This document shows positions 1-36,051 of a stretch of DNA of 36,051 nucleotides, in pieces. The notes beneath the pieces are model-generated. The model was given only the letters and a program-made list of their open reading frames with translations. It made no database searches and was not told the DNA's origin. Source of the DNA: a virus; IMG/VR virus record IMGVR_UViG_3300044613_001397, positions 1-36,051 of that record. One strand, given 5' to 3'. Positions within the stretch are counted from its first letter, which is position 1. Each line of letters begins with the position of its first letter. A program made the translations under genes and the position numbers.

Positions 1-2
1 TA

Positions 3-1103
3 CCGTTTGAGCAGTATGTAAAAACGGTAAAATCTGTTGTCAGCAAACTGTCTAATAGAGAGCATGCAGTGAAATACATGGTTGCTCTTGTTGAACACGC
101 TAACGACGAAATAAACGATGCAGAAATGAAAAAGGTTGCAATGGCAACCAAACTCAACGCCACACAGAAGAAAAACATTCAAAAGTACTTTGGAGAGGTT
201 GTTGGTCCCATATGGACCACAAGAAACAATGTGTTTGGTGACACACCAGATCCAAAAAAATGTTTTGTGTTTCATCCTTCTGCCGCTAATACTCCACTCA
301 CAGATTACGAAGTGCGAATTATGGGGAAGGACGGGAAAAAAACTGCTCATGCAAGACAAACAGAGAAGTCAAAAGTTAACGCTGCGAGCAATCTGTTACG
401 ATCAAACAGAATATCTGCCAAATCTGGTAGCACAACAAATACTGTAAAAGCAAAAGACATCTTGGATGTATTGCGAGAACGAAACGGCATAAACGAAAAG
501 AATTGGAAGGGATCAGTAGAAGAAAAATTGTTTGAGGTTTTGGCTGCGTCTAGCACATCAGTTGGTCCATTAAACGGTGCAGCACTACTAATAGAGAAAA
601 AAATAATTACCAACTACGCACCCGCGTCCACCCTGAAAAAATTAGCAGACCTGCTTTCAAAGGGAGGAACTGCAAAAACAATGCTTGGCAAATCTGTTGA
701 CGATGTGTTGAGTGATGCAGAAATACAGACTCTTAAGCCCGTGGTGCAGGCAGAAAAATCCTTGAATCATTTTATAAACAATAAAGGAAAAGTAGCCACA
801 CTTGCAAACAAAGATTCACTCATAGTTGGTTATATTTGTGTGGCAGTTGAACGATACTTGCAGAAGGTGTCAGAGAAATCTGAAAAACTTGAACTTGAAG
901 GAATGTTTTCTGATGCTGTGGCAGGCATAATCAATTATGTGGAATTTACCCTTGATTCGTCCAATTACCCTGTGTGGAAACACTACGGAGTGAAAGAACT
1001 AAATAAGATTGACGGATATCTTCGCTCAAAGAACAGCCTGTCCACTCGCTTGGCAAAGCGAGGCATGGCAGACTCACTAGGATTCCAACCAATATTTGGA
1101 TGA
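3..1103 (+). CDS. Hypothetical protein, 5' end outside the window
   Basis: The frame is open from the first complete codon to the TGA at 1101, with no stop before the GTG at 69, so the gene very probably begins to the left of the window. The visible part is about 366 residues, lysine-rich, mostly helical in character, with no membrane segment or signal peptide. I recognise no catalytic motif. It ends three bases before the next start, so it belongs to the same plus-strand run as the putative head gene that follows. A role in the virion is only a guess from that position. An internal start at GTG 69 (344 residues) is possible, but no clear ribosome binding site precedes it. Confidence 0.7.
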   Translation, partial: PFEQYVKTVKSVVSKLSNREHAVKYMVALVEHANDEINDAEMKKVAMATKLNATQKKNIQKYFGEVVGPIWTTRNNVFGDTPDPKKCFVFHPSAANTPLTDYEVRIMGKDGKKTAHARQTEKSKVNAASNLLRSNRISAKSGSTTNTVKAKDILDVLRERNGINEKNWKGSVEEKLFEVLAASSTSVGPLNGAALLIEKKIITNYAPASTLKKLADLLSKGGTAKTMLGKSVDDVLSDAEIQTLKPVVQAEKSLNHFINNKGKVATLANKDSLIVGYICVAVERYLQKVSEKSEKLELEGMFSDAVAGIINYVEFTLDSSNYPVWKHYGVKELNKIDGYLRSKNSLSTRLAKRGMADSLGFQPIFG

Positions 1104-1106
1104 CCC

Positions 1107-1652
1107 ATGAAAGACTTCAAGGACTTACGAGATCACGCATTCGCTTCACTTCAAAGGCTATTCTTTGAAGAGTTTGACGCTGAACTCACAGAGTCCAAAA
1201 TTGTGCTTGATATGCCAAACTTTACTCGTGAAGATGTGATTGCGTATCTTGACGAAGAAGGCATTGAATGGGAAGAAAAGGACGGCGTGATTGAGATTCT
1301 TGATCCTGTTGAGCAAGCAGACATTGAAGTTGAGGTTGAAGCAGAAGAAGCCGAAGAGATCGAAGAATCGGTCGAGTTTGAAACCGAGATGTTGGGAGAA
1401 GCGTCGGCCAAGCGAAAAATCGTGGTTCGTAAAGGAAAGAAACGAATCATTTTCAAATGTGGTCCAGGAATGATGAAGCGTGGTCCTCGTTTGTGCGTTC
1501 GTCGCCCAGGATCACAACTACGAAAAATGAAACTGCGTTCCAAGCGTTCGGCTCGCAAGGCTCGCTCCAAGCGTAATGTGGCAAAGCGTAAGCGTAAACT
1601 GTCTATGCGTAAGCGGCTGTCGTTCGGCTTGCGTCCACGCAAGCGTAAGTAA
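1107..1652 (+). CDS. Putative internal head protein with acidic propeptide and basic DNA-binding tail
   Basis: This 181-residue protein has two opposite halves. Residues 60-98 hold 17 Asp/Glu out of 39. From residue 99 to the end there is no acidic residue and 38 of 83 are Lys or Arg. The join reads MLGE-ASAK. In T4 the prohead protease gp21 cuts after Glu in (L/I)xE sequences, and T4 internal proteins carry an N-terminal piece removed in this way. I infer that L96-G97-E98 is such a site and that the released basic part binds packaged DNA. Two cysteines (119 and 130) sit in the basic half. No homologue was checked. Alternatives are a scaffold or a nucleoid-binding early protein. The start at 1107 follows the previous stop by three bases. 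Confidence 0.75.
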   Translation: MKDFKDLRDHAFASLQRLFFEEFDAELTESKIVLDMPNFTREDVIAYLDEEGIEWEEKDGVIEILDPVEQADIEVEVEAEEAEEIEESVEFETEMLGEASAKRKIVVRKGKKRIIFKCGPGMMKRGPRLCVRRPGSQLRKMKLRSKRSARKARSKRNVAKRKRKLSMRKRLSFGLRPRKRK

Positions 1653-1670
1653 CAAACAGGAAACTACACC

Positions 1671-2489
1671 ATGATTCAATGTGACAAGACACCAAACGGT
1701 GGTCGTGTGCGAGTTAGCGGAAAAGACTCGCAAGCAGCAATAGATTTTGTGCTTTCCGACCAAACCGAAAATCCATTAACTCTGACCATAACAGAAGAGT
1801 TTGGAAGCGATCCACGCCTCACACTGGCAGTAATTGACAGTCTCGTGGAGCGATACTCCCCTCCTGTTGTGTGGTTTCGTACAGGCAACGCAGAGTTACG
1901 GTACTTGCCGTATATCTCAAATAGTGTCTACAGGCACTCCACAGTTCACGAGCAGTCCCTATTTACTCGCCCGTTTACAGACGGCAAAACATTCAGCAGA
2001 ATCTATTCTCTTGCAGAAGCCATGAGCAATTACGCTCTGGTTCGTTCTGTGAACGAAGAACTACAAATATTCGACAGATACGCTGTGCTGTCCAAGTTTA
2101 GGAAAGCGTTAAAACCGCTGGAATTTATCTCCATGAAAGAAGAGTGTGACTACAATATACAGACCGCGTGTGTGGACGCAACCCGTAACACCATTCAGCA
2201 CGGCAAGGAGAACTTGGATGCCACAGGCTCGTACTCGGCGGCTTTTCAAAAAGTGCTACACGAACTGGAAGCGAAACAGGCGAGCGGCTCGTATTCGTTT
2301 GACGCAAAAACCGCGTACCTGCGTGAAGTCGTGGTTGGAGTGTGTCTACCAGCAATCGTGCTATTTGGCAGCAGCAATCCATTCACACAGGCTGTGACCG
2401 AATCATTTATTCGTGGTGCTGCGGAATACGCACGAATATCGGAAGCGTTGCTAGAAGGCTACGAAGCCGCACTCAAGTATTCAAACTAG
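1671..2489 (+). CDS. Hypothetical protein
   Basis: A 272-residue protein that I do not recognise. It has no signal peptide, clear membrane segment or obvious catalytic motif. The first half looks mixed alpha/beta and the second half mainly helical, with a hydrophobic stretch near residues 224-236 that is too short to be called transmembrane. The ATG at 1671 follows an AGGAAA ribosome binding site in the 18-base gap after the basic head gene. The frame is long, in phase with its neighbours and uses similar codons, so a real gene is likely. Being in the same plus-strand run suggests joint expression with the neighbouring genes, nothing more. Confidence 0.7.
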   Translation: MIQCDKTPNGGRVRVSGKDSQAAIDFVLSDQTENPLTLTITEEFGSDPRLTLAVIDSLVERYSPPVVWFRTGNAELRYLPYISNSVYRHSTVHEQSLFTRPFTDGKTFSRIYSLAEAMSNYALVRSVNEELQIFDRYAVLSKFRKALKPLEFISMKEECDYNIQTACVDATRNTIQHGKENLDATGSYSAAFQKVLHELEAKQASGSYSFDAKTAYLREVVVGVCLPAIVLFGSSNPFTQAVTESFIRGAAEYARISEALLEGYEAALKYSN

Positions 2490-2546
2490 ATACTTTGTTG
2501 AATATTTCATAAATTACACACCTAGATACTATTAGGAGATTAAACC

Positions 2547-2714
2547 ATGCCAAACATGAGAGACATGCTACTGTGGATGCAGCAGCAACAGAACAAGCCT
2601 GAATTTTCTGCTGCCAAGCGATGGATGGCTCGCAACCAAACTCCACTTCCCCAACAGCCCAAGACTGAACCCGAAGTGGAAGCCGTTGATGAGCAGCCAC
2701 CTGAAAACGAGTAA
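2547..2714 (+). CDS. Small hypothetical protein, 55 residues
   Basis: A short frame starting at ATG 2547 with a good AGGAG site at 2534-2538 and ending with TAA two bases before the nuclease start at 2717. The protein begins MPNMRDMLLW, has a run of four glutamines and a basic middle (SAAKRWMARN), and ends in a proline- and glutamate-rich acidic tail. It fills an otherwise empty 227-base gap, and spacing and ribosome binding site both fit translation. No function is recognisable. An N-terminal amphipathic helix followed by a disordered acidic tail resembles small phage adaptor or inhibitor proteins, but that is only an impression. Confidence 0.6.
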   Translation: MPNMRDMLLWMQQQQNKPEFSAAKRWMARNQTPLPQQPKTEPEVEAVDEQPPENE

Positions 2715-2716
2715 GT

Positions 2717-3382
2717 ATGAAATCTTTTCGTCATGCTTTTGTGAATATTTCGGGGGATATAACAGCCGCAGAGGCAAACGGCTCTCGGCAGTACACAACA
2801 CCCGATGGAGTTTTCCCGTCTGTGACTACTGTTACAGGATGGGCAAAGCGAAAGTTCTTCGCAAAATGGCGACGAGAGAATCCCGAAGAGTCCAAACGAA
2901 TCCTGTCTCGTGGCACTCGGGTTCATGCTCTTATAGAGGACTATTTACAGAACCGTTTTGAGGCTTCGCTACAAGAAGCCGCAGGCACCGAAGAACTAGA
3001 CATATTCAACACCATGCAGCCGTATTTGGACTGTATTGACAATATTCGTGCGGTTGAAGTACCCCTGTGGTCAAAGAAAATTGGATTGGCAGGACGCACC
3101 GACTGTATTGCAGAATACAACGGCAACCTATCTGTGGTGGACTTCAAGACCTCCAAGAATCCCAAGAGTGAAGACGCAATTGGTGATTATTTTACTCAAG
3201 GAGCCGCATACGCTCTTATGTGGCAAGACCTGACAGGGCAGCGAGTAGACAATATTACAATCATCATGGGTGTAGCCAGCACGGGCGAGTGCCAAGTGTT
3301 TGAAGCCCACACCCGCGATTGGGTGGAACCCCTTGTGGACGCTATTGCCTTGTGGAAGTCTGAACAGGTTTCTACGGTCTAA
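2717..3382 (+). CDS. PD-(D/E)XK superfamily exonuclease (RecB/Cas4-like)
   Basis: A 221-residue nuclease whose motifs appear in the order of the RecB-like PD-(D/E)XK exonucleases. RGTRVH with H70 starts the core helix. E114 lies in the following strand. D129 (AGRTD) and the D142-F-K144-T catalytic strand bind metal, and a QxxxY motif stands at Q161-Y165. Members of this family are metal-dependent DNA exonucleases or nickases used in recombination and end processing. Nothing is missing from the motif set, so it should be active. The start overlaps no neighbour and lies two bases after the 55-residue gene. Its substrate polarity cannot be read from sequence. Similar stand-alone nucleases occur in many aquatic T4-like phages. 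Confidence 0.85.
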   Translation: MKSFRHAFVNISGDITAAEANGSRQYTTPDGVFPSVTTVTGWAKRKFFAKWRRENPEESKRILSRGTRVHALIEDYLQNRFEASLQEAAGTEELDIFNTMQPYLDCIDNIRAVEVPLWSKKIGLAGRTDCIAEYNGNLSVVDFKTSKNPKSEDAIGDYFTQGAAYALMWQDLTGQRVDNITIIMGVASTGECQVFEAHTRDWVEPLVDAIALWKSEQVSTV

Positions 3383-3399
3383 ATAATGGGGTGAAACCC

Positions 3400-4617
3400 A
3401 TGAATTCATTTATTCCATTTTTGGCAGAGTCCCTGAAAAGCACAGGTGGCAAAAATGTCCACTTGGAGCACCTTGAAGACGAAATCTTTAACGGTGGCTT
3501 TGCAGGGTTTTCAAAGGCTATGAATTCCCTGCGTGGAGTGGTGCAGTCACTACACGGCAACGATACTGTGCCATACGATATTTCAGTCAAGTGGGACGGT
3601 GCTCCTGCTATTATTCTGGGAACTGACCCTGAAAGCGGCAAATTCTTCGTGGGCACCAAGAGCGTGTTTAACGCCACACCCAAAGTAAACTACACCGAAG
3701 CGGACATTGACCGCAACCATCCCGCAGAAGGCTTGAATGCTAAACTCAAACTAGCGTTGAAGAACTTGAAGGGGTTACGCATCAATACGGTACTGCAAGG
3801 CGATCTGCTGTTTGACCGCGAATCACTCAAGCGTGAAACCATCGACGGCAAGAGATACCTTACATTTCAGCCCAACACAATTAAATACGCAATTGATCCG
3901 CAGTCGCCTTTAGGCAAACGAATTGCTGCTGCCAAGATTGGAATTGTGTTTCATACCGAATACGGCGGAAACACCATAGCCGATCTAAAGGTCAAGCAGT
4001 TCAACCCAAGCCTTGCAGGACTAGCAAAAAGCCGTGTAGTGTGGTACGACAACGCCACTTTCCGTTTCTCCAAGGGCGACGGGTTATTCTCTGCACACGC
4101 AATCAACGACATCAACTCAAAGATTGATGATATTATTCGTGATGGAATTGCTCTTCGCTCTGCCATGAATAGTGTTGCACGAAATGTGGCAGTTGTTCAG
4201 GAAATAAAAACCTATTTCAATGGAATTATTCGTAGTGGACGCGAATTAGGAGACACCAACGAATTGCTCTCATTTGCGTCTGCTCGTGTGGAAGCAAAAC
4301 GCAAAGAAAAGAAAGCAAAGATTGCTCCCAAAACTCCAACGCCAACACTAGATTTTATTCGTAACAACCGCAATCAGATCAATAGTCTGTTTGCACTACA
4401 TAATCGTGTGGCACAACTAAAGAAGTTTGTGCTGTCAAAACTTACAACCTTGAGCACAGAGTTTGGAACATTTGTGCAAAAGGGTGACAAGTATGTGGCA
4501 ACGGTTCCTGAAGGATTCGTAGCCATAGATCGGTTGAGTAACGATGCAGTCAAGTTAGTTGACCGCATAGAGTTCTCAAAGGCTAATTTCACGATTACAA
4601 AATCGTGGAAAAAGTAA
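3400..4617 (+). CDS. Conserved phage protein with KxDG nucleotidyltransferase-like motif
   Basis: A 405-residue protein resembling a family I know from T4-like cyanophages (I believe DUF6267, not checked), with the shared pieces HLEHLED (residues 21-27), VKWDGAPAI (63-71) and VLQGDLLF (131-138). K64-W-D66-G67 fits motif I of covalent nucleotidyltransferases (ATP-dependent DNA and RNA ligases, capping enzymes), where the Lys carries AMP or GMP. QGDLLF sits where motif III would be, but with Asp in place of the usual Glu, and a KVK at about 197-199 could serve as motif V. A clear motif IV is not seen, so ligase activity is inference. I chose ATG 3400 because a GGGG at 3388-3391 is well spaced; an in-frame GTG lies at 3391. 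The C-terminal third is helical and lysine-rich. Confidence 0.75.
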   Translation: MNSFIPFLAESLKSTGGKNVHLEHLEDEIFNGGFAGFSKAMNSLRGVVQSLHGNDTVPYDISVKWDGAPAIILGTDPESGKFFVGTKSVFNATPKVNYTEADIDRNHPAEGLNAKLKLALKNLKGLRINTVLQGDLLFDRESLKRETIDGKRYLTFQPNTIKYAIDPQSPLGKRIAAAKIGIVFHTEYGGNTIADLKVKQFNPSLAGLAKSRVVWYDNATFRFSKGDGLFSAHAINDINSKIDDIIRDGIALRSAMNSVARNVAVVQEIKTYFNGIIRSGRELGDTNELLSFASARVEAKRKEKKAKIAPKTPTPTLDFIRNNRNQINSLFALHNRVAQLKKFVLSKLTTLSTEFGTFVQKGDKYVATVPEGFVAIDRLSNDAVKLVDRIEFSKANFTITKSWKK

Positions 4618-4658
4618 AGAGTTGGTGTACCGCAGTGCATTACGGGAGGTGATCCAAA

Positions 4659-5942
4659 GTGGCTAAATCTGTAAAAGATACACGACGAAGCAAGACCATA
4701 GTGGTCGCTTTCGGTCGTTTTCAGCCACCAACTTCGGGACACCAACTCTTATTCGACAAGGTGGTGAGCATCGCAAAACGCATGGGAGCCGACCATGCGA
4801 TTGGGTTCAGCAGGAGTCACGATCCTGTCAAGAATCCCTTGACACCATCTCGTAAAGGGTTTTGGCTAAAGCGTCTTTTCCCAGGAGTTAATTTTATAGT
4901 TTCGGAAGACATCAAGAATCCGTTTGATTTGATTTATGGTCTTGCAGAAAAAGGATACGATCACATTGTAATGGTTGGAGGCGAAGACCGAGAAGGGGCA
5001 TACGCCCCTTCTGTAATAAACAAACTCATCAAGCACCCTGATCCAAAACACCGCCTTGACATCAAGAAATACGATTTTGTGATGGCAGGTAAGCGTGATC
5101 CAAAAGCCACAGGTGTGAGTGGAATGAGTGCCAGCAAAATGCGTGAAGCAGTTGCAAACAATGATCTTAAGGCTTTTGCGAGTGGAATGCCACGAGCGGC
5201 TAGCAAGGAAGATACTAAACGCTTGTTTGCAGACATTAAGCACGGAATGCGTGGCAGCATGAAGGAAGAGTTTGATTTCCAAGACATATACACTGCTGCT
5301 GCCAAGTCTATTCTTGAAAGCGACAAGTACAAACGACGCGCAGATACCCCAGGTCAAACAGGTGGATTTTCAAAGCATAATACCCAATTCCAAACTCCTC
5401 CGTGCAAGATTGACGAAGACCTTGGCGACTGGTTTGCACAAAAGTGGGTCAATATTGGCGGCAAGAAAGACCCCAAAACAGGGCAGTATCCGCCGTGTGG
5501 TCGCAAAAGTGCCAGCGAAGGTGGTGCGTATCCCAAGTGTCGCCCACTCCATCGTGTAGGCAAGACTCCTGAAACCGTGGGTGAAATGTCACCCAAAGAA
5601 CGCAAGGCTGCTGTGCGTCAAAAGCGGCGAGCAGAGGGCAAGTCGCCCAAAGCAGGCACAGGCAACAAGCCCACCATGACCAGCCACAAAACCATTGGTG
5701 AAGCAACCTGCCCGCGAAACCCACGAGGCACGGCTGATGACACATGGATAGCGGTAAAAAACGGGCGTGTAAACTTTTATATCGGCTCGTGTAGCCAACC
5801 GTACCAAACATTTGGGGACGGGGATGCCGTTCAAGCCATCCGTTACGGCGAGGAAATCTATGTTACGCTCCGAAACGGCAAAATTCAAATATACAAAATA
5901 CAGAATGGTAGGTCGGTTTACGGTCCCGTTCGCAGCATGTAA
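4659..5942 (+). CDS. Nucleotidylyltransferase (NMNAT/cytidylyltransferase-like) fused to cysteine-containing module
   Basis: A 427-residue multi-domain protein. Residues 12-170 form a Rossmann-type nucleotidylyltransferase. GRFQPPTSGH (19-28) is the family's (H/T)xGH nucleotide motif and MSASKMR (155-161) is its (I/M)SxxxxR motif, with VGGEDR (105-110) between them. Enzymes of this fold join a nucleotide to a phosphate-bearing partner such as NMN, pantetheine phosphate or glycerol phosphate; the substrate here is unknown. Residues about 255-310 carry a basic module with PPCGRKSAS and YPKCRP, like one I recall as DUF5872 in viruses. The last 75 residues look beta-rich. Translation starts at GTG 4659 behind a strong GGGAGGTGA site (4644-4652). 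It lies directly after the KxDG protein, suggesting a shared nucleotide-transfer job. Confidence 0.8.
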   Translation: MAKSVKDTRRSKTIVVAFGRFQPPTSGHQLLFDKVVSIAKRMGADHAIGFSRSHDPVKNPLTPSRKGFWLKRLFPGVNFIVSEDIKNPFDLIYGLAEKGYDHIVMVGGEDREGAYAPSVINKLIKHPDPKHRLDIKKYDFVMAGKRDPKATGVSGMSASKMREAVANNDLKAFASGMPRAASKEDTKRLFADIKHGMRGSMKEEFDFQDIYTAAAKSILESDKYKRRADTPGQTGGFSKHNTQFQTPPCKIDEDLGDWFAQKWVNIGGKKDPKTGQYPPCGRKSASEGGAYPKCRPLHRVGKTPETVGEMSPKERKAAVRQKRRAEGKSPKAGTGNKPTMTSHKTIGEATCPRNPRGTADDTWIAVKNGRVNFYIGSCSQPYQTFGDGDAVQAIRYGEEIYVTLRNGKIQIYKIQNGRSVYGPVRSM

Positions 5943-5949
5943 TGGGAAC

Positions 5950-5957
5950 CTAAATAT
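5950..5957 (+). promoter_or_regulatory. Possible late promoter (CTAAATAT)
   Basis: An octamer close to the T4 late promoter element TATAAATA, in the 46-base gap before the 500-residue gene, about 31 bases ahead of its ATG and ahead of its AAAAGGA ribosome binding site. Position fits, but the first two bases differ from T4, so this is tentative. Confidence 0.35.
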
Positions 5958-5988
5958 AGAAAACGCATTTTGCAAAAGGAACCAGTAA

Positions 5989-7491
5989 ATGGACTCTGCT
6001 ATTAAATCAAAACTACAAGCACTTCTTCGTCTTGGTCTAGTGTCACAAACCAATGTGCGTCGTGCCATGACGCTGTTCTCTGACCCTGAACGATACGCCA
6101 AGAGTCCTGCGTACCGCACCCTGATGCAAGAAATTCTAGTGGATGTGGTAGACACCATCCTGAAGAACCGTGTACTGTACACCGCTCTTCGCTCGTCACT
6201 AACCAAAACCAAAGGAGCCGCCGATGCTTCAGAAACCGTTGCTGCTACTAGCCAAAAGTTGGGCGAAAGTGCAGAGTCTAACCGTGTGGATATGCTCCTA
6301 CGCAAAGGGCTGGTGGACAAAGAGCAAATAACCGCTGCTCGCAAGGCTCTAAAGTCCAAGAGCAACATGAAGCAAATGAGCATGGGCAAGGTGTACCGTG
6401 AAATGATGATTAATATGTTGGACTCGCTAGTGAGCAAGATTACTGGTAGTCCTTCCCTGTTTAACGCTTTCAAGTACACGATGGGCAAGGATGTGGTAGA
6501 GGAAGCCTTTGAAGGTGGCGACGAAGACATTATTGAATTGGTTGGACTACACGAGGACGCACAAGAAATTCTTGAAGCCAACAAGCCAACAAATCCGTCT
6601 CTGTGGTCAAAAGCCAAGAGCATGGCAAAGAGCAAGTTCAAGGTGTACCCGTCTGCGTATGCCAACGGATGGGCAGTCAAGTGGTACAACTCCAAGGGCG
6701 GTGACTGGAAGAGCGTGAGCGAAGGCAAGTCGTTCTTCCAGTTTGCTAATGATCTTGAAGAAGCCCTGACTCCTGCTCGTCAAGCAGTGATTGATCGTGA
6801 ACGCAAGAAGGCTTCCGAAACCATGAATCGTGCCAGCACTCCTACACCAGAACGCAACAAGGCATACGCTCGTGGCTCACGAATCAACTACCTTGAACTC
6901 AAGGGGATGGCAAAGAAGTCCGACAAGCAAGGCAGTGATTATCAGGTCAACAAGCGTGAACATGAGAAGTGGCGTAAAACTGAAAAGAGTATGAAGGAAA
7001 GCGTGGAACAGATTGACGAATTGAGCAAGAAGACTCTTGCTTCGTATGTGCAAAAAGCACACGATTCCCAATCAGAAAAAGAGTTTCTGAAGGGACACAG
7101 CATGGGCAAAAAGTATCAGGCAGCAAGAGAAGCAGAGAAAAGAGGCGTGTCTACCCCACCAAGCAAAAAGACACCACTAGACAAAAAATACAGGAATCGT
7201 GAGATTGGAATCGGTCGCGCACTAAACCGTCTCCAAAAAGAAAACACGAAAGAAAGTTGGGAAGGTTCACCTGCTCAAGCCAAACTAAAGAAAGCAAAGA
7301 CCGACTACGCAAAAACCTCTGCCGAAATGAGCAAGCCTGTTCCTCCTGCTCGTGGCTCCACAAATCCAATGGCACGGCAAGACACCAAGAGCGGCAAGAT
7401 GTATTGGGCTGCTGATCGTCGCAAGAAAGCAGGAAATGGAACTCGCCGTGCAAGTGATTCCGACTATCGTTCAACCACAACAACGGAATAA
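5989..7491 (+). CDS. Modular lysine-rich virion-type protein with EQIDE motif
   Basis: A 500-residue hydrophilic protein made of modules that recur in large hypothetical proteins of T4-like marine phages. Residues about 1-170 hold two similar helical segments (MDSAIKSKLQALLRLGLVS and a later VDMLLRKGLVDKEQITAARK), so an internal duplication is likely. Residues 200-245 carry the KFKVYPSAYANGWAVKWY module. EQIDELSKKTL stands at 340-350 and introduces a helical, lysine-rich C-terminal half. The I-D-E could be a prohead protease site of the T4 (I/L)xE type, which would make this a head-associated or core protein; that is inference. There is no enzyme motif, signal or membrane segment. An AAAAGGA ribosome binding site precedes ATG 5989. 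Confidence 0.75.
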   Translation: MDSAIKSKLQALLRLGLVSQTNVRRAMTLFSDPERYAKSPAYRTLMQEILVDVVDTILKNRVLYTALRSSLTKTKGAADASETVAATSQKLGESAESNRVDMLLRKGLVDKEQITAARKALKSKSNMKQMSMGKVYREMMINMLDSLVSKITGSPSLFNAFKYTMGKDVVEEAFEGGDEDIIELVGLHEDAQEILEANKPTNPSLWSKAKSMAKSKFKVYPSAYANGWAVKWYNSKGGDWKSVSEGKSFFQFANDLEEALTPARQAVIDRERKKASETMNRASTPTPERNKAYARGSRINYLELKGMAKKSDKQGSDYQVNKREHEKWRKTEKSMKESVEQIDELSKKTLASYVQKAHDSQSEKEFLKGHSMGKKYQAAREAEKRGVSTPPSKKTPLDKKYRNREIGIGRALNRLQKENTKESWEGSPAQAKLKKAKTDYAKTSAEMSKPVPPARGSTNPMARQDTKSGKMYWAADRRKKAGNGTRRASDSDYRSTTTTE

Positions 7492-7494
7492 ACC

Positions 7495-9639
7495 ATGATT
7501 AAAAAACAAGGCAACAAGTTTGTAGTAACGAACAAGGCAGGCACTAAAGTATTGGGAACACATCCGTCCAAGGAAAAGGCACAGAAGCAACTCGCAGCAA
7601 TTGAGATATCAAAGGCAAAACACATGCACGAAAACAAATCATTCAAGGCGTTCCGCAGCACTCTTAACGAGAGCGAGTACAGTGAAGTTCTAACAGGTTA
7701 CGGCAACCGCTCTGCTCACAAGGACGACGCAGGCTTGCACCACCTACAGTCTGCGGGTGCTCTTGCTGGCATCAATGCCATGCTTGCCACCATTGGCAAG
7801 GGCACATACCTTGATCCTAATGAAGCGTTCCTCAAAATGAAGGTGCGTCTCAATGTGGTGCAACTAGATTTCGCGTGGAAGCCAGGTTCGTGGGACGGTG
7901 GCGTGGGTTCCTATGATATTCCTGTGGTACAGTTTGGTCGCGTTGACGGCTACGACGCACAAACAGGACAGATTCGCTTTGACGGCAAGGCTAACCCCAC
8001 AGGCGGCTACACCGAACTCAACCTGCATGTGGATGTGGAACTTACTCCTGAGTCCTTGTATGTGGTTAGTGCCAAACTCACTCCTGCCGCGACTGTAGCA
8101 GAAGAGGTTGAAGTTGCAGAAGCCAAGAAGGGTTCTGGATTAATGACTGATATTCACAATCCAAAGGGCAAGGCTGTTATGAACAAGAGCGGAAAGGTTC
8201 TTAAGTATTACGGCAAAGAGCGTTCAGCAATTAAGCACGCCACAACAGGCAAGGCTGTAAAGGAAGAAGTGGATGTAAACGAAGACTACCAGACTCCTAC
8301 TCGTGAACGGGAAATGGATCGCAAAATAGCCAAACACGATGATGCTGCTGATAGTGCGTACAGAACTAGAATGACCAAATACGGCAAAGTTGCTGATCGT
8401 GCCTCTAAATCAGAAGACAAGCACGACAAGGCAATTGCTCGTCTTCTCAAGCGTTCCCAAAAAGAACAAGAATCGTCCCGTACTTACGGTCGTAGCGGCA
8501 AACTTGTAAAGCGTGGTAGCCGTGCAGAGGTAAAGGAAGAAACCGAGCAACTTGACGAGACAATGACTCGCAAGCACTTCCAACAGGTGGCTGATCTTAT
8601 CAAGTCCCATCCTGATGCCAAGAAGCGTGAAGAACTAGCCAAGCATCACAGCGAAATCTTCAAGAAGTCCAACCCCCGTTTTGACGAGACTCGCTTCCGC
8701 AAGGCTTGTGGAGTGGGTGGATGCCAAAACGAGAGCGTGGAGCAGATTGACGAAGCAGGCGCAGCCAAAATGGCTCGTATGGGATACGCATACGACCGTG
8801 CACGAGTCGGTGCTCGTGGTGTTCTGAATCCTGAACGCAAACAGCAAATGCGTGATGCGTACTACAAGCAGCGTGAAAAGGTGGAAGCCAACAAAGCCAA
8901 GCGAGTTGCAGCAGGAACTTTTGACAAAGCGCGTGAACTAGAAGCCCTCCACAAGAAGTACGAAATTCGTCGTGCCAAAAATGCTGTAAATGAAGAGATT
9001 GAGCAGATTGACGAGTTGAGCAAGGCAACCAAAGACGCATATGTTGCCAAGCGTGGTTCGCAACTGTCGTCCATGTTGAGCGGACACACCCGTGGCAAGC
9101 AACTCACAGGCAAGCAGCAAGCCAATGCCGTGAAGGGCATCAAGCAGGCTATGGGCGGGAGCAAAGATAAATCCAAACTCCCCAAACTACTGCCAAGAAT
9201 GGCTACATTTGCATTTGGAGAAGAACTAGTCGGCGGTCAGAAGAAGTTAGATGTGAACAAGAACAAGCGTCTTGATGCACAGGACTTCAAAATGCTCCGT
9301 GCGAAGAAGAAGGCTATGAGCGAAGCCAAGAAGCCCATGATTAAGATTGGTCTAAACCCCAACAAGAAAATTGGCTACGAGGTTGCTTCAATCGGAGCAG
9401 GTGGCAAGAAGACTGTAGAGAAGTCTGTTGACTACACCATGCCCCATGTGAAGCGCGACACCAACAAGAAGGGTGTAAACGAAGCGAAAATGAAAATATG
9501 GAGTCCCCGCTTGGACAGACTAATGGCAAACCGTGACGCGATTCGCAGCAGACCCAAGAAGAGCATCCTGACCCAAAAGGTACAGGACGGCAAGAAGATG
9601 GGTGCTGCTCGCCCAATAGCCAAGTACGAGGGCAAGTGA
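7495..9639 (+). CDS. Large modular protein with three EQ(I/L)DE motifs and an EF-hand-like loop
   Basis: A 714-residue multi-module protein. The first 37 residues (IKKQGNKFVV...KAQKQLAAIE) resemble a small domain often found in phage proteins. Residues about 60-205 look globular and beta-rich. EEVEVAEAKKG leads into a lysine-rich region. EQLDE (351-355) precedes a helical module ending PRFDETRFRKACG, EQIDE (416-420) a second and EQIDE (503-507) a third. DVNKNKRLDAQD (586-597) has Asp/Asn spacing like a calcium-binding EF-hand or dockerin loop, although position 6 is Lys instead of Gly. ATG 7495 lies three bases after the preceding stop. It may be matured by the prohead protease, like its neighbour. 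No enzymatic motif is visible. Confidence 0.75.
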   Translation: MIKKQGNKFVVTNKAGTKVLGTHPSKEKAQKQLAAIEISKAKHMHENKSFKAFRSTLNESEYSEVLTGYGNRSAHKDDAGLHHLQSAGALAGINAMLATIGKGTYLDPNEAFLKMKVRLNVVQLDFAWKPGSWDGGVGSYDIPVVQFGRVDGYDAQTGQIRFDGKANPTGGYTELNLHVDVELTPESLYVVSAKLTPAATVAEEVEVAEAKKGSGLMTDIHNPKGKAVMNKSGKVLKYYGKERSAIKHATTGKAVKEEVDVNEDYQTPTREREMDRKIAKHDDAADSAYRTRMTKYGKVADRASKSEDKHDKAIARLLKRSQKEQESSRTYGRSGKLVKRGSRAEVKEETEQLDETMTRKHFQQVADLIKSHPDAKKREELAKHHSEIFKKSNPRFDETRFRKACGVGGCQNESVEQIDEAGAAKMARMGYAYDRARVGARGVLNPERKQQMRDAYYKQREKVEANKAKRVAAGTFDKARELEALHKKYEIRRAKNAVNEEIEQIDELSKATKDAYVAKRGSQLSSMLSGHTRGKQLTGKQQANAVKGIKQAMGGSKDKSKLPKLLPRMATFAFGEELVGGQKKLDVNKNKRLDAQDFKMLRAKKKAMSEAKKPMIKIGLNPNKKIGYEVASIGAGGKKTVEKSVDYTMPHVKRDTNKKGVNEAKMKIWSPRLDRLMANRDAIRSRPKKSILTQKVQDGKKMGAARPIAKYEGK

Positions 9640-9818
9640 AAGGTTTTTGGGAATACATTCGTCTGCGTTCACCCAAACCGCTAGTGTTTGAGGACATCTT
9701 TATTGGGCAAGGGGTGGAAATTCAAGAACCACTTCCTGGCACAAATGTTACGGATAGCGATCTGTCACCCAAAGAAAAACAGAACAAGTTCAAGAAAAAG
9801 CAAGCACTCAAAAAATAA
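9636..9818 (+). CDS. Small hypothetical protein, 60 residues
   Basis: A GTG-started frame that overlaps the preceding TGA in the sequence GTGA, with GAGGG five bases upstream. The protein opens with an aromatic, basic stretch (MKGFWEYIRLRSPKP), has an acidic middle and ends in a lysine-rich tail (KEKQNKFKKKQALKK). The coupled start supports translation. Its function is unknown. The position between the modular proteins and a conserved small phage gene suggests it belongs to the same operon. Confidence 0.55.
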   Translation: MKGFWEYIRLRSPKPLVFEDIFIGQGVEIQEPLPGTNVTDSDLSPKEKQNKFKKKQALKK

Positions 9819-9833
9819 CAACCCGTATTCGTA

Positions 9834-10217
9834 ATGGACTTCAAGAAACTTAATCGTGACAATTTCATGCTCTACGCTATGGGGCGGTACACCAATCCCC
9901 AGTGTGAAGGCATGGCAGAGTTTAGTGAAGACCTGAATCGTATCAAATATGTGAAGCGGCTTCTTAAAAAATACAAGCGTAGTGGCAAGATACGCCCCAT
10001 TTTGCTGCTAAATCACTTGACCGTTTTAGGAAATGTGTTTACACCTATGGGAGCCGCACGAATGCTATTTTTTAAATTGGAGCACGACCTGTATCCGTGC
10101 CTGAAGACCGCTCTGCTGTACCTGAACTACATAGGAGAAGGGATGGTATTGGATGAAACCCCTGTGGACACCATTCCGATGGACGGACGGCTTGGAGAGG
10201 TTTTACGGAGGCTATAA
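9834..10217 (+). CDS. Conserved T4-like phage protein of unknown function
   Basis: A 127-residue protein with the pattern NFMLYAMGRYTNPQC near the start, a helical basic middle (YVKRLLKKYKRSG) and LLLNHLTVLGNVFTPMGAARMLFFK later. I recall this arrangement as a short conserved family in cyanophages and related phages, of unknown function (possibly DUF7207, unchecked). No catalytic motif or membrane segment is clear; the hydrophobic stretches alternate with charges, as in a small globular helical protein. The stop TAA overlaps the next ATG (TAATG), so the downstream structural-looking gene is probably translated by coupling. This may link it to virion assembly. Confidence 0.75.
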   Translation: MDFKKLNRDNFMLYAMGRYTNPQCEGMAEFSEDLNRIKYVKRLLKKYKRSGKIRPILLLNHLTVLGNVFTPMGAARMLFFKLEHDLYPCLKTALLYLNYIGEGMVLDETPVDTIPMDGRLGEVLRRL

Positions 10218-10714
10218 TGCCCAATAGTGCAAGCACAATCGTATTTGGAGGCTCTGCCATCAAGGCGTGGTGTCTGACTGGTTTTAACGGTCCCACTAAT
10301 ATTGGAAATTTTGTAAACGGATATAATTTAATATTGGACGAAACACTGCTGACCACTCAAAGAAATACATTTACACTTTCTCAGCAAGGACTCAGCACAG
10401 GAGCAATACCATTCAGATTTGTTACCCCCATGCAGAACACCAAATATAAAATATTTGTGCAACCCCGAACAAACGGATCACTTTACGCAGAAAACGGGAG
10501 AGCAATATTTTGTCATGCTCTAAACACCACACAATATCCCAAAACACGAAACGGGTTTTGGGTGCGACTTGGAATAATGATTCGTGGAAACGACAACACG
10601 GGTGCAGGATTTGATACTTTTATAAATGACATAACAAACAGACCAGCAGTGGGAGAAATACTAAATCGTAGCCAAGCAGTCGGTACCTATCAACTACAGG
10701 TGCTAGTGGTATGA
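10217..10714 (+). CDS. Putative structural protein preceding the fibre/adhesin gene
   Basis: A 165-residue protein rich in Asn, Gly, Thr and aromatic residues, with alternating hydrophobics typical of a beta-sandwich virion protein. No enzyme motif or signal peptide is seen. It starts at an ATG that overlaps the preceding stop (TAATG) and ends in a TGA that overlaps the next ATG (ATGA). It is therefore probably made in fixed proportion to the 737-residue adhesin-like protein after it. A role as an adaptor or tail-tip subunit of that protein is a reasonable inference, not shown by the sequence. Confidence 0.65.
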   Translation: MPNSASTIVFGGSAIKAWCLTGFNGPTNIGNFVNGYNLILDETLLTTQRNTFTLSQQGLSTGAIPFRFVTPMQNTKYKIFVQPRTNGSLYAENGRAIFCHALNTTQYPKTRNGFWVRLGIMIRGNDNTGAGFDTFINDITNRPAVGEILNRSQAVGTYQLQVLVV

Positions 10715-12924
10715 GTATATGTGGAAATTTTTACGAACGAGCCAACCCTGCACCAGTTGCGGATGCGTGGTGTGTTTATGAGATAGACAGTTCTGGTTCT
10801 GGTGACACCGATCAAAACCCTAAAATACTTGACGGATACGGAATCAGCAGGGTGGAACGAATTCAAAGCGGTGTGCACCGAGTGTATTTTACAAATCCAG
10901 AAAAGGTTTCTTCTGGCGGATATGTTGTGATGTGTGGAAGCGAATTGGGAAATGCTCCAAGTGGCTACGGTATTGCAATGGTTCACGGGACCACTGCTGA
11001 TTCTAGTTCAATAGCCAGTGGAGCCAGTGGATCTTTTGATCTGTCTATATTGGGATTTAACGCAGGAAGTTCATCTGCTCCTAGCACTCTAACAGATTCC
11101 TCGTATACTTTTAGAAACAGAGTAAACCTTGCTGTTTTCTGCCTGCGTAGTGATAGTGATTTGAACAAAACAGCGGTGTCTAATGAAATACGGTGGAGTG
11201 AAACTTTTTCTAATGCTGTGTGGACAAAGTTTGGGGGAGCAACAATTTTAGCAGACACCATACCTGCACCATACGGAACAGGCAATGCAAGTGAATTGGT
11301 AGAGGGAACTCTGAATGCTACCCAAAAAGGAGTTTACAATACTCAAGACCGTGCCTATGATCCCAAAGACAAAGTGTTTACTGGAACCGTGTATGTAAAA
11401 GCAAAAACTAGATTCAGAGGGAGATTCATAGTTACCAATGCGACTAACATTTATTTTGGAGTTAACTTTAATTTAAATACTCTGTCTTTGGGATCAATTG
11501 GAGTGCTTGCAACTCTACTGTCAAGTAGCATACAGAGTGTGGGTGATGGATGGTACAGAATAACTGTAACTGGAAAATTTACATCAAGTCCAACAAGTAA
11601 CAGAATTGGGTTGTATATCAATACCGCAGAAGACAGTGCTGGAAATTTGATTTATGTTGGCGAAAACAAATCTTTCTATATTTGGGGAGCACAACTAGAA
11701 GAAGGCTCCGTGGCAACCAACTACATTAAAACAGAAGCCACCGTTCCTGTATACGGAAACCAAGACCTGCTGCTAAGACCAGCAGCCAGAGGCAACGGTT
11801 TTGGTCAGATGACCTATCAAAATCTGCTGACCAACACAGAAACCCCAGCGGGTTGGGCAAAAAGTAATGTAGGCATATCTGCTGGATACACTGCTCCAGA
11901 CGGCACCACTACTGCGTTCAAGATTTGGGAGTACGAGACTCTAGTAAACATCCGTAAGTACGCATATTTGGGTCAGGGGATTCAAAATTTTGGACACACC
12001 GCTGGCGGACACAGACCAACCACATTTTCGTTTTACGCAAAAGCAGACGAAAGACGATATGTTAGCGTGATTGACAGTAACAGTGCTAATTACGGAAAAC
12101 TTGTTGTCGATTTGCAAGACGGCAAGGTTGTTCGAAATACAGCCGCACTTGATGTGGATGTTTACCCTGCGGGAGGCGGATGGTGGAGAATATCTGTTGC
12201 TGCTCCACGAAGATCAGGATTGGTATCCAACCGCTTTGTTAATGTTGCTGGAATTGCACCTGCCGTAGATCCAACCTCCCCTGATGGTGTATTGGGGGAT
12301 GATTACGGAGCACGACACCCAGGTGTTAGTTTTAGCGGAATTTTAGTGTGGCACGGTCAAATTAATCACGGAACAGTATACGGCGATTACGCCCGCAGCG
12401 GTGCTGCAATTGTTGGCACCACTTTCTCTAGGGTTCTTGGAGCAACATACGAATCAGTTGCCCGTGTGCTTCCGTCTGGAGGTGCTGCAACCGCATGGGG
12501 CACAATCGTGGTTCCTAGAGGTACAGCATCCAGCACCGTATCTGCGTATCTTGAAAACTCGTATGGTGTACAGTCAGTTTCAGCAAGCAGCAACAACACT
12601 TTTGATGTGGCATTTACTTCATCTATGTCAACAGACACATACTGTGTCATAACAAGCATAGAAACAGAAACGGTACATCTACCAGAAAGCGGTGTTGGCA
12701 CGGCAGGATCAATACCGCCAACAGATGAATTTGTGCTCCCAATTATGAGATCGTCTGGAACAGTTGACGCTCAAAGAAAACTATCAGGCTTTACTCTTCG
12801 TTGTTTGCGTCAAGACCCAATCACAAACGCTTTCACAGAACAATCAATCCACCACCAGCGTGGGCGGGAATTCAAAATACACTTCATGGTATTTGGAGGT
12901 AAACTAACATATGGGGCAGGCTAA
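10711..12924 (+). CDS. Fibre/adhesin protein with two carbohydrate-binding-like modules
   Basis: A 737-residue beta-rich structural protein. Residues about 160-341 and 370-560 form two related modules of a type common in phage fibres. Each starts with a 'W-x-K' segment (NAVWTKFGG; PAGWAKSNVG), contains GDGWYRITV or GGWWRISVA, and module one ends YIWGAQLEEGS...YIKT. Such modules resemble jelly-roll carbohydrate-binding domains. Residues about 20-148 and 590-715 look like a second duplicated domain flanking them: both contain AW, YG(I/V), a Y-x-V strand and a closing CLR(S/Q)D. The protein probably contacts host surface sugars. It overlaps the genes on both sides. There is no signal peptide, as expected for a virion part. 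Confidence 0.8.
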   Translation: MSICGNFYERANPAPVADAWCVYEIDSSGSGDTDQNPKILDGYGISRVERIQSGVHRVYFTNPEKVSSGGYVVMCGSELGNAPSGYGIAMVHGTTADSSSIASGASGSFDLSILGFNAGSSSAPSTLTDSSYTFRNRVNLAVFCLRSDSDLNKTAVSNEIRWSETFSNAVWTKFGGATILADTIPAPYGTGNASELVEGTLNATQKGVYNTQDRAYDPKDKVFTGTVYVKAKTRFRGRFIVTNATNIYFGVNFNLNTLSLGSIGVLATLLSSSIQSVGDGWYRITVTGKFTSSPTSNRIGLYINTAEDSAGNLIYVGENKSFYIWGAQLEEGSVATNYIKTEATVPVYGNQDLLLRPAARGNGFGQMTYQNLLTNTETPAGWAKSNVGISAGYTAPDGTTTAFKIWEYETLVNIRKYAYLGQGIQNFGHTAGGHRPTTFSFYAKADERRYVSVIDSNSANYGKLVVDLQDGKVVRNTAALDVDVYPAGGGWWRISVAAPRRSGLVSNRFVNVAGIAPAVDPTSPDGVLGDDYGARHPGVSFSGILVWHGQINHGTVYGDYARSGAAIVGTTFSRVLGATYESVARVLPSGGAATAWGTIVVPRGTASSTVSAYLENSYGVQSVSASSNNTFDVAFTSSMSTDTYCVITSIETETVHLPESGVGTAGSIPPTDEFVLPIMRSSGTVDAQRKLSGFTLRCLRQDPITNAFTEQSIHHQRGREFKIHFMVFGGKLTYGAG

Positions 12925-13126
12925 ACTAAAACGATTCTCTGCGTTTATGGAACAAGAGGGTGGTGGGGGCGGTCTGCCCACTGGGGCACCTGCAAACACC
13001 GTTGGCGGGGGTAAAATCGCGGGTTTGGGCAGCGATATCCCGCCTGTGCCCGCAAAAAAGAAATTCAATATTCAACGCCGAAAGACCGCTAAACTCATAA
13101 ATAATAGAGTGATTGAAGGTCGCTAA
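12911..13126 (+). CDS. Small Gly/Lys-rich conserved phage protein
   Basis: A 71-residue frame overlapping the end of the adhesin gene by 14 bases, with GGAGGT at 12896-12901 as ribosome binding site. After a basic start (GQAKLKRFSAF) comes a flexible glycine/proline part with the piece NTVGGGKIAGLG and a basic tail (KKKFNIQRRK). I remember similar short proteins with an IAGLG motif in T4-like marine phages, but no function. The low-complexity middle suggests disorder. It may be a small virion or assembly component of the late operon. Confidence 0.65.
   Translation: MGQAKLKRFSAFMEQEGGGGGLPTGAPANTVGGGKIAGLGSDIPPVPAKKKFNIQRRKTAKLINNRVIEGR
13096..13103 (+). promoter_or_regulatory. Possible late promoter (CATAAATA)
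   Basis: The octamer differs from the T4 late element TATAAATA only in its first base. It lies 42 bases before the holin candidate's ATG at 13146, inside the end of the preceding small gene. This would fit separate late expression of the lysis-type genes. Confidence 0.4.
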
Positions 13127-13145
13127 CTTTAGAAAGGAAGTGAGT

Positions 13146-13586
13146 ATGCCGTTTACCCCTGAACTACTGTCACTGATTGGCGGAGGAGCCACTGGATTCC
13201 TGTTCCGCTACATGGCACAAAAGTCGCAAGACCAAAAAGAACTGTTCCAGCAGATGATGGCTGCAAACGCGCAGACCACCAGCAACCAAGACAAAGCCGC
13301 AGAGCGTGTTCCTTACGATATGGGCAAGGGCGTTCGTCAAGTAATTGTCCTGTCCATCCTTTTTGCTACTCTGCTAGCCCCGTTCATCCTGCCGTTCTTT
13401 GGTCTGCCCACCTTTGTTGAAGTGGATGCCACGACTCCTGAAGGGCTGTTTGGCTTGATTCCACAAAGCACCAAGAAGTTTTTCGTAGAGATCAACGGCT
13501 ACCTGTTCACATCAGAGAATCGCCAGATTCTCTTGAGCATTATTGGTTTCTACTTTGGATCAGCAACAGCGTCCAACAAGTCATAA
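13146..13586 (+). CDS. Holin candidate with three hydrophobic segments
   Basis: A 146-residue protein with hydrophobic segments at about residues 5-23, 64-86 (VIVLSILFATLLAPFILPFF) and 127-141. A charged, glutamine-rich stretch separates the first two. This arrangement matches three-helix phage holins, which form membrane holes at lysis. Next to it lies a lipoprotein with one membrane span, another lysis-type feature. An upstream TTG (13113) is in frame, but ATG 13146 has a better GGAAG site and gives the hydrophobic N-terminus expected. Sequence alone cannot prove a holin; another small membrane protein is possible. The lysozyme of this phage is about 21 kb away on the other strand. Confidence 0.65.
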   Translation: MPFTPELLSLIGGGATGFLFRYMAQKSQDQKELFQQMMAANAQTTSNQDKAAERVPYDMGKGVRQVIVLSILFATLLAPFILPFFGLPTFVEVDATTPEGLFGLIPQSTKKFFVEINGYLFTSENRQILLSIIGFYFGSATASNKS

Positions 13587-13595
13587 GGAGAACCC

Positions 13596-13892
13596 ATGAA
13601 AACACTATACCTTGCTCTGTTTGGACTGCTTGCTGCGTGTAACACCGTTCCACAGATTGTGCCCGATACCAGTGGCGACAGCGTAATAATGAAGCGGCTA
13701 AACCACGAAATCGCACAAGGCGGTAGCGGAGCGTCTTGGGGATGGGTACTGTGGTATCTTCCAATTGTTACCATTGCGTTTGCATGGGCATGGAAGGAGT
13801 GGATTCGTCCGTCCATTAATGCTCTTGAGAACGAAGACATTGACAAGCAGACTGCACTCAAGAAACAAGAAAACACGCCACCCAAGGCTTAA
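13596..13892 (+). CDS. Bitopic lipoprotein, unimolecular-spanin-like
   Basis: A 98-residue protein with a lipoprotein signal peptide (MKTLYLALFGLLAAC, lipobox LAAC with Cys15) and a second hydrophobic span at about residues 48-67 (WVLWYLPIVTIAFAWAW). After that comes a charged tail rich in K, E and Q. A lipidated N-terminus plus a membrane anchor is the plan of unimolecular spanins, which link outer and inner membranes at lysis. Here, however, only about 33 residues separate the two, which is very short to cross the periplasm, so the call is tentative. It directly follows the holin candidate. Its stop overlaps the stop of the convergent resolvase gene. It may instead be a membrane lipoprotein that changes the infected cell. 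Confidence 0.6.
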   Translation: MKTLYLALFGLLAACNTVPQIVPDTSGDSVIMKRLNHEIAQGGSGASWGWVLWYLPIVTIAFAWAWKEWIRPSINALENEDIDKQTALKKQENTPPKA

Positions 13893-14467
13893 TCGTCTTT
13901 ATCTGTTCCTGAACGGATGTTTTCGTGCATTCGTTTGCAAATATAGTACGAGTCCACAATATCTGAAACAGGGCTAGCCACTTCCTTACGGTTGGGGGCT
14001 AGTACTGCTTTCAGGTGCATACCTGTTTCCCACACAAACGCATCGTACATTTGAGTTTTATCTGCGTTGCCTTTGCCTGCTGCAAATTTCTTAACTTCGG
14101 TGGGTGGAATAATCGTGAGAGGAATGCCCAAGTGGTACAGTTTGTATTTCAGGATGCCTGTGTTTTCTGCAATATGAAATACCCGCCCACTTGCAGAGTA
14201 CGCATATCCTTCAAGTGCCACATGGGAGCAGCCCATCACAATATCAATAGCCCAGTCTGCAATGCTTTCGTAGCGTTCCTGATCGGAGTTCCAATCCGAC
14301 AGCCGCTCGCCGTAAATATTCATGGTGCGAATTTCTGATTGTTTCTTGTTTTCAGTCAGGAAATAAAACGAGCAGTACTCGTGGCTCCACGGCAGCGAAT
14401 CGTCTGGATTGTTGTACAAACAGACGGCTGGACCACAAAGCGAATAATCAATTCCTGCTATCACCAT
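13889..14467 (-). CDS. RuvC-like Holliday junction resolvase
   Basis: A 192-residue RNase H-fold nuclease. D7 in AGIDYS opens the first strand. Glu in VALEGYAYSASG follows the second. The acidic pair in PVSDIVDSYYICK closes the active site, with the basic PPTEVKKFAAGKGNADK before it. This four-acid layout is that of RuvC-type resolvases, which cut four-way junctions made during recombination-driven replication. I chose ATG 14467; a longer frame to 14515 would add a poor leader and overlap the divergent gene. T4 itself uses endonuclease VII for this job, so this phage has a different solution, as do other aquatic T4-like phages. It meets the plus-strand block tail to tail. Confidence 0.8.
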   Translation of the reverse strand: MVIAGIDYSLCGPAVCLYNNPDDSLPWSHEYCSFYFLTENKKQSEIRTMNIYGERLSDWNSDQERYESIADWAIDIVMGCSHVALEGYAYSASGRVFHIAENTGILKYKLYHLGIPLTIIPPTEVKKFAAGKGNADKTQMYDAFVWETGMHLKAVLAPNRKEVASPVSDIVDSYYICKRMHENIRSGTDKDD

Positions 14468-14489
14468 ACAGGTATTTATGGCGGCTAGC

Positions 14490-14497
14490 CTAAATAC
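14490..14497 (+). promoter_or_regulatory. Possible late promoter (CTAAATAC)
   Basis: A late-element-like octamer placed directly before the AAAGGAGGA ribosome binding site of the 73-residue gene starting at 14518. The short gap between two divergent genes is a natural promoter location. Two of eight bases differ from the T4 consensus. Confidence 0.35.
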
Positions 14498-14517
14498 AGG
14501 AAAGGAGGAATACAATT

Positions 14518-14739
14518 ATGTTTCCAATGTCACAACCGCAAACTGAAAATTACAATGAAACCGTGCTGATCCCCCTGTTGGAGAAGCGTGTCCACTCGCT
14601 TACAAGTTCGGTTATTCTAGCCGAAGCCAAACTAGAGATTGCCCTTAAGGAAAAGGCTGAACTACAAAAGCAGTTGGACGCAGCAAAGGCTTCACAGGAA
14701 GCAATTAAGGCTTCTGAAACAGTAGAGGCAAACAATTAA
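14518..14739 (+). CDS. Small coiled-coil protein
   Basis: A 73-residue frame with a strong AAAGGAGGA ribosome binding site 10 bases ahead of ATG 14518. From about residue 20 to 62 the sequence shows heptad-like hydrophobics among Lys, Glu and Ala (LEKRVHSLTSSVILAEAKLE, then KEKAELQKQLDAAK), so a coiled coil is likely. It stands alone on the plus strand between two minus-strand genes, with its own possible late promoter. Function is unknown; a small structural or scaffold-type protein would fit. Confidence 0.65.
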   Translation: MFPMSQPQTENYNETVLIPLLEKRVHSLTSSVILAEAKLEIALKEKAELQKQLDAAKASQEAIKASETVEANN

Positions 14740-14812
14740 AATCCCATAAGGCGGGCAAGCAGTAGCCCAAGGCAAAAACTGCAAGCACATACTAGAACCT
14801 TTTGAAGTCTGC

Positions 14813-15583
14813 TCACGGAGCCACCTCCAGCGGAACACCAGAAAGTTCTAGTGTTGTGGTTTTTACCCAATCAGAAAACAGGTCTAAACGAGTTGCAGAG
14901 TTTTCGTATACCCCACACCCGTTCATGCCCAAAGACGACACAATACCAACCAAGGCACCACCAGCATCAATCACAGCACCACCCGAGTCTCCAAAAAATA
15001 CTGTGCCTTTGATGGGCAACATTTTGAATTCTGTTGGTGTTTCCAACAGGGTTCCGTAATACCAAAACACACCGTAATTGCTTCGGCGTTTGTAGTCACC
15101 ACCAAATCCAATCACCGTTAGTGGCTCACCTCGTGTATATTTGTTTGTTTCCGCGTTCATAAACCGAATAGGAACAGCAGGGCAAGTGGTTTCCAACAGA
15201 CACACCGCTAGGTCAACGAATACGGTGTCTCCGATTTTGTATTTGGGGTGGAGTCGGTGTTGGGAAATTCGGTATAGTGTGCATCCACTTTTAAAATACT
15301 TGACATCACCATCGTCCACACAATGCCCCGCTGTAATTACTATTCGTGGAGCAATCAGCACAGCACTACCAATTTCGCAGCCAGTTTCCGTTACCAGTTC
15401 ACCAACTGCCAATTCTTCTGTATATTCGTCCAGCAGGGAGAACCCCTCCATGAACCACGGTAGAGTTGTGAGGGGTTTCCCTGCTGGTGTTGGTTCTGAT
15501 GTTTGAGGCGGGTATACCTCGTCACATGCCCCGAAGAGTAGTGAGAGGGCCAGCAGAAGAGATGGAACATAGCCTCTCTGCAT
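14813..15583 (-). CDS. Secreted trypsin-like (S1) serine protease lipoprotein
   Basis: A 256-residue protein with a lipoprotein signal peptide (LLLALSLLFGAC, Cys20) and a chymotrypsin-fold protease domain. The full triad is visible: H87 in TAGHC, D124 in VDLAVC, S200 in GDSGGAV. Several cysteine pairs typical of S1 enzymes are present (for example C69 with C88). The mature N-terminus reads Cys-Asp-Glu. In E. coli, Asp at +2 keeps a lipoprotein in the inner membrane, so it should face the periplasm from there. ATG 15583 is chosen; GTG 15607 would add eight residues, and neither has a clear ribosome binding site. It follows a terminator, so it needs its own promoter, which I cannot identify. 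A role in exclusion, lysis or release is inference. Confidence 0.85.
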   Translation of the reverse strand: MQRGYVPSLLLALSLLFGACDEVYPPQTSEPTPAGKPLTTLPWFMEGFSLLDEYTEELAVGELVTETGCEIGSAVLIAPRIVITAGHCVDDGDVKYFKSGCTLYRISQHRLHPKYKIGDTVFVDLAVCLLETTCPAVPIRFMNAETNKYTRGEPLTVIGFGGDYKRRSNYGVFWYYGTLLETPTEFKMLPIKGTVFFGDSGGAVIDAGGALVGIVSSLGMNGCGVYENSATRLDLFSDWVKTTTLELSGVPLEVAP

Positions 15584-15642
15584 ACAAATATCTAGCCCAC
15601 CCACCAATACAAAAATGTTAGAATTTCTTGAAGGTTTGTGCT

Positions 15643-15672
15643 AAAAGAAACAACCCCCTGTTACGGGGGTTG
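15643..15672 (-). terminator. Intrinsic terminator after the 189-residue gene
   Basis: An 8-bp perfect stem (CAACCCCC/GGGGGTTG, loop TGTTAC) lies 27 bases past the stop at 15699, read on the minus strand, and is followed by TTTCTTTT. It closely matches the hairpin at 16296-16325. Confidence 0.85.
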
Positions 15673-15698
15673 AAAGTTCTATGCGCGTTTTTTGTTAA

Positions 15699-16268
15699 TC
15701 AACGCTTTCGTAACTTTACACCAACACCACGCAAAAATCTCTCTGCTCGTTTTTGTTGATCGACATCATCATATCCTGCCATCCATGCGTTGTATTCAGG
15801 AGTTCCCTGTTGTGATTTGTGCCAAGCAGCAATTCGTTTGTTCATATTTTCAAAACCACGATCTGATTTTTTTGTTTCTGCTGCGTGTGCGGCTGTACCC
15901 TTGCGGACAGTTTTGCCACCCTTGGCATATAGGGTTTTTGACCCTACTTCTTTTCTGACTTGTTTATCGTGCTTATCCAATGCTTGGACGGCTCTACGAT
16001 GCTGCTGGTCATTCCCGCTATTCGTTGCTTTTTCTATATTCTTCCACAACTTTTTGCTCTTCTTTTTCGTTTCCTGTGAACGCTCATAGGTCTGCACATC
16101 TTCCAGTAGAGCATTAGGATCAAGTTCTAGTTCTTCACATAGAGCCAACAGCACTTCCTCCAACAGAGCAGTGTACTCCATTGCCTCGTCCAGAGCGGCT
16201 TGTGGGTTTTGGACGCGAGCAATGCTCTCGTTGAGCGAACGGAAGGCATTGGTATTGAATCGGGACAT
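15699..16268 (-). CDS. Late-expressed phage protein of unknown function
   Basis: A 189-residue hydrophilic, mostly helical protein. The middle has YTALLEEVLLALCEELELDPNALLE, a pattern I recall in head-associated proteins of T4-like marine phages. A lysine-rich stretch (about 65-150) and a basic C-terminus (GVKLRKR) follow. I chose ATG 16268 because it has an AAGGAGA site and lies about 20 bases after a perfect TATAAATA late promoter; the longer frame to 16358 would run through that promoter and a terminator. It is a single-gene transcription unit, with terminators on both sides. A virion or head-assembly role is likely from its late promoter, but unproven. Confidence 0.75.
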   Translation of the reverse strand: MSRFNTNAFRSLNESIARVQNPQAALDEAMEYTALLEEVLLALCEELELDPNALLEDVQTYERSQETKKKSKKLWKNIEKATNSGNDQQHRRAVQALDKHDKQVRKEVGSKTLYAKGGKTVRKGTAAHAAETKKSDRGFENMNKRIAAWHKSQQGTPEYNAWMAGYDDVDQQKRAERFLRGVGVKLRKR

Positions 16269-16288
16269 GGTAATTTCTCCTTGTCCTG

Positions 16289-16296
16289 TATTTATA
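16289..16296 (-). promoter_or_regulatory. T4-type late promoter TATAAATA
   Basis: A perfect TATAAATA on the minus strand, 20 bases ahead of ATG 16268 and just after the terminator of the ribonucleotide reductase gene. In T4 this octamer alone is the late promoter recognised by the gp55 sigma factor. Confidence 0.75.
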
Positions 16297-16325
16297 AAGA
16301 AACAACCCCTTGTTACGGGGGTTGT
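16296..16325 (-). terminator. Intrinsic terminator after nrdJ
   Basis: An 8-bp stem (ACAACCCC/GGGGTTGT) with an 8-base loop, then TTCTTT on the minus strand, lies 44 bases past the nrdJ stop. Its T-tract merges with the late promoter at 16289. A second small hairpin (GGAGAT-GCT-ATCTCC, 16332-16346) lies between it and nrdJ. Confidence 0.8.
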
Positions 16326-16369
16326 CGGGCGGGAGATGCTATCTCCTGCGGGGCACAAGCCTGCGAAGT

Positions 16370-18292
16370 TTATGTGGTTAGGTCAACAATCTCACACTTG
16401 TCGCCAGTGCACGAGAATGTTTGGGTTCCAACAGTCTTGTCTTCCTTCTCGTAGTTCACCATTTCACTCCAGTCCACACCCTGTGGCATGGCAGCAAGAG
16501 CGGCTTCGTACTGCTCCTTGGTGCAGTCCTGATACGGTGCTTGCTTGTACGAGTGATCGGAATGGGGCAGGAACGAAATACCGCTGATCTCGTCAAAGTG
16601 CTTGTACACCCACGCACCCACCTCCATCCACTCGTGCTCACGCACAGTAACAGTAATACTGGGCTTGTGTTCGCACCAGTGCCGCTGATACGCCAGCCAC
16701 AACTCCAAGTGCTGAATAGCAGTCATGTGGTTGCGAGTCACAGAACCCACAGCCTTCATGGGGAACGAGAACACCATTGTGTGGTCGGGACGCATATTGC
16801 ACACTTCGTGTGGGAAGCCCTTGTCAATCATAAACTGACACAGGGGGTCTTTGCGATCCGCACGAACGGTGCGAATGTAGTACTCGTTGTGACGAGCGTG
16901 GATGCCGCTTGCAGAATCAGTCAACTGCGATACGGTTCCGCTGGGCTTGACACAAGTAATAGCCGCTGCGGGATTGATGCCAATCCGCTTTGCCCACTCC
17001 TTGTTGGTAGCCACGGCATGGTCACGAAGCGACTCAAGAATGTGCTGCAAGTTTTCGGTGTTGTCACGCATCATGGCGTTGTCAAGAATACCTGTGAGTG
17101 ATACACCAAGCAGTGCTTCCTCTTCACAGTTCTTCTTCCACTCACTAGACAGGTACGGGAAATGGGTAAGACTAGCCTGCCATGTGCCAAGAATAGCAGC
17201 AAGCCGCACCTTACGCTTCAAGGTTTCTTCTGTATCGTCCTTGCGAACAATTACTTCAGACAGATTGCAGAACTGCTTATCACGCAGAATAATTTCAGAA
17301 CACGGATTAGTGCCGAACTCGTAGGTGGCATCACGGCGTTCAACCAACTTTTCCACAGTCTTCTGTGCAGCCTCACGGTTAAAGATACCACGCTCACCGC
17401 TCTTGCTGTTGTACAGAGACAGCCACTCTTCCATGAATGTGCCAATCTCGGGCTTCTCCTTGTACGCCACGCTGTTGTTAGCCAGTGCTCGCTGTGGATT
17501 CTCGTTCCACCACGCACCGCTCTTGGCGTTACGCATACGCTCGTCTGTCAGATTGGACAGAGAGATGAGTGCAGAACGACGCACACCACCCACCACAACC
17601 ACTTCTGCTACCTTGCAAATAATGTCATGGCATTCCATTGAAGTGAGTTTGCGTCCTGCTGCTCGCTTGAAAGTATCAACGGTGAAACTGAACAGTTCTT
17701 CAAGTGGGCGAGGACCGCTTGCACGACCGCCAAATGTTTTTAGTCTTGCACCAGCGGGGCGAATCTTACTGGTATCCCACGACGGAATCTGCCCACCAAT
17801 CAGGAGTGAAACCAGTTCACGATACGCTTTTGCCCAACCTTCCTTGGAGTCCTTCACCACGATAACAGTATCGCTACTGCTGAACTGCTCTGCAATAGTG
17901 GGTAGTTTCTCCACATACTGCCGCTCCACAGAGAAGCCCACGCCTGTGCCGCACATAAGCACATACAGGATTTCATCAAACGCACGCACCTTGTTTACTG
18001 CCACATACGAGCAGTTGTAGCCTGCGGTGTTGTCACGCTTTAGTGCTTCGCCTGCGGTCATTAGCGAACGCATGGACGGCATGATTTCTTGATTCAGGAT
18101 AGAGGATTCCAATTCTTCACGAACAGACTTGGGAATCTTTACGCCCTTCTCTTCCCAATGCTCGTCAAAGAAACGGAAATAACGAGCAACAGTTTCTTCC
18201 CATGTTTCGCGTCTGCCTTCGCTTTCAATCCACCGCGAGTACCTTGAAAGATGGATGAATTGCTGATAGAAACTGGGAAGAGTTTTGGTCAT
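16370..18292 (-). CDS. nrdJ: Class II (adenosylcobalamin-dependent) ribonucleotide reductase
   Basis: A 640-residue monomeric-type class II reductase, like the Lactobacillus leichmannii RTPR, making deoxynucleotides with a B12-derived radical. NPCSE (329-333) holds the thiyl-radical Cys331 and Glu333. Cys342 follows at the spacing of the RTPR reducing pair, and Cys94 in NCSY is its partner. KPSGTVSQLTDSASG binds phosphate, and the tail C-T-G-D-K-C (628-633) is the shuttle cysteine pair. All key residues are present. ATG 18292 is preferred over 18304 because GGAGG lies at 18298-18302, between the two. An 81-base gap precedes it; I saw no recognisable riboswitch there. The enzyme needs host cobalamin but not oxygen. 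Confidence 0.93.
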   Translation of the reverse strand: MTKTLPSFYQQFIHLSRYSRWIESEGRRETWEETVARYFRFFDEHWEEKGVKIPKSVREELESSILNQEIMPSMRSLMTAGEALKRDNTAGYNCSYVAVNKVRAFDEILYVLMCGTGVGFSVERQYVEKLPTIAEQFSSSDTVIVVKDSKEGWAKAYRELVSLLIGGQIPSWDTSKIRPAGARLKTFGGRASGPRPLEELFSFTVDTFKRAAGRKLTSMECHDIICKVAEVVVVGGVRRSALISLSNLTDERMRNAKSGAWWNENPQRALANNSVAYKEKPEIGTFMEEWLSLYNSKSGERGIFNREAAQKTVEKLVERRDATYEFGTNPCSEIILRDKQFCNLSEVIVRKDDTEETLKRKVRLAAILGTWQASLTHFPYLSSEWKKNCEEEALLGVSLTGILDNAMMRDNTENLQHILESLRDHAVATNKEWAKRIGINPAAAITCVKPSGTVSQLTDSASGIHARHNEYYIRTVRADRKDPLCQFMIDKGFPHEVCNMRPDHTMVFSFPMKAVGSVTRNHMTAIQHLELWLAYQRHWCEHKPSITVTVREHEWMEVGAWVYKHFDEISGISFLPHSDHSYKQAPYQDCTKEQYEAALAAMPQGVDWSEMVNYEKEDKTVGTQTFSCTGDKCEIVDLTT

Positions 18293-18384
18293 TCGTGCCT
18301 CCATTGTTAGGGTTGGTAGAGTATGTAGCCCCTACCGATGTGTTCACAGGCGATCAAATATAGATTTGAATTTTTAGTTACAAA

Positions 18385-18606
18385 TCAAAAATCTGTTGGG
18401 TCAACTTCTTCAAACATGTCAACAAACAGATACGGAACTCTTTTTCCGCAATAGATTCCTTCCACTATACATCGCGTAGGATCTTGTGCAATCTCTCCAA
18501 GATAAACAAAACGGTCTTCGGCTCGGAGTCCAAAAGACTCTACTCTGAAATCGTTGAGCATATTTGATTTAACTTTTACAATTGAAAGTGGTCTGGGGTT
18601 TGCCAT
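18385..18606 (-). CDS. Small hypothetical protein, 73 residues
   Basis: A compact 73-residue frame with an AAAGGAT ribosome binding site seven bases before ATG 18606. It starts 13 bases after the fibre gene. The sequence is mixed alpha/beta (VESFGLRAEDRFVYLGEI, VEGIYCGKRVPYLFV) with an acidic C-terminus (EEVDPTDF). The alternating hydrophobics suggest a small beta-barrel-like fold. I do not recognise a family. It is probably cotranscribed with the fibre genes upstream, and the nrdJ gene lies 92 bases downstream. Confidence 0.65.
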   Translation of the reverse strand: MANPRPLSIVKVKSNMLNDFRVESFGLRAEDRFVYLGEIAQDPTRCIVEGIYCGKRVPYLFVDMFEEVDPTDF

Positions 18607-18618
18607 ATGCTATCCTTT

Positions 18619-19761
18619 TCAAGCAAACAGTTTCATGTCTCTGTTAAGAGGTCTTCGTATTCGAGTTCCAATGTAATCAACTCGTAAAACACGGCTGGTT
18701 GCGGTTGTACTTGTTCCTGTTTTTTGTATAATAATTCCTGGATTAATGTAATCGGTGCTTGGCAATGGAAGTCTGGCAGTCGTAGTGGGAGCAGCAGTTC
18801 CACCAGATGTTACACTCGTGGTGTCGTTTAGTATTTCCCATGTGGTAGTGACTGTGCCAGCAGTATCTCGTTCAACACAGAGATATGTTCTGTAGATTGT
18901 GCTAGCAGCAAATGTTACCCCTGTATCAATTCTTTCCTCTGAACCACCGTTTCGGAATACCACCTTGAATGTGGTTTCCGTTGGAGTATTATCTGCATCA
19001 TAAGTTCTTTCAAAATATACACCATCACCAGCAACAGTATTTGTCCATGTGTCCGCGAATCCGATTCTTGTTTTTGTGTTTTGTGATGTTACATCAGTAT
19101 CAGTCATAAATCTGCATTCGTGTTCGTATTTTGTAACATAGCCATTAGATGGAGTTGGAATTCCTGGAATGTGGCTGGCTTGTAGTAACATACCAGCGTA
19201 CCCTGTTGTATTATTTGTTGTACCCGTGATTATCGTTATCACGCCATTACATTTGTCGTATCCGAATGATGTGATGTTTGCTGTAGAAATAGTAAACGAA
19301 CCACCGTTTGCATTTTGTCCTAACCAAGCACCATTTGGAATGCTTGACGACAAGTTATTCATTATGAAATCATTGAACGCAACATAATCACTTTGTGCGG
19401 TTAAACCTGATCGGGATTCGTGGCGATGAATAACAAAATTATGACCTTTTACTGCTCCAGTTGCTCCGTTAAAAGAACCAACTCCCGTAACTGAACCACT
19501 TACACCGTTAAAGGTAGAAACATAGTCAGTAAAAGAAACAGCACCAGTAGCGGAGTTGAAAGAGGTCACAAGATTCGGAGCAGAAATGTTTCCACTAAAG
19601 GTTGCTCCTGATGCACTAATTCCACCATTAAAGTTTTGAACTGCCGTATATGTTTGAGAAATGTTTGGCTTGATTATTGCGTCTTCTTCAATGACAGTGG
19701 TTGCTGATGCACCAGTTGCCAAGCCGAATGTTGCGTTGAATGGTACTGTGGTGTCTGCCAT
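18619..19761 (-). CDS. Tail-fibre-like protein with SFNG-TGAV repeats
   Basis: A 380-residue fibre protein. The first 110 residues contain repeats of the form (S/T)FNxxTGAV (SFNSATGAVSF, TFNGVSGSVTG, SFNGATGAVKG), the same motif as in the two fibre genes upstream. Residues 110-380 form a beta-rich C-terminal domain ending YIGTRIRRPLNRDMKLF, which I read as a jelly-roll receptor-binding tip of the kind found on many phage fibres. It has an AGGAG site before ATG 19761 and lies 15 bases after the 682-residue fibre gene, so the three form one cassette. The C-terminal domain probably sets host range. Confidence 0.75.
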   Translation of the reverse strand: MADTTVPFNATFGLATGASATTVIEEDAIIKPNISQTYTAVQNFNGGISASGATFSGNISAPNLVTSFNSATGAVSFTDYVSTFNGVSGSVTGVGSFNGATGAVKGHNFVIHRHESRSGLTAQSDYVAFNDFIMNNLSSSIPNGAWLGQNANGGSFTISTANITSFGYDKCNGVITIITGTTNNTTGYAGMLLQASHIPGIPTPSNGYVTKYEHECRFMTDTDVTSQNTKTRIGFADTWTNTVAGDGVYFERTYDADNTPTETTFKVVFRNGGSEERIDTGVTFAASTIYRTYLCVERDTAGTVTTTWEILNDTTSVTSGGTAAPTTTARLPLPSTDYINPGIIIQKTGTSTTATSRVLRVDYIGTRIRRPLNRDMKLFA

Positions 19762-19776
19762 TTTATCTCCTAGTCG

Positions 19777-21825
19777 TTATCCATTATTTTGAGCACGAAC
19801 GGTGGTTGTGAATGTGGTGCTGTTGGTGGAAAGTGGTGTGGCACGAATAAGTAGATTCTTTGGTGTGCCACTCAATGTTGTGCTGTAAGAAGACACAGGA
19901 CCAGTTGCTCCTGTGCGAATCAAGCCGTATTGCGTGTTTACAGTATTGGTTCCGTCCTGCACCACCAACATCTTCAACATTTCCACTTTGTTCAATACAG
20001 TGTCACGAGCAGAAATTGTGACTTCAAAAGCGGGATATCCCATTACTGGGGGGATTTCTCCGTCATCATAAACACTAGGAACTGTAGCAATAGTTTGGTT
20101 GGCTGTGGTAGCCGTTGTAGTGGCTCGGTATGTTTGGCAAAACGAATAGGTGTCTGCAAACGATGGAGCCGATACTTGATTAAGGAAACCGCCGAAGTTG
20201 TTTATACCACCCACAGGCGCACTTAGTGTGATTGTTCCAGTAGAGTCATCAACTTGAATATTTGTATTGCTATTGTCATTATTTACATCGCCAATATTGG
20301 TTATTGAACTACCATTGGTATTCAAATTAAGAGTATTACTACCAGATGGAAATATTCCTCCACTTACATAAACTGATGTAGCGTAAACATCTACTGCCGA
20401 TAATGCACCTGCGAATGTTACACCACCTGACACATACAGAGTGGATGCGGTGATTCCTGCGGTGAAACGGGTCAGAGACGAGAATGTTCCGCCTGCTGAA
20501 GAGATGCCTGCGGTGAAACGGGTCAGAGACGAGAAGGTTCCGCCTGCGGCACTCAAACCACCATTTGCTGCCAAAACTCCAGTAACAGTAATTGCATCTG
20601 TTACGGCATCACCAAGATTGACATTTCCGTTGGCAACAAAGTTTCCATTAACGGTAAGAGTTGCACCAGAAGGAATTGTTGTGTTTGATGATAAAGTTGC
20701 ACCACCAGAAGCATTAATACCACTTGGTGCATTCACCAATCCGTATATGGTTGCGGAGGTTTGTGCAGTTGCACCGATGACTGCTGTATTGGAGCCTAAA
20801 CCAACGGCTAGAGTACCAATTACAATCTCGTTGGTTTGTGCATTTGCAGATCCACGGGCATCGTAACCAATGTAAATTCCACCAGTTGCTGATGTAAGAA
20901 TCAAACCCGCTGATGTTCTTTTTGATCCAGCCAAACTTCCGATTGCAGTGTTACGAGATCCAGTCGAAATGTTTCCTAGAGAAAAATTACCTATTGCAGT
21001 ACTATCAGAATTGGATGCGGCACCACCCAATGCACCATATCCTATTCCCACAATATTATTTCCGCCATTATTTGAAGAAAGCGCAATGTCACCAATTGCC
21101 ACATTATTATTACCAGCATTGGAACCACCAGCCATTGCGCCAGAACCAATTGCCACATTACCATCACCACCAGTTGCTGATGCAAGAGCAGAACTACCAA
21201 TCGCCGTGTTGCTAGTACCGCTTTCCAATAATGTTAATGTATTATCTCCTATTGCAGTATTGGAAGATCCCGAAACTGGTCCCTGACCAATTCTCAAACT
21301 ATTTACAAAAATATCATTGGCGAAGGTTACTCCACCTGCCGCACTAATACCTGCATTGAAAGTATTGAGTGCTGTAAAGGTGTTTGCACCACCCACCGTG
21401 ACACCTGTAACTGCGCCAGTGAGTCCGTTGAACGATTGAACTCCGATATTGGTAATCGTAACTGCACCAGTTGCTCCGCTAACAGAAATACCTGTTCCTG
21501 CAACTGCTGCCGACACACCCTGCACTGCACCTGTGAGTCCGTTGAATGAACTCACATACGAGGCAGTAGTTCCTAAAAAGTTGGAAGATACCGCAGAAAA
21601 ATAGTCTTTAACTGCACCAAGTGTGGGAATCTGATAGGTAAGTCCTGCGGCAATTCCGCCTGACGCACCGCAAATGCCTGCACCCAACCAAATTGGAGTT
21701 ACTCCGCTGCCTTTGCCCATCCAAAAGGTATTGTTGGCGTAATTAAAAACAGGCTCACCAAGGGTTAATCCCGTGGAGGAAGTGGGGTTTGAAGTTCCTT
21801 TTGCTATGCTTATTTGTACTGCCAT
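19777..21825 (-). CDS. Tail fibre with YadA-like head repeats
   Basis: A 682-residue fibre protein. SFNGLTGAV repeats stand at about residues 93-101 and 131-139. Residues 189-300 carry seven repeats of about 17 residues with the core (T/V)AIG, the left-handed beta-roll repeat of YadA-type trimeric adhesin heads (Hep_Hag). A second repeat region (SAAGGTFSSLTRFTAGIS) is encoded by a 51-base tandem duplication. The last 160 residues are beta-rich and non-repetitive. Such repeats imply a trimeric rod. The start follows an AGGAA site, and a late-promoter-like octamer lies 18 bases ahead. The N-terminus (MAVQISIAKG...GLTLGEPVFNY) resembles a baseplate-attachment segment common in phage fibres. Confidence 0.8.
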   Translation of the reverse strand: MAVQISIAKGTSNPTSSTGLTLGEPVFNYANNTFWMGKGSGVTPIWLGAGICGASGGIAAGLTYQIPTLGAVKDYFSAVSSNFLGTTASYVSSFNGLTGAVQGVSAAVAGTGISVSGATGAVTITNIGVQSFNGLTGAVTGVTVGGANTFTALNTFNAGISAAGGVTFANDIFVNSLRIGQGPVSGSSNTAIGDNTLTLLESGTSNTAIGSSALASATGGDGNVAIGSGAMAGGSNAGNNNVAIGDIALSSNNGGNNIVGIGYGALGGAASNSDSTAIGNFSLGNISTGSRNTAIGSLAGSKRTSAGLILTSATGGIYIGYDARGSANAQTNEIVIGTLAVGLGSNTAVIGATAQTSATIYGLVNAPSGINASGGATLSSNTTIPSGATLTVNGNFVANGNVNLGDAVTDAITVTGVLAANGGLSAAGGTFSSLTRFTAGISSAGGTFSSLTRFTAGITASTLYVSGGVTFAGALSAVDVYATSVYVSGGIFPSGSNTLNLNTNGSSITNIGDVNNDNSNTNIQVDDSTGTITLSAPVGGINNFGGFLNQVSAPSFADTYSFCQTYRATTTATTANQTIATVPSVYDDGEIPPVMGYPAFEVTISARDTVLNKVEMLKMLVVQDGTNTVNTQYGLIRTGATGPVSSYSTTLSGTPKNLLIRATPLSTNSTTFTTTVRAQNNG
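20456..20557. repeat. 51-base tandem duplication in fibre gene
   Basis: Two units begin at 20456 and 20507. The first 41 bases match except for one position, then they diverge. It keeps the frame and encodes a 17-residue unit (GGTFSSLTRFTAGISSA). Slippage here would change fibre length. Confidence 0.85.
20926..21261. repeat. Coding region for seven (T/V)AIG adhesin-head repeats
   Basis: Protein repeats of about 17 residues encoded on the minus strand, with the core NTAIG or NVAIG at residues 189, 206, 223, 241, 258, 275 and 292 of the fibre. The spacing matches the turns of a YadA-type beta roll. Confidence 0.75.
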
Positions 21826-21846
21826 TGGGTATTCCTGTTATGATAT

Positions 21847-24069
<2,223 letters not shown>

Positions 24070-24073
24070 TCTA

Positions 24074-24826
24074 CTATGTAGGGAGTCCCGTTAGTGCTTT
24101 CCACGAGTGGGGGAACAGGGGTGCAATGATTTCAGAAATTGCTTTGGCGTACTCCTGCACTTCCCATTGTGCGTGGGCATCGCTTCGTTGTGCGTAGACC
24201 CGTGCATAAGCAGACAGTGAACCTGTCCACCACCATTCTGTATATGTCCCCTGTGGTAAAATGGATCGTGCCTGCTCAGGTGCAACACCTTCGGCTAGCA
24301 GACGGTTGTACACATCCAGTGCGTCCAGTACTACACGGTTGTACAACTTGTCTAACTCATAAGCCTCTGCACCGTCAATAAAATCGCTGCTGCCTTGCTT
24401 GGCTCCATCGGTGGGGGCTGCTCGCCAGTCGGGGGTGTAAAACTGCGGTTCGTCTGTGACATAGCGACGAGACACTTCGTTCTCGGTGAACCCTACCTTG
24501 TGCTTGAACAGTTGAGTACGAACAAAGATGGGAGCCTTGATCCGTAGGGTGATCTGTGGATGGGCAAAAGGAGTCCAGTGCTTGTGTTTAGCCAAATACG
24601 CAATCAGCCGCTCATCCTTTTGAGGCAACACACGCAGTTCGTTTTCGTCAAATCTAGAACCACTATCGGTTAGTCTCTTTTTTGCGGCTTCGTCTACTCC
24701 CCAATCACTCTCTTTGTTGAAAGACACACGGGCAGCGTTCACAACAGTAAGATCACTACCCATGTGATCCACATATTCCACATGACCACAGTTCAGCACA
24801 GAGTAAAAGGTTTCACTCGGTTTCAT
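24074..24826 (-). CDS. thyX: Flavin-dependent thymidylate synthase
   Basis: A 250-residue ThyX, which makes dTMP from dUMP with FAD and methylenetetrahydrofolate. The diagnostic region reads FKHKVGFTENEVSRRYV, the phage variant of the RHRxxSxNExSxRY signature, with SRRY intact. HWTPFAHPQITLRI before it and QARSILPQGTYTEWWWTGSLS after it match the family's substrate-binding parts. I chose ATG 24826, which has GGAG at -10; ATG 24838 is also in frame. It overlaps the small acidic gene upstream. With NrdJ in the same transcription direction it supplies DNA precursors without the host's ThyA. Confidence 0.93.
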   Translation of the reverse strand: MKPSETFYSVLNCGHVEYVDHMGSDLTVVNAARVSFNKESDWGVDEAAKKRLTDSGSRFDENELRVLPQKDERLIAYLAKHKHWTPFAHPQITLRIKAPIFVRTQLFKHKVGFTENEVSRRYVTDEPQFYTPDWRAAPTDGAKQGSSDFIDGAEAYELDKLYNRVVLDALDVYNRLLAEGVAPEQARSILPQGTYTEWWWTGSLSAYARVYAQRSDAHAQWEVQEYAKAISEIIAPLFPHSWKALTGLPT

Positions 24827-25073
24827 CGGTGTCTCCAAACCAGCCGTCAGTCATGTCTTCGTCAGTGATTTCGTGGTTGTTTTCGCTGATGTCTTCACCA
24901 CCCACTTCTTCCAACTCAAACCCTTCAAGTTCAACACCTGTCAGGTCTTCAGCGTACTCAACCGCTCGCTTGTACAGTTCAGGATTGGTGTTCTTCAGGT
25001 ACTCAACAATTGCAAAAGCGTAAGCCACTACTGGGTGCTTGAAACTGTGACCGTCTTCGTGTTCTTCTTCCAT
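24813..25073 (-). CDS. Small acidic hypothetical protein
   Basis: An 86-residue protein starting one base after the primase stop (TAATATG). Residues 15-45 look helical (VVAYAFAIVEYLKNTNPELYKRAVEYAEDL). The rest is very acidic (ELEGFELEEVGGEDISEN and on), as in DNA-mimic or single-strand-binding-tail proteins. No family is recognised. Its place between primase and ThyX in the replication operon suggests a replication accessory role, which is only positional evidence. Confidence 0.65.
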   Translation of the reverse strand: MEEEHEDGHSFKHPVVAYAFAIVEYLKNTNPELYKRAVEYAEDLTGVELEGFELEEVGGEDISENNHEITDEDMTDGWFGDTDETE

Positions 25074-25074
25074 A

Positions 25075-26067
25075 TTAAATCCTTTTCCATTGGCTCCATT
25101 TCAATCGCGCTTCCATACCACTACATGAGTATCTATCAATGTCTGCTTGCAGTTCTTGTGGGGACTTGCCTGAAAGCACCATGTCATTAATATCTTTTTC
25201 TAGTACTCCAGAACCCCACACGCAGACTGTGTAGCCCGCTTCAATGGCTTCTCGCGTGGCTTCAACAATTTCTCGGTTGCGTGGCTCGTTGTCCAGAACA
25301 ACAACAATATTATTGAAACGCTTGACCACATCTCCCAATTCGCTGCCAGCGAAAGCAATGCCATTATCCAAAAATACAGAATCAATCGGGCCTTCTGTTG
25401 CGTAAACTCGTCGTGAATAGTCAACTGTATCGCCTCCGAAAAACATTCTGCCGTCCTTGACGAACTTCACAGTAATGTACCGTATGGCGTTCTTGGAGCC
25501 TCCAATAGCCCGTCCTTGCACTCCCAGTAGTTCTCCGCTCTTGTTCAGGAACGGAATGACGATACGCTCATCATTGGGCACGGTTGTGTATGTAGGGTCA
25601 ATGCCACGCACCCAATCCCCAAACCCTTCGCAAAAATAGAACCGTTCAGGGCACGGAATGCGTCGCCCTTCACAATATTTGCGAGCAGCGTGATCGGGTG
25701 GCAGGTCAGAAATACGCGGAAGTGTAATATTTATTTTGGGCTTAATGATTGCGGTTTCATCAGGCTTGGGGTAGTTGCTGTGTCCATTCTCACCGTTACG
25801 CCACCGCTCTAGTGCGTATTCGCGGCAAAGAGCAGGTGCTATGATCTCCAAAAACTTGTATACGGTGTGACCGATTCCACAGTTGTGGCACTTGTAGTAA
25901 AAGTCGTTCTTCTTGGGAAAGAAAAACCCACGAGCCTTGTTCTTGTTCTTTTGTGAGTCTCCGCAAAGAGGGCAGCGACAGTTTGCAAGATCAGACCCCT
26001 TCCACTTGAACTTCTGAAGTTGTGGAGACACCAAATTAATGTATTTCTTGTCCGTCAAAATACTCAT
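25075..26067 (-). CDS. DNA primase, T4 gp61-like
   Basis: A 330-residue DnaG-type primase that lays RNA primers for lagging-strand synthesis. The zinc-binding domain has CPLCGD (C32, C35) and CHNC (C60, C63). The Toprim domain has ATEGPIDS with E225 and VVLDNEPRN with D259, the metal-binding acids. It starts immediately after the helicase stop (TAAATG), the partner with which gp61 acts in T4. The C-terminal helicase-binding part is short, as in T4. I see no frame damage or missing key residue. Confidence 0.9.
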   Translation of the reverse strand: MSILTDKKYINLVSPQLQKFKWKGSDLANCRCPLCGDSQKNKNKARGFFFPKKNDFYYKCHNCGIGHTVYKFLEIIAPALCREYALERWRNGENGHSNYPKPDETAIIKPKINITLPRISDLPPDHAARKYCEGRRIPCPERFYFCEGFGDWVRGIDPTYTTVPNDERIVIPFLNKSGELLGVQGRAIGGSKNAIRYITVKFVKDGRMFFGGDTVDYSRRVYATEGPIDSVFLDNGIAFAGSELGDVVKRFNNIVVVLDNEPRNREIVEATREAIEAGYTVCVWGSGVLEKDINDMVLSGKSPQELQADIDRYSCSGMEARLKWSQWKRI

Positions 26068-27477
26068 TTAGAAATTCCAGTCGCTTGCGTCCTTGCCACC
26101 AAACTTCTTGGCAAACTCCTTCTTGCCGTAGCCACTACCAAACCCTTCCTCTTTGGTTGTAGCCGCTTCGCTTAATTCCTCAAACTCTTCCTTTTTGACA
26201 TCGTAGAACTTCATCTTGGCGTAGTTCAAACCCACAATAAACTTCTTGTTTGCAGCCTTGGTGTTGTAGCGGTTCTTTAACTGCTTCACCATGATCTGCC
26301 CTGCCTTTTCCAATTCTTCAGTTGTAATAAGTGCTGCCATAAAGTCTGCGGTATGGGGCAAACCAAACGACTCTGAAGTATCGGTGAGTTCCACATCACT
26401 GGATGAAAATCCTGAACGGTTCACCTGTGTGGCTGTAAAGATGGGCACATTTCTTTCCATTGCAAGCCCACGCAACTCTTCTGCAATAGCCTTGATGTAA
26501 CTGTACGAATTCACATTACTGCCACCGCTCTTGAGACGAGACGACGAGCAGATGTTGATGTAATCAATAAACACAATATCAGGAGTGAACCCCTTCTTGA
26601 GTTTGAGTTCATCCATCAGCACACGGAAGTGGTTGGCATTAGCCACCGAAGTGGGATACTCCTTGATGATGAGTTTGCCATTCACGCCCCGTGTGGACGC
26701 TTGCAACCGCTTCTCGTACATATCAAGAGGCAGATCGTGGAGTTCATCCATCGTGATGTCCATGATGTTTGCGTCAATGCGTTCTGCAATACGCTCTTCT
26801 GCCATTTCCAGCGTGATGTACAGCACATTCTTGTTCTGCATGAGACAACACGCTGCGTGGTGACACATGAACAAGGACTTGCCAACGCCTGTTCCTGCCA
26901 TAATCACATTAAAAGTCTTGGGAGCCACACCGCCCTTGGTAATCAGGTTGAACATTTCCAAGTCAAACGGAATCTTGTCTTCTTCGCGGTGCAGCACCTC
27001 GTAGCGGGATTCGTAGTTCTCAAGGTAATCGTGACCAATATTTGTGTCAAACGAAACCGCCAGTGCCTTGCTCAAAATATCAGGCAGAGCATTAGGTGTA
27101 CGCACCTTGTCCTTGCCATCAATAATATGAATGGATTCAAGAATGGCATTGTAAATGGCTTTGTCCTTGCAGAACTTTTCTGTGGTGTCTAGCAGCCATT
27201 GGGTGTCTTGCTTTTCACCCCGACACACCGCGTCCACGGTTTCCCTGCACCGCTTGATCTCGTCTTCGGTAAGAGCCTTGTCGCCTTCCAAAGAGATAAG
27301 GAGGGCTTCCTTGGAGGGAACCCCCTTATATTTCTCAATGAATCCCTTGATCTCACGGAACACCGCACGATCAGGGCGATTGGCAAAATACTCTTCCTGA
27401 AGGAATGGAACAGCCTTCTTGCAGAACTCGTCGTTGTTTAGGAGTCCTGCAATAACTGTTTGTTCAATCGTACTCAT
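26068..27477 (-). CDS. Replicative DnaB-type helicase, T4 gp41-like
   Basis: A 469-residue hexameric helicase. The N-terminal domain (about 1-150) begins EQTVIAGLLNNDEFC like T4 gp41. Walker A is AGTGVGKS (194-201), Walker B DIVFIDY (300-306), and ATQVNRSG follows as the RecA-fold sensor region. It unwinds DNA ahead of the fork and loads the primase. It lies between uvsX and the primase, each junction being TAAATG, so the three are probably translated together. The acidic, glycine-rich tail (about 435-469) resembles that of other phage helicases. Confidence 0.92.
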   Translation of the reverse strand: MSTIEQTVIAGLLNNDEFCKKAVPFLQEEYFANRPDRAVFREIKGFIEKYKGVPSKEALLISLEGDKALTEDEIKRCRETVDAVCRGEKQDTQWLLDTTEKFCKDKAIYNAILESIHIIDGKDKVRTPNALPDILSKALAVSFDTNIGHDYLENYESRYEVLHREEDKIPFDLEMFNLITKGGVAPKTFNVIMAGTGVGKSLFMCHHAACCLMQNKNVLYITLEMAEERIAERIDANIMDITMDELHDLPLDMYEKRLQASTRGVNGKLIIKEYPTSVANANHFRVLMDELKLKKGFTPDIVFIDYINICSSSRLKSGGSNVNSYSYIKAIAEELRGLAMERNVPIFTATQVNRSGFSSSDVELTDTSESFGLPHTADFMAALITTEELEKAGQIMVKQLKNRYNTKAANKKFIVGLNYAKMKFYDVKKEEFEELSEAATTKEEGFGSGYGKKEFAKKFGGKDASDWNF

Positions 27478-28527
27478 TTATTCCTCCGTATCGTTTTCAC
27501 CCACAGGCTGTGGTTCGTCCTTGCCGTAGCAGAACTCCTTGGCAACCGCAACCTCCAACTTGTCCATGACTTCCTTGGTAAAATACTTTTCAGGATTCTT
27601 GATGATCTGCGATTCAAACGCAGTCTTGCCACCACCCACATCAACCTTGGTGGACACCTTCTTGAAAATATCGTACTTGATGGCAATGTCTAGCAGCCCG
27701 TAATACGGATTCAGTCCCGTATCAAAGTTCAACTGCACATCCACCATCTTGTTTTCCTTGGTCTTGCGACTCTTGTAGGTCTTGCAATGGATGATGTTGC
27801 CAACCACTTCATTGTCCACCTTGTCCTTCTTCTTGGACAGGTAGATAATGGTGGACGCAGCGTACTTTAGTCCTGCACCGCCACCCATTTCCTTGGTTGG
27901 CACATACGCACCCACCACATCGTAGGTGTGGTTGGTCATAATCATGGGAATACGAGCGTGCCCCAACTTGATGGTAAGCACGCGAAACGCAGCCTTGACC
28001 ACCTGTGCACGGGTCATGTCACGAGTGTTCTTGCCTTCTGCGGTGTCGTTCATTTCCTTTTCGGTGCTCAACATGCCAAGCGAATCCAACACGATCATCA
28101 TGCGTGGACGCTTGGCTTCATCGGTTTCCAGATACTTGTCAATGGCTGAAATGCACTGGTGGCGGAACTCTTCAACGGTAGCCACAGGCAGAACCGCAAC
28201 CCGCTGCCGATCAATGCCACGAGAGTCTAGCATTTCGCTAGTGATTGCCTGCTCGGAATCAAAGTACAGCACCATGCTGTTCTCGCCAGCGTTCAGGAAC
28301 TCACGAACCACATTCAAGGCAAAGTAGGTCTTGCCTGTGGCTTGCTCGCCTGCAAGGGCTACAATCTTGTTGTCAGGCAGACCACCGTACAGCGAACCAC
28401 TCACCAAAGCGTTGAACGAATACGAGCCTGTGGAAATGTACGATTGGGTGTCGCTGCCGTCCAGCCCTTCAATTGCAATCTTGCCGTACTTGTTGCCTGA
28501 TGCCTTTAGAATGTCCTTTAGATTCAT
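27478..28527 (-). CDS. uvsX: RecA-like recombinase UvsX
   Basis: A 349-residue RecA-family strand-exchange protein. Walker A is GEQATGKT (60-67), Walker [10 protein letters not shown] (143-151), and [11 protein letters not shown]...[11 protein letters not shown] is the DNA-binding L2 region typical of T4-like UvsX. The acidic C-terminus (PVGENDTEE) matches the family. UvsX drives recombination-dependent replication, which fits the gp41 and gp61 genes following it. Its ATG overlaps the stop of the 59-residue gene (ATGA). Confidence 0.93.
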
Positions 28528-28703
28528 TTGCCTAATGCCTTTCGTTGTGTGTCAATGGTTTCCATCTCACGGATGTACGCCTCAATCATAACAGAAGATG
28601 AGCCTTTGTCAAGCATCAATCTCTTTACTTCAGTTTGCAACCACTCCTTCCTCTCACGAAGGAGGTTGCAAATGTACTGCTTATTTAATTCAATTAGTGC
28701 CAT
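28524..28703 (-). CDS. Small hypothetical protein, 59 residues
   Basis: A frame from ATG 28703 to a TGA that overlaps the uvsX start (ATGA). It begins one base after the stop of the preceding gene. The protein is charged and helical ([15 protein letters not shown], then [33 protein letters not shown]). Tight packing on both sides argues that it is real and coupled to uvsX. It could be a small recombination accessory factor, as T4 has UvsY, but the sequence gives no proof. Confidence 0.7.
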
Positions 28704-28704
28704 C

Positions 28705-29040
28705 TCAAGTAGTCAACTTGAGCGAGGGAACCGCCATCTCCTTGGTAGGCACAACAAGTCCCGATCCAAACGCACTATTAAATTCATTTGCTAGATCGTC
28801 AGCGGGTTCAGCAGTAAACAGCACTGCGTCCTTTGGAATCTCAAAGCCCTGATCCTGCTTGACTGAAGCCATCCACGGCACGATAGCAAGGCTTGCACCC
28901 TGACCGTTGCGACCTGGAACAGGAATCAACATGCACGGATTCTTTAGATGGTATCCTGTCACAGTCTCACCACTAAACTTCTCTGTGGTCTTTGCAATAA
29001 TCTCTTCTCCACTACGCATCTTCAAAATTAGTGTTGCCAT
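28705..29040 (-). CDS. Small Sm-like/beta-rich conserved phage protein
   Basis: A 111-residue protein with the start ATLILKMRSGEEIIAKT, a glycine-rich middle and the piece LAIVPWMAS. I recall this pattern as a conserved protein of T4-like marine phages with an Sm-like (Hfq/Lsm) beta fold: a first strand ending SGE(D/E)IIA, then a KNPxxL strand. It would bind RNA or protein if so. GGAGAT precedes ATG 29040. It lies between the DNA polymerase and uvsX, a location conserved to my memory. Function is not established. Confidence 0.7.
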   Translation of the reverse strand: MATLILKMRSGEEIIAKTTEKFSGETVTGYHLKNPCMLIPVPGRNGQGASLAIVPWMASVKQDQGFEIPKDAVLFTAEPADDLANEFNSAFGSGLVVPTKEMAVPSLKLTT

Positions 29041-29083
29041 TTCTAAATCTCCATTGTAAGGGGTTACTGTATCTATGCCATCA

Positions 29084-31630
29084 TCACACGAAAAGTGATT
29101 CTAAAGTATTTTCTTGTTCAGTTTTCCACCCCACCGAATTTGTAATACTGCGGAGTGGTTCCAAGAATGATTTTTCAAACTGTAGTTGCCAATCAACATA
29201 CTTCTGTAATTCAAATTCGGGGGGCAGGGTGGATGTAAAACCAATCACATGCTCGTGGATAGGATTGGGTGTTCGTAAATAGATAAACTTAATCTTTTCG
29301 CCTTCACCAATACTCTTGTACTTCTTGACCAAGCCCTTGGCGTGCACCAACTGGTTGTGTAGTAGTGCTGCCTTGACCGCAATAGGTGTGGATTTACGAT
29401 ATACGGTTTTTGCGTCCTTGTATTCACCCATTCCGTTTACTGAACGGGGAAATGCCATTGCTTCAGGCGGCAATCCCTTGAATTCTTCACGAGTGGTTTT
29501 CACAAATTGCTGTAGAGTAGACTCGTCCTTTAGCAGCACCATCTCAACTGCCTTTTTCAAAGCCTTTCGCACATACGCAGGAGTGCTAGACCGTGTGGTT
29601 TCAATCCCCATGATCTTGAACTTGGGAGTCTTGTACTGCACACCTTCGCTGTTCCACACCGATAGCATGTACCGCTTCTTGGCAGTCCACACGCCCTTCT
29701 GTGCAATTACTTCTCGCCCCATGAACATCTTGTTGGCATACGCATTGGTCACGCTAGCCAACTCTGCAAACTCCTTGTCAATGAACGGTTGCAGCACACG
29801 CTCACAGAACTTGTCCAAGAACGGCACAACCTTTTCGGGTTCAGGCGTGGTCTTGAAGCCTTGTCGCACCGCTTGACCAAGTTTCAGATACACGGAATCG
29901 GTATCGCTGGCAATCACATAGTCTTCGCCTGTGGTCTTGAACAGTTTGTTTAGATGCCGATTGAGTGCTTCGCCAATCCATTGAATGCTCAACTGCCCCG
30001 ACAGGGTAATAGCCTCTGCAAGCCCCACATCAAAGAAACGGAAGTACTCGTTTCCGATTGCTCCGTATGCGGAGTTCAACTGAATCTTTCGCACCATCTG
30101 AAAGTTCTTGTACTTGGAAATCTCGTACTCAATGGCTTTGCGTTGGCTTGCAGGAGCATCAGGCGGGAGTGCTTCCAATTCCTTCTGCTTGCCCAACATG
30201 AGTCCCTTGTACCGCTTGCGTTCTTCGTACATGGTTTCCATGAGTTCAGGCAGGAAGCCGTGACGATCCTTGCGGAACGCTACGCCGTTTGCCGCAACCG
30301 ACAGATTATTGGTCTTGGCATCATTCAAGTATTCAGCAGGATCAATCAGGGTTTTTACAGGTTCCCCTCTGTTTCGTGACAGAATAGAGTCAGGGCTAAT
30401 GTTGTTTCGTCCCCAAATAGGATTTGGGTCTTTGGTTTCAGGTGAAATATTGTACTGCATGATAAGGTGGGGATACAGGGAGTTCAAGTCAAAACTCACC
30501 ACCCAATCGTGCATTCCCACAAGGGGGTCTTTCACATACGCACCCGCGTACTGCTCCTTCTTTTCTGCTTCACGCTTCTGCGGAACCACCATGCCCTTGC
30601 TCATCAGGTGATGGTGAATAATGGCATCCCATGTACGGACTTGGGAAAACACATCCTCAAAGTTTACACGAGCAGAATACGCAAGGGCTACAGCAAGATC
30701 AAGCAGTTTTAGTTTCTCTTCCAGTTTGGCAACCAGTTCCACATCCTTGTAGTTGTACTCCATGAACTTTTGAAAGTTCTGTGTGTAGAACTCCTGAAGG
30801 GTATCGTACTCGCTATACGAAACCTTTTCCTCGCCCAACTCAACCGAACACACATGGTTCAGGGAGTACGACTCCTGCTTGACATAGGTGAACTTCATGT
30901 ACAGTTCCAAATAGTCAAGAGTGGAAATGCCACCAATGGTAAACACCTTTTGGTCGCGTCCCATTCGGTTCACAACCATTTCACGCAACCGCCCCCACGG
31001 TGACAGGGCATTGCCCCACTCGTCGGCAATCCAATTCATGCGAGCCACCAAGTACGGAATATCAAAGAATCGGATGTTCCATCCTGTCACAATGTCAGGG
31101 TCTTCGTGCTTCCAAATCTCCACGAATCGTCGCAGCAGGCTTTCTTCGTCTGCAAAGCACTCTGCTTCCACGCCTTCCAATGCAAAGTCGCCAAGCCCAA
31201 GCACATAGGTGTTTTTGCCCACAGTCAGCGTGATGGCAATGATGCGTTCGGTGGGCGAATCCACAGACGGGAATCCGCCGTCACACGAAGTCTCAATGTC
31301 CAAGAAGGCTACACGCAGACGGGAAAAATCGTACTCCACTTCGTGTGGAAACTCCCTGTACAAGTACTGGTACACGAAACTTGTGTTGCCGTACACATCA
31401 AAATTGCTTACATCCTTGTACTTCTCAAGGAACTCACGAGCCTCGTGGACGCTTTCAAAATCAATGGCTTCCACAGGGTTGCCGTAAATGGTTGTTAGTC
31501 CTGTGGGCTGCTTGGACTTGATATACAGCGTTGGGCAGAACGGAATGGCTTCGTGTACACGACACCCGTTTCGCCATCCGCGATACAGCACATTCTTGCC
31601 ACGAAGATCAACGCTTGTATAGAAGTCCAT
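29084..31630 (-). CDS. Family B DNA polymerase, T4 gp43-like
   Basis: An 848-residue replicative polymerase with proofreading. Exonuclease motifs are DIET (111-114), GWNIRFFD (183-190) and YKDVEL (294-299). Polymerase motif A is DLNSLYPHL (381-389), motif B KIQLNSAYGAIG (515-526), and motif C DTDSVY (576-581). All catalytic acids are present and the length is close to T4 gp43 (898), slightly shorter. Its ATG overlaps the stop of the GroES-like gene (TAATG). With gp41-, gp61- and UvsX-like genes downstream it forms the replisome operon. The C-terminus (LESLFV) resembles a short clamp-binding tail. Confidence 0.96.
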   Translation of the reverse strand: MDFYTSVDLRGKNVLYRGWRNGCRVHEAIPFCPTLYIKSKQPTGLTTIYGNPVEAIDFESVHEAREFLEKYKDVSNFDVYGNTSFVYQYLYREFPHEVEYDFSRLRVAFLDIETSCDGGFPSVDSPTERIIAITLTVGKNTYVLGLGDFALEGVEAECFADEESLLRRFVEIWKHEDPDIVTGWNIRFFDIPYLVARMNWIADEWGNALSPWGRLREMVVNRMGRDQKVFTIGGISTLDYLELYMKFTYVKQESYSLNHVCSVELGEEKVSYSEYDTLQEFYTQNFQKFMEYNYKDVELVAKLEEKLKLLDLAVALAYSARVNFEDVFSQVRTWDAIIHHHLMSKGMVVPQKREAEKKEQYAGAYVKDPLVGMHDWVVSFDLNSLYPHLIMQYNISPETKDPNPIWGRNNISPDSILSRNRGEPVKTLIDPAEYLNDAKTNNLSVAANGVAFRKDRHGFLPELMETMYEERKRYKGLMLGKQKELEALPPDAPASQRKAIEYEISKYKNFQMVRKIQLNSAYGAIGNEYFRFFDVGLAEAITLSGQLSIQWIGEALNRHLNKLFKTTGEDYVIASDTDSVYLKLGQAVRQGFKTTPEPEKVVPFLDKFCERVLQPFIDKEFAELASVTNAYANKMFMGREVIAQKGVWTAKKRYMLSVWNSEGVQYKTPKFKIMGIETTRSSTPAYVRKALKKAVEMVLLKDESTLQQFVKTTREEFKGLPPEAMAFPRSVNGMGEYKDAKTVYRKSTPIAVKAALLHNQLVHAKGLVKKYKSIGEGEKIKFIYLRTPNPIHEHVIGFTSTLPPEFELQKYVDWQLQFEKSFLEPLRSITNSVGWKTEQENTLESLFV

Positions 31631-31896
31631 TATCTCTCCACCATTGCGATCCAGTCCTGATGCACCAAGTCCTTGCCATCATACCCGCGACCAAGGTTCT
31701 TTGTCAAGTCCCACATCACCTTGTCGCCTATTTTAATGTCTTCGGTCAGATCGGGACCAATATCCACAACTTGACCCCAAACCATTTTACAAGTAACCTT
31801 TTCGGTATAAATGATTCCTGCCTCGGTGGTTTTTTGTCCACCCAGTTTGGTTGCGACCAGTACCCATTTTCCGATTGGCTTTAGTTTCTTTTTCAC
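31630..31896 (-). CDS. GroES-like co-chaperonin
   Basis: An 88-residue protein with Cpn10 features: LKPIGKWVLVAT at the start, TEAGIIYTEK near the mobile loop, GQVVDIGPDL in the middle, then IKIGDKVMWD and WIAMVE at the end. The loop that contacts GroEL is the segment before GIIY. T4 gp31 replaces GroES so that the large capsid protein can fold; this protein may do the same. It starts at GTG overlapping the methyltransferase stop (GTGA), behind AAGGAG. Its position among early genes suggests that host GroEL is redirected early. Confidence 0.8.
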   Translation of the reverse strand: MKKKLKPIGKWVLVATKLGGQKTTEAGIIYTEKVTCKMVWGQVVDIGPDLTEDIKIGDKVMWDLTKNLGRGYDGKDLVHQDWIAMVER

Positions 31897-33038
31897 TGTA
31901 ACGCTCCTTCTAAAGTATTAGGCACTTCTTCAGCAATTCGTGCTTCTGCCAGTTTCACATATTCAGGATTTAGTTCTGTGCCGATATAGTGCCGTCCGTT
32001 GGTCAATGCCACCACAGCAGTTGTGCCGCTGCCTGTGAACGGATCAAACACCGTGCCACCCACAGGGCATCCTGCCAACACACACGGCAAGATCAAGTCC
32101 TTTGGGTAAGTGGCAAAGTGTGCACCCTTGTACGCCTTGGTAGTCACCGTCCACACCGAACGCTTGTTTCGCTTGCCGTCTGCCCCCCACACACGATCAG
32201 GTTCTAGTGCAGGATCACGAGCACCCTTGTCTTCGGGTTGTGTGCGGTTTTTGTTGCCAGGGGCATGAGGCTTGCCCACAGCGTCTTCCTTGATAGCCTC
32301 GTGGTCGTAGTAGTACTTGGGCTTCTTGGTCAACATGAAAATGTATTCATGTGACTTGGTGCAGCGGTCGGCTACACTCTCGGGCATGGGGTTGGGCTTG
32401 TGCCATATAATGTCTTGACGCAGATACCACCCGTCAGCCTGTAGAGCAAGTGCGACTCTCCAAGGAATACCAATCAAGTCCTTGTGCTTGAGTCCGCTAC
32501 GCTTGGCTCCTGCTTTGCCCTTTTGGCTAGCACCCTTGTAGCCTTCAGCGTACTTGATCTTGCCGTATGCAGGGGTGGCTGCACCCATCTTACGCAACTG
32601 CTCCATGCCTCCGCTTGTGGTGGCATACGAGTCGCCCAAGTTTAGCCATAGAGTACCGTCATCACGCAGAATGCGACGAGCCTCGCGGAACACCTCCACC
32701 ATTTTCTGTACATACTCGTCGGGTGTTTCTTCACAGCCAATCTGCGAGTCAACACACCGTGCACCACACTTGCCGCACACATCCTTGAAATAGTATCCAC
32801 TCGTCTTGGTGGCTTCGCGGCTTGGTCTGTTCTTGTTGAATTCGGAATTACCAAACTTCTTGGTCTTTGTGGAGTCTGCAACATGGTCGCAATCAGGATC
32901 ACCGCCTTCCCAATTTGCAGTTTCGTAGTCACGCAGCCCGTAGTACGGGGGTGAAGTAATAATGGTTTGAACGCAGCCGTCAGGCAGCGTCTTCATGCCC
33001 TCAATGCAGTCGCCAAGAATGATGCGGTGTGTGTTCAT
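31893..33038 (-). CDS. Type II DNA methyltransferase (N4-cytosine/N6-adenine, beta order)
   Basis: A 381-residue AdoMet-dependent DNA methyltransferase. Catalytic motif IV is TSPPYYGL (28-35) near the N-terminus and the AdoMet-binding FDPFTGSGTT (331-340) near the C-terminus, the beta-class order. SPPY favours N4-cytosine, but N6-adenine is not excluded. An inserted cysteine cluster (C50, C88, C91, C95, C102) looks like a zinc ribbon in or near the target-recognition region. No restriction partner is present, so it probably protects phage DNA or alters regulation. Its ATG overlaps the SpeD stop (ATGA). The target sequence cannot be read from this. Confidence 0.9.
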   Translation of the reverse strand: MNTHRIILGDCIEGMKTLPDGCVQTIITSPPYYGLRDYETANWEGGDPDCDHVADSTKTKKFGNSEFNKNRPSREATKTSGYYFKDVCGKCGARCVDSQIGCEETPDEYVQKMVEVFREARRILRDDGTLWLNLGDSYATTSGGMEQLRKMGAATPAYGKIKYAEGYKGASQKGKAGAKRSGLKHKDLIGIPWRVALALQADGWYLRQDIIWHKPNPMPESVADRCTKSHEYIFMLTKKPKYYYDHEAIKEDAVGKPHAPGNKNRTQPEDKGARDPALEPDRVWGADGKRNKRSVWTVTTKAYKGAHFATYPKDLILPCVLAGCPVGGTVFDPFTGSGTTAVVALTNGRHYIGTELNPEYVKLAEARIAEEVPNTLEGALQ

Positions 33039-33430
33039 CCAATGTCTCCGTACTTGGTTCCACGAGTAAAGAATTGCTCTTCGTGCTGCTCAAAGCCAAA
33101 GCACTCTCTAGCATACTCCAAGATGATACCCTTGTCAAACTTGTTGCACGAGTACACATCAAGCGTAATAAATCGCTTTGGTTCCATTGAGTGGATTTGG
33201 ATGCCGCTCTCAATGAGTGGAACCCAACCGCTCACCCCTGCCTTGTCGGGATACAGTTCTGTGCCGTGGTTGGTTGGCCCGTGCATCACCACAGGTTGGC
33301 TCATACGGGTCATGCCAATCTTGTCTACAACTCGCTCAAGAAAGCGGTAGTGGAGTTCCAAGTCATCGGCTGCTCCAACGCGACAACTGTACATGTCCAA
33401 GTAGTACGAATATCCGAATGGTTTGCTCAT
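33035..33430 (-). CDS. speD: S-adenosylmethionine decarboxylase (SpeD-like)
   Basis: A 131-residue class 1 SpeD proenzyme. It cuts itself between E74 and S75 (LIES-GIQIH), and the serine becomes a pyruvoyl group. H80 and C95 lie at the spacing seen in the Thermotoga enzyme (Ser63, His68, Cys83). Decarboxylated AdoMet donates the aminopropyl group for spermidine. Polyamines help pack DNA, which gives one use for the phage; lowering AdoMet is another possibility. ATG 33430 overlaps the HNH gene's stop, and the gene's own stop overlaps the methyltransferase start. Confidence 0.85.
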   Translation of the reverse strand: MSKPFGYSYYLDMYSCRVGAADDLELHYRFLERVVDKIGMTRMSQPVVMHGPTNHGTELYPDKAGVSGWVPLIESGIQIHSMEPKRFITLDVYSCNKFDKGIILEYARECFGFEQHEEQFFTRGTKYGDIG

Positions 33431-34407
33431 GTTAAAAAATCCTCTAGTGTGGGTTTAGTTTTATTTTTTTGTGGCTTATTTTCCATAAGAGTTTTCAGTT
33501 CTTTTGTTGTAATTCCAAGCCCATTGGCTAGTTGCCGAACAAATTGGTGTGCCCGCTTGAGGCTGATTCGCTCACTATACAGTCGGAAGTGCTCTGGTGC
33601 AAGTGCAACAGATTCAGGGAGAATAGAGGCGGCTTTTGAAATATTTTCAATGCTTTCCAATATTCTAATGTTACAGGGATGGTGAATACCACCATGAGCC
33701 AACGGCAAAACATGGTCAAGATGATACCTTTTTCCTGTTTCTTTTTGAAGGGCTACACGAGTGAGTTCCAACTGTTCCATCATTTGGTTTTCTTTATCTG
33801 TAAGAACAACCGATGCCATTTTTTGAACGGCACGACGCTTTCTACCTTTCATTATAATTTTTTCTGGATTATTTTTCTTATACTCTTTGTTTTTTTCTCG
33901 TATTCTTTCTATGTTAGCCAAGCGATATTTCTTATCCCTGATCTTTACCCACTCTCTATTTTTTTCTTTCCACTTCTTTAGGATTATTTTGCCTTTTTGT
34001 AGCAGAGTTTCTCTATTTTTCAGATAGTATTCCGCTTTTTGGGCTTTTAGTTTTTCTTTGTTGGCTTGTCTGTATGCTTTTTTCTTTATGGAAATCAAAG
34101 ACTTATTTTTTTGATAGTATTCCCTGCCTCGTTTTGATATTCTCTTTTTGTTCTTTTCGTAGTATTTTTTTTGTTTAGCCAAAATATCGGTCTTGTTGGC
34201 TTCGTATCTCTCTTTGCTTTCTTTTGCTTGTTTTTCTTTGTTAGCCCGATACCAAGCCTTTTGTAACGCTAACTTCTGCTTTCTGTTCTTTTTTGACCAC
34301 TTCTTTACTCTAGCCAAAATTTTATCTCTGTTTGCTTGATAGTATTCCGCTTTTTGGGCTTTTAGTTTTTCTTTGTTATCCTCTCGCCATTTTTTCTTAT
34401 TGAACAT
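33427..34407 (-). CDS. HNH endonuclease with 15-residue N-terminal repeats
   Basis: A 326-residue protein. Residues about 10-195 consist of 15-residue repeats of the form N(K/R)xKxxxxxKxxYYxA, with Asn at 11, 26, 41, 56, 71, 86, 101, 116 and onward. The HNH nuclease core HLDHVLPL (229-236) with HHPCNIRIL follows, then a C-terminal helical tail. The repeats are very basic and likely bind DNA. The gene is much richer in A and T than its neighbours (17 of 60 bases G or C at 34081-34140, versus 33 of 60 at 34561-34620), which suggests acquisition. This is typical of free-standing homing endonucleases. It nevertheless overlaps the speD start (ATGA). Confidence 0.85.
   Translation of the reverse strand: MFNKKKWREDNKEKLKAQKAEYYQANRDKILARVKKWSKKNRKQKLALQKAWYRANKEKQAKESKERYEANKTDILAKQKKYYEKNKKRISKRGREYYQKNKSLISIKKKAYRQANKEKLKAQKAEYYLKNRETLLQKGKIILKKWKEKNREWVKIRDKKYRLANIERIREKNKEYKKNNPEKIIMKGRKRRAVQKMASVVLTDKENQMMEQLELTRVALQKETGKRYHLDHVLPLAHGGIHHPCNIRILESIENISKAASILPESVALAPEHFRLYSERISLKRAHQFVRQLANGLGITTKELKTLMENKPQKNKTKPTLEDFLT
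34023..34062. repeat. 40-base direct repeat in the HNH gene, copy 1
   Basis: Identical to 34338-34377, 315 bases away, which is seven 45-base units. It encodes NKEKLKAQKAEYY. Perfect nucleotide identity in one pair among diverged units suggests recent duplication or conversion. Confidence 0.9.
34338..34377. repeat. 40-base direct repeat in the HNH gene, copy 2
   Basis: Identical to 34023-34062 over all 40 bases. It encodes the first repeat unit of the protein (residues 11-23). Confidence 0.9.
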
Positions 34408-34439
34408 ATCACTTTTCCATTTCTTTTGGATACGGATTA

Positions 34440-34832
34440 TTACTTCTTATGAAGTTCTTTTTGAATTTTGTTCCAGTACTTGATTGTGTTCGGGTTCAAG
34501 TGTCCACGCGAACCACCACCGTTGTGGATACGAGCCAAGTCCTGCACCGTTGCACCCTTCGGAGCGTAGCGACACCAATACGCCCACACAATCCGTTCAG
34601 AGTACGCCTTGTCCATACAGTCGCGGTACACGCCACCAATAGACGGATCGTACTCCACAGCGTCCTTCCAATACTTGTACCAAATCTGATACGGGCCAAT
34701 TGCCTTTCCACCATCACCAACCAGTACCTTGCCACGCGAGGACTCCACGGTGTACATGGCATCCAACAGGCGGTCGGTGGGAACAGTAGGCGGAACACTC
34801 AAAACAGCAGTCATAATTACAGCAGTAATCAC
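34440..34832 (-). CDS. i-type (destabilase-like) lysozyme, endolysin
   Basis: A 130-residue predicted muramidase. TVESSRGK (E30), VGDGG (D40), IGPYQIWYKYW and LARIHNGGGSRG...YW follow the pattern of invertebrate-type lysozymes: the catalytic Glu and Asp, the G-(P/Y)-(F/Y)-Q-I strand and the ARIHNGG signature. The many cysteines of animal members are almost absent. The first 17 residues are hydrophobic and could form a weak signal, though without positive charges. GTG 34832 overlaps the UvdE stop (GTGA); ATG 34814 is an alternative start. It is the only candidate cell-wall hydrolase in the window, so it is the likely endolysin, although a virion-borne role is possible. A transglycosylase is the other reading. 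Confidence 0.7.
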   Translation of the reverse strand: MITAVIMTAVLSVPPTVPTDRLLDAMYTVESSRGKVLVGDGGKAIGPYQIWYKYWKDAVEYDPSIGGVYRDCMDKAYSERIVWAYWCRYAPKGATVQDLARIHNGGGSRGHLNPNTIKYWNKIQKELHKK

Positions 34833-35752
34833 GCGAGAACCCTTTCACGGTATTCAAGAAGAGCCAAATCCTTTGCTTTGGCTTCAAGCATGACATCGTA
34901 TTCACGCACGGTGTCAAGAAGCGGTATCTCTCCCTTTATGTAGTCCGAGTGTGCTTGGGGACGCTTGCCGTCCGCAGATTCCGAGTAGTGGACTTTAGGA
35001 ATTTCACAGAACCCGTCCCAAGTACTGAATGCCATATTGGCAGCAGCCTCAAGGGTTTCCCGCTGGCAGAAGCGGTGGTGATGAATATCCAAAACCAGTT
35101 TGAGTCCCGCACACCGAGACGCAAGGGTTTCGTACAGATCACTCATGCTCCACATGGACGGCTTGTCGTCGTTCTCCACCGTTAGGCGAGCACGAATGCG
35201 TGTAGCCAACGCCTCGTAGCGTTGGGCAAAGCGTTTAGCGGTTTCACTCTTGCCGTCGTACACGCCACCCACATGGATATTGATGGCAAACTCGTCACCG
35301 TAACCCAACAGGTCGGCTAGCAACGAGTGCATTTCCAAACACAACACACTCTTGTCTGCAATCGCGTGGTCAGGCGAACCCAAACAGGTGTACGGGCCAG
35401 GATGGCACGACAGCCGCATGCCGTTGGCTTTGGCGTACTGCCCCGCAGCAGACAGACTTGCCACCACGCTTTGGTAGTGCTCAAGTGGAATGTCGTGCAG
35501 GGTATACTTTAGCGTGGGGTGATCCATGAACGGGAACACACCGCTCCCAATGCGGAAGAACCGAATTCCATTTTCCACATTCCACTTCAGGATGGGCAAA
35601 AGGTCTGCGGCATTGCGAGCGGCTAGTTCTCCTGCTCGTTGCAGGGTAAAGCGATCCATACGCAAAGTTCGGTCGGTAAAGTACCGATCTTTGGGTTTAC
35701 GCCCTTCCATGAGGGACAGGTTTTGGCATGCGTAGCCGAGATGGCGAATCAT
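34829..35752 (-). CDS. uvdE: UV damage endonuclease UvdE
   Basis: A 307-residue TIM-barrel endonuclease that nicks DNA 5' of UV photoproducts. Family pieces in order: IRHLGYACQN at the start, NGIRFFRIGS (61-70), LSCHPGPY (114-121), INIHVGG (157-163), LTVENDD (190-196) and LVLDIHHHR (219-227), including the metal-binding His, Glu and Asp. The start at ATG 35752 is fixed by the conserved beginning; upstream codons would overlap the promoter. UvdE in a phage fits life in sunlit water. It is the first gene behind a near-consensus sigma70 promoter, with only about six bases between -10 and ATG. Confidence 0.9.
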   Translation of the reverse strand: MIRHLGYACQNLSLMEGRKPKDRYFTDRTLRMDRFTLQRAGELAARNAADLLPILKWNVENGIRFFRIGSGVFPFMDHPTLKYTLHDIPLEHYQSVVASLSAAGQYAKANGMRLSCHPGPYTCLGSPDHAIADKSVLCLEMHSLLADLLGYGDEFAINIHVGGVYDGKSETAKRFAQRYEALATRIRARLTVENDDKPSMWSMSDLYETLASRCAGLKLVLDIHHHRFCQRETLEAAANMAFSTWDGFCEIPKVHYSESADGKRPQAHSDYIKGEIPLLDTVREYDVMLEAKAKDLALLEYRERVLA

Positions 35753-35758
35753 GCCCAC

Positions 35759-35786
35759 AGTATACACCACTCTATATTTGTGTCAA
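35759..35786 (-). promoter_or_regulatory. Sigma70-type promoter of the uvdE operon
   Basis: On the minus strand TTGACA (35786-35781), 16 bases, then TATACT (35764-35759), a perfect -35 and a five-of-six -10. It reads toward uvdE at 35752. It would be an early promoter used by host RNA polymerase. Confidence 0.75.
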
Positions 35787-35790
35787 GCCG

Positions 35791-36051
35791 TTATTGCGAC
35801 CTTTGATTATTATAATTGGCGTTTTCATTTTTTAAATCGTAATAGTACGAGTCATCGTCTCCCTCAATCACCCAACGGTCACTGGCGGCTTCGCATCGGA
35901 ACACTTTATCGTCAACTTTAAAGTCTGGATTTGTGGGGAAAGGAGTAGTAACAAACGACATGTGTTTCCAAAATATTCTATTATTTGGTTGTAGCGTGTA
36001 GCAGCCGTTGTCCAACCGTAACATGTGTAAACACTTGTACTGTGTTGGTTC
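35791..36051 (-). CDS. Hypothetical protein, 5' end outside the window
   Basis: The frame is open without a stop from the window's right edge (36051) to TAA at 35791, 87 codons including the stop, so the gene is probably cut by the edge. Internal ATGs at 36024 and 35961 exist, but neither has a good ribosome binding site. The visible part is polar with an acidic, tyrosine-rich end (EGDDDSYYYDLKNENANYNN). No motif is recognisable. It ends five bases before the -35 box of the uvdE promoter, so uvdE begins a new transcription unit behind it. Confidence 0.55.
   Translation of the reverse strand, partial: EPTQYKCLHMLRLDNGCYTLQPNNRIFWKHMSFVTTPFPTNPDFKVDDKVFRCEAASDRWVIEGDDDSYYYDLKNENANYNNQRSQ

Follow-up and report, generated by a model that had tools for sequence, protein, structure and literature searches.

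A probable gp68-type prohead core protein with a conserved [LI]xE triplet at its charge boundary, encoded apart from the head genes of T4-like phages

The window, i.e., the complete stretch of 36,051 nucleotides that was analyzed (IMG/VR record IMGVR_UViG_3300044613_001397), is a fragment of a T4-like myovirus genome and encodes a T4-type DNA polymerase (nearest to cyanophages, with about 49% identity), UvsX, a DnaB-type helicase, a primase and ribonucleotide reductase. Neither gp21 nor gp23 was seen in this fragment record. The gene under study (Table 1) is part of a gene order that is conserved in the window's group, namely a 644-aa-type gene, the focal gene, a gene of unknown function and genes for a PD-(D/E)XK exonuclease, a DUF6267 protein and a cytidylyltransferase. 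In a distant group, it follows genes that we take, from sequence likeness, to be of the gp55 and gp47 types. The first-pass annotation had described a protein with two parts of opposite composition, and a recount gave the same figures: residues 60–98 (39 amino acids) hold 17 Asp/Glu and no Lys/Arg and end in MLGE, and residues 99–181 (83 amino acids) hold 38 Lys/Arg and no Asp/Glu. The leader (residues 1–98) carries a net charge of -28 and the module (residues 99–181) one of +38. An antisense open frame of 163 amino acids (window 1151–1642, minus strand) spans the gene and is probably a by-product of its composition.

Table 1. Features of the focal gene; positions refer to the window.
Feature	Position	Strand	Basis
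gp68-like prohead core protein (probable), 181 aa	1107..1652	+	Translation, homologues, profile link to gp68
N-terminal leader, residues 1–29, ending at the second conserved LxE, L27-T-E29	1107..1193	+	
Acidic part, residues 30–98	1194..1400	+	AlphaFold2 and charge count
L96-G97-E98, predicted gp21-type cut site, E98/A99	1392..1400	+	[LI]xE in 89/89 relatives
Basic module, residues 99–181, without Asp/Glu and without LxE	1401..1649	+	AlphaFold2 and composition

Structure prediction with AlphaFold2 on the broader family alignment, A5, yielded a model with a mean pLDDT of 73 and a pTM of 0.37. The module is predicted to consist of a beta-hairpin (residues 102–117), a Cys118...Cys130 loop and a long helix (residues 135–175), with pLDDT values above 90 for residues 101–170. 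Within the acidic part, a small alpha/beta domain is predicted at about residues 32–64 (pLDDT about 60–76 at residues 31–70), followed by an acidic stretch, residues 68–93, predicted to be disordered (pLDDT below 50 at 68–78 and 80–93). Given these values, the putative cut site would lie between a disordered acidic stretch and an ordered module. E98 is invariant in A5. The second LxE triplet, L27-T-E29 (window 1185–1193), separates the N-terminal leader from the acidic domain, and its P3 and P1 residues are invariant in the 13-sequence alignment A4.

Three scans of IMG/VR, which used the protein, an alignment of it and the basic module as queries, returned 17, 62 and 80 partly overlapping loci, respectively, from which 89 viral-metagenome relatives with a readable boundary were compiled, some of them near-identical or from the same contig; locus L071 was left out as its reported match lay outside the frame first read. 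Conservation of the triplet among relatives had been named by the first-pass annotation as a check of its reading, with non-conservation counting against it; the reading withstood this check, as [LI]-x-E stands at the boundary in all 89. P1 is always Glu and P3 is either Leu (72) or Ile (17), while P2 is occupied by ten different residues and P1' by Ala, Gly, Val or Ile. When close copies were removed, the triplet stood at the exact boundary between leader and module in 26 of 26 non-redundant relatives. Shuffling each leader within its own composition places an [LI]xE there by chance in 2–6% of cases per sequence, and a probability summed over the relatives is an upper bound on the evidence, as these share descent. 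What counts most is the contrast between P2, where ten residues occur, and P1 and P3, which do not vary in this way. Leader similarity is almost completely lost across A5, yet the boundary triplet is kept, even in one group whose leader is only 15 residues long (MEQPSETYTLKDLQE/G, the slash marking the boundary; LRE/G in L076, LQE/G in L166 and LME/G in L169).

Leaders of more than 60 residues contain three to nine LxE triplets each, apparently without excess over an expectation estimated from composition, and are given no weight here. No LxE was found within the basic modules of the relatives, so that a protease of this specificity would fragment the leader and leave the module whole. In three relatives, L066–L068, the N-terminus is a 10-residue capsid-targeting sequence of the T4 type, MKSFxx[LI]L[AT]E/A; the window protein lacks an N-terminal leader of about 10 residues ending in [LI]xE, its first LxE being that at residues 27–29.

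In T4, the prohead protease gp21 cuts after L/I-x-E (PMC9026906) and acts on gp22, gp67 and gp68 (PMC9026906, PMC7411985, PMC9958956). Among the relative records, all four longer than 90 kb and the 20-kb G018 encode an S77 (gp21-type) protease and gp23; neither was detected in the other, shorter records searched. The N-terminus of the relatives' gp21 reads MKLITET...LTE, and four of five gp23 sequences carry MLVE or MLTE about 50–60 residues in and FLTE or LLTE near the start; these N-terminal LxE sites of gp21 and gp23, among them LITE, ILTE, MLVE and FLTE, are in line with an L/I-x-E specificity of these phages' own protease. The gp21-type cut between E98 and A99 that had been predicted earlier is thus well supported by the LxE in every relative and by the protease and gp23 genes in the longer records, and cleavage at E98 is likely.

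Searches with the protein, the module and two relatives by tblastn against cultured phages gave no match, probably because BLAST masks Lys/Arg-rich sequence, and profile searches of whole genomes of cultured phages were therefore performed, with a module HMM and then with A5. Stenotrophomonas phage YB07 gave a single match (E 2.7e-5 with the module HMM, 2e-10 with A5), as did Vibrio phage 1.255.O (E 1.6e-6 with A5). The matched genes occupy the gp68 slot in both phages, between portal and gp21 and directly upstream of gp21, the place that gene 68 has in T4. In the YB07 protein, an acidic leader (net -30) and a module (net +30) meet at the boundary SIME/V. This protein belongs to phrog_33445, which the focal protein P0001 matches as well (E 1.6e-4), and it gave further matches to the T4 gp68 family, phrog_1049, and to phrog_3503 ("head scaffolding protein"). 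In turn, phrog_3503, to which the slot genes of Det7 and 1.255.O belong, matches two modules of the family studied here (E 4e-5 and 3e-4).

Composition by itself makes Lys/Arg-rich sequences match, and composition-keeping shuffles therefore served as controls for the hhalign scores. The focal family scored 52.2 against YB07 (best of 150 shuffles, 32.1), the T4 gp68 family 52.3 against YB07 (best shuffle, 24.3) and the focal family 50.4 against the T4 gp68 family (best shuffle, 31.5). With the broader alignment A5, the score against the T4 family fell to 42.8 vs. 37.1 for the best shuffle, which makes for a modest direct link; the connection to T4 gp68 runs via YB07, on which it mainly depends, and the Ackermannviridae. 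Foldseek against BFVD gave two top matches with a borderline E value of 4.4e-3, one of them named "Prohead core protein" (prob 0.98). Foldseek against the PDB gave no match, sequence searches of Pfam, NCBIfam and the PDB returned nothing useful, and no DNA-binding family or fold was found by the family, sequence and Foldseek PDB searches. The family HMM did not match T4 gp68 and detected no homologue in T4, P-SSM2, S-PM2, Syn19, HTVC008M, Melnitz-3, DSL-LC02, phiM12, Cr30 or Atu_ph07; a match in cyanophage S-CAM3 was dismissed (E 0.15).

Homology to gp68 supports the earlier assignment to head assembly. On the other hand, the accompanying remark that no described protein was known to have exactly this charge-switch design is not supported, since T4 gp68 and its homologues likewise have an acidic N-terminal half, [LIV]xE at the boundary and a basic C-terminal half. 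In T4 gp68 and eleven homologues, the triplet with its invariant E67 lies where the acidic half meets the basic one; the family is phrog_1049, with phrog_14114 in Vibrio phages. The T4 boundary reads LNE/F and the basic half ends in KRRKALGLS, sharing with the end of the focal protein a Lys/Arg-rich stretch and GL. T4 gp68 differs in the absence of the Cys-containing beta-hairpin and in an acidic domain that is smaller than and different from that of the focal protein. The whole module, including K..GK(R)..KC.PG....C, is shared with the slot protein of Menderavirus YB07 (QBP06208), and the whole module is likewise shared with those of the Ackermannviridae (Det7 gene 10 and Vibrio 1.255.O_009). 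At the boundary, IME/V in YB07 and ISE/A in 1.255.O conform to the [LI]xE of the focal family, whereas Det7, to which the family HMM gave no direct match, has RMDE with Met at P3. The focal gene thus encodes an unannotated gp68 relative, and its design, being already present in a known protein, is not a new kind.

Unlike T4 gene 68 and the slot genes of YB07 and the Ackermannviridae, which lie within the head operon (in T4 between genes 67 and 21), the focal gene is found elsewhere. In the relative records G003, G001, G004 and G018, a gp67-like gene lies immediately next to gp21, a search of this gap for a hidden gp68 found none, and the gp68 slot of S-CAM3 is likewise empty. We read the focal gene as a gp68 that has presumably moved away from the head operon.

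T4 gp68 counts among the three core proteins of the prohead (PMC9026906, PMC7411985, PMC9958956), with about 240 copies in the prohead core and none in the mature head (PMC9026906, table 1; PMC9958956), and most cleavage fragments leave the head (PMC7411985). It is listed as not cleaved in table 1 of PMC9026906, and the texts of the reviews have it cleaved or degraded (PMC9026906, PMC7411985, PMC9958956); they also conflict on whether it is essential (PMC9026906, table 1 and section 2.5). Since T4 gp68 is absent from the mature head, a role in the scaffold core is favored over DNA packing in the virion. The focal protein is probably a prohead scaffold-core protein of the T4 gp68 superfamily that undergoes a gp21-type cut, the resulting charge change aiding disassembly of the core. 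In the newly made chain, the acidic leader would partly balance the charge of the basic module. The chain would enter the protein core within the prohead, where the very acidic scaffold gp22 (the gp22 of the relatives' phages has long Asp/Glu runs) is the probable binding partner of the module. Once switched on, the protease would cut after E98, with further cuts probable after E29 and inside the acidic leader, so that the leader would be shredded and the LxE-free module would outlast the protease. We infer that the change in charge helps the core to fall apart and empty ahead of DNA entry.

As an alternative of low probability, which is the reading of the first-pass annotation (a timed switch for DNA packing or injection), the freed module might stay in the mature head as a protamine-like protein, bound to the packaged DNA and perhaps injected with it, after having been masked by the acidic leader until the cut. 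This would agree with modules of net +34 to +44 among the relatives listed, which the protease would leave whole, and with the neighboring block of genes whose products carry T4-type capsid-targeting leaders, the class of proteins that T4 packages and ejects. Zero copies of T4 gp68 in mature heads (PMC9026906, table 1) and the departure of most fragments (PMC7411985) argue against it, as do the failure to find a DNA-binding family or fold and the short-leader relatives, which have no real acidic mask. T4 IPI–IPIII and Alt are gp21 substrates with the 10-residue leader cut pattern of L066–L068, the likeness seen being confined to this leader, and the T4 IPs lose a short leader only and stay in the head, unlike what is predicted for the cut at E98. 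It is similarly improbable that cleavage by gp21 converts a core protein of balanced charge into a free polycation remaining with the genome and that such a switch is general and has been overlooked in T4-like gp68; if true, this would be a phage counterpart of the adenovirus-type maturation of a basic core protein.

Conservation of E98 and L/I96 for folding of the module, with no cut taking place, is quite unlikely: the site does directly adjoin the ordered module, but P2 accepts ten residue types with P3 swapping only between Leu and Ile, residues 68–93 are predicted to be disordered, and [LIV]xE is likewise retained in the T4 gp68 family, where another sequence follows it. Very unlikely, too, is a nucleic acid-binding protein of the infected cell, acting outside the head with its acidic part as an intramolecular nucleic-acid mimic, which would suit a gene lying outside the head operon and adjoining nuclease and nucleotidyltransferase genes but leaves the invariant [LI]xE unexplained and conflicts with the position of the cultured-phage homologues between portal and gp21.

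Little is understood of what gp68 does in head assembly, and the family described here, which is large and environmental, reveals what selection keeps, namely a predicted protease site fixed exactly where the charge flips. It raises the idea that the change in charge upon cleavage either drives the core apart or results in a polycation that remains in the head. It would also fill the apparently missing gp68 of one aquatic group of T4-like phages, in which the family profile can be used for annotating this gene.

Among the non-redundant neighbors of the focal gene, some of which may be paralogues, an [LI]xE ends exactly at residue 10 in 14 of 121 (pattern M[KNI]xFRxYLTE/), the background being mostly 0–3 per position, and in 1 of 154 genes elsewhere. 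Genes with such capsid-targeting leaders occur at L094:7831–12240 (G003), L019, L033, L039, L044 and window 3400–4617, and most of the leader-bearing neighbors have no family match. The DUF6267 gene of the window starts with MNSFIPFLAE/S, a T4-type capsid-targeting leader. Judging from these leaders, the block around the focal gene looks like an unrecognized locus of head-packaged, possibly ejected proteins. At window 7495–9639 and 15699–16358 (minus strand), leaders of this kind, MHENKSFKAFRSTLNE/S and MSRFNTNAFRSLNE/S, would result from possible internal starts. Finally, the gp67-like protein of G004 (L100:14459–15148, minus strand) is extended to 229 amino acids and has LDE before a Lys-rich segment (EQLDE/VSPPDMEKMTGSKHTKASFAKQYGKRGKS...), another LxE-to-basic junction in a core protein.
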